DNA of 64,000 nucleotides from Candidatus Pantoea gossypiicola. GTDB taxonomy: Bacteria; Pseudomonadota; Gammaproteobacteria; Enterobacterales; Enterobacteriaceae. Positions 1 through 64,000 of this stretch are shown here, piece after piece. The notes beneath the pieces are model-generated. The model was not told the DNA's origin, did not search any database, and worked only from the letters and a program-made list of their open reading frames with translations. The stretch spans positions 248,001-312,000 of the forward strand of contig NZ_VWVM01000004.1 in NCBI RefSeq assembly GCF_008632075.1, read 5' to 3'. Numbering within the stretch: position 1 is the first letter of the stretch; each line of letters opens with the position of its first letter. A program made the translations under genes and the position numbers.

Positions 1-451
1 TATTGATGAGCAGGTTGATGAGGGTTTTAATTAATGCGCTTCCCGATCCCGGAATAGTCAGCCGTAAAAACAGCACCGTATTAGAATCATTTATAGAAAA
101 TTGCCTGCACCGGGATCAGCTCGTCACCGCCAGCCAGCCAGCCAGCCAGATTCTGGTCTCCTGCTTGTTGCTTTTAGCAATGCCATCACGGCGTACCCCT
201 GTATGTTCAATTTTAACGGATCAAACGCGCGCGCAAGAGAAACCGGCGGATTTAATGAACCTGTTTATCCCGCGTTTAATATTGAACCCGCATAACATTT
301 TTATTTCATGTGATATTGAGAAACCGCATCGCGATCAAAAAATAACGTTTATCTTTCAGCCATAATTGACCAATATTCAAATTAACTCTTTGATTAACTC
401 CAAATATCGGCTATTCGCCTGGGTTAGTTCATTCAACAGGAGTAATGACTT
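1..451. other. Left-edge stretch with no convincing gene
   Basis: I find no convincing gene here. A 120-codon open frame crosses it but lacks a ribosome-binding site and has no recognisable composition. The only structure is five tandem GCCA units at 129-148. The last part, about 366-450, is AT-rich and probably carries the promoter of the small gene that follows. Confidence 0.5.
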
Positions 452-586
452 ATGCTGCTGCGTAAATTAATTATCATTATTATGGGCCTGGTTATGGCGG
501 CTGTGATTATTATTGCCGATAACCATGCTGATAAAGTCCGCTCGCGCGATCAGGTTTTCAGTTTATCGTCATCGCAGGATCGCTAA
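452..586 (+). CDS. Small single-pass membrane peptide (44 aa)
   Basis: Not recognised as a named family. The 44-residue product starts MLLRKLIIIIMGLVMAAV, continues with a hydrophobic stretch to about residue 22, and ends in a charged, serine-rich tail (DKVRSRDQVF...). This predicts one inner-membrane helix with a short positively charged N-terminus. A good Shine-Dalgarno sequence (CAGGAG at 438-443) sits 8 bases before the ATG, which is the main reason to believe it is translated. It stands alone, 113 bases from the end of the opposite-strand transporter gene. Function unknown; it resembles the many stress-linked micro-membrane proteins of enterobacteria only in general form. Confidence 0.55.
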   Translation: MLLRKLIIIIMGLVMAAVIIIADNHADKVRSRDQVFSLSSSQDR

Positions 587-699
587 TCTGTTCTGAATAA
601 CCAACGCCTGCACCCTTGCGGGCGGTAACGCTAACAGGCTGCCGGATGCACAGGCAGCCTGTCGGATTACTCTCTGCCGCTCTATTCCCCATCCAGAAC

Positions 700-2013
700 T
701 TAGCGCGACGGCGGCTCATCCAGCAGCCGCAGATGATCATTTTTATTCAGCGTCATCAACGCAACAATACTGACCAGCGCAGTCACCATCACATACCAGG
801 CGGGAATATCAGGGTTACCGGTCTCTTTAATCAGGCTGGTAATAATCAATCCGGCGCAGCCGGAAAAGACCGCGTTGGAGAGCGAATAGGCCAGGCCCAG
901 CCCGGTGTAACGCACGCGTGTCGGAAACATCTCAGCCAGCATTGCGGGCCCCGGCCCCGCCAGCAACCCGACCACGCCACCAGCAATAAAGACTACCAGC
1001 GCCTTCAGCAGCAGTCCGGAACTCTCTGCCTGCAAAACGTTGAGCAGCGGCAGAGAGAGCACCAGCAGCAACACCGCTGCTGAGACCATCACGGCGCGGC
1101 GGCCAATCCTGTCGCTCAGCATTCCGGCCGGGATGATGGTGGCGGCAAAACCGAGGTTCGATATCACGGCAATCAGCAGAGCCTGGTTAAAGCCGGTGTG
1201 CAGTGATGCCTGCAGATAAGTCGGCATAATCACCAGCCAGGTGTAACCTGCCGCCGACCACACCATCAGCCGGCAGATACCGAGCAGAATCGTTTTCAGC
1301 GTATCACCCAGGCTGGCGTTCACTTTTGCCTAGGGCTGTGCCTGCTGCTGAACAAATGCGGGCGTCTCTTCCATCTGCACCCGCAGCCAGAGTGCCAGCG
1401 CCCCCAGCGGCAGTGCGATAAAGAATGGGATGCGCCAGCCCCAGCTCAGCATCTGCTCTGGCGTCAGCAGCACTGAGAGCAACGCCACTATGCCCGCGCC
1501 TGCCAGTAATCCCAGCGCCACGGTAAAGGATTGCCACGCGCCATACAGGCCGCGCTTTCCGCGTGGTGCAAACTCGGTCATCAGCGACACCGCCCCACCA
1601 TACTCGCCTCCTGCGAACAGGCCCTGCAGGATACGCAGGCCGGTAACGAGCAGCGGTGCCAGGATACCCAGTTGAGCATAGGTCGGAACCAGACCGATGG
1701 CGGCTGTCGCCAGCGTCATCATAATCAATACAAAAATCAGCGTGGGTTTTCGCCCGATGCGATCCCCCATCCGGCCAAAAACAATCGCACCCAATGGACG
1801 GAAGAAAAAAGCGATGGCAAACGACGCGTAGGTCAGCAGCAGCCCGGTCAGCGCGGAGTCGCCTTCCAGCCGGAAAAAGTTCTGCGCAATCACGGTGGCA
1901 AGAAAGCCATAGACCGCAAACTCATACCATTCAATGAAATTACCGACCGAACCGGCAAGCAGAGCACGTTTTCGGCTGGCGGAGGAGAGCAGATTATCAG
2001 CAGGGACAGGCAT
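700..2013 (-). pseudogene. MHS-family MFS metabolite/H+ symporter, interrupted by an in-frame amber stop
   Basis: The two halves form one 437-codon reading frame of the metabolite:H+ symporter type (relatives ProP, ShiA, KgtP). The N-terminal half (2013 to 1330) has the family signature GNFIEWYEFAVYG, the loop motif GRMGDRIGRKP, the segment GLFAGGEYGGAV and the half ending LQMEETPAF-like. A TAG at 1332-1330 follows QQQAQP. Reading continues without a shift through A-K-V-N-A-S into the C-terminal half, which has a second GMLSDRIGRR loop and six more helices. Without the stop the length is normal for the family. The start at 2013 has AAGGA upstream. The simplest reading is a CAG-to-TAG mutation (or a sequencing error), giving a dead transporter unless the amber codon is suppressed. 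The substrate cannot be told from sequence. Confidence 0.85.
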
Positions 2014-2217
2014 AACAGGCGATCCTTTTTAAAGCCTCATCAGCCGCTTATGATTACCACAATCGCTGCTCATCTGCGCAAACTTCTGCCCGTCGCGTTA
2101 CTTCAGGCACATAAATCTGCGGTTGCACACCCCCACACGCTCTTTTTCACCTTCAGTTCTTGCACAACCGCTTTGCGAGCGTCAGGATGTGCGGCATTAA
2201 ATGAATCAGGCGGATAG

Positions 2218-2532
2218 ATGATGAACGCACACACCTCAAAAGATCCTCTGCATGGCGTCACGCTGGAGATGCAGATAAACAGTCTGGTCGCACAGTATGG
2301 CTGGGCAGAGATGGCAAAACGGATCAACATTAACTGCTTTAAAAGCGATCCCAGCCTTAAATCGAGCCTGAAGTTTTTACGCCGTACGCCCTGGGCGCGC
2401 GGGGAAGTGGAAGCGCTCTATCTGGCCTCGTTAAACGCGCAACCGGCAGCACGTGACGAACCGGCTGAAGAAACCGAACAGGCACCCGCTGAAGATCCCT
2501 GGAGCAAGTGGCGCGTTAACACGCCGGAGTAA
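2218..2532 (+). CDS. VF530-family (DUF2132) small DNA-binding-type protein
   Basis: The 104-residue protein contains the complete VF530/DUF2132 domain in residues about 9-72: [20 protein letters not shown], then [14 protein letters not shown] and [16 protein letters not shown]. The family was named from a Vibrio fischeri protein of known fold that was suggested to bind nucleic acid; its role in the cell is not settled. The tail from about residue 75 is acidic and alanine-rich and looks disordered. Two adjacent ATG codons (2218 and 2221) could start it. It is monocistronic and ends 18 bases before a hairpin terminator shared with the convergent mqo gene. Confidence 0.8.
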
Positions 2533-2550
2533 CACTGACAACGAAGCAAT

Positions 2551-2587
2551 AAAAAACCCGCACAGGCTAACCTGGGCGGTTTTTTTT
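2551..2587. terminator. Bidirectional terminator between the VF530 gene and mqo
   Basis: An A-run and CCCGC at 2551-2561 pair with GCGG and a T-run at 2576-2587. Flanking A and T tracts on the two strands suit termination in both directions between the convergent genes. Confidence 0.75.
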
Positions 2588-2601
2588 ACATCAGGCTGCT
2601 G

Positions 2602-4251
2602 TTACAGCGCCATGTCGTGTTTCGCTGAAGGCGCAGCCTGCTGCGGCTGTGCTGCCGGCGCGTCTGCGGTTTTGCCTTCCATGTTGATCACGGGCGGCGT
2701 GGTCAGCTGCAGGGTCGCTGCGGTCTCATTCCAGACCTGCTGCAGCAACGGCACGTTGTCATTCAGTTTCTGACCGTAGCCTGGGATCATTTTGTGGATC
2801 TTCGCCTGCCATTCCGGTGATTTGAACTCTTCCGGGAACAGTTTCTGCATAACGCTCAGAGAGATTGGCGCTGCGGTTGATGCACCAGGAGAAGCACCCA
2901 GCAGAGCCGCCACGGTTTTCTGCTGATCGGTCACAATTTCTGTTCCCAGCTTCAGCACGCCACCTTTGTCAGCATCTTTCTTGATAATCTGTACACGCTG
3001 ACCGGCCTGAATCAGTTTCCAGTCCTCTTTCTTCGCGTCCGGGTAGTACTCTTTCAGCGACTCGAAGCGATCTTCATCACTCAGCATCACCTGTCCGATC
3101 AGGTATTTCACCAGGTCGAAGTTATCCATACCCACATCGGTCATTGGCACGATGTTATGGGTAGTGGTGGTGCTCAGCAAATCAAACAGCGAGCCGTTTT
3201 TCAGGAACTTGGTTGAGAAGGTCGCAAACGGTCCAAACAGCACGACGCGTTTGCCATCCAGATAACGGGTATCCAGATGCGGAACGGACATCGGCGGTGC
3301 ACCGGTTGACGCCTGGCCATAAACTTTTGCCAGATGACGATCGGCAATGGCACTGTTTTCGGTAACCAGGAATGAACCACCGACCGGGAAGCCTGCATAG
3401 TTATCTGCTTCCGGGATGCCGGTCTTCTGCAGTAATTTCAGCGCACCGCCGCCTGCACCGATGAAGACATATTTCGCGTCAACCGCACGTTCACTGCCGT
3501 TTTTGGCATCTTTAATCGTGACGTGCCAGGAGTTGTCGCCGTTACGTTTGAAATCGGTAACTTCAGAGGAGGTTTCCAGACGGAAGTTGTCATTCTTCTT
3601 CAGGCTGCCGATCAGCTGACGGGTAATTTCACCGTAGTTAACGTCGGTACCCACTGGTGTCCAGGTGGCAGCCACTTTCTGCTGTGGATCACGACCTTCC
3701 ATCACCAGCGGTGCCCACTGCGCGATCTGTTTGTGATCGGTAGAGAACTTCATGCCCTGGAACAGCGCCGTTTTCTGCAGTGCCGCATAGCGCTTGGTCA
3801 GGAAGTCGACGTTGTCGCCCCAGACAAAACTCATGTGTGGCGTTGAGTTGATGAAAGAGCGCGGGTCGTGCAGTACGCCCTCTTTAATCTGAGCGCTCCA
3901 GAACTGGCGAGACACCATAAACGCTTCATTGATTTCCAGCGCTTTGGACACGTCAATCGAACCATCTTTACGCTCAGGCGTATAGTTCAGCTCCATGTTG
4001 GCAGAGTGACCGGTACCGGCGTTATTCCAGCCGTTAGAGGATTCCAGCGCCACGCCATCCAGCTTCTCGACCATGATCTGTTTCCAGCCAGGCTGCAGCT
4101 CTTCCAGCATGGTGCCCATGGAGGCACTCATAATGCCGCCGCCAATCAACAGGACATCGGTTTTCTCTGGTGAGGTCTCAGCGTGGAGGGCTGAAGAAAC
4201 TAACAAGGCCGCGAGGGAAAGAGTGGGAATAACTTTCTTTGAATTCATCAT
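2602..4251 (-). CDS. mqo: Malate:quinone oxidoreductase
   Basis: Membrane-associated FAD enzyme that oxidises L-malate to oxaloacetate and passes electrons to quinone, an alternative to NAD-malate dehydrogenase in the TCA cycle. The 549-residue protein matches the enterobacterial family almost end to end: FAD dinucleotide motif [13 protein letters not shown] near residue 32, [35 protein letters not shown], and [11 protein letters not shown] near the C-terminus. Residues 1-24 form a signal-like hydrophobic leader ([14 protein letters not shown]), as in Escherichia coli Mqo. No strong Shine-Dalgarno precedes the ATG pair at 4251/4248. It is divergent from dcuSR and borders the fumarate block, so malate can be oxidised aerobically here and reduced to succinate by the neighbouring system without oxygen. 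Confidence 0.95.
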
Positions 4252-4557
4252 TTTAATCTACAGCTCGGACGGTACTGGTTAAAAAAAGTCCTTAAAGTTT
4301 AAAATAATGTTATTTGTGAGTTAATGTGAAAATAGTTATAAAATTAAAAATAGCAATTTAGCCTTAATTTAATTACAAAAGGCTTACTGAATTGCTCACA
4401 TATTTTAACCACACATTAAGGGTGTCCTTTGAATTATACAATCCCCTAACCCAAATATTGTTATTGCTCTGTTGCCCGTGCGCAGACCGCTAAAACTGTA
4501 CTGAAGCGGTGAGTTAGCGTATGTTTCAAGCCGATTCCCTACCCGTGCTGAACAGCG
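4252..4557. promoter_or_regulatory. AT-rich divergent promoter region mqo / dcuS
   Basis: These 306 bases separate the divergent mqo and dcuS genes and are clearly richer in A and T than the flanking genes, especially 4270-4430. A direct repeat TGTGA-N5-TGTGA lies near 4315-4330. It is not a canonical CRP palindrome. I see no perfect FNR box and no small gene. Confidence 0.5.
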
Positions 4558-6192
4558 ATGACAAGCCAACCACAGAACCGACATGCCGTGACTAAACAAC
4601 CCATGAAACTCAGTACCCTGACCACCCTGATGATGACTGCGGTGATCGTTACCGTGCTGCTCGCTGTCCATCTGCTCTATTTCGTTCAGATTGATAACTT
4701 TGCACAGTCGCATCTTAAAGATAAAGCGATGGCAGTGGCGCGTACGCTGGCAGACAGCCCGGAAGTGCAGCGCGGGTTATTGTTGCCAGACGGCAGCAGC
4801 CAGATTCAGCCGCTGGCGGAAGCTGCGCGCAAACGCAACGGCCTGCTGTTTGTGGTGGTGACGGATATGCGCGGTATTCGCTTTTCACATCCGAATGCCG
4901 CGGTGATCGGCAAACATTTTGTCGGCAATGACATCTATCCCACGCTGAGTGGCCGGGAAAATGTGGCGGTCAATCATGGCGTGCTGGTGGAAGCACTGCG
5001 GGTCTTTACGCCGGTTTATAACGCGCAGCATCAGCAGATTGGCGTGGTGGCAATCGGCATTGCGCTGAATGATGTGGCGGCCCAGATAGCGAATAGCCGC
5101 TGGAATATCGTCTGGACCGTCCTGTTTGGCGGCGTGGTCGGGTTACTGGGTATGCTCATTCTGGTCAGGCGACTCAAGAAAATACTGCTTGGCCTGGAGC
5201 CGCACGAAATCTCCAGCCTGTTTGAACAGCGTCAGGCGATCCTGAATTCCATTAAAGAAGGGGTGATTGCGGTCGATGATCAGTCACGCGTCAGCCTGAT
5301 TAACCACGCGGCTCAGCAGCTGCTGCATGAGACCACCCGCAGGATGCCGTTAAACGGTGATCGGATTGCTGAGGAGAGCGTCATGCATCGTCATCAGCAG
5401 GATGCGCTGCATGCGGGCAAAGCCTGGCACGATCAGGAGCTGACGCTGGGTAATCGTATCCTGATTAGCAACACCGTTCCGGTGCGAAGTCGTGACCGCA
5501 TTATCGGCGCGGTAACCACCTTCAGGGATAAGACCGAAATCAGCCAGCTGATGCAGCGTCTGGACGGCATGGTAAACTATGTGGATGCTTTACGTGAGCG
5601 GTCCCATGAGTTCATGAACAAGCTGCATGTGATTCTGGGCCTGCTGCATATGAAAAATTATGCACAGATGGAAGAGTACATACTGAAAACCGCTAACGCC
5701 TATCAGACGGAGATCGGTTCGCTGCTGCAAAAGATCAAATCGCCGATCATTGCCGGCTTCCTGCTTAGCAAAATCAACCGGGTAACCGATGAAGGTCATC
5801 AGTTGATTATCGATGAGGCGAGTTTTCTGCCTGACTGCGGCAGCGAGGAGCAGAGCGCAGTTCTGATTACCGTGCTGGGCAATTTAATTGAAAATGCCCT
5901 TGAGGCGCTGGACCCGGAAACCGAAGGGGAAATTCACCTCATGCTGCATTATCAGAATGGCTGGCTGGCCTGCGAAGTAAGTGATGACGGGCCAGGTATA
6001 GACAGCTCGCAGCTCAGCGCCATTTTTGAGCGCGGCGTCTCGTCAAAAGGTGACGATCGCGGTGTCGGACTGTTTCTGGTTAAGCAGCAGACCGAAAGCC
6101 TGGGCGGCAATGTCAGTGTCGAGTCGGAACCCGGTGTATTTACCCAATTTTTAGTGCAACTTCCGTGGGAGAGAGGAATGATTACCCAATGA
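4558..6192 (+). CDS. dcuS: C4-dicarboxylate sensor histidine kinase DcuS
   Basis: Membrane histidine kinase that senses fumarate, malate, succinate and related dicarboxylates in the periplasm and phosphorylates DcuR. The 544 residues align with E. coli DcuS throughout. The order is membrane helix about 20-42, periplasmic PAS domain to about 180, second helix about 184-204, cytoplasmic PAS, a DHp helix with the phospho-acceptor in RERSHEFMNKLH (His350), and an HATPase domain with NLIENALEAL and DDGPGID. Residues matching the known ligand-binding set of E. coli DcuS are all present, here Arg108, His111, Phe121 and Arg148. The start is the ATG that aligns with the E. coli N-terminus. It overlaps dcuR by ATGA, so the two are translationally coupled. 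Its targets are probably the fumarate genes next door. Confidence 0.95.
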   Translation: MTSQPQNRHAVTKQPMKLSTLTTLMMTAVIVTVLLAVHLLYFVQIDNFAQSHLKDKAMAVARTLADSPEVQRGLLLPDGSSQIQPLAEAARKRNGLLFVVVTDMRGIRFSHPNAAVIGKHFVGNDIYPTLSGRENVAVNHGVLVEALRVFTPVYNAQHQQIGVVAIGIALNDVAAQIANSRWNIVWTVLFGGVVGLLGMLILVRRLKKILLGLEPHEISSLFEQRQAILNSIKEGVIAVDDQSRVSLINHAAQQLLHETTRRMPLNGDRIAEESVMHRHQQDALHAGKAWHDQELTLGNRILISNTVPVRSRDRIIGAVTTFRDKTEISQLMQRLDGMVNYVDALRERSHEFMNKLHVILGLLHMKNYAQMEEYILKTANAYQTEIGSLLQKIKSPIIAGFLLSKINRVTDEGHQLIIDEASFLPDCGSEEQSAVLITVLGNLIENALEALDPETEGEIHLMLHYQNGWLACEVSDDGPGIDSSQLSAIFERGVSSKGDDRGVGLFLVKQQTESLGGNVSVESEPGVFTQFLVQLPWERGMITQ

Positions 6193-6908
6193 TCAATGTG
6201 TTAGTTGTCGATGATGACGCCATGGTAGCCGAGCTGAATCGCTGTTATATCGGGCAGATCCCAGGTTTTACCTGCTGCGGCACGGCCTCAACCTTACAGC
6301 AGGCCAAAGAGCGGCTGGCCGAGGCTGAACCACAGGTTGATCTGATCCTGCTCGACATCTATATGCAGCAGGAAAACGGTCTTGATCTGCTGCCAGAGCT
6401 GCGCAGCGCAGGACGCCCGGTTGACGTGATTATTATCTCATCAGCGGCAGATGCCGCCACGATCAAGACTTCGCTCAACTATGGCGTGGTGGATTACCTG
6501 ATCAAGCCTTTCCAGTTTGCCCGCTTTGAAGAGGCGCTGACCGGCTGGCGGCAGAAAAAATCGCTGATGGATAATCATCAGTTCTATCAGCAGTCGGACG
6601 TTGATCAGCTGTTGCATGGTAATCCGCCTGGTGCCAGCGAACAGAAACGCCTGCCGAAAGGGTTAACGCCGCAGACGCTGCGTACGCTGTGCCTGTGGAT
6701 CGACGCCCATCCCGGCACTGAGTTCTCTACCGACGAACTGGCGACCGAAGTGAATATCTCACGCGTTTCGTGCCGTAAATACCTGATCTGGCTGGCGCAG
6801 ATTAATATTCTGTTCACCAGCATTCATTATGGGGTCACGGGCCGTCCGGTTTACCGTTATCGTCTGCAGCCGGAGTATCACACCTTACTCAAACAATACT
6901 GTCAGTGA
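6189..6908 (+). CDS. dcuR: C4-dicarboxylate response regulator DcuR
   Basis: Response regulator partner of DcuS, 239 residues. The receiver domain opens MINVLVVDDDAMVAELN, and the phosphorylated aspartate is Asp56 in LILLDIYMQ. The conserved Lys lies in DYLIKPFQ. The C-terminal half has the CitB/DcuR-type helix-turn-helix, STDELATEVNISRVSCRKYL, and ends TGRPVYRYRL...LLKQYCQ as in E. coli. The start is the ATG at 6189, overlapping the dcuS stop, with GAGAGAGG 12 bases upstream; an upstream in-frame ATG at 6165 would add eight residues unlike the family. In E. coli DcuR activates the fumarate transporter and anaerobic fumarase and fumarate reductase genes. Here the likely targets are the divergent fumarate reductase and transporter genes at 10.7-14.6 kb. 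Confidence 0.95.
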   Translation: MINVLVVDDDAMVAELNRCYIGQIPGFTCCGTASTLQQAKERLAEAEPQVDLILLDIYMQQENGLDLLPELRSAGRPVDVIIISSAADAATIKTSLNYGVVDYLIKPFQFARFEEALTGWRQKKSLMDNHQFYQQSDVDQLLHGNPPGASEQKRLPKGLTPQTLRTLCLWIDAHPGTEFSTDELATEVNISRVSCRKYLIWLAQINILFTSIHYGVTGRPVYRYRLQPEYHTLLKQYCQ

Positions 6909-7864
6909 ACCAGCCGGTAGTCCGTGTCGAGTAACTGAAACGAAAAGTGACGTTGTGACGAGCAGATGATCTGCCTGTCACGGGTCACAAAGATAGCTTC
7001 AATGCCCGGTTTGTCGGCAAGGCAGGCGATACCCTTTTCTACGCCCAGTCCGTACAGCAGCGTCGTGTAGATGTCGCCATCCAGCGAGCGATCGGAAATC
7101 ACGGTCACGCTCAGCAGCTCGTTATCCAGCGGATAACCGGTCTGTGGATCAAGGATGTGGTGATAACAGACCTCATCCAGCTCGAAATAGCGCTCATAGA
7201 TACCGGACGTCACGACCGAGCGATTGTTGACACCGATGACACCGATCAGCGCATCGGCTTCACCAAACGGCTTCTTCAGACCGATTGCCCAGCCTGGAGC
7301 TTCTGGCGGTGCGCCCACCGTCTGGACGTTGCCGCCCAGATTAATCAACGCACTGCTGACCTGCTGCTGGCGCAAAAAAGCCTGGACTACGTCGGCGATA
7401 TAGCCCTTGGCGATGGCACCCAGGTCAATCTCCATTCCTGAACGTGCCAGCATCACGCTGCGGGTGGCAGCATCAAGGATGACGTCCTGCGGATTAATCA
7501 GCGTCATGCGCGCCTGAAGATCGGCTTCTGATGGAACGCTGTGGCCCTGAAAACCAATTTTCCAGCACTTCACCAGCGGACCGATAGCCAGATTAAACAG
7601 GCTGTCAGGCAAAAGGCTCACCGCATGCGCACAGGCGATCAAATCAAACACCGGCTGACTGACGACCACCGCATGCTCCCCTGCCGCGTGGTTAATCGCC
7701 ATAACTTCCGATGCCGCGCGATTGACGGTGAAGAGATTCTCCTGTTGTTTGATCAGGCGAAAAACCTGCCTGGCCAGCGTCTGGTTGTCTTCGAAGAGTT
7801 TGAGCAGGATGGGCGAACCCATTAATACAGCGGAGTAAGCATAGACACGCGCATCAGTTAACAT
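6902..7864 (-). CDS. apbE: FAD:protein FMN transferase (ApbE-like, cytoplasmic)
   Basis: Transfers FMN from FAD to a threonine or serine of a target protein. The 320-residue product carries the family landmarks: FNLAIGPLVKCW, EIDLGAIAKGYIADVV, the LINLGGNVQTVG segment, VVTSGIYERYF, HHILDPQTGYP and a C-terminal D-x-x-TTLLYGLG. Unlike classical ApbE it has no signal peptide or lipobox, so it should work in the cytoplasm. The start is the ATG at 7864; an upstream in-frame codon would add an unconserved 11 residues. It is 62 bases downstream of the fumarate reductase gene on the same strand, and that enzyme contains an FMN_bind domain, which is the obvious substrate. It overlaps the convergent dcuR stop by 7 bases. 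Confidence 0.93.
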   Translation of the reverse strand: MLTDARVYAYSAVLMGSPILLKLFEDNQTLARQVFRLIKQQENLFTVNRAASEVMAINHAAGEHAVVVSQPVFDLIACAHAVSLLPDSLFNLAIGPLVKCWKIGFQGHSVPSEADLQARMTLINPQDVILDAATRSVMLARSGMEIDLGAIAKGYIADVVQAFLRQQQVSSALINLGGNVQTVGAPPEAPGWAIGLKKPFGEADALIGVIGVNNRSVVTSGIYERYFELDEVCYHHILDPQTGYPLDNELLSVTVISDRSLDGDIYTTLLYGLGVEKGIACLADKPGIEAIFVTRDRQIICSSQRHFSFQLLDTDYRLVH

Positions 7865-7926
7865 AGGCGACTCTGCTTTAAAAGGAAAAACCGGCACCCG
7901 CAGGATGCGGATGCCGGAGACTGCCG

Positions 7927-10707
7927 TTAACGTCGGGCGTAGGCAGCGGCGTTACCGCCAGCCAGGATACCGAAGATGATGATATCTGCAACGGCGTTAC
8001 CGCCAATACGGTTCGCGCCATGAATGCCGCCAACCACCTCGCCACACGCCCAGGCACCGTTAATTACCTGTTTCTGGCTGTCCAGCACCGCGGTGGTGGT
8101 ATCGATGGTGACGCCGCCCATAGTGTGGTGCACGCCCGGAGCGACACGAATCGCGTAGAATGGCGCTTCGCTCAGCGGATGACGCAGCGCAGTCTGGCGA
8201 CCGAAGTCTTCGTCTTTCTGCATCATCACAAAGTTGTTGTAACGCGCCAGCGTCGCTTCCAGCGTGTGATGCTCACTCATGTTAAGTTTCACCGCCAGTT
8301 CCGCCACGGTTGGCGCGCTGACCACAAAGCCCTTGGCGATGTACTCGTCAGCCGCTTTGTTGTTCATACGCACCTGCTCGTCAAACACAATCCAGGCACT
8401 CTTCTCTGGCAGCGCAATAATCTGCGCCGAGACTTTATCGCGGGTCTCCATTTCGTTGTAGAAACGCTTGCCAGCCTGACTGACCAGGATAGCACCGCCG
8501 CCGCGAATCGATTCAGAGACCAGATAAGAGGTGGTCTGCTCAACCGTTGGGTGAATCTGGATTTCCTTCATATCCACGGTATCGGCACCAATTTTCTGCA
8601 ACATCGCAATGCCGCTACCGGTCGCGCCTGCGTGGTTGGTAGTCACGAAGCCATCCAGTTCAGGACGGTATTTCACCACCAGCTCACGGTTCGCACTGAA
8701 GCCACCGGTTGCCACAATCACGCTTTTAGCGTTCAGAATACGGCTGTCGTTATATTCATCGACTACTTTCACGCCCGCGACTGCGCCATTCTCATAGAGG
8801 ATCTCGGCAACTGAGGTTTCCAGCAGAACTTCGATGTTGCGGCTGTTGATGTTTTTTACCAGGCCGCTAATCAGGAAGCCACCCACCGCTGAGCGGTCAG
8901 CCGGACGGTGCGTACGGTCGATGCTCATTCCGCCGGTAATGGTGATGTCGTTAAGCTCAATGCCTTTACCGGCCAGCCACTCAATCGCCTCAGGCGCCAG
9001 GTCAACAAACTCGCGCAGCAATACCGGGTTGTTTTTGAACTGTCCGCCTTTGAGCGTCTCTTCATAGAACAGCTCTTTGCTGTCTTCGATGCCTTTAAGT
9101 TTCTGGAAACGGGTTTCAGCCGCGTTCATGCCCACAGATGCTTTGATGGTGTTGCCGCCAATGGTCGGCATCTTCTCGATGATAACCACACGTGCGCCTT
9201 CATCGTGCGCCTGAATCGCGGCCGCCAGACCGGCACCGCCGCTGCCCACAACCACCACATCGTAGTTCTGCGGTGCGTTAGGGTTACCACCCTCTTCAAT
9301 CACATGCTCTTTGCTGGAGGTAGTCAGCGCACGGGAAACCGCTTTTTTCAGCGCTTCACTCTGGGTGGTCGCGCCGGTAATCGCATCAACGTGGGGACTG
9401 TTAGCCACCAGAATGCGGTTACGCAGGCTTTCAAAGGTGGTGGTGAAGTCCACATCCAGCGTGTCGTCCGGCACCAGCGAAATGTCGGTAATACGGTCGG
9501 TATCCAGTGTGACGTTGATTTTTAGCTTCAGCGCTTCGGCTTCCACTTTCTCCTGGTAAACACCCGCTTTGTATTTACGGCCCGATTCGCTCATGTCGCG
9601 GATCATCGCGTCAACCAGCGAGAAGCGCCACAGCGGTTCCGGGATCTGCAGCTCTTCGCGTTTATTGCTGTCGATGTAGAGTTCGAGATGTTCGTTATTG
9701 ATGATGCGGTCAGCCCAGTTCGGATAGGCGATACAGGCTTTACCAATCGCTACCAGATCGTAGCCTTTTTCCAGCGCCAGCTCGGCGTCGGCTTTATTCA
9801 CCACGCCGCCGACACCAATCACCGGCACTTTTGCCAGCACAGGCGAGCGCATCGCAACGAACTTCTCGATCAGCGGCGTCGGGTCCTGCGTATCGACAAT
9901 CGACGGGCGCAGCAACTGCCCCACAGAGAAGTGGACATAATCGAGTCCGCGTGCGGCCAGTTTTTCCAGCAGATAGAGGGTGTCGTCAAAGCGGATGCCG
10001 GGCACTTCAATCTCTTCCGGCGAGAAGCGATAGCCAATGATGAACGAGTTATGGGCGAAGCGCTCCGCCATCTTGTGGGTGATTTCCAGCACCTCCAGTG
10101 GGAAGCGCGCGCGGTTATCGCGGCTGCCGCCCCACTTGTCATCGCGCTGGTTGGAATTCGGAGAATAGAACTGCTGAATCAGATAGGTGTTAGCACCATG
10201 AATTTCGACGCCGTCGAAACCGGCCTTGATAGCACGGTTCACCGCATCACCAAATTTGGTGATCATGGTTTCGACTTCTTCAGCGCTTAGCGCCAGGGGT
10301 TTAGTTGCCCCTTCACGCGGTGCGGCAATGGCGCTCGGCGCAACCGGGGTTTTCCCGCCGATCAGTTCCGGCTCGACCATGCGGCCACCGTGATAGATCT
10401 GCAGAATGGCCGTTGAGCCTTCAGATTTAATCGCATCCGCGATGCGTTTCAGACCGGGGATTTTGTTGTCGCTGTCTATAGCAATGGCACCCGGAAACGC
10501 CGGGCCGCGGTTATCAATAAAGCAGCACTCAACGATCACAGTTCCGATGCTGCCTGCACGTGCGCGGTAATACTCGACCAGTTCGCTGGTGACCGTTCCG
10601 TCATAAAAGCCGGTACAGGTGGTCATGGGGGCCATCACCAGTCGGTTTTTTAATACAGCGCCGCCAGGCAGGGTAAGTGGATTAAGGATGGGGGTGAGAG
10701 ATTTCAT
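7927..10707 (-). CDS. Soluble NADH-type fumarate reductase: OYE + FMN_bind + FAD_binding_2 fusion
   Basis: A 926-residue three-domain flavoenzyme. Residues about 1-370 are an Old-Yellow-Enzyme barrel (HGANTYLIQQFYSPNSNQRD). Residues about 390-460 are an FMN_bind domain with the flavinylation motif DAITGATTQS, whose acceptor is probably Thr447. The rest is a fumarate-reductase flavoprotein domain with GSGGAGLAAA at 488, IQIHPTVEQ, the METRDK segment, VHHTMGGV and GANRIGGNA, which carry the substrate-binding His and Arg residues of the family. No signal peptide is present, so it is cytoplasmic. Klebsiella has a characterised enzyme of this architecture that reduces fumarate with NADH. The start is ATG 10707, preceded by GGAG; the upstream TTG at 10722 overlaps that site and is rejected. 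It is probably co-transcribed with apbE. Confidence 0.92.
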   Translation of the reverse strand: MKSLTPILNPLTLPGGAVLKNRLVMAPMTTCTGFYDGTVTSELVEYYRARAGSIGTVIVECCFIDNRGPAFPGAIAIDSDNKIPGLKRIADAIKSEGSTAILQIYHGGRMVEPELIGGKTPVAPSAIAAPREGATKPLALSAEEVETMITKFGDAVNRAIKAGFDGVEIHGANTYLIQQFYSPNSNQRDDKWGGSRDNRARFPLEVLEITHKMAERFAHNSFIIGYRFSPEEIEVPGIRFDDTLYLLEKLAARGLDYVHFSVGQLLRPSIVDTQDPTPLIEKFVAMRSPVLAKVPVIGVGGVVNKADAELALEKGYDLVAIGKACIAYPNWADRIINNEHLELYIDSNKREELQIPEPLWRFSLVDAMIRDMSESGRKYKAGVYQEKVEAEALKLKINVTLDTDRITDISLVPDDTLDVDFTTTFESLRNRILVANSPHVDAITGATTQSEALKKAVSRALTTSSKEHVIEEGGNPNAPQNYDVVVVGSGGAGLAAAIQAHDEGARVVIIEKMPTIGGNTIKASVGMNAAETRFQKLKGIEDSKELFYEETLKGGQFKNNPVLLREFVDLAPEAIEWLAGKGIELNDITITGGMSIDRTHRPADRSAVGGFLISGLVKNINSRNIEVLLETSVAEILYENGAVAGVKVVDEYNDSRILNAKSVIVATGGFSANRELVVKYRPELDGFVTTNHAGATGSGIAMLQKIGADTVDMKEIQIHPTVEQTTSYLVSESIRGGGAILVSQAGKRFYNEMETRDKVSAQIIALPEKSAWIVFDEQVRMNNKAADEYIAKGFVVSAPTVAELAVKLNMSEHHTLEATLARYNNFVMMQKDEDFGRQTALRHPLSEAPFYAIRVAPGVHHTMGGVTIDTTTAVLDSQKQVINGAWACGEVVGGIHGANRIGGNAVADIIIFGILAGGNAAAYARR

Positions 10708-10920
10708 TGCGATAAACTCCAAGATTTAAAAGTCTGGAAATTTTTTAGCGGACGCAAATTATCGCTTAATTAAGTGGTCCGATGTCATGTGTCTAATATA
10801 CCTTTTTCTTTGCTTACATAAGCGATAAATTTACTTTTTTAACTTTTAAACGATTCAGAGGTTTTATTTGCTGAATTCAGGGAGTAAAGCTATATTAATT
10901 GTTAACTATAGGTAACTAAA

Positions 10921-10935
10921 AATCAACCATTGATT
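10921..10935. promoter_or_regulatory. Inverted repeat AATCAA-CCA-TTGATT
   Basis: A perfect 6-bp inverted repeat with a 3-base spacer. It resembles an FNR half-site pair in the wrong (outward) order, so it is more likely an operator for another regulator, for example DcuR. This is speculative. Confidence 0.4.
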
Positions 10936-11098
10936 CACATAAATAATTTACCCTTCATGATCATGGTGTTAAGATGAAAAACTCGGCTGAGGTCTTCCTG
11001 GGATTTGTCGATCAGCTTCACAAAACTGTCAGAATGTCGATGTCAGAAATATAAATAAAAAATAAATGTTAAAAACGGGGAATAATGAATAAATTTCT

Positions 11099-11112
11099 TT
11101 GATCTGGATCAA
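11099..11112. promoter_or_regulatory. Perfect FNR box TTGATCTGGATCAA
   Basis: The sequence matches the FNR consensus TTGAT-N4-ATCAA at all ten fixed positions. It lies 186 bases before the transporter ATG and about 390 bases before the fumarate reductase ATG. This predicts activation under oxygen limitation, which suits a fumarate uptake and reduction system. Confidence 0.8.
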
Positions 11113-11297
11113 AATCTATATTTGCAAAAATCGCATCATATTTACATGGATTTAAAAATGCTGCTCAATAGTCCAGCAGCAGATTAAAAAAAATCAGTGC
11201 ATCGCGGTTTATTCACACTATTAAGAATAAATAAGAAAGTCATCAGTGAAGGTCCGGGGCGCAAATCGCATTCTTCTCAACGTGCAGATAAAATACT

Positions 11298-12806
11298 ATG
11301 AAACCACTCTCAGCTGTAACTGAACCCCCTAAAGCCGCTCCTGCGGCTCCGGGTAAAAAGAAAGCTATCATGCTGGCTCTGCCAGTCATCGTTGCCGTGC
11401 TGCTGTTGCTGGTGCCAACACCGGCCGGTCTTGAACCCTATGCCTGGCACTTCTTCGCCATCTTTGTCGGCGTGATTGTCGGCTTGATCTTTGAACCGCT
11501 GCCCGGTGCCGTTATCGGTCTGACCGGCGTCGTGGCCATTGCGCTGTTCAGTCAGTTTGTCCTCTTCAGCCCGGCGGAACTGGCTAACCCAAAATTCAAA
11601 GTCGCCAGTGAGTCCTTTAAGTGGGCAGTCAGCGGTTTCGGTAACTCCACGGTCTGGCTCATCTTCGGTGCCTTTATGTTCGCCGCCGGCTATGATAAGA
11701 CGCAGTTTGGTCGTCGTCTGGCTCTGATTCTGGTGAAATATCTGGGTCGCCGCAGCCTGACGCTGGGTTATGCCATTACCTTCGCTGACCTGCTTCTGGC
11801 ACCGTTTACTCCCTCCAATACCGCGCGCAGTGGCGGTACTATCTATCCGATTATCGCTAACCTGCCTCCGCTTTACGGTTCTAAACCCAACGACCCGAGC
11901 GCCCGTAAGATCGGTTCGTACCTGATGTGGGTCGCCATCACCGCAGCCTGTATTACCAGCTCAATGTTCCTCTCTGCCCTGGCACCTAACCTGCTGGCAC
12001 TGGCGCTGGTGAAAAGCATCATCGGTTTTGATATTTCATGGGGTATGTGGTTCCTGGCCTTCCTGCCGCTGGGCGTGCTGCTGATTCTGACCATGCCGCT
12101 GCTGGCTTACTGGTTCTATCCCCCTGAAGTCAAAATCAACGATGAAGTGCCGAAATGGGCTATCGCTGAACTGGAGAAACTGGGCCGCCTGACCCGTAAC
12201 GAAATCCTGCTGCTGGTGTTTGTGGTCTGTGCCCTGCTGATGTGGATCTTCGCCACCTCGTGGATTGAGCCTGCGATGGCTGCGCTGCTGGTGGTGGTAC
12301 TGATGCTGTGGACCGGCGTCCTGAACTGGAACGACATTACCAGCAACAAACCGGCCTGGAACACCTTTGCCTGGTTCGCAACGCTGGTGGCGCTGGCTGA
12401 TGGCCTGGCTCGCGTTGGCTTTATCGCCTGGTTAGGTAAAGAAGGTGGCATGCTGCTTCAGGGTTATGACCCGCAGATTTCAGCCGTGGTGCTGTTGATC
12501 GCCTTCTTCCTGCTCCACTACCTGTTTGCCAGTACCACGGCACATACCACTGCCCTGTTACCGGCCATGCTGACCATCGCAGCGTCAATCCCAGGCATCA
12601 ATATGCCAGTCTTCTGTCTGATGCTGTGTACCTCTCTGGGTGTGATGGGCATCATCACTCCATACGGTACTGGCCCAAGCCCGATTTATTACGGCAGCGG
12701 TTATCTGCCGACAAAAGATTACTGGCGTCTGGGTACCATCTTCGGTGCCATCTTCCTGGTTTCTATGATGGTGATTGCTTATCCGTGGATGGTGTGGATG
12801 TTCTGA
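11298..12806 (+). CDS. DASS-family dicarboxylate transporter (CitT/TtdT type)
   Basis: Inner-membrane anion transporter of 502 residues with at least 11 hydrophobic segments. Both SNT-type substrate signatures of the divalent anion:sodium symporter family are visible: APFTPSNTARSGG near residue 175 and FASTTAHTTALLPAM near residue 415. The bacterial CitT and TtdT subgroup exchanges citrate or tartrate for succinate. Between a fumarate reductase and a fumarase the likely job is uptake of fumarate or malate in exchange for succinate. The N-terminus (about 22 residues, proline, alanine and lysine-rich) is cytoplasmic. It is followed after 156 bases, including a strong hairpin, by fumarase on the same strand. 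The exact substrate cannot be told. Confidence 0.88.
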   Translation: MKPLSAVTEPPKAAPAAPGKKKAIMLALPVIVAVLLLLVPTPAGLEPYAWHFFAIFVGVIVGLIFEPLPGAVIGLTGVVAIALFSQFVLFSPAELANPKFKVASESFKWAVSGFGNSTVWLIFGAFMFAAGYDKTQFGRRLALILVKYLGRRSLTLGYAITFADLLLAPFTPSNTARSGGTIYPIIANLPPLYGSKPNDPSARKIGSYLMWVAITAACITSSMFLSALAPNLLALALVKSIIGFDISWGMWFLAFLPLGVLLILTMPLLAYWFYPPEVKINDEVPKWAIAELEKLGRLTRNEILLLVFVVCALLMWIFATSWIEPAMAALLVVVLMLWTGVLNWNDITSNKPAWNTFAWFATLVALADGLARVGFIAWLGKEGGMLLQGYDPQISAVVLLIAFFLLHYLFASTTAHTTALLPAMLTIAASIPGINMPVFCLMLCTSLGVMGIITPYGTGPSPIYYGSGYLPTKDYWRLGTIFGAIFLVSMMVIAYPWMVWMF

Positions 12807-12856
12807 CGGATACAACATGCAGATCAACGCGTTATAAGATACCATTCCTTCACTTC

Positions 12857-12876
12857 CCCGCCGCACCCGCGGCGGG
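12857..12876 (+). terminator. Intercistronic GC hairpin between transporter and fumarase
   Basis: CCCGCCGC pairs perfectly with GCGGCGGG around an ACCC loop. There is no T-run after it, so it may stabilise the upstream transcript or attenuate rather than terminate it. Confidence 0.5.
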
Positions 12877-12962
12877 AAAGCATAATAAACAATGAATTCG
12901 CCTATGATGTTGCGCCCCGCAGCCTGCCCGCGGAGGTTCAGCCGGTCATTAAGTGAGAAAAA

Positions 12963-14609
12963 ATGTCGAACAAACCTTTTGTCTATCAGAACCCTTTTCC
13001 GCTGTCCCACGAAGATACTGAATACTATTTGCTGACTCGCGAGCATGTCTCGGTCGCTGAGTTTGAGGGTCAGGAGATCCTTAAAGTCGATCCGCAGGCG
13101 CTGACCCTGCTGAGCCAGCAGGCGTTTCACGACGCCTCTTTCATGCTGCGTCCGGCCCATCAGCAGCAGGTAGCCTCCATCCTTCATGACCCGGAAGCCA
13201 GCGACAATGACAAATATGTCGCCCTGCAGTTTTTAAGAAACTCTGAAATTGCTGCCAAAGGCGTGCTGCCGACCTGTCAGGATACCGGCACCGCGATCAT
13301 CATGGGCAAAAAGGGCCAGCGCGTCTGGACCGGTGGCGGCGATGAAGCCGCGCTGTCACAGGGTATCTACAACACCTACATCGAAGACAACCTGCGCTAT
13401 TCGCAGAATGCCGCGCTGGATATGTACAAAGAGGTGAACACCGGCACTAACCTGCCGGCGCAGATCGACCTCTACAGCGTCGATGGCGATGAGTATAAAT
13501 TCCTCTGTATCGCCAAAGGTGGCGGCTCCGCTAACAAAACCTATCTCTATCAGGAAACCAAAGCGCTGCTCAGCCCCGGCAAGCTGAAAAATTACCTGGT
13601 AGATAAGATGCGCACCCTCGGCACCGCAGCCTGCCCGCCTTATCATATTGCGTTTGTTATCGGCGGCACCTCGGCTGAAAGCACCCTGAAAACCGTTAAG
13701 CTCGCCTCGACGCACTATTACGACGGCTTACCAACTGAAGGCAACGAGCACGGTCAGGCTTTCCGCGACGTTCAGCTTGAGCAGGAACTGCTGGAAGCGG
13801 CGCAGCAACTCGGCCTTGGCGCGCAGTTTGGCGGCAAATATTTCGCGCACGACATCCGCGTGGTGCGTCTGCCGCGTCACGGCGCCTCCTGTCCGATCGG
13901 CATGGGCGTCTCCTGCTCGGCTGACCGTAATATCAAAGCGAAAATTAACCGCGAAGGTATCTGGATTGAGAAACTGGAAGCCAACCCAGGCCGCCTGATC
14001 CCGGAAGCACTGCGTCAGCAGGGCGAAGGTGAAGTGTTGCAGGTTGATCTCAACCGCCCAATGGAGCAGATTCTGGCGCAGCTTTCTGCGTATCCCGTCT
14101 CTACCCGCCTGTCACTGACCGGCACCATTATCGTGGCACGCGACATTGCTCATGCCAAACTCAAAGAGCGCATCGATAACGGCGAAGGATTACCGCAGTA
14201 CATTAAAGATCATCCGGTCTATTACGCCGGTCCGGCCAAAACGCCTGAAGGTTATGCGTCCGGTTCACTCGGCCCGACCACCGCAGGCCGCATGGACTCC
14301 TACGTCGATCTGCTACAGGCTCACGGCGGCAGCAAGATCATGCTGGCAAAAGGCAACCGCAGCCAGCAGGTGACGGATGCCTGTCATAAACATGGCGGCT
14401 TCTATCTGGGCAGCATCGGTGGCCCGGCCGCGGTGCTGGCGCAGCAGAGCATCAAGAGTCTGGAATGCGTTGAGTATCCTGAGCTGGGAATGGAAGCGAT
14501 CTGGAAAATCGAGGTCGAGAACTTCCCTGCGTTTATCCTGGTCGATGACAAAGGTAATGACTTCTTCCAGCATATTGAGCGCGCGCACTGCGCAAAATGC
14601 GTGAAGTAG
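12963..14609 (+). CDS. fumA: Class I fumarate hydratase (iron-sulfur)
   Basis: Interconverts fumarate and L-malate with an oxygen-sensitive [4Fe-4S] cluster. The 548 residues match E. coli FumA/FumB in length and throughout. The cluster cysteines are in place: Cys105 (PTCQDTGTA), Cys224 (TAACPPYH) and Cys318 ([11 protein letters not shown]). Other landmarks are KGGGSANK and [16 protein letters not shown]. FumA and FumB cannot be separated from sequence alone. Its place in a fumarate-reduction block argues for the anaerobic role, converting malate to fumarate for the adjacent reductase. A conventional terminator follows. Confidence 0.95.
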
Positions 14610-14626
14610 AAACTGCGTCAGATAAG

Positions 14627-14654
14627 AAAAAAGCCCCGGTTTCGGGGCTTTTTT
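14627..14654 (+). terminator. Rho-independent terminator after fumA
   Basis: AAAAAGCCCC and GGGGCTTTTT pair around a GGTTTC centre, with a T-run at 14648-14654. Confidence 0.9.
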
Positions 14655-14790
14655 TATGAGCAAAATCAGGCCACTGAGCTGTCAGAGATCCTGCACATAC
14701 TGCCCATCGTGGTGACATGTCTGAAGCTCAAACTTGATTGTCAGTCCAGACAAACTGGCACTATCCCCTCCATTCAGCACCCATGATACC

Positions 14791-14840
14791 TTGCCATTAT
14801 ACCTCGCAGGCTATAATCTAATCATAGCTCGCAGGTTATA
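14791..14840 (+). promoter_or_regulatory. Promoter and repeated operator of the HigBA-type operon
   Basis: A -10-like TATAAT (14812-14817) and a -35-like TTGCCA (14791-14796, 15-base spacing) overlap two direct repeats: CTCGCAGGCTATA at 14803-14815 and CTCGCAGGTTATA at 14828-14840. Repeats over the promoter are the usual binding site of the antitoxin, giving autorepression. Confidence 0.6.
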
Positions 14841-14855
14841 GATGGAGATGGATTA

Positions 14856-15227
14856 ATGACATGGGAAGTCATCACAAGAACGCTGTTTGATGTCTGGTAT
14901 GAAAAGCAAACCGACGATGTTCAGGAAGAGATTGCAGCCTACTTCCTGATCCTTGAAGAGACTGGCCCCCAATTAGGGCGTCCGCATGTAGATCAGGTTA
15001 AAGCGTCTGAATATAAAAACATGAAAGAGTTGCGTATACAGATTGGCGGACATCCATTTCGCGCATTCTTCGCCTTTGATCCTGAACGCAAGGCGATTGT
15101 CCTGTGTGCAGGAGATAAAAAAGGTGAAGATGAAAAACTCTTCTACAAACGTATGACTAAAATTGCAGATGCTGAGTTCACCTCGCATCTGGAATCACCG
15201 GAGATTAAACACGATGGCAACGCTTAA
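14856..15227 (+). CDS. RelE/HigB-family toxin
   Basis: A 123-residue protein of the HigB-like RelE superfamily: DVWYEKQTDDVQEEI, the LGRPHVDQVKAS segment, MKELRIQIGGHPFRAFFAFD and AIVLCAGDKKGEDEKLFYKR. Members cleave mRNA on the ribosome. The toxin precedes the antitoxin, the HigBA order, and overlaps it by 14 bases. The ATG at 14856 has GGAG 8-12 bases upstream. The operon has its own promoter with repeats and its own terminator, so it is a self-contained unit. Toxicity is inferred from family only. Confidence 0.88.
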   Translation: MTWEVITRTLFDVWYEKQTDDVQEEIAAYFLILEETGPQLGRPHVDQVKASEYKNMKELRIQIGGHPFRAFFAFDPERKAIVLCAGDKKGEDEKLFYKRMTKIADAEFTSHLESPEIKHDGNA

Positions 15228-15513
15228 AGAAATGATGGCTAAACGCTCCCCGGAGAGCCGTGCGCGTATAGAATCTCGTGCTGCTGAAATCCGTCAGGAG
15301 ATCACACTTGCCAGACTGCGTGAGGAATTATCTGTTTCGCAGACACATCTGGCTGAAGTTTTAGGCGTCAAACAACCTTCTGTTGCTAAAATAGAAAACG
15401 TTGATAACGATCCTAAGCTCTCAACGCTGAGACGCTATATTGCAGGTCTGGGAGGAGAGCTGACTCTTGATGTCACGTTACCCGACGGCAAGCGTATTGC
15501 TCTGAGTCTTTAA
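15214..15513 (+). CDS. XRE-family HigA-like antitoxin
   Basis: A 99-residue helix-turn-helix protein: REELSVSQTHLAEVLGVKQP is followed by SVAKIENVDNDPKLSTLRRY, a typical XRE/Cro fold of the HigA type, with a charged N-terminal arm (residues 1-35) that probably wraps the toxin. It starts at ATG 15214 inside the end of the toxin gene; an earlier in-frame ATG at 15163 would add 17 residues from the toxin frame and is unlikely. It should bind the toxin and the direct repeats upstream of the operon. Confidence 0.88.
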   Translation: MATLKEMMAKRSPESRARIESRAAEIRQEITLARLREELSVSQTHLAEVLGVKQPSVAKIENVDNDPKLSTLRRYIAGLGGELTLDVTLPDGKRIALSL

Positions 15514-15539
15514 CAGACTCTGCTTCAGGCCACATCCTG

Positions 15540-15560
15540 ACCCCGCTACGGTGGGGTTTA
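15540..15560 (+). terminator. Terminator with a TACG loop after the toxin-antitoxin operon
   Basis: ACCCCGC pairs with GTGGGGT (one G-T pair) around a TACG tetraloop, followed by TTATAAT. This is a stable, short terminator-like hairpin. Confidence 0.6.
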
Positions 15561-15689
15561 TAATGGCTGCCCTCATAAGGTGACAAGCTGAGATTAACGA
15601 CAGAAATGTCCTTGATTTAGAGAGTTAAAAATAGCCGACGCTAACATTCATTTGCAGTCACTAAATGAAAGCGCCGCTATCAGACCCTG

Positions 15690-16346
15690 TTAACCGCGCT
15701 GCAACCGCTGCAACGCCACATCGATCTGCTGATCACCTTTGGTGAGTTCGATGATCTGATACTTAATCGCCGGATTCTCAATCAGCCCGACCAGCGTCGC
15801 TGCCACATCTTCGCGCGGAACCTCACCATAGGGGATCGCCAGATCTGCATGCACCCGGCCCGTACCAGCTTCATCGGTCAGCGTTCCCGGCCGCAGGATC
15901 ACCCACTCCAGCTTGCTCGCCACCAGCTCCGCATCCGCCAGGCGTTTCACCCGCATGTAGTTCTCAAATCCCTCTGATGGCGTTTTACCGCGGCCCGCAT
16001 CCGGAAAAGCGGATACCAGCATAAAGCGCGACACGCCAGCCTGCTCTGCGGCGGCAACCGCCAGCTTCAGCCCTTCACCGTCGATGGCATTGGTCAGCGC
16101 GATCCCGGCACCGCCCGCACCCGCTGTAAAGACCGCCACGTCGTGACCGGTCATCAGCTCTGCCAGCGCGGTTACGCTCAGCTGTTGAATATCGCCCGCG
16201 ACAGGCTTCGCGCCTGCGGCCTGCAGGATCTCAGCCTGTTCCGGCTTGCGATGCAATGCCGTGACAGTGTGACCTTTGCTGCTTAGCTGTCGGGTAAGCT
16301 TTTGGCCCACCTTGCCCGCCGCACCGATAATGAAACATGTCGCCAT
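15690..16346 (-). CDS. NAD(P)-binding atypical SDR (NmrA/YwnB-like)
   Basis: A 218-residue Rossmann-fold protein of the atypical short-chain dehydrogenase group. The N-terminal nucleotide motif is FIIGAAGKVGQKLTRQL (GxxGxxG), followed by GDIQQ, VAVFTAGAGG, a YMRVKRLAD segment replacing the classical YxxxK, and EWVILRPGTLTDE. Similar proteins act as NAD(P)H sensors or reductases of unknown substrate. The start at 16346 has GGAGGAG 10 bases upstream; a longer frame to 16367 would begin inside that site. It follows the PRISE-family gene on the same strand after a hairpin. I cannot assign a reaction. Confidence 0.8.
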   Translation of the reverse strand: MATCFIIGAAGKVGQKLTRQLSSKGHTVTALHRKPEQAEILQAAGAKPVAGDIQQLSVTALAELMTGHDVAVFTAGAGGAGIALTNAIDGEGLKLAVAAAEQAGVSRFMLVSAFPDAGRGKTPSEGFENYMRVKRLADAELVASKLEWVILRPGTLTDEAGTGRVHADLAIPYGEVPREDVAATLVGLIENPAIKYQIIELTKGDQQIDVALQRLQRG

Positions 16347-16400
16347 AGGATCCACTCCTCCCTTCACTGATCAGGTGTCACAGTATAGCTATCTGCCAGA

Positions 16401-16429
16401 AACGAAACAGGCGCCTGATGCAGCGCCTG
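16401..16429 (-). terminator. Terminator downstream of the PRISE-family gene
   Basis: CAGGCGC (16408-16414) and GCGCCTG (16423-16429) form a 7-bp stem. On the minus strand the stem is followed by the T-rich GTTTCGTT. Confidence 0.55.
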
Positions 16430-16435
16430 CTGGGT

Positions 16436-17503
16436 TTATTCCGGAATCACTTTTTCCGCTTTCAGCTTATCAAACAGCTGCGTAAAGGAGTCCAGCGTAC
16501 TGCGGTAGCCGGTAAAGCCCGCTTTACGGCTCTTACTCATGTCGGTAAAAGCTTCCATTGGGCGGCCCAGGTCGGCATCGGTATGCCACCACGACGCCAG
16601 CTTAGTGACATCGGCCTCACGCAGCTGATGCTGTTCTGCAATCGCCTGCCATGCGCTCTCAGCTTCCTGCATGCGATTTTCCAGCGGCATCATCTGCGCC
16701 GGGTAATCTGCGGCTTCGATACCGAAGTAGTCAGCCAGTTTTGGCCACATCCAGTTCCAGCGGAACACATCGCCATTGACCGCGTTGAAATCCTGATTCG
16801 CGGCATTCGGTGACGTTGCCGCCCAATGCAGTTGCTCAGCCAGCAGACCCGCATCAGTCATATCTGCTATCCCGTTCCACTGCTCCGGCGAACCCGGGAA
16901 GATAAACGGCCAGCCCTTCTCTTTGCACAATGTTGCATAAACCGCCAGCGTCTGCCCCATGTTCATCGCGTTGCCTACGGCATAGCCGATGATGGTATGC
17001 GGACGGTGCACGCTCCAGCGATAGTCATACTTCTCTGCGCCCGCGAACACTTCATCTTCCTGCGCATAGTAGAAGTTATCGACCGGCTGACGCCCCTGCT
17101 CTTCACGGAACGGCGTAACCGGCACGGCACCTTTGCCGTACGCTTCAAACGGACCAAGGTAGTGTTTCAGTCCGGTCACCAGCGCGACGTGCGAACCTTT
17201 GAGACGATCGCCCAGTGCTTCAATCACGTTGCGAACCATGCCGCCGTTAACGCGGATGTTCTCTTTCTCATTTTCCTGACGCGCCCAGACGCTGAAGAAC
17301 AGCGCATCCGGTTTAACCTCTTTCAGTGCGTCACGGACAGCGTCTGCATCGGTCAGATCGGCTGTCAGGCTGGTTGCGCCTTCAGGTACGGCACCACGTC
17401 CGCGTGACAGGCCACTGACCTGCCAGCCTTCCTGCTGTAATTTATCTGCCAGTGCGCGACCAATAACGCCGCTGATGCCCACAATCAAAGCGTGCTTTTT
17501 CAT
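16436..17503 (-). CDS. PRISE-family (progesterone 5-beta-reductase/iridoid synthase-like) enone reductase
   Basis: A 355-residue atypical SDR. The family signatures are all present: LIVGISGVIGRALAD at the N-terminus, VTGLKHYLGPFE with the catalytic-type Lys113, NFYYAQEDEVF with Tyr145/146, and WSVHRPHTIIGY. PRISE enzymes of plants reduce the carbon-carbon double bond of activated enones using NADPH; bacterial members are known from genomes and are less studied. The gene is divergent from a LysR regulator whose start is 101 bases away, a common arrangement in which the regulator controls its neighbour. The natural substrate is unknown; detoxification of plant-derived enones is a guess fitting a plant-associated genus. 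Confidence 0.85.
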   Translation of the reverse strand: MKKHALIVGISGVIGRALADKLQQEGWQVSGLSRGRGAVPEGATSLTADLTDADAVRDALKEVKPDALFFSVWARQENEKENIRVNGGMVRNVIEALGDRLKGSHVALVTGLKHYLGPFEAYGKGAVPVTPFREEQGRQPVDNFYYAQEDEVFAGAEKYDYRWSVHRPHTIIGYAVGNAMNMGQTLAVYATLCKEKGWPFIFPGSPEQWNGIADMTDAGLLAEQLHWAATSPNAANQDFNAVNGDVFRWNWMWPKLADYFGIEAADYPAQMMPLENRMQEAESAWQAIAEQHQLREADVTKLASWWHTDADLGRPMEAFTDMSKSRKAGFTGYRSTLDSFTQLFDKLKAEKVIPE

Positions 17504-17603
17504 TTGATTTCTCCTCGTTTTGCGTAATGCTAAGCCTAATAGAGAATTCAGTTCTTATCTCTGGCATTAATTCACAGCATTCTCAACCTGAGTTCACTAA
17601 TCC

Positions 17604-18506
17604 ATGCACGATCATCGCCTCAAAGATATTCTGCCGTTTGTCGCCAGCGTGGAGTGTGGCAGCTTCACCGCCGCGGCTGAACGTCTGCACGTGACCGGCT
17701 CGGCGGTCAGCAAAAGCGTCAGCCGTCTGGAGACGCGCTTAGGCTCGCGGCTGCTGGAGCGCACCACACGTAGCCTGAATCTGACCGACGCGGGCAGCGC
17801 CTATTATCAGACCTGTCTGCGGGTTCTGGAGGATCTGGCCGAAGCCGAAGCGGTACTGGCGGCTCAGCGCACCATTCCTTCCGGCCGGCTGCGCCTGGCG
17901 GTGCCCACCACCTATGGCCGCCTCAACGTCATGCCGCTGCTGATGCCCTTCTGCCAGCAAAATCCGGAGCTGGCACTGAGCCTGAGTTTGTCCGATCGCT
18001 TTGTTGACCTGTTTGAGGAAGGCGTGGATGTGGCGGTTCGGATTGGCGGTGCGCCCGACCTTCCCGCGTCGCTGGGCTGGCGTAACATGGGTCGCGAGAA
18101 GATGCAGTTCTGCGCCTCTCCCGCTTATCTGACCCGCGAGGGGCGTCCGGAGAATGAGTCAGCGTTGCTGAACCATCCCGCCATTCTTTATGAGCGCGTG
18201 GATGGCACAACCAAACCCTGGCTGTTTACTACCGAAGATGGTCAGCCCCACTGGCGCGACGTTTCCTACCGGCTGGCGCTGGGCGACGTCGATGCACAGC
18301 TTCAGGCAGTCATTGCCGGGCTGGGTGTCGCGCAGATGCCCTCCTGGCTGATTCAGCGCGCCGTGGCAGCAGGTGAACTGGAGATTATTTTGCCGGCGTT
18401 GCAGCCCGACGGTCTGACGCTGAGCGTGGTGTGGCCACGACGCAAACAGTTCCTGCCTAAAGTCGATGCGCTCTTGTCGGCGCTAAGTGTCCTCGCCATT
18501 CGCTGA
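17604..18506 (+). CDS. LysR-family transcriptional regulator
   Basis: A 300-residue LysR regulator. The N-terminal winged helix-turn-helix covers about residues 6-65 (FVASVECGSFTAAAERLHV and SRLETRLGSRLLERTTRSL), followed by an effector-binding domain (GRLRLAVPTTYGR, VDVAVRIGGAPDLPAS). The HTH subtype is the common YafC/DmlR-like one. It is divergent from the PRISE-family reductase, which is its most likely target. The effector is unknown. Confidence 0.9.
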   Translation: MHDHRLKDILPFVASVECGSFTAAAERLHVTGSAVSKSVSRLETRLGSRLLERTTRSLNLTDAGSAYYQTCLRVLEDLAEAEAVLAAQRTIPSGRLRLAVPTTYGRLNVMPLLMPFCQQNPELALSLSLSDRFVDLFEEGVDVAVRIGGAPDLPASLGWRNMGREKMQFCASPAYLTREGRPENESALLNHPAILYERVDGTTKPWLFTTEDGQPHWRDVSYRLALGDVDAQLQAVIAGLGVAQMPSWLIQRAVAAGELEIILPALQPDGLTLSVVWPRRKQFLPKVDALLSALSVLAIR

Positions 18507-18826
18507 CACCGGCCTGTTTCTGATTACTGCGGTCAGGATATTTCATTCTGGCCCTTTTTATTTTCTTTTTACGGACGTGCATTCCTCTCCGTTCTTCCCC
18601 GTCTGAAATACCTCAATCTGGTATTAACCCAAATAATCCCCTTAAGTTTAAAGGGTTTATTTTCGATTTGATGGAATCCCATCAAAATAAAAATGGCGGA
18701 AGGCTTGAGCTCACATAATGAAAACTAAGTTTCAAATATAATTTAACCCGAAATAAAAATACCAGTAGGGTGATGGCTTCTTCATGTTCTGACGTTTTGT
18801 CTTTGTTGTTATTACCAGGAGTATTC
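18507..18826. promoter_or_regulatory. Intergenic region before the inositol-type operon, with an inverted repeat
   Basis: No gene is supported in these 320 bases. A perfect 8-bp inverted repeat TTTGATGG-AATC-CCATCAAA lies at 18667-18686 in an AT-rich stretch 140 bases before the transporter start, and is a candidate operator. Confidence 0.5.
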
Positions 18827-20269
18827 ATGGAAAAAGAACTTTATATCTCGTCGAACCCGGCCTCCGGTCCGAATAGCGCCACCCGCACCGAGCCTTTTGT
18901 GAAGATTATTGCGCTGGTCGCCACCCTGGGTGGATTGCTGTTTGGTTATGACACGGGCGTAGTCTCGGGCGCGCTACTGTTTATGCGTGGCGATTTGCAT
19001 CTCACCCCTTTTACGACCGGGCTGGTCACCAGCTCCCTGCTGTTTGGTGCCGCCTTTGGCGCGCTGGCGGCCGGTCACCTGGCAGATGGCCTGGGCAGAC
19101 GTCGCATCATCATTGCGCTGGCACTGATTTTCGCCTTTGGCGCTGTCGGCTCCGCCCTGGCACCGGATGTCACCTGGATGATCGCCTCACGCCTGTTCCT
19201 GGGCTTTGCCGTGGGCGGTGCCGCAGCCACCGTGCCAGTCTATATCGCAGAGATCGCCCCTGCCAATAAACGCGGCCAGCTGGTCACCCTGCAGGAGCTG
19301 ATGATCGTCAGCGGTCAGCTGCTGGCATACATCTCAAACGCCACCTTTAACGATATCTGGGGCGGTGAAAATACCTGGCGCTGGATGCTGGCGCTGTCGA
19401 TCGTTCCCGCCGTTCTGCTCTGGATCGGCATGATATTTATGCCTGAAACCCCGCGCTGGCATGTGATGAAAGGCCGCAGTCAGGCTGCGCGTGAGGTGCT
19501 GGAAAAAACCCGCGCTGCTGAAGATGTGGAGTGGGAACTGGAAGAAATTGAAGAAACCATCGAAGAGAACCGTCAGCAAGGTAAAGGCCGCCTGCGCGAC
19601 CTCGCGACGCCCTGGCTGATGAAAATCTTCCTGCTGGGCGTGGGTATCGCCGCGATTCAGCAGCTGACCGGCGTCAATACCATCATGTATTACGCGCCCA
19701 CCATGCTGACCGCCGCCGGACTCAGCAACGATGCCGCGCTGTTTGCCACCATTGCTAATGGTGTGATTTCGGTGGTGATGACGCTGGTGGGTATCTGGCT
19801 AATCGGCAAAACGGGACGTCGCCCGCTGGTTTTAATCGGGCAAATGGGCTGCACCTGCTGCCTGTTCTTTATCGGGCTGGTCTGCTGGCTGATGCCGGAA
19901 TACATCAATGGCGCGGTCAACCTGCTGCGGGCTTATCTGGTGCTGGCGGGCATGCTGATGTTTCTCTGCTTCCAGCAGGGCGCACTGTCACCGGTCACCT
20001 GGCTGTTGCTGTCGGAAATTTTCCCGGCCAGGATGCGCGGCATCTGCATGGGCGGCGCGGTCTTCTCGTTGTGGATTGCGAATTTTGCCATCTCAATGGC
20101 CTTCCCGCTGTTATTAGCGGCATTCGGTCTGGCCGGTGCCTTCTTTATATTCGCCCTGATAGGCATCGGCGGTTCTGTATTTGTTGTGAAGCTTATTCCC
20201 GAGACCCGGGGAAGAAGTCTTGAGCAGGTCGAGCACTATTTCTATGCGCTCTATAACGGCAAAAAATAA
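18827..20269 (+). CDS. MFS sugar porter, IolT-like inositol/sugar:H+ symporter
   Basis: A 480-residue, 12-helix transporter of the sugar porter family. Family motifs are LLFGYDTGVVSGAL in helix 1, ADGLGRRR in the 2-3 loop, PETPRWHVMKGR before the central loop, QQLTGVNTIMYYAP in helix 7 and PETRGRSLEQVE at the C-terminus. The closest recognisable relatives are the IolT-type inositol transporters and the XylE/GalP group. The start is ATG 18827, preceded by CAGGAG; an upstream ATG at 18770 has no such site. It is followed by a TIM-barrel protein and an IolG-like dehydrogenase on the same strand, which argues for inositol or a related cyclitol as substrate. Confidence 0.88.
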   Translation: MEKELYISSNPASGPNSATRTEPFVKIIALVATLGGLLFGYDTGVVSGALLFMRGDLHLTPFTTGLVTSSLLFGAAFGALAAGHLADGLGRRRIIIALALIFAFGAVGSALAPDVTWMIASRLFLGFAVGGAAATVPVYIAEIAPANKRGQLVTLQELMIVSGQLLAYISNATFNDIWGGENTWRWMLALSIVPAVLLWIGMIFMPETPRWHVMKGRSQAAREVLEKTRAAEDVEWELEEIEETIEENRQQGKGRLRDLATPWLMKIFLLGVGIAAIQQLTGVNTIMYYAPTMLTAAGLSNDAALFATIANGVISVVMTLVGIWLIGKTGRRPLVLIGQMGCTCCLFFIGLVCWLMPEYINGAVNLLRAYLVLAGMLMFLCFQQGALSPVTWLLLSEIFPARMRGICMGGAVFSLWIANFAISMAFPLLLAAFGLAGAFFIFALIGIGGSVFVVKLIPETRGRSLEQVEHYFYALYNGKK

Positions 20270-20301
20270 CCTTTGCCTGCTCTGTATTAAATAACGGCCC
20301 G

Positions 20302-20318
20302 CGTCATGAGGCATGACG
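20302..20318 (+). repeat. Intercistronic hairpin CGTCATG-AGG-CATGACG
   Basis: A perfect 7-bp stem with a 3-base loop lies in the 94-base gap between the transporter and TIM-barrel genes. It may stabilise the transporter mRNA or be an operator. Confidence 0.45.
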
Positions 20319-20363
20319 ACCCGACCGCCCTTAGCACTGCACCCATAATTTAAGGAAAATGTT

Positions 20364-21191
20364 ATGAGCCTGAATATTCCCAATGCACGCTTTTGCGTCA
20401 ATCGTAAAATAGCGCCCAGCCTGAGTATCCCGCAGTTTTTTAAACTGGTCAGCCAGCTCGGCATTCACAACGTCGAATTGCGCAATGATATGCCCAGCGG
20501 ACGCGTCACCGACGATCTCAGCGGTGATGAGGTAAAAGCGCTGGCACGCGAGTCAGGCATCCGGATTGTCACCATCAATGCGCTCTACCCGTTTAACCAA
20601 CTGAATGAAGAGGTGCTGCAACGCGCCCGCCAGCTGTTAAGCGATGCGCAGGCTGTCGGCGCAGAATCACTGGTGCTCTGCCCGCTTAATGACGGTACGC
20701 CCATCAGCGCCGCCGACACTATTAGCGCGCTGAAAACGCTGGCCCCGCTGTTCGCAGACGCAGGCATTCAGGGGCTGGTTGAGCCGCTCGGCTTTCCACA
20801 AAGCTCACTGCGTTCAGCAACCCAGGCGCAGACGCTAATCCGCGAAGCGGGCGTGCCATTCCGCTTGCTGATCGACACCTTCCATCATCATCTGTTTGAG
20901 GATGCGGAGCAGACCTTTGAGCAGGAAATCGACATTCAGCAAATCGGTCTGGTTCACCTCTCCGGCGTCACCGATCCGCGCCCGGTCAGCGAACTCACCG
21001 ACGAAGAGCGCATCATGCTCACCGCAGATGACAGATTGCGCAGCAAACAACAGGTAGAGCGGCTGGAGAAGATGGGCTACACCGGCCTTTATGCCTTTGA
21101 GCCGTTCTCATCCGTGATGAGCAGCTGGCAGGAAGCGGACATCAGCCGCGAAATTCGCAACAGCATCCAGCTGTTAAATCACTCAGCGTAA
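20364..21191 (+). CDS. Xylose-isomerase-like TIM-barrel protein (IolI-type isomerase/epimerase)
   Basis: A 275-residue protein of the AP-endonuclease-2/xylose-isomerase-like TIM barrel fold. It shows the metal-ligand pattern of sugar isomerases: [15 protein letters not shown] (Glu), [13 protein letters not shown] (Asp and His cluster), [11 protein letters not shown] (His) and YAFEPFSS (Glu) near the end. In inositol gene clusters such proteins act as inosose isomerases (IolI) or dehydratases (IolE); this one resembles IolI more in length. It lies 10 bases upstream of the IolG-like gene, so they are surely co-transcribed. The reaction is inferred. Confidence 0.78.
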
Positions 21192-21201
21192 GGTAATCAT
21201 C

Positions 21202-22212
21202 ATGACAATTAACATTGGTGTTATCGGCACCGGCGCAATAGGCCGCGAACATATCCGCCGTTGCAGCACCGTTTTACAGAATGCACGCGTGGTGGCACTC
21301 AACGACATCAACCGCGATAACTGCCAGCAGATTGTTGACGAACTGACGCCGGAAGCGCGCATTTATGACAATGCGATTGATCTGATCAACGACCCGCAGG
21401 TTAACGCGGTGCTGGTTACTTCCTGGGGTCCGACGCACGAAGCCTTTGTGCTGGCCTGTATCGAGGCGGGTAAAGCGGTGTTCTGTGAAAAACCGCTGGC
21501 CGTTACCGCACAGGGCTGCATGAATATTGTGGAAGCAGAGATCAACGCAGGGCGGCAGCTGGTGCAGGTCGGCTTTATGCGCCCTTATGACAGCGGCTAT
21601 CGTGCACTGAAAGCGGTGATCGACAGCGGCGAAATTGGTGAGCCTTTAATGCTGCACTGCGCGCACCGCAATCCGGAAGTGGGCGACAGCTACACCACCG
21701 ATATGGCGATCACTGACACATTGATCCATGAACTGGACGTGCTGCGCTGGCTGCTGAATGATGACTATGCCAGCGTTCAGGTGATCTTCCCGCGCAAAAC
21801 CCGTAAGGCGTCGTCCCACCTGCGCGATCCGCAAATCGTGCTGCTGGAGACCACCAAAGGCGCACGCATTGATGTCGAAATTTTCGTGAACTGTGAATAT
21901 GGTTACGACATACAGTGTGAAGTAGTGGGTGAAAGCGGCATTGCCCGCCTGCCGGAACCGGTTTCGGTGCAACTGCGCAGCGCGGCAAAGCTCTCAACGA
22001 CCATTCTGACGGACTGGAAAAAGCGCTTTATTGATGCCTATGACGTGGAGTTGCAGGCCTTTATCAACAACGTCATCAGCGGTGAGATGACCGGTCCCTC
22101 CGCGTGGGATGGCTATGCCGCTGCCGTAGCCGCCGATGCCTGCGTCGCGGCGCAAACGTCAGGCGGGATCGTGCCGGTTACTATGCCAGCCAGACCCGCC
22201 TTTTATCGCTGA
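21202..22212 (+). CDS. iolG: Gfo/Idh/MocA-family inositol 2-dehydrogenase-like enzyme
   Basis: NAD-dependent oxidoreductase of 336 residues. The Rossmann domain opens [16 protein letters not shown], the catalytic lysine is Lys97 in FCEKPLA, and the other two catalytic residues of inositol dehydrogenase fall at the expected places, Asp172 and His176 in [10 protein letters not shown]. These positions equal those of Bacillus subtilis IolG, which oxidises myo-inositol to scyllo-inosose. The transporter and TIM-barrel neighbours support inositol or another cyclitol. The remaining Iol enzymes (dehydratase, hydrolase, kinase, aldolase) are not in the window, so the pathway is incomplete here. The gene symbol is given by analogy. 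Confidence 0.8.
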
Positions 22213-22221
22213 CAGGCAAAA

Positions 22222-22244
22222 TGCACGGTGGATCCCACCGTGCA
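22222..22244 (+). terminator. Strong hairpin after the iolG-like gene
   Basis: TGCACGGTGG and CCACCGTGCA form a perfect 10-bp stem with a 3-base loop, 10 bases after the stop. No T-run follows, so termination is uncertain. Confidence 0.55.
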
Positions 22245-22346
22245 CTCCGCTATCCCGGCCCCCTTTTCAGCGACGCTACCCGCTATGGATAAGCAGGCGA
22301 TCCGCTATGTTAAAGGCGGGCCGTAAAATTACGCGACCGCTGAAAA

Positions 22347-22826
22347 TTACGGCGCGGTGATGACAATGGCCACGCGCCGGTTCTGCGCACGCCCCTGCGC
22401 ACTATTGTTGCTGGCAACTGGTGCACTCATGCCCAATCCACGCGTCACAACATTTTCACGCGGTATTGCCGCCCCTTCCGCCCACTGAGCCGCGACCGCG
22501 TTCGCTCTTTTCAACGACAGCTGCTGGTTATAATCCGTCTTGCCGTAATTGTCGGTGTGCCCATCTATGCGGACATGCTCAATACCGGTCGACGCCAGAC
22601 TTTTCGCCATCCCCTGAATGGTGAGCTTACTGGAGGGTGTCAGCTCTGATTCATTTACACCAAACAGGATCTTATCAGATAAGCCTAATCCCCAGCCTTC
22701 CATGTTCTGCGTGAATCCGGCGCTTTTCATCGCTGCGATTTGCGCGTCGCTAAAACGCGCTTTTGACTGACAACCGACCAGCGCCAGCGTAACCAATAGC
22801 AGGGAAAGGTTTTTTTTCATATTCAC
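22347..22826 (-). CDS. yfiB: OmpA-like lipoprotein YfiB
   Basis: A 159-residue outer-membrane lipoprotein. The signal peptide ends in a lipobox (LALVGC), and the OmpA/Pal peptidoglycan-binding domain covers about residues 50-158 with IDGHTDNYGKTDYNQQLSL and GRAQNRRVAIVI. It is the third gene of a yfiR-dgcN-yfiB operon and its start overlaps the end of dgcN. In Pseudomonas aeruginosa YfiB sequesters YfiR at the outer membrane and thereby releases the cyclase. The same circuit is inferred here. Confidence 0.88.
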   Translation of the reverse strand: MNMKKNLSLLLVTLALVGCQSKARFSDAQIAAMKSAGFTQNMEGWGLGLSDKILFGVNESELTPSSKLTIQGMAKSLASTGIEHVRIDGHTDNYGKTDYNQQLSLKRANAVAAQWAEGAAIPRENVVTRGLGMSAPVASNNSAQGRAQNRRVAIVITAP

Positions 22827-24040
22827 GCCCTATTTTTTCGCTTGTTTTTATACATATTCATATCAGCACGTTCGAGAATCGATTCAACCGTATCACCAGG
22901 CTGTGACCAGGCGTAGCCAATGGTCACCGAGGTCGTAACAGGCATATTATCTGTAATAAGAATGTGTTCCCTGAGAGCGTTATGAATGCCCTGCATGAGC
23001 TGCTGTAATTGCGCCTCACTCGTCCGGCTGCTGACCAGCATGGCAAATTCATCGCCCCCTAATCGCGCGACGACATCCTGTTCAGACGCCAGCGATAAAA
23101 GACGCGATCCTATCGCTTTTAATACCTCATCTCCGGCGGCATGGCCCCAGTTATCATTGATGCTCTTGAAGCGATCGCCATCCAGAAACAGCAGCGCAAA
23201 ACGCTCGTGATTGTCTGGCTGATCAAGACGCTGTGTCAGGCGAGCAGAGAAGGCGCTGCGGTTGGCAAGACCGGTCAGCGGATCGGACAGTGCTTTAGCT
23301 GCCAGCGAGCGATTGTCACGCATCAGCGACGCCTTCAGTGATTGCATTTCCATCAGCAGGGAATTGAGGTCATCTGAAAAGAGCTGAAATTCTCTGATTG
23401 GGCCACCCGGAATACGCAGGGAAAAATCACCTGAATGAATCACATAGTGAATTGAACTGGTAATGGTGCGGAGCGACGCAATGATACCCCGATGCAGAAA
23501 TTCACTCAGCATGAGTGAAATAATCAGCACGCAGAGCATCCCAACGGAGAGGATCATAAATGAGTATTGGAGGAAACTCACCGCGCCGGTTACGGTGCCT
23601 TCCAGTATTAGCGTGCCAACAGCCGCGTCAGCATGAAGAATATCAACGTTAAGCGGTTTGTGATAAATCCACTCACGCAGCAACCGCGAAAACCATCCCG
23701 TCTGTTCCCGCTGTGCAATCCACTGGACCAGAACCATCTGATCCCGTGTAACCAGCTTCGCAGAAGCGTACATGCCTTCATTGCCAAGCCGTTCGATTTT
23801 ATTACGCGCATCGTAGCTGTCGGCAAAAACGGTTGCCGCGGTGAGCGTAGTACTTAGGGTCGAGCCGATTAATTCGAGGTTTCGTTTCTCATAATTTTTA
23901 ATAAAAAGCAGCGACGTCGATGAGAGCAACAGCCAGCACAACAGTAATATCACCGCCGAATTGATGGTGCTTATTTTGCGCAGTTTATTGCGGATGGATG
24001 ATTTATCGTGCTTTAGTTTATCGAATTTCATTTCATTCAC
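22823..24040 (-). CDS. dgcN: Membrane diguanylate cyclase DgcN/YfiN (TpbB)
   Basis: Makes cyclic di-GMP from GTP. The 405 residues contain a first membrane helix (about 27-49), a periplasmic CHASE8-type region, a second helix (about 158-180), a HAMP-like linker, and a GGDEF domain with the intact signature RLGGDEFAML (GGDEF at 328-332) and DPLTGLANRSAF. The RxxD inhibitory site usually found just before GGDEF is replaced by SEQD at 319-322, so product feedback may be weak. The operon order yfiR-dgcN-yfiB, with 8-base and 4-base overlaps, matches the YfiBNR system in which periplasmic YfiR inhibits the cyclase. Confidence 0.92.
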   Translation of the reverse strand: MNEMKFDKLKHDKSSIRNKLRKISTINSAVILLLCWLLLSSTSLLFIKNYEKRNLELIGSTLSTTLTAATVFADSYDARNKIERLGNEGMYASAKLVTRDQMVLVQWIAQREQTGWFSRLLREWIYHKPLNVDILHADAAVGTLILEGTVTGAVSFLQYSFMILSVGMLCVLIISLMLSEFLHRGIIASLRTITSSIHYVIHSGDFSLRIPGGPIREFQLFSDDLNSLLMEMQSLKASLMRDNRSLAAKALSDPLTGLANRSAFSARLTQRLDQPDNHERFALLFLDGDRFKSINDNWGHAAGDEVLKAIGSRLLSLASEQDVVARLGGDEFAMLVSSRTSEAQLQQLMQGIHNALREHILITDNMPVTTSVTIGYAWSQPGDTVESILERADMNMYKNKRKNRA

Positions 24041-24593
24041 TTCCCTCGCGGGAGAGCAAAAGTACTTCCGGATTCACTCTGACACCGCTTCTGGCAAGTG
24101 AATCGAGATTAACGGAAAAGTGCGTATGGTCAGGTTGAAAAATCAGGCAAAAAGCGGCACCCAGCGTGCACTCCGCATTGTTCTCTGCAAGGGTAAGCAC
24201 CGCTCTTCCTTTAAACTTCTCAATAATGTCCACCTGCTGCTGCGGTGTCTGATCGCCAAAATAAATGGCATCGCATCGATGCATCGCAGAATCACCTGCG
24301 CCCGCAAGATAGACAACGGTGAATGTCGCTGCCGCAGCAGCGCTGTTTTCCGGCAAAGAAAGATGGCGTGCTGAAGTAAAAACACATAATTCAGGCGGCT
24401 TATTTAAATTTTGCCAGTGGGCGAAACTGATGATGCCGCTGACGATACGATTAGCTTTATCATCCTTTATTCCGGCCAGCGCAATAGTGGGATGAAGACA
24501 CAGCAGAATAAATAGTGTCAGGGCGATCTGGCAGATGCGGCGCAGCAGAAGCAGCACATCTACGTTGTGATGAAGGTGATATTTATCGGTCAT
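24033..24593 (-). CDS. yfiR: YfiR-family periplasmic repressor of the cyclase
   Basis: A 186-residue YfiR/DUF4154-type protein. An N-terminal hydrophobic segment (about 22-41, ALTLFILLCLHPTIALA) is a signal peptide, and the mature protein has the family features KANRIVSGIISFAHW, LCVFTSA, and four cysteines that could form the two disulfides known in YfiR. It blocks DgcN from the periplasmic side and is released under reducing or envelope stress. The start is ATG 24593 with CCGGAAC upstream; a longer frame to 24644 adds 17 residues without support. Confidence 0.85.
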   Translation of the reverse strand: MTDKYHLHHNVDVLLLLRRICQIALTLFILLCLHPTIALAGIKDDKANRIVSGIISFAHWQNLNKPPELCVFTSARHLSLPENSAAAAATFTVVYLAGAGDSAMHRCDAIYFGDQTPQQQVDIIEKFKGRAVLTLAENNAECTLGAAFCLIFQPDHTHFSVNLDSLARSGVRVNPEVLLLSREGSE

Positions 24594-24953
24594 AATGCGT
24601 TCCGGTAATACTACGCACGGCAGGAGAGCTGAATAAGCGCGCAAATATTAACATAGCGCGGGTTACGCTTGCACACAGAATTTTCTTAGCTATAGATCAT
24701 TCTGCTTATACTTTCAGACAGGCTCATTCACGGAATATTCGTTGGTCGTAACGGCTTTTGATAGCGAAGGCCGAGAGAGGATTAACTTACTTCACCGGCT
24801 TTTTCTGGTGGGTGATTACGTCTCTCTTTTAGTGAAGCAATCCGCTCAGCTGTTCGTTTTAAGGCGCAGACTGAATTAAGACGCCTGTAATAACGTGATG
24901 CTGATAATGCATCGCCAGCGATATTCCGCAATTAACCTGTCCACCCAATACCC
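24594..24953. other. Intergenic region between yfiR and malT
   Basis: 360 bases on which I see no gene. The yfiR promoter should lie within it at about 24600-24720, where the sequence is AT-rich. No terminator for malT was clear. Confidence 0.4.
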
Positions 24954-27656
24954 TCAGACATACCCCATCATTTTCAGCAGCGACTGCACCTGATTCATCG
25001 CTTCGCTGCGATGTGACACGCCCAGTTTCTGATAGAGATTGCGGATATGGGTTTTGATCGTGGTAGACGCCACCGCCAGCTCACCGGCAATCTGATCGTT
25101 GCTGTAGCCCGAATAGATTAACCCCAGCACCTGCCATTCGCGCTGCGTCAGCGGGCTGGTGCGGATCAGCTCCGGCACGTCAGGATGGTTAAGCAACCGG
25201 CTGACAAAGCCTTCATCGAAATGGGCGAACTTGTGACGGTGATATTTGTTGATCTCCAGCAGAATGCGGCGGGCGCGGTGGCTGTCCAGCTCATTCAGGG
25301 TATTAAGCTGTATCAGCTGCCGCAGCTGCTGCGCCATCATCTCGCCTTCAATGACAAAATGGCTGATAAAGCCGGTGCTGCGCGCCAGTTTCAGTGCTTC
25401 AATCAGCACGCGCTGTGCCTCCGCTTTGCGGTCGGTCTGCCAGTAGATCTGATTGAGCAGCAGCAGATTACGGTTTAAGTCGCTCATCAGGCGCAGGCCG
25501 CGGGCATTTTCATTCAGCTCCTCCAGCACCACTTCAGCCTGACTGACATCACCCAGCAGAATCTGCGCGCGGGCAATGTTCCGCCACTGTCCCTGCAGAA
25601 AATGGTTGTTGGCGAAGGCGGGCTTGGGCGTCTGCCGCATCCAGTCGCGGGCATTCTGGCTTTCGCCCGTCATCTGCCAGTAAATCACCCGGACTTTATC
25701 GGCATTGGCGATCCAGTCGCTGTGCCAGTTACCATTATTCAGCAGGTTTTCCAGACGGTTCAGATAGCTGCGGGCGTTGTCCAGATTGCCGCGCGCCAGC
25801 GAGCACTGCACCAGCAATCCCAGACACTGGATTTGCTGCTGCGGCTGGTAACCGTTCAGCACCTTGATGCCTTCGCGCGCCGCCTGCTCCGCCTCTTCCA
25901 GTCGTCCCCAGGCCCACAGCAGCTGGGCACGTATGCGCAGCAGAAACTCATGCAGCGGGAACTGCGCCAGATGCTGCTCTTCCACCAGCACAAAGGCGCG
26001 GCTCTGGATCTCATAAGCAGCCTGCAAAAAGCCCTGCGCAAACAGAATTTCGCTCTGCTGAATCAGGCTCCAGAGCGCGTAGTGCCACACTTCATCGCGA
26101 CGCGCCATCTGTTCCGTCTGTCGCATCAGCTTAAGTGAATCGTCCAGTTCGCCTTTGCAGTGCATCACCTCGCCATGCACCGAGGTTGCCACAATGCGGC
26201 TGTAGTGACGGCTGGCTGGCAGGGTATCAAGCGCCACTTTCGCCAGCCGCTCCGCTTCATCAGTATTGCCATCGTTGATCGCCACCTGAGCGCGCAACGC
26301 ATTAAATTCACCGCGCAGTGCCGCGTCAATCTCGCAGTGACTGGCCTGCTCAAAACGCGCCAGCAGGCTGTCGACTTCTGAGAAGCGATGCTGAGTCTGC
26401 ATCAGCCAAGCCTGTAATAGCACCAGCATCGGGTTGTCGAGCATCATCTCCCACGGCAGCGCTTTCAGGGAGTTCTCCAGCAGCGGCAGCTCACTTTGAT
26501 TAAACAGCGTCCAGGCGTGCTTCAGCAGCACGTCCCGCAGCATGGTCGCGTCGCCCGAGGCAAGCGCATGGTGAATCGCTTCGCCCGGGAAGCCCTGCGC
26601 CATCCAGCTTTCGGCTGCGGCCCGATGCAGCGCAGGCAGCTCCGCCGCCAGTTCCCACTGACAGCGCTGACGCAGGAAGTTGCCAAACAGCGGATGGTAG
26701 CTGAACCAGCAGCCGGAATCGTCCATACGCTGCAGAAACAGACCCTGGCGCTCGATCTCCTCCAGCCGCATCTGACCGTTCTCTTCGCGGGTCACGCAGG
26801 CGATCAGTTCATCATTCATTGAGCGCAGCAGCGCGGTTTTTAGTAAGAAATGGCGGGTCGGCAGATCGACGTTATCCAGCACTTCTTCCACCAGATAGTC
26901 GGCGAGATGGCTGGCATTAATGCCGGAGAGACGCCGGGCGGAATGCTGAGCCGAACTGGCTCCCTGACGTGCCGACAAAACAATTAACTGCAGCGCCGTC
27001 GCCCAGCCTGCGACATCATCACAGAGGCGACTACTCTCTTCGCTTTCCAGCGGGGCCGCCAGACGGCAGTCAAAAAACTGGCGCGCTTCCTGATGGGTGA
27101 ACGCCAGCTGCTGACTGCCCAGCTCGATCAGTTGCTCTCGCACCCGCAGGTTCGCGATACCGAGCTGCGGCAGGTTACGTGACATCAGAATCAGGGTCAG
27201 ATTTTCAGGCTGATGACGCAGGAAAAAGCGCATCGCGTCGTGAATGACCGGATTGGTGATTAGATGGTAGTCATCAACGATCAGCCACAGCGGCTGCTGC
27301 CACTCCACCAGCTCGATAAAGAGCTGGGAAAACAGCGCATTGAGATTCACATATTGCCGCTTCTGCGCCAGCAGCTCACTGCGGGGACAGCCGCCGTGCG
27401 TCGCCTGTTGCAGTGCCGCGATCAGGTAATCGGCGAAGCGTTCCGGCTGATTATCGCCCTCATCCAGAGAAACCCAGCCCAGGTCGCTTTTCCCCGCCGC
27501 CCACTGCGATACCAGTGTGGTTTTACCGTAGCCCGCAGGACTGGTCACCAGCACCAGCCGATAGTTACCGGCAGCGGTGAGCTTTTGCAGCAATCTCTCG
27601 CGGATCACGGTGCCTTCAAGACGCACCGGGCGACTGAGTTTGGCGGGTATTAACAT
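24954..27656 (-). CDS. malT: Maltose regulon activator MalT
   Basis: STAND-class ATP- and maltotriose-dependent activator of all mal promoters. The 900-residue length equals the E. coli protein. The N-terminal NTPase has the P-loop [15 protein letters not shown] (residues about 38-52) and LIVDDYHLI, the middle is a long helical repeat region, and the C-terminus is a LuxR-type HTH ([35 protein letters not shown]). The start is ATG 27656, giving [13 protein letters not shown] as in E. coli; the frame opens six codons earlier at an ATG that overlaps the likely GGAG site. It is divergent from malPQ, as in E. coli, and here also sits beside the malB genes. Confidence 0.97.
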
Positions 27657-27815
27657 GGGCGCGCGTTTCTCCATTTGTCGAGCGCATCATTATTTTACGC
27701 TTCGTAATTATTCCTTACACAGGTTCAGCATTTCGTCAGATGAATGCAAGCAAACCCATTAATTAAACTTTACAAAAGCGTGCGCAATCACACTCCTGTG
27801 ATGATTTCGGATTAG

Positions 27816-27872
27816 CCTCATCCTCTCCACCCTCCCTATCCTCCTGCCCTAATTCTTTTCAGGAGGATGAGC
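27816..27872. promoter_or_regulatory. MalT-box cluster in the malT-malP intergenic region
   Basis: The minus-strand reading of 27816-27825 is GAGGATGAGG, 9 of 10 against the MalT box GGGGA(T/G)GAGG. The plus-strand 27863-27872 reads GAGGATGAGC, 8 of 10. A third pyrimidine-rich match is partial at about 27827-27844. Position 70-120 bases before malP fits the malPQ promoter. Confidence 0.65.
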
Positions 27873-27937
27873 AATGATTTTCGCCCGGGCAGACTGTCGC
27901 CACATTGACCCATTTTCGTTTTTACAGGACATCAATC

Positions 27938-30340
27938 ATGACACAGCCCGATTTCAATCCGACTCAGTTCAACGCTGCCCTGAACCGTCAGTGGCAACGT
28001 TTTGGCCTGCGCGATGCGCAGGAGATGACCCACGCACAGTGGTGGCAGGCACTCAGCGGGGCGCTGGCCGATATGCTGGCCGCACAACCCGCTCGTCCGG
28101 CCCCGACAGACCTCCGCCATGTTAACTACCTGTCGATGGAGTTTCTGATCGGTCGCCTGACTGGCAACAACCTGCTGAACCTGGGCTGGTATGACGCGGT
28201 TAATGACGCACTGTCGGCCTGGAACATTTCACTGACCGACGTGCTGGAAAACGAAACGGATCCGGCGCTGGGCAACGGCGGCCTCGGTCGTCTGGCGGCC
28301 TGCTTCCTGGATTCCATGGCGAACGTGGGTCAGCCTGCGACGGGCTACGGTCTGAACTATCAGTACGGTCTGTTCCGCCAGCGCTTCGAACAGGGCGCAC
28401 AGGTTGAAGGCCCGGATGACTGGCAGCGCGATCGCTACCCGTGGTTTAACCACAACGCCGTGCTGAATGTGCGGGTCGGGCTGGGCGGTAAAGTGGTGAC
28501 CGTTGACGCGAATCCGCAATGGCAACCGGCGTTTGAACTGGTTGGTGAAGCCTGGGATCTGCCGGTGGTGGGTTTTGAGAATGGCATCAGTCAGCCACTG
28601 CGTCTGTGGCAGGCGAAACATGCGCAGCCATTTAATCTGGGTCGTTTCAACGATGGCGACTTTCTGCGCGCGGAGCAACAGGGTATTGATGCAGAAAAAC
28701 TGACCAAAGTCCTTTACCCCAATGACAATCATCAGAACGGTAAAAAACTGCGTCTGATGCAGCAATATTTCCAGTGCGCCTGCGCGCTGGCTGACATTCT
28801 GCGTCGTCATCATCTGGCCGGACGCCACATCGAAACCCTGGCCGATCACGAAGTGATCCAGCTTAACGACACCCATCCGACGCTGGCAATCCCGGAACTC
28901 ATGCGTCTGCTGCTGGATGAGCATCGGCTGAGCTGGGATCGCGCCTGGCAGATTACGCAACACACCTTCGCCTATACCAACCACACCCTGATGCCAGAAG
29001 CGCTGGAGTGCTGGGATGTAAGGCTGGTGCGCAGCCTGCTGCCACGCCATATGATGATTATTAACACTCTGAACGCGCAACTGAAAACGGCTGTCACGGC
29101 GCGCTGGCCGGATGATGACGCGAAATGGGCGAAACTGGCGCTGGTGCATAATAACCAACTGCGGATGGCCAATCTTTGCGTCACCAGCGGCTTTGCTGTT
29201 AACGGCGTGGCGGCGCTGCACTCGAAACTGGTCGTACAGGATCTCTTCCCGGAGTATCACCAGCTGTGGCCGGAGAAGTTCCATAATGTCACTAACGGCA
29301 TTACGCCGCGCCGCTGGATCAATCAGTGCAACCCGGCACTGAGTGCGCTGATCACCCGAACGCTCAACAAGCCGTGGCTGAACGATCTCGATGCCCTGCA
29401 GGGACTGGAAGCCTTTGCGGATGACGCCGCGTTCCGCGCGGAATATCGTGCCATCAAGCAGCAGAACAAACAGGCGCTGGTCGGCTGGATAAAAAACCGC
29501 ACCGGTATCGAAATTGACCCGACCGCGTTATTTGATGTGCAGATTAAGCGCCTGCATGAGTACAAACGTCAGCATCTCAGCCTGCTGCACATCATTGCGC
29601 TGTGGCAAACGCTGGTCACCGATCCACAGGCGAACCGTGCGCCGCGCGTGGTGCTGTTTGGTGCCAAAGCCGCGCCGGGCTATGCGCTGGCAAAAAATAT
29701 CATCTACGCCATCAACAAAGTGGCTGAGGTGATTAATCAGGATCCGCGTATTGGTGACCGCCTGAAGGTGGTGTTTATTCCCGATTACAACGTCTCCGTT
29801 GCTGAGCGGCTGATTCCCGCCGCCGATCTCTCTGAGCAGATCTCTACCGCCGGAAAAGAGGCCTCCGGCACCGGTAACATGAAGCTGGCGCTTAACGGTG
29901 CGCTGACCATCGGCACACTGGATGGCGCGAACGTTGAGATCGCTGAGCAGGTCGGCAGCGAGAACATCTTTATCTTCGGGCATACCGTGGAACAGGTGAA
30001 AGCATTAAAAGCAGAGGGCTATGCCCCGGCCCAGTGGCGCAAAAAAGATGCGCAGCTCAATCGGGTTTTACAGGCGCTGGAAGAGGGCACCTTCAGTCAG
30101 GGCGACCTCCACGCGTTTGACGCGATGCTGCACAGCCTCGGTCCGGAAGGGGGCGATCCTTATCTGGTGCTGGCTGACTTCCAGCCCTACCTGGACGCGC
30201 AGGCGCAGGTTGAACTGCTGTGGAGCGATCAGGAGGCCTGGACGCGTGCCACCATCCTGAATACCGCGCGCTGTGGCATGTTCAGTTCCGATCGCGCAAT
30301 CCGCGATTACCAGCAGCGCATCTGGCAAGCGAAACGCTAA
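27938..30340 (+). CDS. malP: Maltodextrin phosphorylase
   Basis: Cytoplasmic glycosyltransferase-family-35 phosphorylase that releases glucose 1-phosphate from maltodextrins. The 800 residues align with E. coli MalP. Landmarks are [37 protein letters not shown], and the pyridoxal phosphate site [16 protein letters not shown], where the lysine binds PLP. The C-terminus is [10 protein letters not shown]...RIWQAKR. The start is ATG 27938 with ACAGGA upstream; the frame extends 11 codons further without support. malQ follows after 8 bases, so the pair is one transcript under MalT. Confidence 0.97.
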
Positions 30341-30348
30341 GGAACGCC

Positions 30349-32415
30349 ATGAAAGTTTTGGACGATTTTTCGCTGGCAGGCATCGCCGCTGAGTATATCA
30401 ATGCGCACGGTAAGCCACAGGCGATCCCGGCCCTGACCCGCCAGCGTTTGCTGGCGGTGATGCAGCCTCCCCATCCACTCAGCACGCCGCTGCCACCAGC
30501 AGTGATTTTTCGCAGCGGCGAGTTACTCAGCCTCTCGCCGTTGCTGAGCGACGATGCCCACTGGCATCTCATCAGCGAGGCGGGTGAGATCAGCTCCGGT
30601 CGCTGCCAGCCCGCCCAGCCGCTGCATCTGCCGCCGCTGCCCGAAGGCTATCATCAGCTGACGCTGCAACAGGGCGCGCAGCAGTGGTCATGCCGGGTAA
30701 TTATTACCCCCGCCCGCTGTTATGAACCCCCTCAACTGCTGGCGGGGGAGTCCTTGTGGGGAGCCTGCGTGCAGCTCTATACCCTGCGCTCGGCAGAGAA
30801 CTGGGGCATTGGCGACTTTGGCGATCTGCGCCGAATGTTGCCAGAAGTGTCCGCACGCGGCGGCGCGTTTATCGGTCTTAATCCTGTCCATGCGCTGTTT
30901 CCCTCGAGTCCGGAGAGCGCCAGTCCTTACAGCCCGTCGTCACGGCGCTGGCTTAATGTGTTGTACATCGATGTAAACGCGGTCGCTGATTTCCAGTTGA
31001 GCACGCCCGCTCAGGCCTGGTGGCAACGGCCGGAGACGCAGCAGGCGCTGGAGCAGGCTCGGGCGGCCGAATGGGTCGATTATGCGGCGGTAACCCGGCT
31101 GAAGATTCAGGCACTGAGCCTGGCATGGCCGCAGTTTATCCAGCGCGACGCCGCCGATTCTGAGGTGCAGGCGTTTAATGCGTTTATCCGGGAAGGCGGC
31201 GAGAGCCTGCTGTACCAGGCGCTGTTTGATGCGCTGCATGCGGATCAGATGGCGCAGGATAGCGGGCGCTGGGGTTGGCCGGTGTGGCCGGAGGCGTTAC
31301 AGCATCCCGCCAGTCCAGCAGTACAGACGTTTTTAAATCAGCATCAGGATCAGGTGCGTTTCTGGCTCTGGCTGCAGTGGCTGGCCGCGCAGCAGCTTGC
31401 CGATTGCTGGAACGTCTGTCAGCAGCAGCAGATGCCGATTGGCCTTTACCGCGATCTGGCAGTAGGCGTCGCCCAGGGTGGCGCAGAGACCTGGAGCGAC
31501 CGCGATCTTTACTGCATGGCGGCCAGCATCGGTGCCCCGCCTGATATTCTCGGCCCGCGCGGTCAGGACTGGGGATTGCCGCCCATGGATCCGCAGGTAA
31601 TGCGTCAGCGCGCGTGGGAGCCGTGGATCGCCCTGCTACGCGCCAGTATGCGTCACTGCGGTGCGCTGCGTATCGATCATGTGATGGCGCTGATGCGGCT
31701 GTGGTGGATCCCGGCTGGCGAAAGCGCGATGCATGGGGCTTATGTGCACTATCCCATCGACGATCTGCTGGCGATTCTGGCGCTGGAAAGCCAGCGTCAT
31801 CGCTGCATGGTGATTGGCGAAGATCTCGGCACCGTGCCGGAAGCGATTGTCGATAAGCTGCGGGATGGCGGCGTTTACTCCTATAAAGTGCTCTGGTTCG
31901 AACAGACCTCCGACGCCGGTTTTCGTCCGCCCGCCAGCTGGCCACGTCAGGCGATGGCTGTCGCCACCACGCACGATCTCCCGACGCTGCGCGGCTGGTG
32001 GCAAAGTGACGATCTGACGACCGGCGCGCAACTCGGTCTTTATCCGGACAAAGTGGTGCTGGCCGGGCTGTATCAGGATCGACGCCGGGCGAAACAGGCG
32101 CTGCTGAACAGTCTGCATCGGGTCGGTGCGCTGCCGAAACGTGCCGGACGCGATGCACGCCGCACCGGGATGAGTAAAGCACTGAACCGGGCGATGCAGC
32201 GCTATCTGGCGGACAGCCACAGCGCCCTGCTGGGTCTGCAACCGGAGGACTGGCTGGATATGGCCGCGCCGGTCAACATTCCCGGCACCCGCGACGAATA
32301 CCCGAACTGGCGACGCAAGCTGAGCGTGACTGTTGAGGCACTGTTCAGCGATGAGGAAACTGACGAGTTGTTAAGGGATTTGACGGCGCGCCGCAGGCGG
32401 TGGCTGCGGGGTTAA
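30349..32415 (+). CDS. malQ: 4-alpha-glucanotransferase (amylomaltase)
   Basis: Glycoside-hydrolase-family-77 enzyme that disproportionates maltodextrins, letting the cell grow on short maltose sugars together with MalP. The 688-residue protein carries GLNPVHALFPSS, the catalytic-type segment ALRIDHVMALMRLWW, VIGEDLGTVPEAI and TTHDLPTLRGWW. E. coli MalQ is 694 residues. It starts 8 bases after the malP stop with GGAA in the gap. A hairpin terminator lies 25 bases after the stop. Confidence 0.96.
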   Translation: MKVLDDFSLAGIAAEYINAHGKPQAIPALTRQRLLAVMQPPHPLSTPLPPAVIFRSGELLSLSPLLSDDAHWHLISEAGEISSGRCQPAQPLHLPPLPEGYHQLTLQQGAQQWSCRVIITPARCYEPPQLLAGESLWGACVQLYTLRSAENWGIGDFGDLRRMLPEVSARGGAFIGLNPVHALFPSSPESASPYSPSSRRWLNVLYIDVNAVADFQLSTPAQAWWQRPETQQALEQARAAEWVDYAAVTRLKIQALSLAWPQFIQRDAADSEVQAFNAFIREGGESLLYQALFDALHADQMAQDSGRWGWPVWPEALQHPASPAVQTFLNQHQDQVRFWLWLQWLAAQQLADCWNVCQQQQMPIGLYRDLAVGVAQGGAETWSDRDLYCMAASIGAPPDILGPRGQDWGLPPMDPQVMRQRAWEPWIALLRASMRHCGALRIDHVMALMRLWWIPAGESAMHGAYVHYPIDDLLAILALESQRHRCMVIGEDLGTVPEAIVDKLRDGGVYSYKVLWFEQTSDAGFRPPASWPRQAMAVATTHDLPTLRGWWQSDDLTTGAQLGLYPDKVVLAGLYQDRRRAKQALLNSLHRVGALPKRAGRDARRTGMSKALNRAMQRYLADSHSALLGLQPEDWLDMAAPVNIPGTRDEYPNWRRKLSVTVEALFSDEETDELLRDLTARRRRWLRG

Positions 32416-32439
32416 GGCTGGAGTTAAGATTAAAAGAGC

Positions 32440-32462
32440 AAACCCCGAAAACTTCGGGGTTT
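32440..32462 (+). terminator. Terminator after malQ
   Basis: AAACCCCGAA pairs with TTCGGGGTTT around a short AA(C) loop. The T-run after it is short, so read-through into the convergent doc gene is possible. Confidence 0.7.
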
Positions 32463-32577
32463 GTGCATTTGATAGCAAATCCTGTCGTCATCATTTACGG
32501 ACGAAAACCTGCTCCCGGATTATTACGTTTAGGCGTAGAAAATTTCAAACATGCAGGGCTGACAACAAAAATGGCTC

Positions 32578-32961
32578 TTACGGAGACAAAAACGATAATC
32601 GCCGCAATACAGCAGCAATGACCTCAGTCGTAGCTTCACCAGTAGCGGCAGATACCGTTAATTCTTCGAGTTCATTATCTTCATCACGTATAGCTATGCC
32701 GTTACGATTCAAAAAAACCATCGTGACGAAAAATGCAGTTCGCTTATTATCATCATTAAAAATGTGTCCCCGGGATATAGCGATGAGGTAGATGGCGGCT
32801 AATACAAAAATATCTTCCACACCTTCATAATAGAGCTGGTTCTGTACCCTATAAATGATAGCTTCTGCTCTCTGGGGTTCTGGCATACCCTTGATACCTG
32901 GCAGAACAATCAGCAAACGATCATGAAAAGCTATCACCTCCTGAGCGCTAACCCATTTCAT
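32578..32961 (-). CDS. doc: Doc-family toxin (Fic fold)
   Basis: A 127-residue Doc toxin. The Fic-type catalytic loop is HIFNDDNKRTA with His66 and Lys73. P1 Doc has the same motif and uses it to phosphorylate elongation factor Tu. The N-terminal segment with HDRLLIVLPG and the helix before the loop also fit. It overlaps the upstream phd by ATGA and is transcribed after it, the standard phd-doc order. It is convergent with malQ. No truncation is seen, so it should be active. Confidence 0.93.
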   Translation of the reverse strand: MKWVSAQEVIAFHDRLLIVLPGIKGMPEPQRAEAIIYRVQNQLYYEGVEDIFVLAAIYLIAISRGHIFNDDNKRTAFFVTMVFLNRNGIAIRDEDNELEELTVSAATGEATTEVIAAVLRRLSFLSP

Positions 32962-33179
32962 CGGTCAGCCAGTGCCTTCACCGTACGTGAATGTCGCCCC
33001 ATAATGTCGGCAAATTCGGCATCCAGTTTTGCTTCCTGCCAGGCATTAAAATCGTCGCGACTGATAAGTACAGCAGAAGCACCATCGCGCCGGGTTATTT
33101 CTACAGGCTCACCGGCCGTTGCTGTGTCCATGACTTCAGCAATGTTTTGTCGGGCCTCAGTGGTGGTGTAACTACGCAT
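32958..33179 (-). CDS. phd: Phd-family antitoxin
   Basis: A 73-residue Phd/YefM-type antitoxin. The N-terminal DNA-binding half reads SYTTTEARQNIAEVMDTA, with EPVEITRRDGASAVLISRDD following. The C-terminal tail (KLDAEFADIMGRHSRTVKAL) is the helix that should neutralise Doc. It is the first gene of the pair and probably autorepresses it. The pair stands between malQ and malM, inside the maltose regulon. Confidence 0.9.
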   Translation of the reverse strand: MRSYTTTEARQNIAEVMDTATAGEPVEITRRDGASAVLISRDDFNAWQEAKLDAEFADIMGRHSRTVKALADR

Positions 33180-33373
33180 ATAGCCTCCTGAAATCAGATA
33201 ATGAAATGTAAATCAGTAACGTACAACTCGCAACTTCAGAGCATTATGTTTGCTCACCCGTGTTTATACAGATTGCTCAGCCAGACAACACCAGGGCAAG
33301 GGTGCGTGTCGCAACAAAAAAAGGTGCGCCAGAGCGCACCAGATGGGACAACATCAATAGCGTCGGGGCAGCA

Positions 33374-34309
33374 TCACCCCTTGCCTTTAACACTACTGAT
33401 AAAGGTTTGCCGTGCAGAGGTGGAACCCAGCCGCTCGGCTTCATCCAGCAGTTTCAGCGCCTTGTCGATGTTGCCGCTGTTCACTGCCTGGGTGATCTTC
33501 TGATTAAAGTAATGCTCGGTGTCGCTCATGATCGGTTCAGCACGGGCTTTTGGCGCGGGCGCGGCGGCAGGAGCAGGCGCTGCGCTGTAGGCCGTTGCCG
33601 CCGGTGCACTGTTACCCACCGTGACCGGGCCTGGCCCGGATGAGCCAAACAGCGGCCCGACCAGAATCGAGGAGCCGGAACTGGTCTGCATCTTCAGCTT
33701 TATGGTGCCTTCGCGGCTGTGGCTGGCAACAGGATCGGGGATATCCGGTACGGCATGACCGGTGCCCTGGGCGTAGGCTTTGGCCGGATCGAGCAGCGTG
33801 GTGGTCTGCGTCAGGTCGTTGTCAGTGGTGAAGACCAGCAGGTAAATCTTTTGCTGGCCCAGCGCCGGCGTGAGTTTCATCACGCCTTCCAGCCGATCCG
33901 CCGTCATCACACCCGGCTTCTGATAGGTAAAGTAGCGGCTGGGAAACCAGGCCGCCGGACGCAGATTTTCATCCAGCACCAGCACGTTAGGCGCAAAAAC
34001 CTGACCGTTCTGCACAAGGCTGCTCAGCGTCAGCGTCAGTTCGCCAATCGTGGCGGGCAGACTGTAGGCCGCGACCGGCCCGGCAATGTGTGGCGCGTTC
34101 AGCGTCTGGCCGCTGTTCGAAAGTGTAGTGGTCTGGGTCTGAGAGGCCGCCAGCGGTTGCCAGCTCAGGCGTTGTAGCGATTCAGGTGCGACGACGGGTG
34201 CAGCGGAGAGATCCTGCGGCACCAGATTAACATCGGCCAGGGCAGGCAGAGCGTGCCCTGTCAGCAGCGCCGCACTCAGGCAGAGTGCGGCCAGTTTTTT
34301 CATTTTCAT
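33374..34309 (-). CDS. malM: Maltose operon periplasmic protein MalM
   Basis: Periplasmic protein of unknown exact role, last gene of the malK-lamB-malM operon. 311 residues with a clear signal peptide (KLAALCLSAALLTGHALPALA). The mature part has family features LSWQPLAASQTQT, SLPATIGELTLTLSSLVQ, RYFTYQKPGVMTADRLEG and VFTTDNDLTQTT. A proline/alanine linker (about residues 235-260) leads to a helical C-terminal segment. The start is ATG 34309 after AAGGTA; the frame runs further up without support. Confidence 0.93.
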   Translation of the reverse strand: MKMKKLAALCLSAALLTGHALPALADVNLVPQDLSAAPVVAPESLQRLSWQPLAASQTQTTTLSNSGQTLNAPHIAGPVAAYSLPATIGELTLTLSSLVQNGQVFAPNVLVLDENLRPAAWFPSRYFTYQKPGVMTADRLEGVMKLTPALGQQKIYLLVFTTDNDLTQTTTLLDPAKAYAQGTGHAVPDIPDPVASHSREGTIKLKMQTSSGSSILVGPLFGSSGPGPVTVGNSAPAATAYSAAPAPAAAPAPKARAEPIMSDTEHYFNQKITQAVNSGNIDKALKLLDEAERLGSTSARQTFISSVKGKG

Positions 34310-34376
34310 TATGCGTACCTTATTACAGGTCGCAGTGTGAACCAGGCAATGGCACACCACGACCAAAGAGATCCCT

Positions 34377-34396
34377 CAGGCGCGAGGCCGCGCCTG
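34377..34396 (-). repeat. Hairpin between lamB and malM
   Basis: CAGGCGCG and CGCGCCTG form a perfect 8-bp stem around AGGC, 11 bases after the lamB stop. No T-run follows. E. coli has repetitive hairpins at this same place that protect lamB mRNA, and this one probably does the same. Confidence 0.6.
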
Positions 34397-34407
34397 TCAG
34401 AAAAGGT

Positions 34408-35712
<1,305 letters not shown>

Positions 35713-35752
35713 CTATCTCCTGAGGTCATTGCTTTTATTGTTTTTGGCAGGG

Positions 35753-36862
35753 CTATACACCCGGCTCCTGATACAGCCTGCGGCACGCGCTCCCGTCCTC
35801 ACGGAACAGGTGACAACGCTCGGGCGGCAGGCCAATACCAAGGATGGCGCCCTCTTTTACCAGCACGACGTCCTCCTGGCGGTAGACCAGGTTCTGACGG
35901 ATAGCGGGAATCTCGATGTGAATCTGTGTTTCATGCCCCAGCTGTTCCACCACCTGCACTTCCCCTTCCAGGGTAACGTCGGCGATATCGCTGGAGAGCA
36001 GATGTTCGGGGCGAATGCCCAGTGACATATTGCTGCCAACCTGAACCCCGGCGCTGTCCACCGGCAGCCAGACCAGCTGCTGATTCGGCAGCCGCACCTG
36101 CACCTGATCGATGGCGGTGGCGGTCACTTTGACCGGCAGGAAATTCATTTTGGGTGAGCCAATAAATCCGGCGACAAAGCGGTTGGCGGGATAGTGATAC
36201 AACTCAAGCGGCCTGCCGACCTGCGCAATGCGCCCGGCATCCAGCACCACAATCTTGTCAGCCAGTGTCATCGCTTCGATCTGATCGTGGGTGACGTAAA
36301 TCATGGTGCGCTTCAGGCGCTTATGCAGACGGGAGATCTCAATGCGCATCTGAACACGTAGCGCCGCGTCGAGGTTCGACAGCGGTTCATCCAGCAGGAA
36401 GACGCGCGGCTCCGCCACCAGCGTGCGACCTATCGCCACGCGCTGACGCTGTCCGCCAGAGAGGGCTTTGGGACGGCGATCGAGCAGGTGCGCCAGTTGC
36501 AGAATCTCTGCCACCTGATTGACGCGCTGATGGATCTCCGCTTTTTTCACCCCGGCCAGCTTCAGGCCAAACGACATATTCTCCGCCACCGACAGATGGG
36601 GATAGAGCGCATAAGACTGAAACACCATGCCGATGCCACGTTCGGCAGGCGGCACCTCATTCATGCGCCGGTCGCCGATTAACAGTTCGCCGCTGGTGAT
36701 GGTTTCCAGCCCGGCAATCATGCGCAGCAGCGTCGATTTGCCACAGCCCGACGGGCCGACGAAAACAACAAATTCCCCTTCACGAATAGTGAGATCGATA
36801 TCTTTCGACACCACCGTATCGCCCCAGGCTTTTGTGACATTGCGTAGCACAACGCTCGCCAT
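35753..36862 (-). CDS. malK: Maltose ABC transporter ATPase MalK
   Basis: ATPase of the MalFGK2 importer that also restrains MalT. The 369 residues begin [15 protein letters not shown]. Walker A is GPSGCGKST (36-44), the signature is [13 protein letters not shown], Walker B is [12 protein letters not shown], and the regulatory TOBE domain is in the C-terminal third. The frame stays open 105 codons further upstream, but ATG 36862 has AGGGAAGGG just ahead and matches E. coli MalK; the extension is the mal control region read through. Confidence 0.97.
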
Positions 36863-37224
36863 GATCCCTTCCCTCTTAGCTGCACATTCGTGTCTGCCGG
36901 GCGGCAGACGGGTTCCGGGGCTCACTATGCGAGAGGAAACAAGGCGTAACATCCTCCGCCGCAGGGCAATCTGCTGGGGGAGGAGGCGGGAGGAGGAGAA
37001 ACGCGGGCTGACGCGGCAGGCCGCGCGCTGCCGCGCTTTTTTGTGATCGCTGACGCAGACCTGCAGGATTTTTTGCCGCTTCAGCTCGCGCTTAAGGCGC
37101 TTTTTGCCAGTGCGATCACAGCGATTACGCAAGGGGCGTAGAGCGCAGGAGGATGAGATGCCGGTGTGGATACGCACAATGATGCCGACAGAGCATTCAC
37201 CACTTCCGCTAACAGGATGGATTT
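36863..37224. promoter_or_regulatory. Divergent malK/malE control region with MalT boxes and CRP-like sites
   Basis: Two adjacent MalT boxes read GGGGAGGAGG (36977-36986, a perfect match) and CGGGAGGAGG (36987-36996, 9 of 10). A further box GAGGATGAGA lies at 37149-37158 near malE. Two CRP-like sites lie between them: TGTGA-N6-ACGCA at 37042-37057 and TGCCA-N6-TCACA at 37105-37120. MalT boxes on both flanks with CRP sites in the middle is the arrangement known for E. coli malEp/malKp. Confidence 0.8.
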
Positions 37225-38415
37225 ATGACGATGAAAACCGGAGCACGAATTCTGGCCCTTTCTGCCCTCTCTGCCGTGCTCTTTTCGGCAAGCGCCATGG
37301 CAAAAATCGAGGAAGGTAAACTGGTCATCTGGATTAACGGTGACAAGGGATATAACGGCCTTGCCGAAGTGGGTAAGAAGTTTGAGCAGGAGACCGGTAT
37401 CAAAGTTACGGTCGAACATCCTGACAAAATGGAAGAGAAGTATCCGCAGGTCGCGGCGACCGGCGATGGCCCCGACATTATCTTCTGGGCGCATGACCGT
37501 TTTGGCGGCTACGCGCAGTCGGGCCTGCTGGCTGAGGTGACACCGGATGCCAGCTTCCGCGACAAGATCTTCCCGTTCACCTGGGACGCGGTGCGCTTCG
37601 ACGGCAAGCTGATCGGCTATCCGATTTCAGTGGAGTCGCTGTCATTGATCTACAACAAAAAGCTTCTGCCGACGCCGCCAAAAACCTGGGAAGAGATTGC
37701 TGACCTTGATAAGCAACTGCGCGCCAAAGGCAAAAGCGCCATGATGTTTAACCTGCAGGAGCCCTACTTCACCTGGCCGCTGCTGGCTGCTGGCGGGGCT
37801 TATGCCTTTAAGCTGACCGACGGACACTATGACGTGAAGGATGTCGGCGTCGATAACGCCGGAGCGAAAGCGGGCATGCAGTTCCTGGTCGATCAGGTTA
37901 AAGCGAAAACCCTGAATGCAGATACCGATTACTCCATTGCCGAAGCCGCCTTCAACAAGGGCGAAACCGCCATGACCATCAATGGTCCGTGGGCGTGGGG
38001 CAACCTGGATAAGAGCGGCATCGACTATGGCGTCACAGAACTGCCGACGCTGAACGGGAAACCGTCTAAAGCCTTTGTCGGGGTACTGAGCGCCGGGATC
38101 AATGCCGCCAGTCCTAACAAAGAGCTGGCAAAGGAATTCCTGGAGAACTATTTGCTGACCGATTCCGGACTGGAAACGGTCAACAAAGACAAGCCGCTGG
38201 GTGCCGTGGCGCTGAAATCTTACCAGCAGACGCTGGAGAAAGATCCGCGTATCGCCGCCACCATGAGCAACGCGAAACAGGGCGACATCATGCCGAACAT
38301 CCCGCAGATGGCAGCCTTCTGGTACGCGATGCGCACCGCGACCCTGAACGCGCTGGGCGGTCGTCAGAGCGTTGACGCCGCACTGAAAGATGCCCAGGCC
38401 CGTCTGAAGAAGTAA
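37225..38415 (+). CDS. malE: Maltose-binding protein MalE
   Basis: Periplasmic maltodextrin-binding protein, 396 residues as in E. coli. The signal peptide is residues 1-26 ([19 protein letters not shown]) and the mature protein starts [19 protein letters not shown]. Ligand-contact segments [13 protein letters not shown] and [12 protein letters not shown] are conserved. First gene of malEFG, with ATG 37225 chosen because [13 protein letters not shown] aligns with E. coli MKIKTG. A GNRA-loop hairpin lies between it and malF. Confidence 0.97.
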
Positions 38416-38428
38416 TTCTTCCCTTTAC

Positions 38429-38446
38429 AGCCGGGGCAACCCGGCT
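38429..38446 (+). repeat. Intercistronic hairpin with GCAA tetraloop between malE and malF
   Basis: AGCCGGG and CCCGGCT form a perfect 7-bp stem closed by GCAA, a GNRA tetraloop. It lies 13 bases after the malE stop and has no T-run. In E. coli a repetitive hairpin at this place protects malE mRNA so that binding protein outnumbers MalF. The same job is inferred. Confidence 0.65.
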
Positions 38447-38473
38447 TGAGTGATCGTTAAGGAAAACCGCATC

Positions 38474-40000
38474 ATGTCAGGAAAACCGAAAACGCGCAGT
38501 CTGCTGCTAAAAAGCGTTCTCCTCGGGCTCTGCTGTCTGCTGGTCGGCTATCTGCTGGTGCTGATGTACGCGCAGGGCGAATATCTGTTTGCGCTGCTGA
38601 CGCTGATCCTCAGCGCGACCGGACTGTGGATTTTTGCCAACCGTCGCGCCTATGCGTGGCGCTATGTCTATCCTGGCGTCGCCGGAATGGCGCTGTTTGT
38701 GCTGTTCCCCCTCGCCTGCACTATCGCTATCGCCTTTACCAACTACAGCAGCAGTAACCAGCTTACCTTTGAGCGGGCACAACAGGTGCTGCTGGGCCGC
38801 ACCTTCCAGTCGGGTGAGGCGGTGAATTTTTCACTCTTCCCGGCGGGCGATCGCTGGCAGCTGGTGCTGAACGATGGCAACGGCAATTTTGTCTCCCCGC
38901 CATTTGCCTTTGGCTCAGATCAGACGCTGAAAATGGCCCCCGCGGCACGCCCTGCAGGCGAACGCGCCAACTTCAGAGTGATCACCACCCATCGTCAGGC
39001 GCTGAGCCAGATCCGCGCCGAGCTGCCGGATGGCCGTCAGCTGCGGATGAGTTCGCTGCGCCAGTTCTCTGGTACCCAGCCGCTTTATCGGGTTGGCGCG
39101 CAGGATGAGCTGATTAACCAGCAGAGCGGCACGCATTACCGCGCCAACCCGCAGACCGGTTTTTATCAGGCCATCAACGCAGACAATAACTGGGGCAACG
39201 AAACGCTGAGTCCCGGCTTTACCGTGAATACCGGCTGGAAAAACTTCGTGCGGGTCTTTACCGACGAAGGGATTCAGAAACCGTTCCTGGCAATATTTGG
39301 CTGGACGCTGTTCTTCTCACTGATCACCGTGGTGCTCACCGTCGCCGTCGGCATGGTGCTCGCCTGTCTGGTGCAGTGGGAGGCGCTGCGCGGCAAAGCG
39401 ATCTATCGGGTGATGCTGATCCTGCCCTATGCCGTGCCAGCGTTTATCTCGATCCTGATTTTCAAGGGGCTCTTTAACCAGAGTTTTGGTGAGATTAACG
39501 TGATGCTCAGCGCGCTGTTTGGTGTGAAACCCGCCTGGTTCAGCGATCCGACGCTGGCGCGTACCATGCTGATCATTGTGAATACCTGGCTTGGCTACCC
39601 CTACATGATGATCCTCTGCATGGGGCTGCTGAAGGCGATTCCGGACGACCTCTATGAAGCCTCGGCGATGGACGGTGCAGGACCGCTGCAGAACTTCTTC
39701 CTGATTACGCTGCCGCTGCTGCTGAAGCCGCTGATGCCGCTGATGATTGCCAGCTTTGCCTTTAACTTTAATAACTTTGTGCTGGTGCAGCTGCTGACCA
39801 ACGGCGGGCCGGATCGCCTCGGCACCACCACGCCAGCCGGTTATACCGACCTGCTGGTGAACTACACCTGGCGTATCGCCTTTGAAGGTGGTGGCGGGCA
39901 GGACTTTGGTCTGGCCGCCGCCATTGCCACGCTGATCTTCCTGCTGGTGGGTGCGCTGGCGGTGATTAACCTGAAAGCCTCGCGGATGAAATTCGATTAA
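38474..40000 (+). CDS. malF: Maltose ABC transporter permease MalF
   Basis: Inner-membrane subunit of the maltose importer, 508 residues (E. coli 514). Three N-terminal helices are followed by the large periplasmic P2 domain typical of MalF (about residues 90-275), then the transport core with the EAA loop EASAMDGAGPLQNFFLITLP. The end MKFD is unusual only in detail. The start is ATG 38474 after TAAGGAAA; an in-frame ATG at 38450 lies in the hairpin region. Confidence 0.96.
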   Translation: MSGKPKTRSLLLKSVLLGLCCLLVGYLLVLMYAQGEYLFALLTLILSATGLWIFANRRAYAWRYVYPGVAGMALFVLFPLACTIAIAFTNYSSSNQLTFERAQQVLLGRTFQSGEAVNFSLFPAGDRWQLVLNDGNGNFVSPPFAFGSDQTLKMAPAARPAGERANFRVITTHRQALSQIRAELPDGRQLRMSSLRQFSGTQPLYRVGAQDELINQQSGTHYRANPQTGFYQAINADNNWGNETLSPGFTVNTGWKNFVRVFTDEGIQKPFLAIFGWTLFFSLITVVLTVAVGMVLACLVQWEALRGKAIYRVMLILPYAVPAFISILIFKGLFNQSFGEINVMLSALFGVKPAWFSDPTLARTMLIIVNTWLGYPYMMILCMGLLKAIPDDLYEASAMDGAGPLQNFFLITLPLLLKPLMPLMIASFAFNFNNFVLVQLLTNGGPDRLGTTTPAGYTDLLVNYTWRIAFEGGGGQDFGLAAAIATLIFLLVGALAVINLKASRMKFD

Positions 40001-40031
40001 TAGCCTGATGGACCAGGTTTAAGGAGCTGTT

Positions 40032-40922
40032 ATGGCTATGGTACAACCCAAATCGCAGCGTCTGCGTCTGCTGACCACGCATCTGCTGCTGCTGTTATTT
40101 ATTGCCGCGATTCTGTTTCCGCTGCTGATGGTGATCGCGATTTCACTGCGCGCCGGTAACTTTGCCACCGGCAGCCTGATCCCGGAGCAGATCTCCTGGG
40201 AGCACTGGCGGCTGGCGCTGGGCTTTAGCGTGGAACATGCCGACGGGCGTGTGACGCCGCCGCCCTTCCCGGTGCTGCTGTGGTTATGGAATTCGATCAA
40301 GATTGCGGCCATCAGCGCACTGGGCATCGTGGCGCTCTCCACCACCTGCGCCTATGCGTTTGCCCGTATGCGTTTTACCGGCCGTGCCAGCCTGCTGAAA
40401 GGAATGCTGATTTTCCAGATGTTCCCGGCGGTGCTGTCGCTGGTGGCGCTCTATGCATTATTTGATCGTCTCGGCCAGTATCTGCCCTTTATCGGGCTGA
40501 ATACCCACGGTGGGGTGATCTTCGCCTATCTGGGCGGTATTGCGCTGCATGTCTGGACCATTAAGGGCTATTTCGAAACCATCGATGGGTCACTGGAAGA
40601 GGCCGCCGCGCTGGATGGTGCGACGCCGTGGCAGGCCTTCCGGCTGGTGCTGCTGCCGCTGTCGGTGCCGATTCTGGCGGTGGTGTTTATTCTGGCGTTT
40701 ATCGCCGCGGTGACTGAAGTACCGGTCGCCTCGCTGCTGCTGCGCGACGTCAACAGTTATACCCTGGCGGTGGGGATGCAACAGTACCTCAATCCGCAAA
40801 ACTACCTGTGGGGCGATTTTGCCGCGGCGGCGGTGCTCTCCGCGATCCCGATCACCCTGGTGTTCCTGCTGGCACAGCGCTGGCTGGTAAGCGGATTAAC
40901 CGCGGGCGGGGTGAAGGGCTAA
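40032..40922 (+). CDS. malG: Maltose ABC transporter permease MalG
   Basis: Second permease of the importer, 296 residues as in E. coli and nearly identical in many segments. It starts [19 protein letters not shown]. The EAA loop is [20 protein letters not shown], and the C-terminal tail GLTAGGVKG inserts towards the binding protein. RBS AAGGAG is 7 bases before the ATG. The operon ends with a strong terminator. Confidence 0.97.
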
Positions 40923-40980
40923 ACGATCATCATTGTACGTTGCCACTGCTTACACAACGTCTGTTGTGGTTGAATGATTC

Positions 40981-41004
40981 GGCGGCCAGCGGGCCGCCTT
41001 TTTT
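40981..41004. terminator. Terminator between malG and the convergent tetR-like gene
   Basis: GGCGGCC pairs with GGCCGCC around AGCG and is followed by six T residues on the plus strand. Confidence 0.85.
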
Positions 41005-41007
41005 GTG

Positions 41008-41616
41008 CTAATCCGCTTCTGAAGTCAGACTACCCGTCACCAGCGTCATCACGATAGCCGCTATCGCATGCTGACCTTCCGGCTTGCTGATATCGCCGCG
41101 TGCCACCGCGCCTGCGATGGCATCCGCGCCGCCCAGCAGTCCCCACATGCCAGCTTCGGCAATACCCCTTCTGCCAGCAAAAGGCGCAAGCCAGCGCTGA
41201 CAGCGGGCAATAAAATCGAGCTGATAGTGGCGTTTTACGGCGGCCAGCTCCGGTGAGGTATTGAGCGCGGACAGCAGTTCGGGGATTTCTCGCCCCTCTG
41301 TCATCACACAATCGACATAACAGGCCGCGAGCACGTCCGCTTTTTGTGGTAATTGCATCGGCGCGGCATCCATCGCCGCATTCATCCGCTCGCTCTGGCG
41401 GCGATCAAAATCGTCATACAACGCCGCCAGCAGCCCATGACGGGTGGTGAAATGGTCATACACCACCGGCTTACTGACTCCCGCCGCTTCGCCGACCCGC
41501 GCCAGGGTCAGCGCCTCGCTGCCTTCGGTTTGCATTATCTGCCACGCGACGTCCAACAACTGCCTGCGCCGGGCCTCGCGTGACAGACGCTTACGGGGTG
41601 TTTTTTCAACGGCCAT
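41008..41616 (-). CDS. TetR-family repressor
   Basis: A 202-residue TetR regulator. The N-terminal HTH is visible in EARRRQLLDVAWQIMQTEG followed by LARVGEAAGVSKPVVYDHF. The C-terminal part is the variable ligand pocket. The start is ATG 41616 with AGGA upstream, which places it 1 base after the stop of the NAD(P)H oxidoreductase; the frame continues up into that gene without support. It therefore sits second in a two-gene operon and probably represses it through the palindromes upstream (42247-42264). Confidence 0.88.
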   Translation of the reverse strand: MAVEKTPRKRLSREARRRQLLDVAWQIMQTEGSEALTLARVGEAAGVSKPVVYDHFTTRHGLLAALYDDFDRRQSERMNAAMDAAPMQLPQKADVLAACYVDCVMTEGREIPELLSALNTSPELAAVKRHYQLDFIARCQRWLAPFAGRRGIAEAGMWGLLGGADAIAGAVARGDISKPEGQHAIAAIVMTLVTGSLTSEAD

Positions 41617-41617
41617 A

Positions 41618-42217
41618 CTATTCCTGATGGGCGAACACACGCTGACCCAGTTGCTGCGCCAGCTGATAGTGCGACTCAGGATAACCTTCATCGCCGATCA
41701 GTAACAGCTCACTGGTCACTACCGGCGCACCGCAATAGTCAAAGATGCCGTTTTCAATCTGATTACGCATGCTGGCGAAATAGCCGCGCCGCATAAAGGT
41801 TCGGGTGTCCGCCGCGCCGATGGCGACCAGATGAACAGGCAGATGGCCAAGGCGTTTAATCACCCGGCCATCCTCTTCGCTAAAGGCCCAACCCTGGATA
41901 AACACCCGGTCGATCCAGCCTTTGAGCTGTGCCGGGAATGACCACCAGTAAATCGGATAGACCAGCACCAGCGCATCGGCGCGGTCGAGTCGCTGCTGTT
42001 CCGCCAGCACATCGGGCGTCGCCGCCCCCTTCCCGTTGAAACGTCGATGATCATCGAGCGTGAAGCGCGGATCAAACCCTTCTGTCGCCAGGTCAGCCTT
42101 TTCAACCGTATGGTGCCCTGTCGAGATTATGCCCTGCGCCAGCTGGTCCGCCACGCGATGGGAATGCGCATCCTGATTGGGATGGGAAGTTACTATAAGT
42201 GCATGCATCGTTGTCAC
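41618..42217 (-). CDS. Flavodoxin-fold NAD(P)H oxidoreductase (KefF/MdaB-like)
   Basis: A 199-residue FMN-dependent quinone-type reductase. It has the flavodoxin-like N-terminus HALIVTSHPNQDAHSHRVA, the motif LVLVYPIYWWSFPAQLKGWIDR, and GAADTRTFMRRGYF. Relatives reduce quinones or nitro compounds or serve as subunits of potassium efflux systems; no kefC partner is near, so detoxification is more likely. The coupled TetR gene suggests it is induced by its own substrate. Confidence 0.85.
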   Translation of the reverse strand: MTTMHALIVTSHPNQDAHSHRVADQLAQGIISTGHHTVEKADLATEGFDPRFTLDDHRRFNGKGAATPDVLAEQQRLDRADALVLVYPIYWWSFPAQLKGWIDRVFIQGWAFSEEDGRVIKRLGHLPVHLVAIGAADTRTFMRRGYFASMRNQIENGIFDYCGAPVVTSELLLIGDEGYPESHYQLAQQLGQRVFAHQE

Positions 42218-42246
42218 CTTACCTGATTAGCTGTTAAGCTACTAAA

Positions 42247-42264
42247 GGTAAGTTACCATTGGTA
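42247..42264. promoter_or_regulatory. Overlapping palindromes, likely TetR operator
   Basis: GGTAAGTTACC (42247-42257, perfect 5-bp arms) overlaps TACCATTGGTA (42254-42264, perfect 5-bp arms) just 30-47 bases before the oxidoreductase start. Related half-sites CTTACC and TAGGTTAG flank them. Confidence 0.65.
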
Positions 42265-42344
42265 GGTTAGCAAGTGGCAATGTCTGTTCTTCTGGCTGAC
42301 CGCGTTTATGGTTAAAACGTCGTTGTCGCCAGACCTGCCAACGC

Positions 42345-43004
42345 CTACCGCCGATAAGCCAGCGAACGCACCAGGCGGTCACCGAGTTTCTGAATCAGCA
42401 TCACCAGCGCCAGCAACACCACAATGGTGGCCGCCATAATCTGATTATCGAAGCGCTGATAGCCGTAGCGAATTGCCAGATCGCCCAGTCCGCCACCGCC
42501 GACCACGCCCGCCATCGCCGAGAAGCCAATCAGCATCACAATGGTCAGGGTAATGCCCGCCACCAGCGCGGGCAGCGCTTCCGGCAGCAATACGCGGCTG
42601 ACAATATGCCACAGGGTGCCGCCCATTGAGACTACCGCCTCAATGCGGCCGCGATCGACCTCATACAGCGCGTTCTCCACGATGCGGGCAAAGAAGGGAA
42701 AGGCACCCAGCGTAATCGGTACAATCGCGGCGGTGCTGCCGAGCGTGGTGCCGACCAGCAAGCGGGTAAAGGGGATCAGAGCGATCAGCAGCACCACAAA
42801 CGGCAGCGCGCGCCCGGTATTGACCAGCGCATTGAGCAGCAGTGAAATCGCGCAGTTTGGCAGGATGCCCTGGGGACGCGTCAGAAACAGCAGCACGCCT
42901 GCCGGTAAACCTATCGCAACCGTAAAAAGTGCCGCCAGCAGCACCATATATAATGTTTCGCCTGTGGCGTTCAACAGCAGTTCCTGAAACCGATCGCTAC
43001 TCAT
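42345..43004 (-). CDS. MetI-like ABC transporter permease
   Basis: A 219-residue permease with five or six helices. The EAA loop is [23 protein letters not shown]-like near residue 130, and the motif [17 protein letters not shown] near the C-terminus is typical of the methionine importer MetI group. It is the last gene of a four-gene operon, overlapping the ATPase gene by ATGA, which decides the start at 43004. Because the ATPase and binding protein deviate from true MetN and MetQ, I do not assume methionine is the substrate. Confidence 0.88.
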
Positions 43005-43789
43005 GCTACGCATCGGGTGAATGCCTCTCGCTGATATTTTTCAATAAACGCCCGGTCCGCTTCGCCATCCTTCAGCAGCATTTTGCGCAGGCGTCCCTCT
43101 TCGCGTCCCATAATCTGGCTCAGCGTACCGCTCTCGACCAGCTGGCCATTCTCCAGCAACGCCGCACCGTCACAGATACGCTTTACTACCGCCATTTCAT
43201 GGGTAATCAACACAACCGTGATATTGAGCTGCTGCTGAATATCGGCCAGCAGATCCAGAATCGAGGTGGTGGTTTCGGGGTCCAGCGCGCTGGTCGCCTC
43301 ATCGCACAGCAGATAACGCGGTCGTGCGGCCAGCGCGCGGGCGATGCCGACGCGCTGTTTCTGTCCACCCGAGAGCTGCGACGGCCAGGCCGACGCGAAG
43401 GACTCCAGCCCCACCAGTTTCAGCAGCGAGGCGACCCGCTGGCGGCGTTCCGCCCGGGGCACACCGGCGATCTCCAGCGCCAGATCGACATTGTCCTGCA
43501 CGTTACGGGAATGCAGCAGATTGAAGTGCTGGAAGATCATCCCCATCTGCTGGCGCTGCTGACGCAGCTGCGCCAGGCTCAGTGCGGCGAGATCCTGACC
43601 ATCAATCTCAATCCTGCCGCTTGAGGGACTCTCCAGCCGGTTGAGGCAGCGCAGCAGCGTACTCTTGCCCGCCCCACTCCGGCCCAGGATGCCAAAGATG
43701 GTGCCCTCTTCAATGGTCAGAGAGATATCGTCTAACGCTGGCGCAGATGCGCCAGCATAGTGTTTGCTGAGATGACTGAGCTTAATCAT
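43001..43789 (-). CDS. MetN-like ABC ATPase lacking the NIL domain
   Basis: A 262-residue importer ATPase. Walker A is GRSGAGKST, the Q-loop is MIFQHFNLL, the signature is [15 protein letters not shown], Walker B is [12 protein letters not shown], and the switch His lies in LITHEMAVV. These are the sequences of the MetN group. True MetN is about 340 residues and ends in a NIL (ACT-like) domain that binds methionine and inhibits transport; here the protein ends soon after the ATPase core (CVA), so that feedback control is absent. It overlaps both neighbours. Confidence 0.9.
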
Positions 43790-44585
43790 GCTGCTGGTCC
43801 GCGACCGGAATCACAGAGCCCTGATAGGTTTTACGGATGAACTCCGCCACCTGCGGCGAGCGCAGATCTTTCGCCAGCTGAATCACTCGCGGGTCTTTTT
43901 CCAGTTCAGGCGTGGTCACCAGCAGGTTGGCGTAAGGGTTATGCGCCGCAGATTCCAGCCCCAGCGCATCTTTCGCCGGATTCAGACCCGCTTCCAGTGC
44001 ATAGTTGCCGTTGATAATGGCGGCATCAACGTCATCCAGTGAACGTGGCAGCTGCGGTGATTCGATCTCAACAATTTTAATTTTCTTCGGGTTTTCACTG
44101 ATATCTTTCGGCGTCACCAGCGTCGAGCCCGCCTCGCCCTGCGCGTTAAGTTTAATCACCCCTTTGTCCTGCAACAGCCACAGTGCGCGACTCAGGTTGG
44201 TGGTGTTGTTCGGCACGGCAATGCTCGCGCCCTCTGGCAATGCCGCCAGCGATTTCACCTTACGCGAGTAGATCCCCAGCGGCTCAATGTGCACACTGGC
44301 GACGACAGCAAAGGTTTTCCCCAGCGCTTTCTCCTGATCTTTTAAATAAGGAAGATGCTGGAAGTAGTTGGCATCGACATCCCCGGATGCCAGCAGTTCA
44401 TTGGCATTCACGCCCCCGCTCAGCTCAACAATGTTGATATCCAGTTTCGGATCCAGCGTTTTGACATACTCCAGGATTTCCGCATGCGGCAGCGGATCGG
44501 CCGCCACACGCAGCGGTGCAGCCTGTAAACTTTGAGCAATCAGCAGTGAAAGACCAGCCAGAACCAGAAAGCGCTTTTTAATCAT
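43782..44585 (-). CDS. MetQ/NlpA-like substrate-binding protein, not a lipoprotein
   Basis: A 267-residue periplasmic binding protein of the NlpA group. Landmarks are [58 protein letters not shown], and [16 protein letters not shown]. Most family members carry a lipobox cysteine; here the signal peptide ends SLQA-APLRV with no Cys, so it is probably a free periplasmic protein. Three ATG codons in a row lie at 44591-44585. It overlaps the ATPase gene by 8 bases and follows the oxygenase by 34 bases. Confidence 0.9.
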
Positions 44586-44619
44586 CATCATTTATCTCTT
44601 ATCGTTATCAGTCGTAGTT

Positions 44620-45639
44620 TTAGTGGGTGTTGTGTTCGGGGTAGAAACGCTGGGCGACTTCCGGATGCGAACGCAGCCGGCCTTTGAGGTAGTTCCAGCC
44701 CACTTCACGCAGGAGCGGGTTAAGCGGATCGCTGCTCGGTCCCTGCGCCAGCTCAGCCAGCTGCGGGGGAAGCTGATAGACTGGCACGACGGCGTCGAGC
44801 TGTGCGCCAAGGAAGAAGGCGATGGATAACCGCTCATTGTTCTGCTGCGGCGACACCACGCGGTGTACCGTCGCGCGCAGATAGCCGTTGGTCGCCAGCT
44901 CCAGCAGTTCGCCAATGTTGACCACAAACGCGCCCGGCAAAGGTGAGGCATCGATCCAGTTGTCCGGCGTCACTTCAACCTGCAAGCCCGGCTGATCATC
45001 CTGTAATAACAGGGTCAGGAAACCCGAATCCTTATGTGCACCTACACCCTGGCGTGATTCACCCTCGGTGCGGCCCGGATAGCGGATCAGTTTGATGTGT
45101 TCGTTGGGATAGTCGCCATACAGGTTATCGAAAGCGTTACGTGGCAGGTTCAGCGCTTCAGCAAAGGCGCGCAGCAATTCCAGCGCCACGGCAGTCATCT
45201 GCTGCTGCCAGCGGGTCACCACCGTCTGCAATTCAGGCAAGGCTTCAGGCCACTGGTTCGGCCCCTGCATCCGTTGCCAGGTCGGGGAATCGGCGGTGAC
45301 GGGCAGCGCTTCGCGCTCTGCACCAATATCGAACTGCTCACGATAGTCGGGCTGGCTGCGGGTGATTTCCACGCCCGCCAGGTTGTAACCACGAAAATGC
45401 GGTGAGTTGGCCATCGCGACCGCCGTTTTGTCCGCCTGCGGTAGCGCAAAAAACGTCCGAGCGACCCGCTGAACCTCATCCAGTAATTCACGGTCGATAC
45501 CGTGATTAATTAAGTAGAAGAAACCGACATCACGCGCGGCCTGACTTAATTTTTCAAGAACCTGTCGCTGCTGCTGTTGATTACCTGACAATAATGCGAA
45601 ATCAATGACCGGCAATTCTGCTGGGGTTAACGCGCTCAT
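44620..45639 (-). CDS. 2-oxoglutarate/Fe(II)-dependent oxygenase (isopenicillin N synthase-like)
   Basis: A 339-residue non-haem iron oxygenase. The N-terminal DIOX_N domain reads VIDFALLSG...DVGFFYLINHGID, and the catalytic jelly roll has His202 and Asp204 (GAHKDSGF), His259 (RATVHRVVSP) and the 2-oxoglutarate-binding Arg270-x-Ser272 (ERLSIAFF). The iron triad is therefore complete. It starts the operon leading to the MetQNI-like importer, so its substrate is probably what that importer brings in, perhaps a sulfur- or nitrogen-containing amino acid derivative. The start is ATG 45639. The reaction is unknown. Confidence 0.9.
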   Translation of the reverse strand: MSALTPAELPVIDFALLSGNQQQQRQVLEKLSQAARDVGFFYLINHGIDRELLDEVQRVARTFFALPQADKTAVAMANSPHFRGYNLAGVEITRSQPDYREQFDIGAEREALPVTADSPTWQRMQGPNQWPEALPELQTVVTRWQQQMTAVALELLRAFAEALNLPRNAFDNLYGDYPNEHIKLIRYPGRTEGESRQGVGAHKDSGFLTLLLQDDQPGLQVEVTPDNWIDASPLPGAFVVNIGELLELATNGYLRATVHRVVSPQQNNERLSIAFFLGAQLDAVVPVYQLPPQLAELAQGPSSDPLNPLLREVGWNYLKGRLRSHPEVAQRFYPEHNTH

Positions 45640-46116
45640 GATTAACACTCTGCTGGCATGGAATAGCATTACAGTGCCATTGCAGTTATGCGTTAACTAC
45701 CAACTAATCCTGCTATGGATATGCGGCGGATGGGAATATCCCACCACACCGCCGCTATTCCACCCGCAGATTACTCTGCGCTACTGCTCCGCTGTTTTGT
45801 CGCGACTGAGATATGAACAAAACAGAAACAAAGCCATTTATAAAACAGTCATAAAGGCGGAATATGACCAAATGTTTATGTGCGTAAGCAGGCATGAGTA
45901 AGTCCAGTGTACTGTCTTTGCCAGAAAATCCAGTTATTTCGGCTGAAAACTTGCAAAACCTTACATTCGTAGTCTAAGGTTTACCGGCTGCGGTTTCTGC
46001 CGCTTCACTTAAAAATTATTCGGCTTCTTATAGCTTTCATTTCCACGGTTTCTTCTGAACATTATTTGCGGCTGCGAAAGCTATAAGACTCCTTCATTGA
46101 AGTATCTGAGGAGAAT
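45640..46116. promoter_or_regulatory. Divergent promoter region with two inverted-repeat pairs before proP
   Basis: No gene is supported. Two repeat pairs stand out. AAACCTTA (45956-45963) and TAAGGTTT (45975-45982) have an 11-base spacer. TCTTATAGCTTTC (46026-46038) and GAAAGCTATAAGA (46076-46088) are perfect 13-bp arms 37 bases apart, ending 28 bases before the proP ATG. Confidence 0.7.
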
Positions 46117-47583
46117 ATGGACACCAGAAACACATCGTCTGAACACCCAAAGAAACATTTCTGGAACAGGAAGCCCAAAGAGCTGACTGTCGACGACATT
46201 ACCGTCATCGATAACGACATGCTGAAGCGCGCAGTTGGCGCAGCAGCGCTCGGTAATGCGATGGAATGGTTCGACTTTGGCGTATACAGCTATCTTGCCG
46301 TCATCATCGGCAAAGTCTTTTTCCCGGATGCCAACAACGCGGTGCAGCTGATCGCTACCTTTGGTACGTTTGCCGCCGCCTTCCTGGTGCGTCCGATTGG
46401 CGGTCTGGTGTTTGGCCCGCTGGGTGACCGCATTGGCCGCCAGAAAGTGCTGGCGATGACGATGATCATGATGTCGATCGGGACATTCTGTATCGGGCTG
46501 ATTCCGGCCTATTCGTCAATAGGGATTATGGCCCCGATTCTGCTGCTGGTAGCACGCCTGATTCAGGGCTTCTCGACCGGCGGTGAATATGGTGGCGCAG
46601 CGACCTTTATCGCAGAGTACTCCACCGACAAACGTCGTGGCTTTATGGGCAGCTTCCTGGAGTTCGGTACCATTGGCGGCTACCTGCTGGGTGCCAGCCT
46701 GGTGACGGTGATGACCACGGTGATGTCGAACGAGGCGATGATGTCCTGGGGCTGGCGCGTGCCGTTCTTTATTGCCGCGCCGCTGGGTCTGTTCGGCCTC
46801 TATGTCCGTCTGAAGCTGGAAGAGACTCCGGCATTCCAGCAGCACATGGAAAAGCAGGAAGCGCTGGAACAGAGCAAACCGCGCCTGACGCTGATGCAGA
46901 TGCTGAGCAAGTATCGTGCGCCGATGCTGAAATGTATCGGTCTGGTGCTGCTGTTCAACGTCTCTAACTACATGCTGACCTCTTATATGCCGAGTTACCT
47001 CACCGGCGTGCTGGGACTCCCAGAGCTGAGTGGTCTGCTGCTGGTGATGGTGGCGATGTTCGTGATGATGCCGCTGACGCTGCTGTGGGGGCGCTGGACC
47101 GATCGCATTGGTCGTCGTCCGGTGATTGGCTTTGGTGCAGTAGGCCTGATCCTGCTCGCCATTCCGAGCTTTATGCTGATTGGTTCCGGTAACATGTGGG
47201 CGGTATTTGGCGGCCTGCTGATTCTGGGCGTGCTGCACACCTGCTTCAGCGGCACCATGCCTTCGACGCTGCCAGCGCTGTTTACGACGGATATTCGTTA
47301 TAGCGCACTGGCTATCGGCTTTAATTTGTCGGTATCGCTGTTTGGCGGTACAACACCGCTGATTACCGCGTGGCTGGTGGATACCACCAAAAACAACATG
47401 ATGCCCGCTTACTACATGATGGGCGCAGGCGTGATTGGCCTGCTGACTATCCTGACGGTGCGTGAAACGGCGCGTCAGCCGCTGACCGGATCCTCACCTG
47501 CGGTAGCAACTAAAGCGGAAGCGCATCGACTGATCGACAAGCTGCGTAAACGGCAAAAGCCCGCCACGGCCGCGGCGAAATAA
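46117..47583 (+). CDS. proP: ProP-like osmoprotectant (proline/betaine):H+ symporter
   Basis: MHS-family transporter of 488 residues. It has the family start ALGNAMEWFDFGVYSYLAV, the loop GPLGDRIGRQKVLAM, FSTGGEYGGAATFIAEYS, PAFQQHMEKQ and the second loop WTDRIGRRPVIG. The close match to E. coli ProP suggests uptake of proline and glycine betaine under osmotic stress. E. coli ProP ends in a long cytoplasmic coiled coil that tunes the osmotic set point; here the tail after the last helix is short (AEAHRLIDKLRKRQKP...) and a full coiled coil is not obvious. A good terminator follows. Confidence 0.93.
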   Translation: MDTRNTSSEHPKKHFWNRKPKELTVDDITVIDNDMLKRAVGAAALGNAMEWFDFGVYSYLAVIIGKVFFPDANNAVQLIATFGTFAAAFLVRPIGGLVFGPLGDRIGRQKVLAMTMIMMSIGTFCIGLIPAYSSIGIMAPILLLVARLIQGFSTGGEYGGAATFIAEYSTDKRRGFMGSFLEFGTIGGYLLGASLVTVMTTVMSNEAMMSWGWRVPFFIAAPLGLFGLYVRLKLEETPAFQQHMEKQEALEQSKPRLTLMQMLSKYRAPMLKCIGLVLLFNVSNYMLTSYMPSYLTGVLGLPELSGLLLVMVAMFVMMPLTLLWGRWTDRIGRRPVIGFGAVGLILLAIPSFMLIGSGNMWAVFGGLLILGVLHTCFSGTMPSTLPALFTTDIRYSALAIGFNLSVSLFGGTTPLITAWLVDTTKNNMMPAYYMMGAGVIGLLTILTVRETARQPLTGSSPAVATKAEAHRLIDKLRKRQKPATAAAK

Positions 47584-47591
47584 CGCTTTTG

Positions 47592-47618
47592 ACACCCTGC
47601 CCGGCAGGGTGTTTTTTT
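47592..47618 (+). terminator. Terminator after proP
   Basis: ACACCCTGC and GCAGGGTGT form a 9-bp stem with a 3-base loop, followed by a run of seven T residues. Confidence 0.92.
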
Positions 47619-47834
47619 ATCTGGCACCCACACGATCTACCCACCCGCTTTCACTGCCCTGAGACGCGCGACTTTCACCCGATTGCCACACAGCGCCATG
47701 CTTCACCAGCGGCGGCGATGTGCTTTAGTGCGATCGCAAAACCACAGAGCGGTCGGAATGTTTACAGACGCGGACGCTGCTGAACTCTTCCGGCGTCAGC
47801 AGCGTTGCAGCCTGTCCCGGTTGCTGCCTCACAC

Positions 47835-48030
47835 GATCCTTTCTTTGTTCCGCCAGGCGCAATAACCAGCCTGCCAGCGCGATAATCCGCAGGCGGTGGT
47901 GGAGATACTCGATAGCGGCCACTTCGCGCTGGAGACCTATACCGATCACTTAGCGGTGCGCCTCCGAGAGATCTTCAACGGCAACTGCCCCGCTGTACGC
48001 AGAGACAGGCCACTGCCTCTGCAAACTTAA
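47835..48030 (+). pseudogene. Remnant of an alpha/beta-hydrolase C-terminus, frameshifted
   Basis: Two short pieces in different frames read together as the end of an alpha/beta-hydrolase. The first, from 47835, is DPFFVPPGAITSLPA, the usual loop around the catalytic Asp. After a one-base shift near 47880 the second reads RDNPQAVVEILDSGHFALET, with the catalytic His in GHFALET, and continues to a stop at 48028-48030. Everything upstream of 47835 back to the proP terminator is too degraded to recognise. It abuts the convergent PEBP gene. This is a decayed gene, not a functional one. Confidence 0.75.
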
Positions 48031-48033
48031 CGC

Positions 48034-48582
48034 TTATTCGTTGCTGAAGCGGCCGACCGTGCTGGCTGCGCCCAGGGCGTGACCTTTCAGCTGTGCCACC
48101 AGCTCTGCCTGGGTTAACCCGGCCTTAAGCTGGCCCACCGGCAAATCGGTGGCGATCAGCACAAAGTTATAGTGATGCAGGCCGCTGCCTTTGGGTGGAC
48201 AAGGCCCGTAATAGTGCAGTGTCCCGGGTGTATTTTTTCCGCCGGTATAATCGTTGCCCTCTGTCAGCGCGCCCTGCGGGAACGACGAACGGCTGGCCGG
48301 AATGTTATAGGCCACCATATGTGTCACGCCCAGCCCTTTAGCCCCGACCGGATCGGTCATCAGCAGGACCAGACTGCGGGTGCCCGCCGGAGTCGCAGAC
48401 CAGTTTAGTTCGGGAGAGATATTCTCACCGGTGCAGGAAGGATTACTTTTATTGGCACCGGCAAACTTTTTATCCAGTAGGGCATTATCGCTGAAATCCT
48501 GTGATTGCAGCGTAAACACCGACGCCGCCAGCGTGGTTATTGGCAAAACGGCAAGCACCGTTGCGCAGAGTAATTTTTTCAC
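48034..48582 (-). CDS. YbhB/YbcL-family (PEBP-like) protein, secreted
   Basis: A 182-residue phosphatidylethanolamine-binding-protein-like (Raf kinase inhibitor-like) protein. The signal peptide is about residues 1-20 (LLCATVLAVLPITTLA), so it is periplasmic. Family sequences are NISPELNWSATPAGTRSLVLLMTD, VTHMVAYNIPAS, NTPGTLHYYGPCPPKGSG and HHYNFVLIATD, with the conserved ligand-pocket DPVG-type and GPCPP motifs. The role in bacteria is not known. It is convergent with the hydrolase remnant and divergent from a LysR regulator. Confidence 0.9.
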   Translation of the reverse strand: MKKLLCATVLAVLPITTLAASVFTLQSQDFSDNALLDKKFAGANKSNPSCTGENISPELNWSATPAGTRSLVLLMTDPVGAKGLGVTHMVAYNIPASRSSFPQGALTEGNDYTGGKNTPGTLHYYGPCPPKGSGLHHYNFVLIATDLPVGQLKAGLTQAELVAQLKGHALGAASTVGRFSNE

Positions 48583-48826
48583 CAGCCACTCCTTATCAGG
48601 TTAGTTCCGGATGGATTGCATCACTGCCTGCTTACTATAACGGCTTTAATACGATTAGCCCGGCTGACAGCCCGTTTAAACATTGCGGAACGGCAAATCT
48701 ATGATCGCTGTCGCGCTGGCTGAAGGCGGTGACGCGTTGCCCTGAGACGCATTACCCGATATAAGTTAACGCCTGCGGCTGATTTTTCGCCTGAAACCCC
48801 GTCACTGTCACCAACAAGTGGACACT

Positions 48827-49705
48827 ATGCAGATCGATGATCTCCGGATTTACATCGCCGTGATACATGCTGGCAATTTCACCGCAGCCGCTGAGCAGCT
48901 GATGCTATCGAAACAGTATGTCAGCCGCCGCATGGCCGCGCTGGAAGCGTCATTAGGCGTACGTCTGCTGATACGCAACACCCGTAAGCTGTCAGTGACG
49001 GATGCAGGACAACTTTTTGCGCAGCATGCTCAGCGCATTCTGGATGAGATTCAGGAAGCAGAACTGGCGGTGTCGGAGCAGCATCAGGCGCTGCGCGGCA
49101 CCTTCCGTATCAATCTGCCGATGTCGTTTGGCATGAGTCATCTTTCACCACTCATCGCTGAATTCCTGAGCCATCATCCGGCACTGCAGTTTCAGATAGA
49201 GCTGGCCGATCGCTATGTTGATGTAATTGGCGAAGGCGTCGATATGGCGATTCGCATCGGCACCCTGGCCGATTCCACGCTGATTGCCCGCCCGCTGGGT
49301 GAGCTGAAGCGGGTAATCTGCTGCAGTCCCGGTTATCTGCAGCGGGCCGGCACGCCGCAGCAGCCCGAAGAGTTGCTGCAACACGCCTGCCTGCGCTACG
49401 GACGGGAAGGTCAGAATGGCTGGGAACTGCAGGTTAATGGCAAAGCGAAATGGCTGTCGGTTCAGGGCCCCATGGTGAGTAACAATGGCGAAGTGCTGCG
49501 TGATGCCGCCCTGGCGGGACTCGGACTGGTCTTGCTACCCGCTTTTATCGTAGAGACAGCCCTGCAAAGGGGTGAACTGGTGACGGTGCTGGACGGCTGC
49601 CAGCCGCCACCGCTCTCCCTTAATGCGGTTTACCCACAGCACCGCCAGCGCAGCGAAGTTAACCGCCAGTTACTGGCCTTTTTACAGACGCGTTTAGCGC
49701 CGTGA
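48827..49705 (+). CDS. LysR-family transcriptional regulator
   Basis: A 292-residue LysR protein. The HTH is in FTAAAEQLMLSKQYVSRRMA with LEASLGVRLLIRNTRKL, and the effector domain contains FRINLPMSFGMSHL and EGVDMAIRIGTLADS. It starts at ATG 48827; a GTG three codons earlier is also possible. It is divergent from the PEBP-like gene 245 bases away, its most likely target, and convergent with dhaKL, whose stop is 5 bases away. Effector unknown. Confidence 0.88.
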   Translation: MQIDDLRIYIAVIHAGNFTAAAEQLMLSKQYVSRRMAALEASLGVRLLIRNTRKLSVTDAGQLFAQHAQRILDEIQEAELAVSEQHQALRGTFRINLPMSFGMSHLSPLIAEFLSHHPALQFQIELADRYVDVIGEGVDMAIRIGTLADSTLIARPLGELKRVICCSPGYLQRAGTPQQPEELLQHACLRYGREGQNGWELQVNGKAKWLSVQGPMVSNNGEVLRDAALAGLGLVLLPAFIVETALQRGELVTVLDGCQPPPLSLNAVYPQHRQRSEVNRQLLAFLQTRLAP

Positions 49706-49710
49706 TTGAG

Positions 49711-51348
49711 CTAAAGCGTTTGTAATGCCGCAAACACGCTGGCGACTGCAACCGCACCGGGATCCGGCACGCCATTCAGGTTCGCGCTATTGAGATAAGA
49801 TGATCGGCCCGCCTTTGCTTTCCCCATGCTGGCGGTTGCATCACTGCCCTGCTGCGCCGCATCTGCTGCTGCTGCCAGCGATTTGCCCGCCACCAGCGCC
49901 TCAATCGCGGGCTGGAGCGCATCAATCAGTGTACGATCGCCCGGTTTAGCCCCGCCATACTGCTTCATTTTTTCCAGACCCTGTTGTAAAGCGACCGGTA
50001 AGACATCCCCTTCCGACAGGTGCTGCGCCGCGGCGGTGAAGAAGATAGCCATCAACACGCCGCTGGAACCACCCATCACCGTGGCCAGTCGCTCACCTGT
50101 TACCGCGAGCAGGTCGGGCAGAACATTCAGCGGCAGCTGGTTATCGGCGCATTCACGCTGGATCTGACGCGCGCCAGCAGCAAAGGTCGAGCCGGTATCC
50201 CCGTCACCCACCTGCGCATCGAGTTTATTCAGCTCGCTTTCACTGGCAATCAGCGTTTCACAGATGCGGTTCACAAAGGCAGCGACCGCCGGGTTTTCGG
50301 AGGGTTGCACCGGATGCGCTGTCGTCTCCCGGGTTGCGTTAACCGGCTGCCGCGAGGTGATCTCAACCGCCGGAACCCAGCCGGTCACTTCGACCGGGGC
50401 GCAGATTGCCGCTTCGAACAGCGGCGTCAGCGTCATGCAGGTGACAGAAAAGCCCTTCATGTCCAGCGCGGTCATCAGCGGTGCCGGGCCAATCAGATAA
50501 CGGCTTCCCCGGCTGAGCGGCGACTCAATCAGATCACGTGTGACCAGACTCATCTCCAGCGCCGACATTCCACCAAGGTTATTCACCAGCAGCGCACAGG
50601 GCTGATCCTTGCCTGGCATCACCTTCTCCAGCAGATGCTGCACAATCTGCTGACTGTTCTGAGTCGGCATGACGTCAACGCCCGGCTCGCCGTGAATCCC
50701 CAGCCCCATTTCCACACTACCGTCGGGCACCCGCTGGCCGGTCTGTTCATCCGGCAGATGACAGCTGGAAAGCGCTACCCCCATGCTGGCGATAGCACGA
50801 CTGGCGGTCTCTGCGGCCTCAGTTACCGCCGCCAAATCATCACCCCGCTCGGCGACAAAGCCTGCCACTTTATGCACCAGCAACGTGCCTGCCACGCCGC
50901 GTGGCTGAGGATTATCCGGTAAGGCCACATCGTCACCGACAATCACCATATTGACGCTGAACCCTGCATTGCGGGCCTTTTCAGCCGCCAGCCCAAAGTT
51001 GAGTCGATCGCCGGTGTAGTTTTTCACAATCAGCAGACAGCCCGCGTCACCGGTAAGGTTGATGATGGCGTTATAAACCGCATCAACGCTGGGTGAGGCA
51101 AACACATCGCCACAGACGGCCGCCGTCAGCATTCCTTTACCGATGAAGCCGACGTGCGCCGGTTCATGGCCGGAACCGCCACCGGAGATCAGTGCGACCT
51201 GCTGTTTTTTCCAGTCCCTGCGCATCACGATGCGAATGTGGGGATCGACCTGCAGCCGCACCAGATTGCGCCACGGACTGGCGTAAATCATGCCATCCAG
51301 CGCGTTGTCGACGAGTTCATCCTTTTTATTCATTACGAATCGGGTCAT
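49711..51348 (-). CDS. ATP-dependent dihydroxyacetone kinase (DhaK-DhaL fusion)
   Basis: Phosphorylates dihydroxyacetone to dihydroxyacetone phosphate using ATP. The 545 residues join a DhaK domain (substrate loop ALISGGGSGHEPAH, covalent substrate histidine His219 in GLGIHGEPG, VNNLGGMSALE) and a DhaL domain (LDAQVGDGDTGSTFAAG, GGSSGVLMAIFF, DATASMGKAKAGRSSYL). One-chain enzymes of this size are the Citrobacter-type ATP kinases, unlike the PTS-dependent DhaKLM of E. coli. The start is ATG 51348 with GAGGAA upstream; the frame extends 28 codons further without support. It is divergent from fucO, 252 bases away. Confidence 0.93.
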   Translation of the reverse strand: MTRFVMNKKDELVDNALDGMIYASPWRNLVRLQVDPHIRIVMRRDWKKQQVALISGGGSGHEPAHVGFIGKGMLTAAVCGDVFASPSVDAVYNAIINLTGDAGCLLIVKNYTGDRLNFGLAAEKARNAGFSVNMVIVGDDVALPDNPQPRGVAGTLLVHKVAGFVAERGDDLAAVTEAAETASRAIASMGVALSSCHLPDEQTGQRVPDGSVEMGLGIHGEPGVDVMPTQNSQQIVQHLLEKVMPGKDQPCALLVNNLGGMSALEMSLVTRDLIESPLSRGSRYLIGPAPLMTALDMKGFSVTCMTLTPLFEAAICAPVEVTGWVPAVEITSRQPVNATRETTAHPVQPSENPAVAAFVNRICETLIASESELNKLDAQVGDGDTGSTFAAGARQIQRECADNQLPLNVLPDLLAVTGERLATVMGGSSGVLMAIFFTAAAQHLSEGDVLPVALQQGLEKMKQYGGAKPGDRTLIDALQPAIEALVAGKSLAAAADAAQQGSDATASMGKAKAGRSSYLNSANLNGVPDPGAVAVASVFAALQTL

Positions 51349-51600
51349 GTCTTCATTCCTCATGGGCGGACAGGTATGTGATAACGAAGTGTTGCACACA
51401 ACTGACGATGGGCATAATCCACCGCCTCTCATCGCGACCCCATCAGACGAAAGCTCTGCCTGAATGAAATGCGCGCAGCACTCTTTACTAATTCATTGAT
51501 TTTTATCAAATGTCCTTACCTTAAACTGAGAGGTTATGCGCAGAACCTGAAAAGCGGATAACGGATCGTAGAAAACCATTTGTTAACAGAGGATGTTTTG

Positions 51601-52749
51601 ATGACTCAACGTATGATTCTGAATGAAACCGCCTGGTTTGGTGCTGGCGCATTGCGTCATTTGCCTGAAGAGGTAAAGCGTCGCGGGATGCGTAAAGCGC
51701 TTATTGTCACTGACAAAGCGCTGATTGCGGCCGGTGCGCTGAAGCGGATTACTGACCTGCTGGAACAGCATCAGCTTGACTGGGCGGTCTATGATGAGGT
51801 CGTGCCGAATCCGACTATCCGGGTCGTGCAGCAGGGCGTTGCTATGTTCAGGGAATCAGGTGCTGATTACCTCATTGCCATCGGCGGTGGTTCACCGCAG
51901 GACACCAGCAAAGCCATCGGCATTATTATCAACAACCCTGAATTCGAGGATGTTCGCAGTCTGGAAGGCGTCAGCCCAACCCGTCATCCGTGCGTGCCTA
52001 TCATTGCTATACCGACCACGGCAGGTACCGCGGCAGAAGTCACCATTAACTATGTCATCACCGACGAAGAGAATCGTCGCAAGTTTGTCTGCGTCGATCC
52101 GCATGACATTCCAAAAGTGGCGATTATTGATGCGGAGATGATGGCGAGCATGCCCGCCTCGCTGAAAGCGGCCACCGGTATTGATGCCCTGACTCACGCG
52201 ATTGAAGGGTACATTACGCGCGGTGCCTGGCCCCTGACTGACATGCTGCACCTCAAAGCCATTGAAATTATCAGCCAGTCGCTGCGCGAATCGGTGGCCG
52301 GAAATATTGCTGCTGTTGAGCAGATGGCGCTGGGGCAGTATGTGGCCGGTATGGGCTTCTCCAATGTCGGACTCGGTCTGGTGCATGGTATGGCGCATCC
52401 GCTGGGTGCCTTTTACAACGTGCCGCACGGCGTGGCGAACGCCATTCTGCTGCCACAGGTGATGGCGTGGAATGCCCCGTCAACAGGCGAAAAATATCGC
52501 GATATTGCCCGTGCGATGGGTGTGAAACAAGTGGACACACTGACGCTGGATCAGGCGCGGGAAGCGGCTGTCGCTGCGGTTCGTCAGCTCTGCCGCGATG
52601 TGGGTATTCCGCGTTCGCTGCGCGAGGTCGGCTTACAGGAGGCGGATATCCCTGCCCTGGCGCAGGCGGCGCTGGATGACGTCTGCACCGGCGGTAACCC
52701 CCGGACGCCCGATCTGGAAGCGGTGATGGCGCTCTATCGTCAGAGTTAA
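51601..52749 (+). CDS. fucO: Lactaldehyde reductase / 1,2-propanediol oxidoreductase
   Basis: Iron-dependent group III alcohol dehydrogenase, 382 residues, close to E. coli FucO from end to end (RMILNETAWFGAGAL, YLIAIGGGSPQDTSKAIGI, AGTAAEVTINYVITDEENRR). Iron ligands are Asp195 and His199 (GIDALTHAIEGY), His262 (GLVHGMAHPLGAF) and His276 (NVPHG). It reduces L-lactaldehyde to 1,2-propanediol with NADH and acts on related C2-C3 aldehydes. No fucose or rhamnose genes are nearby, so its role beside dihydroxyacetone kinase may be in C3 or aldehyde metabolism. The start is ATG 51601 with AGAGGA 10 bases upstream. A terminator follows. Confidence 0.93.
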   Translation: MTQRMILNETAWFGAGALRHLPEEVKRRGMRKALIVTDKALIAAGALKRITDLLEQHQLDWAVYDEVVPNPTIRVVQQGVAMFRESGADYLIAIGGGSPQDTSKAIGIIINNPEFEDVRSLEGVSPTRHPCVPIIAIPTTAGTAAEVTINYVITDEENRRKFVCVDPHDIPKVAIIDAEMMASMPASLKAATGIDALTHAIEGYITRGAWPLTDMLHLKAIEIISQSLRESVAGNIAAVEQMALGQYVAGMGFSNVGLGLVHGMAHPLGAFYNVPHGVANAILLPQVMAWNAPSTGEKYRDIARAMGVKQVDTLTLDQAREAAVAAVRQLCRDVGIPRSLREVGLQEADIPALAQAALDDVCTGGNPRTPDLEAVMALYRQS

Positions 52750-52785
52750 AACGCGTCGCTGTGTAGTCATGCACTGCCATTTCTG

Positions 52786-52813
52786 GCCCGCCCCTACCCT
52801 GGCGGGTTTTTTT
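52786..52813 (+). terminator. Terminator after fucO
   Basis: CCCGCC and GGCGGG form the stem around CCTACCCT, followed by seven T residues. Confidence 0.85.
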
Positions 52814-53004
52814 ACGTCAGGGTAACAGTCAGTCAGCAATCATTCGCCAGAGCTTGTTCAGAGAGGATCGCGGTATTAGTAAAGGTTCGACCCGTTTTTT
52901 ACGGCACGGTTTCAGCCTGAAATCGCCCGCTATCATCATGGATGTCAGAGCGTAATTCAGCCGCACTGACCGATAATTTCTTTAGATGCTAAACCCTGAT
53001 TCGC

Positions 53005-53018
53005 TTGATCTGGATCAC
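53005..53018. promoter_or_regulatory. FNR-like box TTGATCTGGATCAC before ortT
   Basis: Nine of the ten fixed FNR positions match. The site lies 53 bases before the ortT ATG and shares 13 of 14 bases with the perfect box at 11099-11112. The rest of the 52814-53070 gap shows no gene. Confidence 0.55.
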
Positions 53019-53070
53019 AAAAATCCGCATCATGCGCAGCGAAAACCTTAATGAGGCTGCGGAGATATCA

Positions 53071-53244
53071 ATGACACTGTACCAGGGTATGCTAATTTTC
53101 TATGCCGTTGTTGCACTGGTCGCGACGCTGATCACTTTCTTCATCGCCAAAGATAAGCTGAGCATCAAACTACTGAGCGCCTTTCTGGTGGGTGCCACCT
53201 GGCCGATGAGTTTTCCTGTTGCGCTGATGTTTGCGCTGTTTTAA
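53071..53244 (+). CDS. ortT: Orphan membrane toxin OrtT (GhoT family)
   Basis: A 57-residue protein with two hydrophobic helices (about 4-25 and 34-56), very close to E. coli OrtT, including the end LSAFLVGATWPMSFPVAL. The GhoT/OrtT toxins insert in the inner membrane and lower the proton-motive force; OrtT is called an orphan because it has no antitoxin, and E. coli data tie it to the stringent response. No ghoS-like gene is adjacent here either. ATG 53071 is preceded by GGAG at 53061-53064, which settles the start; the frame opens 22 codons earlier without support. An FNR-like site is upstream. Confidence 0.88.
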   Translation: MTLYQGMLIFYAVVALVATLITFFIAKDKLSIKLLSAFLVGATWPMSFPVALMFALF

Positions 53245-53348
53245 TTGACATTTCTCCCTTAGCGATCACACTCAGGTAAGACGTCCCTGACCTGCCAACC
53301 GCCGATCACCGACGTGACCTTGCTCATAATGGTTAAAAAGGAGCGGAT

Positions 53349-53519
53349 ATGCGCGTAGTGAGTGTGATGATTCTGGTTTCTCTTCTGAGTGCCTGTAGCG
53401 CCCCGTGGCACGCTGAAAAACCGGTTCCCGCGGCCGAAACCCGGCAGCAGACCTGCCAGCCCGGCTCTAATCCCAGCCAGAACGATTGCGGTCACTTCCC
53501 CGAGCCTGAGTTTCACTAA
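53349..53519 (+). CDS. Small lipoprotein (56 aa)
   Basis: Not a family I can name. The product starts MRVVSVMILVSLLSAC, a short signal peptide with lipobox LSAC, so Cys16 should be lipidated. The mature part is about 41 residues, hydrophilic, proline-rich, and has two more cysteines (QTCQP and NDCGH) that could pair or bind metal. RBS AAGGAG lies 6-11 bases before the ATG. It follows ortT by 104 bases on the same strand and may be co-transcribed with it. Confidence 0.7.
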   Translation: MRVVSVMILVSLLSACSAPWHAEKPVPAAETRQQTCQPGSNPSQNDCGHFPEPEFH

Positions 53520-53681
53520 TCAGCGATACAGCGAGCACTGTGGCGAGATCGCATTTACGCTATTTCATCACATAACAAGGCTTTACAGGCCGCTAACCGG
53601 TCAGTAAAGTAGCGCCCAGACATCAATTCTGATGCGTAAGCGTTAACGTCAACCAACGCCCCCGCAGCACTGCTGCAAGTG

Positions 53682-54893
53682 ATGATCCCTGCCATGATGC
53701 CTGTACAACAGCAAGCTAAACCCCTCGCTGCGTTTTCCAGCGCCAGCTTTTTTTTGTTCGTCCTGCTGCTGACCGCAGCGAATCTTCGGGCACCGATTAC
53801 CGCCGTCGGCCCGGTGCTGCAGGATATCCGCCAGACTTTTGGCCTCAGCGCCAGCGAAGCAGGCCTGTTTAACTTTATTCCACTGATGCTGTTTGCCCTG
53901 CTCGCCCCCCCTGCCGTCTGGCTGGGGAATCGGGTCGGGCTGGAACGCAGTTTGTGGGGCGCACTGTGCCTGATCACTGCCGGTTCACTGTTGCGCTGGT
54001 TGCCTGCTGAAGCGGCATTATGGAGCGGAACGCTGCTGCTGAGCGCAGGTATTGCCGCCGCCAACGTCCTGCTGCCGCCGCTAATTAAGCGCGATTTCAC
54101 CGCCCATACCGCCAGATACATTGGCCTTTATGCCGCCACCATGTCGATTACCGCCAGCCTCGCGTCTGGCATTGCCGTGCCGCTGAGCCAGCTCACAACG
54201 GCGGGCTGGCGACTCTCACTGGTTGTCTGGGCGCTGCCGGGACTGGTTGCGCTCCTCGCCTGGCTGCCGCTTTTACGGCAGCGGCAGTCATCCTTAGCGC
54301 CGACTGATGCACCTGTTGCATATCGTCATGCGTGGCGCTCAGCCGGTGGCTGGCAAATCGCCCTGTTTATGGCACTGCAATCGCTGGCATTTTATACCCT
54401 GATCGACTGGTTTGCCGTGTTTGCTCAGGATAATGGCTTCACTCAGGCGCAGGCTGGCTGGCTGCTGTTCTGGTATCAGGCAATTGCAATCGTTGCTAAC
54501 CTGGGCTGCATGGTGGTCCTGAAGCGGGTAAAAGATGCCCGGCTCACCGCATTCATTGCTTCCTCGGGTATTTTCCTCGGTATGTCAGGTCTGCTGCTTA
54601 ATCCGCAATGGGCGTTGATCTGGCTGACACTGGCCGGACTGGGTGCCGGAGCGTCACTGGTGCTCTGCCTCTCGCTGTTTAATCTGCGCGCCACACATCA
54701 CCGTCAGGCCTCACAACTTTCAGGCATGGCGCAATGTGTGGGCTACGCGCTGGCAGCCCTGGGACCGCTGTTTTTTGGCGTGCTCCATGAACAAAGCGGT
54801 AACTGGACGCTGCCCTTCAGCGTGCTGGCACTGCTGAGCCTGTTACAGATGGCATTGGCTCCGCTGGCAGCACAGTCAAAACCCATCAGCTGA
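53682..54893 (+). CDS. CynX/NimT-type MFS transporter
   Basis: A 403-residue, 12-helix transporter of the cyanate/nitroimidazole (CynX/NimT/YycB) group. The signature is LTAANLRAPITAVGPVLQDI in helix 1, with GLFNFIPLMLFALLAPPA, and FALLIDWF-type helix 7 and ARLTAFIAS loop. The substrate is unknown. The start is uncertain because no Shine-Dalgarno is clear; ATG codons lie at 53682, 53694 and 53697. Glutaminase follows after 90 bases on the same strand. Confidence 0.85.
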   Translation: MIPAMMPVQQQAKPLAAFSSASFFLFVLLLTAANLRAPITAVGPVLQDIRQTFGLSASEAGLFNFIPLMLFALLAPPAVWLGNRVGLERSLWGALCLITAGSLLRWLPAEAALWSGTLLLSAGIAAANVLLPPLIKRDFTAHTARYIGLYAATMSITASLASGIAVPLSQLTTAGWRLSLVVWALPGLVALLAWLPLLRQRQSSLAPTDAPVAYRHAWRSAGGWQIALFMALQSLAFYTLIDWFAVFAQDNGFTQAQAGWLLFWYQAIAIVANLGCMVVLKRVKDARLTAFIASSGIFLGMSGLLLNPQWALIWLTLAGLGAGASLVLCLSLFNLRATHHRQASQLSGMAQCVGYALAALGPLFFGVLHEQSGNWTLPFSVLALLSLLQMALAPLAAQSKPIS

Positions 54894-54983
54894 ACATGCC
54901 GATCAGCGACTCATTACAGATGACTGGCGGGCGCAAATGCCTGGCGCATTGCCGGTCAGCGAAAACCGACGGGAGAAAGGTGC

Positions 54984-55904
54984 GTGTCTGAACTGAATAA
55001 TGCTCTGCTACAGGAGGTACTGGATCAGGTGCGTCCGCTGGTCCATCGGGGAAAAGTCGCTGACTATATCCCCGCACTGGCCGATGTCGCGGCCGACAAT
55101 CTGGCCATTGCCGTTTGCCTGCGTGACGGCACCCTCTTTCAGGCGGGCGATGCGGAGACACGCTTTTCGATTCAGTCGATATCTAAAGCGCTATCGCTGA
55201 CCGTGGCGCTGACCCGCTATGACGACAGTGAAATCTGGCAGCGGGTGGGAAAAGAGCCATCAGGCCAGCCATTTAATTCCCTGGTGCAGCTGGAACTGGA
55301 ACAGGGCAAGCCGCGTAATCCGTTTATTAATGCCGGGGCGTTGGTAATCTGCGATCTTCTGGAAACCCGCCTGACTGCGCCGCGCCAGCGAATGCTGGAA
55401 ATTGTGCGCCAGCTGAGCCAGCAGCCCGATATCAATTATGATCGCCACGTTGCCCGCTCTGAGTTTGAACATTCTGCCCGCAATGCCGCGATCGCCTGGC
55501 TGATGAAGTCGTTTGGTAATTTCGATAATGATGTCACCAGCGTCATGCAGACCTATTTCCACTATTGCTCACTATCGATGAACTGCGTTGAACTGGCGCG
55601 CACCTTCGTCTATCTGGCTAATCTGGGTAAAACACTGGATGGCAGCCAGATGATTACACCGCGTCAGACACGGCAGATTAACGCACTGATGATCACCAGC
55701 GGGATGTATGATGGCGCAGGCGAATTCGCGTGGCGGGTCGGGATGCCTGCGAAGTCGGGCGTAGGTGGCGGAATTATTGCCGTCATCCCTGGCGAGATGA
55801 GCATTGCCGTCTGGTCACCCGGGCTGGATAGCGCAGGTAATTCGCTGGCGGGCACCGCTGTGCTCGAATTGCTGACGGAAAAGCTGGGGCGCTCGATATT
55901 CTGA
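54984..55904 (+). CDS. glsB: Glutaminase (GlsB/YneH type)
   Basis: Hydrolyses glutamine to glutamate and ammonia using a serine beta-lactamase-like site. 306 residues. The SxxK motif is [11 protein letters not shown] with Ser65 and Lys68; other matches to E. coli YneH are [36 protein letters not shown] and [15 protein letters not shown]. It starts with GTG 54984, supported by GGGAGAAAGG just upstream and alignment to the family start. Glutaminase supports acid resistance in E. coli; that role is possible here. Confidence 0.95.
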
Positions 55905-56039
55905 CTCTGAGCGCCAATAACAGGCTCGCCGTGATGAAAAGCGATGGAGTTCCCATGATTCCGGCAAGCTGATTTGATATTTTCAGTGCAGTACGCTGGC
56001 GATTTGAGTCGTCAGCGTTAATCAGCGCGCAAAAAATTC

Positions 56040-56981
56040 TTAGTGCGAAAGCTGTGGCAGCTCATCTTCTGTCAGACCGGTCATCTGCATGACGGTATTG
56101 CAATCCATCCCACTCTTTAGCATGGTGCGGGCAATTCTGAGTTGCATGCTTTTCCTTCCTTGTTGAAGACCGATCTCTTTACCTTCGATGCGACCTTGTG
56201 CAATGCCTTTCTCAAGCCCTATCTGCTCAAGCTGTTGTGCGATAGTCATAAGTGCGTTCTCGTGTTGGGGCACACGCTGTGCCAGCTCCTGTACAAAGGT
56301 TTTAGCGTTTGATACTTCGCCCGCCTGCACAATGTAGTTTACCAATGATATCACCTGCGATGAAGAGTGTTCGCCTGCCATCAAAATGGATACCAGCCTG
56401 TCCATCAGTTCTGCCAGATCCCGCTGCCGGATATGTTTCTGCAACAGGGTCAGTGCCGCCATGCTGCGGTGTTGCATGATCTCATCGTCAGGAATCGTCG
56501 TGACATCGACCAGCGGAAAACTGTGGCTGTAAAGCCTGTCCGCCAGCAACGGGTCGTCGAACTCATCCAGCCACCGGGTCGAATAAGGATAGGGAGAGCG
56601 TCTGCCCACGTAAAACAGTATGGGTATCACCAGCGGCAATCTCTTATGCCCAGCGTCAAGATGGCGCTGCATGGCAGCCACTGCATAGCGCATCAGCCGA
56701 AATGCCATATGTTTGTCAGGTGATGACTGATGCTCAATGAGTACATGGATATATCCATTGCCAGCGGTAGTTTTAAGACTGTAAAGCACATCGCTAAAGT
56801 ATTGCCGAAGGTCATCCTCGACAAACGACCCCGACTCCAGCTTCAATGTGCTGAGATCACAGCGTTCGCACAACTCTGGCGGCAGGTGCAGCACCAGGAA
56901 ATCCCGGGCAATATCTGGCTGAGTCAGAAATTGCCGGAATGTCGCATCATGAGGCGTGTGCGTGCTGTTGTTCTTTTTCAC
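56040..56981 (-). CDS. Rpn/YhgA-family recombination-promoting nuclease
   Basis: A 313-residue PD-(D/E)XK-type nuclease of the Rpn (putative transposase YhgA-like) family. It has HDATFRQFLTQPDIARDFL, SGSFVEDDLRQYFSDVLYSL, the catalytic-type IHVLIEHQSSPDKHMAFRL, and IPILFYVGRRSPY. The C-terminus has a repetitive helical segment (GIAQGRIEGKEIGLQQGRK). Rpn proteins cut DNA and promote recA-independent recombination and are often multicopy. The start is GTG 56981 with AGGA 9 bases upstream; an open frame continues 48 codons further but does not resemble the family. Confidence 0.9.
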   Translation of the reverse strand: MKKNNSTHTPHDATFRQFLTQPDIARDFLVLHLPPELCERCDLSTLKLESGSFVEDDLRQYFSDVLYSLKTTAGNGYIHVLIEHQSSPDKHMAFRLMRYAVAAMQRHLDAGHKRLPLVIPILFYVGRRSPYPYSTRWLDEFDDPLLADRLYSHSFPLVDVTTIPDDEIMQHRSMAALTLLQKHIRQRDLAELMDRLVSILMAGEHSSSQVISLVNYIVQAGEVSNAKTFVQELAQRVPQHENALMTIAQQLEQIGLEKGIAQGRIEGKEIGLQQGRKSMQLRIARTMLKSGMDCNTVMQMTGLTEDELPQLSH

Positions 56982-57196
56982 TGACCAGAATCCTTTCTGT
57001 TCCTGAAGCGCTGATAACGGCTGATTCAGCCTGTAAAAGGCGCTAAATCCTGTAGCGCACGAACGTTTAAAGTACGGATGGAAATAACGCAATGAATACT
57101 CTGATGATTGAACCCCGTAAAACACTTTTCCTGAATTCTACGAGGTTGCTCTGAATATCAACGCATTGCGGGCCTTAAAAAGCCATTCGACCCGGC

Positions 57197-58135
57197 TCAG
57201 CTCACCACATTAATCGGCTCACCCTGAATAAAGGCCGCGATATTGGCCATCACGCCAGTCACCAGGTTTTCAACGCCGCTACGGCTCGCCCAGGCAATGT
57301 GCGGCGTCAGCAGCAGATTGGGCAAATCTGCCAGCAGCGGATTATCTGCAGAGGGGGGTTCGCTGCTCAGGACATCCAGCGCCGCGCCACCAATCAGCCC
57401 CTGCTTTAATGCCTCAGCAAGATTGGCCTCGTTAATGAGTCCGCCACGCGCGGTGTTAATCAGCAGCGCATGCGGTTTCATTTTCTCCAGTGCATCACGG
57501 TCAATCATCTGTCGGGTGCTGTCACTCAATGGGCAGTGCAGCGAAACAATATCGCTGGTGGCCAGCATCTGCTCAAAGCTGACATAGCCCTCGCGCACGC
57601 TGTCGCTGCCTTTGCGCTCCGCGTACTGCACCTTCATTCCCAGCGCCTGGGCCAGCCTGCCGACCGCCTGACCGATATCACCTCTGCCCGCGATACCCAG
57701 CGCGACGCCGCCAATATCCCCTATCGGCTGACGATGCAGACAGAAGTGCTGTGCCTGCGGCCAGTCGATGCGGGTGTTAACGGCATAGGCCATTATCTGA
57801 CGACGCAGGGCGAAAATGGCGGCGATCACCGCCTCCGACACGCTCTGGGTAGAGTAGCCGGGCACATTACTGACCACGATGCCGCGCTCACGGCACGCGT
57901 TGAGGTCAACACAGTCATAACCCGTCGCCGCAACACAGATAAAGCGCAGTTCGGGCAGCTGCGCCAGGGTGTCGGCGCGCAACGGCACCTTATTGGTAAT
58001 CGCAACCGTCGCGCCCGTAAGCGAAGAGACAATGTCACTGACCGGAGTCTGCGTGCGAATCTCCCAGTCAGCCTGTTGTTGCCGGGTCGGCAGAGAGACA
58101 GGCAGCGTATCACCATCCAGCATTACAATTTTCAT
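57197..58135 (-). CDS. D-isomer-specific 2-hydroxyacid dehydrogenase
   Basis: NAD(P)-dependent dehydrogenase of 312 residues. It has the nucleotide motif GIAGRGDIGQAVGR near residue 150, the catalytic Arg in LINTARGGLINE, a Glu in the SSEPPS segment, and the catalytic His in LTPHIAWAS. It belongs to the group of glycerate, glyoxylate and hydroxypyruvate reductases. The start is ATG 58135, 6 bases after AAGGA; an alternative ATG at 58141 overlaps that site. No operon partner is adjacent. Which 2-keto acid it prefers is unknown. Confidence 0.9.
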   Translation of the reverse strand: MKIVMLDGDTLPVSLPTRQQQADWEIRTQTPVSDIVSSLTGATVAITNKVPLRADTLAQLPELRFICVAATGYDCVDLNACRERGIVVSNVPGYSTQSVSEAVIAAIFALRRQIMAYAVNTRIDWPQAQHFCLHRQPIGDIGGVALGIAGRGDIGQAVGRLAQALGMKVQYAERKGSDSVREGYVSFEQMLATSDIVSLHCPLSDSTRQMIDRDALEKMKPHALLINTARGGLINEANLAEALKQGLIGGAALDVLSSEPPSADNPLLADLPNLLLTPHIAWASRSGVENLVTGVMANIAAFIQGEPINVVS

Positions 58136-58352
58136 CTTCATTCCTTTATGGGTTCGGTTCAATGCAACCGACTCATCAATGTTATTTGTATGTATTTAAC
58201 GAGTAACATCTAAGTTAAATGATGCTGAAATTAAAGTGAATATGTTCAAAGAGTGCGAATTTTTTCGGAACAGATGCCACTTTATTTAACCCTTTTATCC
58301 CCTTCGCGTTACACTGCCGCCCGGAACTCTTACCCCTTGCGCCCGTTAAATC

Positions 58353-58775
58353 ATGCAGAAATCTTCACTCAGACATCGACTCACTGCCGGTATTGCGATA
58401 CTGGCCGTGCTGCTGCTGTTTGTTGCCCCGATGATTTCAAAGAATCTGGCTGAGCATCACGCCACAATGCAGCGCGTCTCCGCTATGAGCGCAGAGATGC
58501 CAATGATGCATCATCACAGCGAGATGATGTCGATGGCGGACCATGGGATGATGATCGATCCTGGTTTCGCCTGTGGTTACTGCGATTTGCTGGTGCATGT
58601 GCCGCTGATGCTCTGGGTGTTTGTCCCGTTCATCTGGTGGATGCGTCTGATCAGCCGCGCACCGCCGCCCTCTGCGATTCATCCGCCTCCGTGGCGATGG
58701 ATGCTGCGTCTCCACCGACCACGAGCACCGCCCACTTTCACGTCACACTCACTGCTTTCTGATTCGATTGCGTGA
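58353..58775 (+). CDS. DUF2946-family membrane protein, Met/His-rich
   Basis: A 140-residue protein of the DUF2946 group. A membrane anchor is at about residues 9-29. A periplasmic segment rich in metal ligands follows (EMPMMHHHSEMMSMADHGMM), then the family's FACGYCDLL motif with two cysteines, a second helix (about 83-100) and a basic proline-rich tail. Genes of this family usually stand with copper or TonB/iron genes. Here the PepSY-type membrane protein begins 45 bases downstream, and both share Met/His-rich stretches. Metal handling, probably copper, is inferred. Alternative: an assembly partner of the PepSY protein. Confidence 0.8.
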   Translation: MQKSSLRHRLTAGIAILAVLLLFVAPMISKNLAEHHATMQRVSAMSAEMPMMHHHSEMMSMADHGMMIDPGFACGYCDLLVHVPLMLWVFVPFIWWMRLISRAPPPSAIHPPPWRWMLRLHRPRAPPTFTSHSLLSDSIA

Positions 58776-58820
58776 CAACGTCACACAATCGCCTTTGTCT
58801 TTTGAAAAGTGTGGAATGCT

Positions 58821-60551
58821 ATGTCCTCTTCTCAGGAAATTATCCCTGCACAGCGCGGCACGCTCTTAAACTTGTTTCGCCGCCTGCATTTTTATATTGG
58901 CCTGTTTATCGCGCCATTTATTTTTGTCGCCGCGCTCACCGGCACACTCTACGTTCTGACACCGCAGCTGGAACAGGCAATCTACCACGACGCCCTGACC
59001 ACCGATGCACAGGGACAGGCACAGCCGTTGTCAGCCCAGATTGCCGCCGCACGTGCGCGAGCGGGTGAGTCAGCACGTATCTATGCCGTGCGTCCCGCCC
59101 CGGGTCCGCAGGATACAACCCGCGTGCAGTTTGCTGAGCCTCAGCTTGGCCCATCGGAATCGCGATCGCTGTTTATCGATCCCTACACGCTGCAGGTGAA
59201 AGGCGATATGACGGTGTATGGCACCAGTGGTGTACTGCCGCTGCGCATGTGGCTGGATCAGCTGCATCGCGGCCTGCTGCTGGGCGATTTTGGCCGTAAC
59301 TACAGCGAGCTGGCAGCCTCATGGCTGTGGGTCGCTACGCTGGGCGGCATCGTCTTATGGTCCGGTACCCGGCCACCCCGTACCCGTAAGAAAGTGCGCA
59401 GCGGATTTGCGGCAACGCGTCACTGGCACGTTACGCTGGGTCTGCTGCTGGCTATCGGGCTGGTGTTCTTTTCGGTAACGGGACTGACCTGGTCACAGTG
59501 GGCAGGCAACAATATCGAAAAAATGCGCAGCGACTTTGGCTGGAAAACGCCGCAGGTTAATACCGCACTGAATGGTGACGCGCCCGCCGAAGCAGCCGAT
59601 CCGCATGCTGACCATCGCGGTGCGATGATCGGCATGACGATGTCCGGCATGACCATGCCAGCCAGAACCGCCGTGCCAGTGGTTCCTAATCAACCAAATG
59701 CCCGCTGGGATCAGGCACTGGCAGCAGCACGTCAGGCCGGACTGCACGCCGCGAAACTGGAGCTGCGTCAGCCTAAGAACGCAGAACAGGCCTGGACAGT
59801 GTCGGAGATTGATCGCAGCTGGCCAAGCCAGGTCGATGCGGTTTCCATCAATCCGGCTGATTTCAGCGTGGTCGACCGCGTTGAATTCGCCAGCTTTTCG
59901 CTGGTGGCAAAACTGACCCGCTGGGGCGTGGATGCGCATATGGGTGTACTGTTTGGTCTGCCTAACCAGCTGATACTGGCCCTGTTCGGCTTTGGACTCT
60001 GTGCGATGATAGTGCTGGGCTACCGCATGTGGTGGATTCGCCGCCCGGCGGTTCCCCAGCTCAGCCCATCGCAGACGCTGTTGTCCGCCTGGCTTGCACT
60101 GCCGCGTTATGCACAGGGTACCAGTCTGATAGTGATGCTGGCGCTGGGTTATGCGCTGCCTGTAATGGGCATCAGCCTGGTGGTGCTGATCCTGCTGGAT
60201 ATTCAGCGCTGGCGCAGCGCGCAGCGTGCGTCGGTCATTCGGGAAGACATTGCGCCAGATAAGCAGTCGCCATTGGCTATCGTCCAGTCACGCTTTGCCG
60301 GAAAGCGCAAAGAGATGCGCTATTTTCTTCGTAGCGTCACGGTACTGGCGCTGATTGTGATTTCAGTGATGGCGAATGCGATGATTGGCGGGGTGATTGA
60401 CCAGTATCAGATCCCCTTCAGCCACTGGTCACTGACCATGTATATCACTCAGGCGATGATGATCCTGCTCTACTCCACGGTCTTTACCGGACTGTTGTCG
60501 ATCCCACTCTGGTATTTCTTCCTGGGTGAGAGCGACGAACAGGGTAAATAA
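58821..60551 (+). CDS. PepSY-associated transmembrane protein
   Basis: A 576-residue inner-membrane protein with a PepSY_TM (iron-regulated membrane protein) layout: RRLHFYIGLFIAPFIFVAALTGTLYV as the first helix, a periplasmic PepSY domain with RVQFAEP and LFIDPYTLQV, WLDQLHRGLLLGDFG, a second helix pair around residue 205-225, and a C-terminal group of helices ending FFLGESDEQG. A Met/His-rich insert (DPHADHRGAMIGMTMSGM) lies at about residue 265. The conserved His before or within helices may bind haem or metal, and some family members act as ferric-siderophore reductases. The start is ATG 58821 with GGAA upstream. It is probably co-transcribed with the DUF2946 gene. Confidence 0.85.
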   Translation: MSSSQEIIPAQRGTLLNLFRRLHFYIGLFIAPFIFVAALTGTLYVLTPQLEQAIYHDALTTDAQGQAQPLSAQIAAARARAGESARIYAVRPAPGPQDTTRVQFAEPQLGPSESRSLFIDPYTLQVKGDMTVYGTSGVLPLRMWLDQLHRGLLLGDFGRNYSELAASWLWVATLGGIVLWSGTRPPRTRKKVRSGFAATRHWHVTLGLLLAIGLVFFSVTGLTWSQWAGNNIEKMRSDFGWKTPQVNTALNGDAPAEAADPHADHRGAMIGMTMSGMTMPARTAVPVVPNQPNARWDQALAAARQAGLHAAKLELRQPKNAEQAWTVSEIDRSWPSQVDAVSINPADFSVVDRVEFASFSLVAKLTRWGVDAHMGVLFGLPNQLILALFGFGLCAMIVLGYRMWWIRRPAVPQLSPSQTLLSAWLALPRYAQGTSLIVMLALGYALPVMGISLVVLILLDIQRWRSAQRASVIREDIAPDKQSPLAIVQSRFAGKRKEMRYFLRSVTVLALIVISVMANAMIGGVIDQYQIPFSHWSLTMYITQAMMILLYSTVFTGLLSIPLWYFFLGESDEQGK

Positions 60552-60594
60552 GCAGATGACACATTGCGTGACTATTTATTCAAAATAACTGACG

Positions 60595-60621
60595 AAGCCG
60601 GGCAAATCATCCGGCTTTTCA
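60595..60621 (+). terminator. Terminator after the PepSY gene
   Basis: AAGCCGG and CCGGCTT form a 7-bp stem with a 9-base loop, followed by TTCATT. It probably ends the DUF2946-PepSY operon. Confidence 0.7.
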
Positions 60622-60677
60622 TTCTGCGCGTGAGGTCTATGATCGTTGTTATGCCCTCCTCTATCTGAGAACTCATC

Positions 60678-61355
60678 ATGAACATTGTGCGAGCTAATTC
60701 TGAACAACTCTTTGAGTACGGTCCTTTTACCGTTCGTCGTCAGCGACCTGGCGAGTCGCTTAGTCCGTTGCTCACTATTGACCTGATGTCGCTAAAACTG
60801 GATGCCCGGATCCCGATGCAGCAGCATCAGGATGAAGAAGTGTTCACATACTTATGGCGCGGTTCAATGCAGCATCAGGACAGCAACGGCGAACGTACCC
60901 AGCTCTCTGCGAAAAAGGTGATGGTGGTGAATGCCGGTGAGGGTGTTCAGTACGAAGAGTCAGTGCCGCTGTATGAAGCGGAGCTGTTGCAGGCCGTTAT
61001 CCGGCCATCACAGCCGGGCGGTGAAGCGATGACTCAGGTGCTGGAGCGCGATCAGGGCATCATGACTAACGGCTGGACCGAACTGGCCGGGCCGGAAGAG
61101 TCTGACGCCCCGCTGGAACTGCGCCAGGAAGTCTACATCTACGATACGCTGCTGGAGCGTAATCAGACGGTTGACGTGCCCTCGATGCCGGGCTTTGTGG
61201 CTTATCTGACCGTGCTGGAGGGAATTATTCGGATTGGCGATCAGCGACTCCGTCGCGGCGATGCGGTGAGCGGGCTGGATAGCAGCATGGAGATCACGGG
61301 CGATCGGGATGCCAATCTGGTCTGCTTCCTGGTTAAGCCTGACAATGTTGCATAA
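60678..61355 (+). CDS. Pirin-family cupin protein
   Basis: A 225-residue bicupin of the pirin group. Its N-terminal cupin includes MQQHQDEEVFTYLWRGSMQHQD and KVMVVNAGEGVQYEES, which hold the family's metal-ligand positions. The C-terminal cupin is around FVAYLTVLEGIIRIGDQRLRRGD. Some pirins are quercetin 2,3-dioxygenases; this one is close to the YhhW/YhaK type, whose role is unsettled. It starts at ATG 60678, about 8 bases after a weak GAGAAC. It is monocistronic. Confidence 0.85.
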   Translation: MNIVRANSEQLFEYGPFTVRRQRPGESLSPLLTIDLMSLKLDARIPMQQHQDEEVFTYLWRGSMQHQDSNGERTQLSAKKVMVVNAGEGVQYEESVPLYEAELLQAVIRPSQPGGEAMTQVLERDQGIMTNGWTELAGPEESDAPLELRQEVYIYDTLLERNQTVDVPSMPGFVAYLTVLEGIIRIGDQRLRRGDAVSGLDSSMEITGDRDANLVCFLVKPDNVA

Positions 61356-61356
61356 C

Positions 61357-61381
61357 AAAGCGCGGGATAATCCCGCGCTTT
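61357..61381. terminator. Bidirectional terminator between pirin and the small HTH gene
   Basis: AAAGCGCGGGA and TCCCGCGCTTT form a perfect 11-bp stem with a TAA loop. A and T edges suit both convergent genes. Confidence 0.85.
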
Positions 61382-61397
61382 ACTTTTGATGGGCGTT

Positions 61398-61625
61398 TTA
61401 ACGCGTTTTACGTTGCTGCATCGCCTGAACACGTTTATAGGCATGATCAAACTGACGGACATCGTCGCGTAGCCAGTGGCGTTGCGTCAGCGGTGCATCA
61501 TCCAGCGCCTGCGGCAGCGGCACGCCCGCCAGCGATCCCCGGCAGCAAAAGGCACGCGCCAGCGTTGGCGTAGCGATGCCAATGTAGCGGGCAAACTCAG
61601 GTAAGGTCATCAGTGCTGTGCTCAT
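61398..61625 (-). CDS. Small putative HTH protein (75 aa)
   Basis: I do not recognise a named family. The N-terminal half, MTLPEFARYIGIATPTLARA, has the pattern of a MerR/AlpA-type helix-turn-helix, and the rest is basic (RDDVRQFDHAYKRVQAMQQRKTR). It might be a small excisionase-like or regulatory protein. AGGAGGTGG precedes the ATG at 61625, a strong ribosome-binding site. It is convergent with pirin and divergent from the ytfJ-like gene. Confidence 0.65.
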   Translation of the reverse strand: MSTALMTLPEFARYIGIATPTLARAFCCRGSLAGVPLPQALDDAPLTQRHWLRDDVRQFDHAYKRVQAMQQRKTR

Positions 61626-61778
61626 ATTCCACCTCCTGTTAACAAAATATTCCCTGCATTTTCAGCCCAAATCTTTAATGCTTTTATTGATCTGAAACAG
61701 AGATGTGGTACTAATCTTCTGCCTGCTGATGAGATAGCTCGCCTCGCCTGCCGTAAAACGAAAAGAAGTGAGGAACCC

Positions 61779-62327
61779 GTGCGCCATTATGGATTGATGA
61801 TTGCCCTGCTGTTTTCCGGCTTTACAGCTGCTCATACCCTGACACCCGGTCAGCCTGTCCCGTCGGTTTACGTTGCTGACAAAGGCGAGATGGTGCTGAA
61901 CCAGGGCGACATCAATTATCAGCGCTGGAACAGTCAGACACTGACCGGAAAAGTGCGTCTGGTGATTCATGTGGCAGGCCGGCTATCCGCGAAAGATCAG
62001 AGTGAACCCCTAATCAAAGCCATTCAGCAGGCCCAACTGCCGCGCGACCGCTTCCAGACTACCACCATCGTCAATACCGACGATGCCCTGCCCGGCAGTG
62101 CCATTTTTGTGGTGCGCAGCATCGCCTCCAGCAAAAAAGCAGCACCCTGGCAGCAATTTATTATCGACAGCAGTGGCGTCACTGCCCATAGCTGGCATCT
62201 TCAGCCGGAAAGCGCGTCCGTCGTGGTGATTGATCCGCAAGGGATTGTGCGCTTCGCTAAAGATGGCGCATTATCGGATGAGGATGTCACCCGCGTGATG
62301 AAAGCGCTGCGCGCATTGCTGGGCTGA
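61779..62327 (+). CDS. ytfJ: YtfJ-family periplasmic protein
   Basis: A 182-residue secreted protein. The signal peptide is MRHYGLMIALLFSGFTAAH. The thioredoxin-like YtfJ domain follows: QPVPSVYVADKGEMVL, GKVRLVIHVAGRLSAKDQSEP, TIVNTDDALPGSAIFVVRS, and VVVIDPQGIVRFAKDGALSDE. No CxxC is present. Function unknown. It starts with GTG 61779 five bases after GAGGA. It stands alone before the crt operon. Confidence 0.88.
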   Translation: MRHYGLMIALLFSGFTAAHTLTPGQPVPSVYVADKGEMVLNQGDINYQRWNSQTLTGKVRLVIHVAGRLSAKDQSEPLIKAIQQAQLPRDRFQTTTIVNTDDALPGSAIFVVRSIASSKKAAPWQQFIIDSSGVTAHSWHLQPESASVVVIDPQGIVRFAKDGALSDEDVTRVMKALRALLG

Positions 62328-62546
62328 TTCAGGCAAGATAGTGATCAGGATGACGCGCCAAAAGGCGGAATGCTGCTGAATTCGCCGACATTTTTATCGT
62401 TGTGAGCTACGCTTAGTTGTAATGAATTTACCCGCCGTTCTTTGAAAACCTGCCAACTATGCTGTGGCAGTCGGGGACGATTATTGAAGATGGCATCGAA
62501 TCATTTCGACCTGCTGTGACTTCCTCTGTAGATAAGGACAGCCATG

Positions 62547-63455
62547 ATGACGGTCTGTGCAGAACAACACGTCAGTTTCAGCCACAATGATGCAGCCAGC
62601 CTGTTGAGCGACATTGAGCAACGGCTTGATCAGCTTTTACCGGTTGAGAGTGAGCGTGATTTAGTCGGCGCGGCAATGCGCGAGGGGGCGCTGGCACCGG
62701 GAAAGCGTATCCGCCCGCTGCTGCTGCTGCTGGCCGCGCGCGATCTCGGCTGTAGCGCCACCCCTGCCGGGCTGCTCGATCTCGCCTGCGCGGTTGAGAT
62801 GGTGCACGCCGCCTCCCTGATTCTGGATGACATGCCCTGTATGGATGATGCGCAGCTGCGTCGTGGACGTCCGACCATTCACTGCCAGTATGGAGAACAT
62901 GTCGCGATTCTGGCCGCAGTGGCGCTGCTGAGTAAAGCTTTTGGCGTGGTTGCCATGGCAGAAGGCTTAACGGCAGCCGCCAGAGCCGATGCGGTCGCGG
63001 AGCTATCCCACGCTGTCGGCATGCAGGGTCTGGTGCAGGGTCAGTTCAAGGATCTTTCAGAAGGCGACAAGCCACGCAGTGCCGACGCCATTCTCATGAC
63101 CAACCATTACAAAACCAGCACCCTGTTCTGCGCCTCTATGCAGATGGCCTCTATTGTGGCGGAAACGCCAAAAGAAGCGCGCGAACAGCTGCACCGCTTT
63201 TCGCTTAATCTCGGTCAGGCTTTTCAGTTGCTGGACGATCTCACCGATGGCATGGCGGATACCGGCAAAGATGCCCATCAGGATGACGGGAAATCGACGC
63301 TGGTCAATCTGCTGGGGCCACAGGCGGTTGAAACGCGACTGCGCGATCACCTGCGCTGTGCCAGCGAGCATCTGCTCTCGGCCTGCCAGGACGGTTATGC
63401 CACTCACCATTTTGTTCAGGCCTGGTTTGAGAAAAAACTCGCTGCCGTCAGTTAA
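62547..63455 (+). CDS. crtE: Geranylgeranyl diphosphate synthase CrtE
   Basis: Makes GGPP, the C20 precursor of carotenoids. The 302 residues carry both aspartate-rich motifs, LILDDMPCMDD and QLLDDLTDG, with the chain-length region between. The start MTVCAEQHV and the many shared segments (GMQGLVQGQFKDLSEGDKPRS, TNHYKTSTLFCASMQMASIV) place it with the P. ananatis (Erwinia uredovora) form rather than the shorter-matched P. agglomerans form. An adjoining ATG at 62544 is also possible; AAGGA lies about 8 bases ahead. It is the first gene of the carotenoid operon, with crtX after 9 bases. Confidence 0.97.
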   Translation: MTVCAEQHVSFSHNDAASLLSDIEQRLDQLLPVESERDLVGAAMREGALAPGKRIRPLLLLLAARDLGCSATPAGLLDLACAVEMVHAASLILDDMPCMDDAQLRRGRPTIHCQYGEHVAILAAVALLSKAFGVVAMAEGLTAAARADAVAELSHAVGMQGLVQGQFKDLSEGDKPRSADAILMTNHYKTSTLFCASMQMASIVAETPKEAREQLHRFSLNLGQAFQLLDDLTDGMADTGKDAHQDDGKSTLVNLLGPQAVETRLRDHLRCASEHLLSACQDGYATHHFVQAWFEKKLAAVS

Positions 63456-63464
63456 GGATGCTGC

Positions 63465-64000
63465 ATGAGCCACTTCGCGGTCATTGCACCGCCCTTCTAT
63501 AGCCATGTGCAGGCTCTTTCGCATCTGAGCCAGGCCTTAATCGCACGCGGACACCAGATTACCTTTCTCCAGCAGACGGATGTCAGCGCACTACTGACTG
63601 ACAGCCGGATAGGGTTTTTCCCGCTGGGTCTCGCCTCGCATCCGGCAGGCAGTCTGGCGCATACCCTGCAGCTGGCGGCGCATCCACTTGGCCCGTCGAT
63701 GCTTAAGTTAATCAACGAGATGGCGCGCAGCACAGAGATGCTCTGTCGTGAACTGCCGGTGGTGCTGAAGACGCTGGCGATTGATGGCGTGATCGTCGAT
63801 CAGATGGAGCCAGCCGGTGCACTGGCGGCAGAGTCTCTGAACCTGCCTTACGTCTCTGTGGCCTGTGCGCTGCCACTTAACCGTGAACCCGATTTCCCGC
63901 TGGCCGTGATGCCGTTTGACTATGCCAACACCGATCAGGCACGCGAACGCTATCGCGCCAGTGAAAAAATATATGACTGGCTGATGCGCCGTCACGATCG
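63465..64000 (+). CDS. crtX: Zeaxanthin glucosyltransferase CrtX (N-terminal 178 residues, cut by window edge)
   Basis: Glucosylates zeaxanthin using UDP-glucose. The reading frame is open from ATG 63465 to the window edge. It begins MSHFAVIAPPFYSHVQALSH and includes LQLAAHPLGPSMLKLINEMA, LCRELPVVLK, DGVIVDQMEPAGALAAES, SVACALPLNREPDFPLAVMP and EKIYDWLMRRHDR, matching Pantoea CrtX closely. AAGGA precedes the start. Beyond the edge crtY, crtI and crtB are expected. No idi gene lies between crtE and crtX. Confidence 0.96.
   Translation, partial: MSHFAVIAPPFYSHVQALSHLSQALIARGHQITFLQQTDVSALLTDSRIGFFPLGLASHPAGSLAHTLQLAAHPLGPSMLKLINEMARSTEMLCRELPVVLKTLAIDGVIVDQMEPAGALAAESLNLPYVSVACALPLNREPDFPLAVMPFDYANTDQARERYRASEKIYDWLMRRHD

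Follow-up and report, generated by a model that had tools for sequence, protein, structure and literature searches.

The 64-kb window, meaning the whole stretch of Candidatus Pantoea gossypiicola DNA that was analysed, contains a compact group of genes for sensing, transport and conversion of C4-dicarboxylic acids, which raises the question whether this group could support anaerobic reduction of fumarate without the membrane complex FrdABCD. A reading of the sequence had placed dcuSR, apbE, a soluble reductase, a DASS transporter and a fumarase at 4558-14609, and family-model scores confirm that all six genes are intact there. The features of the locus are the following:

2602-4251, minus strand: mqo, malate:quinone oxidoreductase, a neighbour outside the core unit (NF003605, 949 bits)
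4558-6192, plus strand: dcuS, C4-dicarboxylate sensor kinase, 544 aa ORF (NF008298, 775 bits, cut-off 520)
6189-6908, plus strand: dcuR, response regulator, ORF from GTG 6165 (NF007750, 446 bits, cut-off 262)
6902-7864, minus strand: apbE, FAD:protein FMN transferase, ORF to 7897 (PF02424, 263.6 bits)
7927-10707, minus strand: predicted soluble fumarate reductase, 926 aa, ORF to 10722 (PF00724 OYE-like, PF04205 FMN_bind, PF00890 FAD_binding_2)
11099-11112, no strand: perfect FNR box TTGATCTGGATCAA, between the reductase and transporter genes
11137-11142, plus strand: -10-like element CATATT, directed toward the transporter, weakly conserved in the footprint of 50 complete islands
11298-12806, plus strand: DASS-family dicarboxylate transporter, predicted exchanger type (TIGR00785, 493 bits, cut-off 198.6)
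12963-14609, plus strand: fumA-type class I fumarase (NF011919 (FumA), 1202 bits, cut-off 1105)

Because of the gene lengths on the megaplasmid pPag3, DcuR probably starts at 6189 and ApbE at 7864, and the pPag3 homologue of dcuS is annotated from a position matching ATG 4603. The most likely start of the reductase is ATG 10707, since a stop codon immediately precedes this ATG in two relatives. An Rfam search of the 64-kb window returned no families.

Conservation of the gene cluster

The best 80 of 299 reductase-related loci were compared, a gene being scored as absent if the retrieved sequence gave no tblastn match at E 1e-10 over 60% of the query's length. The complete six-gene set occupies 9.8-10.4 kb in 49 of these 80 loci, with gene order and strands identical in every one of the 49, and it is found in several genera. 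The grouping exceeds chance, and its single order and orientation bear out the proposal that it is a conserved unit. Scattering of the genes in relatives, which would speak against such a unit, is not seen for the complete island, but 16 of the 80 loci contain the transporter and reductase only. Among the proteins neighbouring these pairs, 7 of 10 have Pfam matches at 1e-10; the matches are of mixed kinds and therefore reveal no common theme, a type VI secretion protein being common to two of the neighbours.

Two adjacent elements were rejected as parts of the unit: Mqo, whose gene adjoins the island in 9 of the best 80 loci, and a toxin-antitoxin pair located 3' of fumA, which was detected at threshold in none of them. 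The toxin-antitoxin pair after fumA is also present on pPag3.

Reductase and its flavinylation

According to Pfam, the single reductase chain combines OYE-like, FMN_bind and FAD_binding_2 domains, an architecture which we take to be the defining trait of the cytoplasmic Klebsiella pneumoniae enzyme. Residues H365, E378, R381, R402, H504 and R544 are all identical to their counterparts in flavocytochrome c3, where they presumably form the active site and the proton path. The adjoining apbE gene encodes a protein scoring only 130 bits against the periplasmic ApbE model PRK10461 (cut-off 498), and inspection by eye revealed no signal sequence in either ApbE or the reductase. The flavinylation motif, given as D-x-x-[S/T]-G-A-[S/T] in PMC12052999, occurs in the window's reductase as D441-A-I-T-G-A-T447 and is present in 81 of 81 reductases (the window plus the best 80 of 299 loci). 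Assignment to the cytoplasmic NADH:fumarate oxidoreductases of K. pneumoniae type is thus well supported by domains, motif and active-site residues. By analogy with that relative, fumarate would be the substrate and NADH the electron donor, and the energetics of the route would follow the same model.

Dicarboxylate transporter

The best solved relative of the transporter is LaINDY, whose R159, H392 and H401 align with R177, H407 and H416 of the Pantoea protein. Arg and His side chains thus stand where sodium sites would be, a trait of DASS exchangers (DASS-E). The residues kept support an exchanger type and agree, at the level of sequence, with the antiport-type import and export that had been suggested; the direction of C4-acid transport is a prediction.

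Sensing and transcriptional control

DcuS aligns across the sensor domain of Escherichia coli DcuS (3by8) and retains R108, H111, F121 and R148, presumably the ligand residues, while its score against the malate sensor model MalK is 388 against a cut-off of 800. DcuR is single-copy in 30 of the 36 genus genomes, and in all 30 it adjoins the reductase at a distance of 1.0-1.3 kb. It is also missing from the four genus genomes that have no reductase, and one genome (G010) has the reductase and no DcuR. A second DcuR above the family cut-off was not found in the window's genome. The island had been credited with its own DcuSR; this is corrected here in that the pair does not stand beside a general one, the island DcuR being the sole one found above the family cut-off in the genome.

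Every one of the 49 complete islands has the exact FNR box, and none of the 16 transporter-reductase pairs does (best 80 of 299 loci). An exact match arose in 13 of 2000 sampled sequences of like intergenic make-up, generated from dinucleotide chains rather than as exact shuffles. The centre of the box lies 31.5 bp from the -10-like CATATT. The box points to expression without oxygen, and FNR may control both divergent operons. In the intergenic footprint the FNR box and the -10-like element are the only conserved features, with no DcuR site recognised; control of the island by DcuR is a prediction from the sequence. A second FNR-like site with one mismatch (10930-10943) was not counted, because it is absent from the seven nearest relatives examined (L052-L058). 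CRP-like sites numbered 19 against 24.5 expected, and therefore no claim is made regarding CRP.

Apparent absence of the membrane fumarate reductase

The status of FrdABCD was judged from searches for FrdA and FrdC, and a different flavoprotein able to reduce fumarate may be present. Neither FrdA above the cut-off nor FrdC was found in any of the 36 genus genomes, the window's own included, the best FrdA-family match in the genus reaching 535 bits against 933. The same searches detected both in the E. coli control and in 11 of the 24 genomes that belong to other genera. The genus appears to lack membrane FrdABCD, consistent with the earlier suggestion that fumarate is reduced here without it. 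The soluble reductase is itself missing from 4 of the 36 genomes. The FrdC search in named genomes was given 50 of the 80 loci and covered 48. FrdC is retained in 15 of 15 searched genomes known by the transporter-reductase pair and also in at least 16 that carry the complete island, so the island does not necessarily take the place of FrdABCD. Fisher values from the locus and genome comparisons, 0.005 and 1.5e-15, overstate the evidence, as the genomes are not independent.

At slightly under even odds, the island is a plug-in replacement of FrdABCD controlled by FNR and DcuSR. Lineages possessing it, namely Pantoea and, perhaps as separate cases, Izhakiella and Erwinia piriflorinigrans, would then have lost FrdABCD, a soluble NADH sink taking over from quinone-linked fumarate respiration, while genomes known by the pair, which has no FNR box, would have kept FrdABCD; in the agglomerans-ananatis group the island would be megaplasmid-borne.

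Genomic location

The plasmid records closest to the window are megaplasmids such as pPag3, and the window's copy is probably located on a large plasmid or megaplasmid. The sequence-only reading regarded the island as mobile as a unit. Recent acquisition as a mobile island would fit the occurrence of the same six genes in several genera, their megaplasmid location in records of Pantoea and Rahnella versus the chromosome in Pantoea sp. SOD02, and the fact that Rahnella and Pantoea sp. BAV 3049 each have two copies that fall in separate parts of the tree. However, the window's copy clusters with those of other Pantoea, of P. agglomerans type, in a quick tree for which SH-aLRT was the sole measure of support and no mixture model was used. 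The marks of a mobile island that were looked for are likewise missing, there being no tRNA in the 64-kb window, no annotated integrase or transposase less than 9 kb from the pPag3 reductase in an incomplete gene table, and no odd composition, the island's G+C of 49-56% lying within the window's 49-63%. In the plasmid collection, each of the 90 records that carry the reductase is classed by prediction as non-mobilizable. Recent acquisition is therefore improbable and the case for mobility weak for the window's copy, while the transporter-reductase pairs and one two-copy genome titled Pantoea suggest horizontal transfer elsewhere in the family.

Proposed function and alternatives

Taken together, these data favour, with a probability of about 0.8, a DcuSR/FNR-controlled module for anaerobic fumarate reduction in which a soluble reductase, flavinylated by ApbE, takes the place of FrdABCD. 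DcuS would respond to an extracellular C4-dicarboxylate and DcuR would activate the unit, while FNR, active without oxygen, would bind its box in the region from which the two operons diverge. The exchanger would take up malate or fumarate against succinate, and FumA would convert malate to fumarate. In the reductase, flavinylated by ApbE in the cytoplasm, electrons of NADH would enter at the OYE-like FMN domain and pass through the covalent FMN and FAD to fumarate, yielding succinate. The benefit would lie in recovering NAD+ rather than in conserving energy by a quinone-linked route; very probably, the six-gene set serves to dump surplus electrons on fumarate inside the cell when oxygen is lacking. 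The metabolic scheme of the sequence-only reading (C4-acid import, conversion of malate to fumarate, its reduction, succinate export) is well supported at the level of sequence as to gene identities, FrdABCD-free reduction, antiport-type transport and the conserved unit; its points on a DcuSR pair of the island's own and on mobility are corrected, the latter being weak for this copy.

Use of NADPH or another carrier as donor, with a role other than NADH disposal, is conceivable since the OYE superfamily includes NADPH-dependent enzymes and the choice of NADH or NADPH is not readable from sequence, but a citing paper describes the K. pneumoniae relative as NADH-dependent, and this reading is considered quite unlikely. 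It is very unlikely that the enzyme has a different unsaturated acid (acrylate, urocanate or a cinnamate) as its main substrate and is no more than similar to fumarate reductases: a urocanate reductase of the same superfamily matches at 288 bits, but the match to flavocytochrome c3 fumarate reductase is stronger (403 bits), the residues presumed to bind both fumarate carboxylates are kept, and fumarase, DcuSR and the dicarboxylate exchanger adjoin the reductase in 49 of the best 80 of 299 loci. Substrates of many superfamily members are unknown according to PMC8238504. General C4-acid use, with malate oxidised by the neighbouring Mqo and fumarate reduction secondary, has the adjacency of mqo here and in the nine loci in its favour; 71 loci among the best 80 of 299 have no mqo alongside, and the FNR box indicates anaerobic expression, which makes such a role highly improbable.

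If the island does stand in for FrdABCD in this way, a plant-associated genus reduces fumarate solely with a soluble enzyme, and its anaerobic succinate formation would therefore not feed the proton motive force via quinone-linked respiration. In part of the genus fumarate reduction would depend on a megaplasmid. The genus would offer a natural test case for the conditions under which quinone-linked fumarate respiration becomes dispensable, and the island a compact, ready-made module for succinate work comprising exchanger, fumarase, reductase, maturation enzyme and control.

Comparison with known systems

The cytoplasmic NADH:fumarate oxidoreductase KPK_2907 of K. pneumoniae and its signal-less ApbE were reportedly characterised by Bertsova, Bogachev and co-workers in 2014 and 2020. 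The Pantoea enzyme is not new, because its type is already known from this organism; in one K. pneumoniae record the reductase is 72% identical over 87% of the protein, and transporter, reductase, apbE, dcuR and dcuS are arranged alike with an exact FNR box. However, fumA is not beside that cluster and adjoins it in the Pantoea window, Pantoea appears to be without FrdABCD, and the window's copy is probably megaplasmid-borne. The K. pneumoniae relative is reported to be flavinylated by a cytoplasmic ApbE.

A reductase with 65-68% identity occurs in 25 genomes (2.2-3.1 Mb) of one genus, which we would guess to be Gilliamella. PMC11325843 describes in Gilliamella a long reductase of like kind, independent of the electron transport chain, with frdAB lost, frdCD kept and no gene for a fumarate transporter; the long reductase and the loss of frdAB are the likeness, the kept frdCD and the missing transporter gene the difference. 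LaINDY, described in PMC7553777 as a DASS exchanger with Arg and His markers, shares the Arg and both His with the Pantoea transporter, and its Glu146 corresponds to Asp164. The E. coli DcuSR regulon, comprising dcuB, fumB and frdABCD according to PMC10636207, relies on the same sensor-regulator family for the same task of import, fumarase, fumarate reduction and succinate export, whereas Pantoea has a soluble reductase in place of FrdABCD and a DASS exchanger in place of DcuB, all in one block.

Gene content of the island

All six genes recognised at 4558-14609 in the sequence-only reading (dcuS, dcuR, apbE, a soluble three-domain reductase, a DASS transporter and a fumA-type fumarase) are present and unbroken, as judged from open reading frames and domain and family profile matches. 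For the reductase the most likely start is the ATG at 10707, because a stop lies immediately ahead of that ATG in two relatives; the corresponding gene lengths on the Pantoea megaplasmid pPag3 point to 6189 and 7864 as the probable starts of dcuR and apbE. The cluster had been read correctly, and the metabolism then proposed, in which an imported C4 acid is converted to fumarate, reduced with NADH in the cytoplasm and exported as succinate, is the best-supported one.

The reductase comprises OYE-like, FMN_bind and FAD_binding_2 domains (Pfam), and its C-terminal half scored 403 bits against flavocytochrome c3 fumarate reductase versus 288 bits against urocanate reductase. Six aligned flavocytochrome c3 positions, which we take to be those of the active site and proton path, are identical. 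In the OYE-like domain, all 14 aligned sequences share H170, N173 and Y175, presumably the OYE active-site triad. The enzyme class is already known; a passage of the Gilliamella paper (PMC11325843), citing Bertsova et al. 2020, describes it as ETC-independent and NADH-dependent. The flavinylation motif was found in 81 of 81 reductases (the window and 80 related loci), and in a K. pneumoniae relative the covalent flavin requires cytoplasmic ApbE, according to an excerpt of PMC12052999. Two ApbE genes occur in the host genome, as do two FMN_bind proteins, of which one is the reductase and the other is encoded on contig C23; the window's ApbE reaches only 130 bits against the periplasmic ApbE model (cut-off 498) and has no signal peptide by eye.

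Solved relatives of the transporter (4 distinct sequences at E 0.001) comprise LaINDY and two chloroplast dicarboxylate transporters. Mapped onto LaINDY it keeps R177, H407 and H416; in LaINDY one arginine and one histidine occupy the sodium sites and a second histidine lies 4 A off, all conserved among exchangers (excerpt of PMC7553777), a likeness that favours a predicted antiporter. DcuS is alignable across the E. coli DcuS sensor domain, and keeps four residues that we assume to be ligand contacts.

Conservation of the island

A contig scan of genomes returned 299 relatives of the locus. The sequence-only reading had proposed comparing island order between genomes, and in the best 80 of the 299 all six genes occur in 49 loci, with identical order and strands in 49/49 and a span of 9.8-10.4 kb. 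By record title these belong to Pantoea, Erwinia, Izhakiella, Rahnella, Ewingella, Mangrovibacter, Hafnia, Lelliottia, Enterobacter and Kosakonia. Another 16 of the 80 retain only transporter and reductase, and 15 are otherwise incomplete, 7 of which end at a contig edge near the reductase. Across a sample of the order the reductase was found at E 1e-200 in 40 of 394 genomes. In none of 5426 E. coli genomes does any match region span 80% of the 11.4 kb query, and among the matches listed all 20 are fumB.

The sixteen pairs (L059, L062-L066, L069, L071, L080, L081, L090, L097, L101-L103, L105) lack apbE, dcuSR, fumA and the exact FNR box, and have neighbours of mixed kinds. Since their reductases retain the flavinylation motif, modification of these proteins would require an ApbE encoded at another site in the genome. 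Some records appear mislabelled: L136 (CP125156.1), a 5.37 Mb K. pneumoniae record called 'plasmid'; L100, a 'Halomonas' MAG contig whose 86% identical reductase is placed among the Pantoea sequences in the tree; and L073 and L085, 'Enterobacter' records with reductases placed inside Pantoea.

Predicted oxygen-dependent control

Two perfect FNR-type boxes lie in the window:

11099-11112, perfect FNR box between the divergent reductase and transporter genes
49711-51432, minus strand, dihydroxyacetone-kinase-like gene, slightly below its family cut-off
51496-51509, second perfect FNR-like box TTGATTTTTATCAA, between the genes on either side of it in this list
51580-52749, plus strand, lactaldehyde reductase

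The exact box recurs in 54 of the 73 loci with both genes, against 0.19 expected (7 of the 80 loci, with no transporter match, were left out): in 49/49 complete islands, 0/16 pairs, 2/5 islands without dcuSR and 3/3 other incomplete loci. In a footprint of 50 complete islands, including the window, little is conserved near the box except a -10-like element, which begins 31.5 bp from the box centre and is directed toward the transporter; this spacing nearly fits class II activator geometry. Within that footprint no sequence was recognised as a DcuR site.

Five loci (L091, L092, L094, L104, L122) have apbE, reductase, transporter and fumA without a dcuSR match, and three of them (L092, L094, L104) also lack the exact box, as if loss of dcuSR and of the box tended to coincide. 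The second box, at 51496-51509, possibly marks another oxygen-controlled NADH outlet in the window.

Membrane fumarate reductase and DcuR across genomes

Within the host genus the reductase is complete or nearly so in 32 of 36 genomes, and neither FrdC nor FrdA above cut-off was found in any of the 36; both were detected in the E. coli control, and each in 11 of the 24 genomes from other genera. DcuR exceeds its cut-off in 30 of the 36, always as a single copy and 1020-1319 bases from the reductase (30/30). It is in two pieces and below cut-off in G005, is absent from G010, where the reductase is present, and is absent as well from the four genomes without the reductase. The soluble enzyme appears to be the sole fumarate reductase of the genus, and the island to carry its sole DcuR. 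What looks like a decayed copy lies in a 2.4 Mb genome of the genus (G014:C3:283565-284380): a reductase-like stretch interrupted by several stops and 69% identical over a part of it.

Among 34 genomes of the same family code in the order sample, FrdC is present in 24 and absent in 10, four of the latter being genomes of 1.2 Mb or less. The reductase occurs in six of the FrdC-less and eight of the FrdC-bearing genomes (Fisher 0.005, the genomes not being independent). A set of 48 named genomes that carry the reductase divides into 12 without FrdC (Izhakiella australiensis, Erwinia piriflorinigrans and ten Pantoea-titled genomes) and 36 with it; Pantoea sp. BAV 3049 and ten further Erwinia-titled genomes are among the 36. 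The complete island is present in ten of the 12; of the other two, L061 is truncated at a contig end and L088 has no intact dcuR match. The membrane enzyme appears to have been lost in Pantoea and perhaps in two further lineages. Possession of the island does not by itself cause this loss, since 16 of the 36 FrdC-bearing genomes entered through a complete-island locus (15 through a pair locus).

Replicon and mobility

The host genome (4.94 Mb, 47 contigs, completeness 100) carries the window on contig C34. Against the plasmid collection, 4200-15600 best matches P. vagans pPag3 (95.1% across the entire stretch), where the genes stand in the same order. A pPag3 of another strain is named large Pantoea plasmid 1 (LPP-1) in the abstract of PMC4675950. 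We infer that the window itself is plasmid DNA, and the island is probably megaplasmid-borne. Its immediate neighbours are:

2602-4251, mqo, adjoining the island in 9 of 80 loci
14856-15513, RelE/Gp49-type toxin and HTH antitoxin pair, directly after fumA

The nine loci with mqo are eight Pantoea-titled records and Kosakonia cowanii. The LPP-1 paper (PMC3505739) counts mqo among the conserved genes of these plasmids, and 'flavocytochrome', 'fumarase' and 'fumarate' were not found in its text. The toxin-antitoxin pair is present on pPag3 and, at the threshold used, in 0 of 80 related loci.

In a tree of 89 reductases the window's copy groups with P. agglomerans-type copies (SH-aLRT 99). The Rahnella pairs and one Ewingella pair are nested among Erwinia copies, these two genera additionally carrying complete islands from another clade, and the two copies in Pantoea sp. 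BAV 3049 belong to different clades. As to the earlier suggestion that the island is mobile as a unit, these placements point to transfer between genera, support at some forks being moderate, and no sign of recent mobility was seen for the window's own copy. The reductase occurs in 90 records of the plasmid collection, all of them predicted to be non-mobilizable; one of these is a K. pneumoniae record of 5.4 Mb that carries the label plasmid.

Comparison with known systems

The island is noteworthy as the apparent source of the only fumarate reductase and only DcuR of a genus, with a conserved FNR box and a probable megaplasmid location. Among the best matches in the open-access literature, a weak sample with few subscription journals, no title concerned the island or a soluble Pantoea fumarate reductase. 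An Erwinia amylovora study deleted dcuSR, and 'fumarate' was not found in its main text (PMC2698875). A comparable frdAB loss is described for Gilliamella in a portion of PMC11325843. In a K. pneumoniae record the genes for transporter and reductase, apbE, dcuR and dcuS are laid out as in the window, with an exact FNR box; unlike the window, this record has no adjoining fumA, and the reductase there does not read through as a single open frame. In E. coli the DcuSR regulon includes dcuB, fumB and frdABCD (excerpt of PMC10636207), and the island thus brings counterparts of its members together in one assembly.
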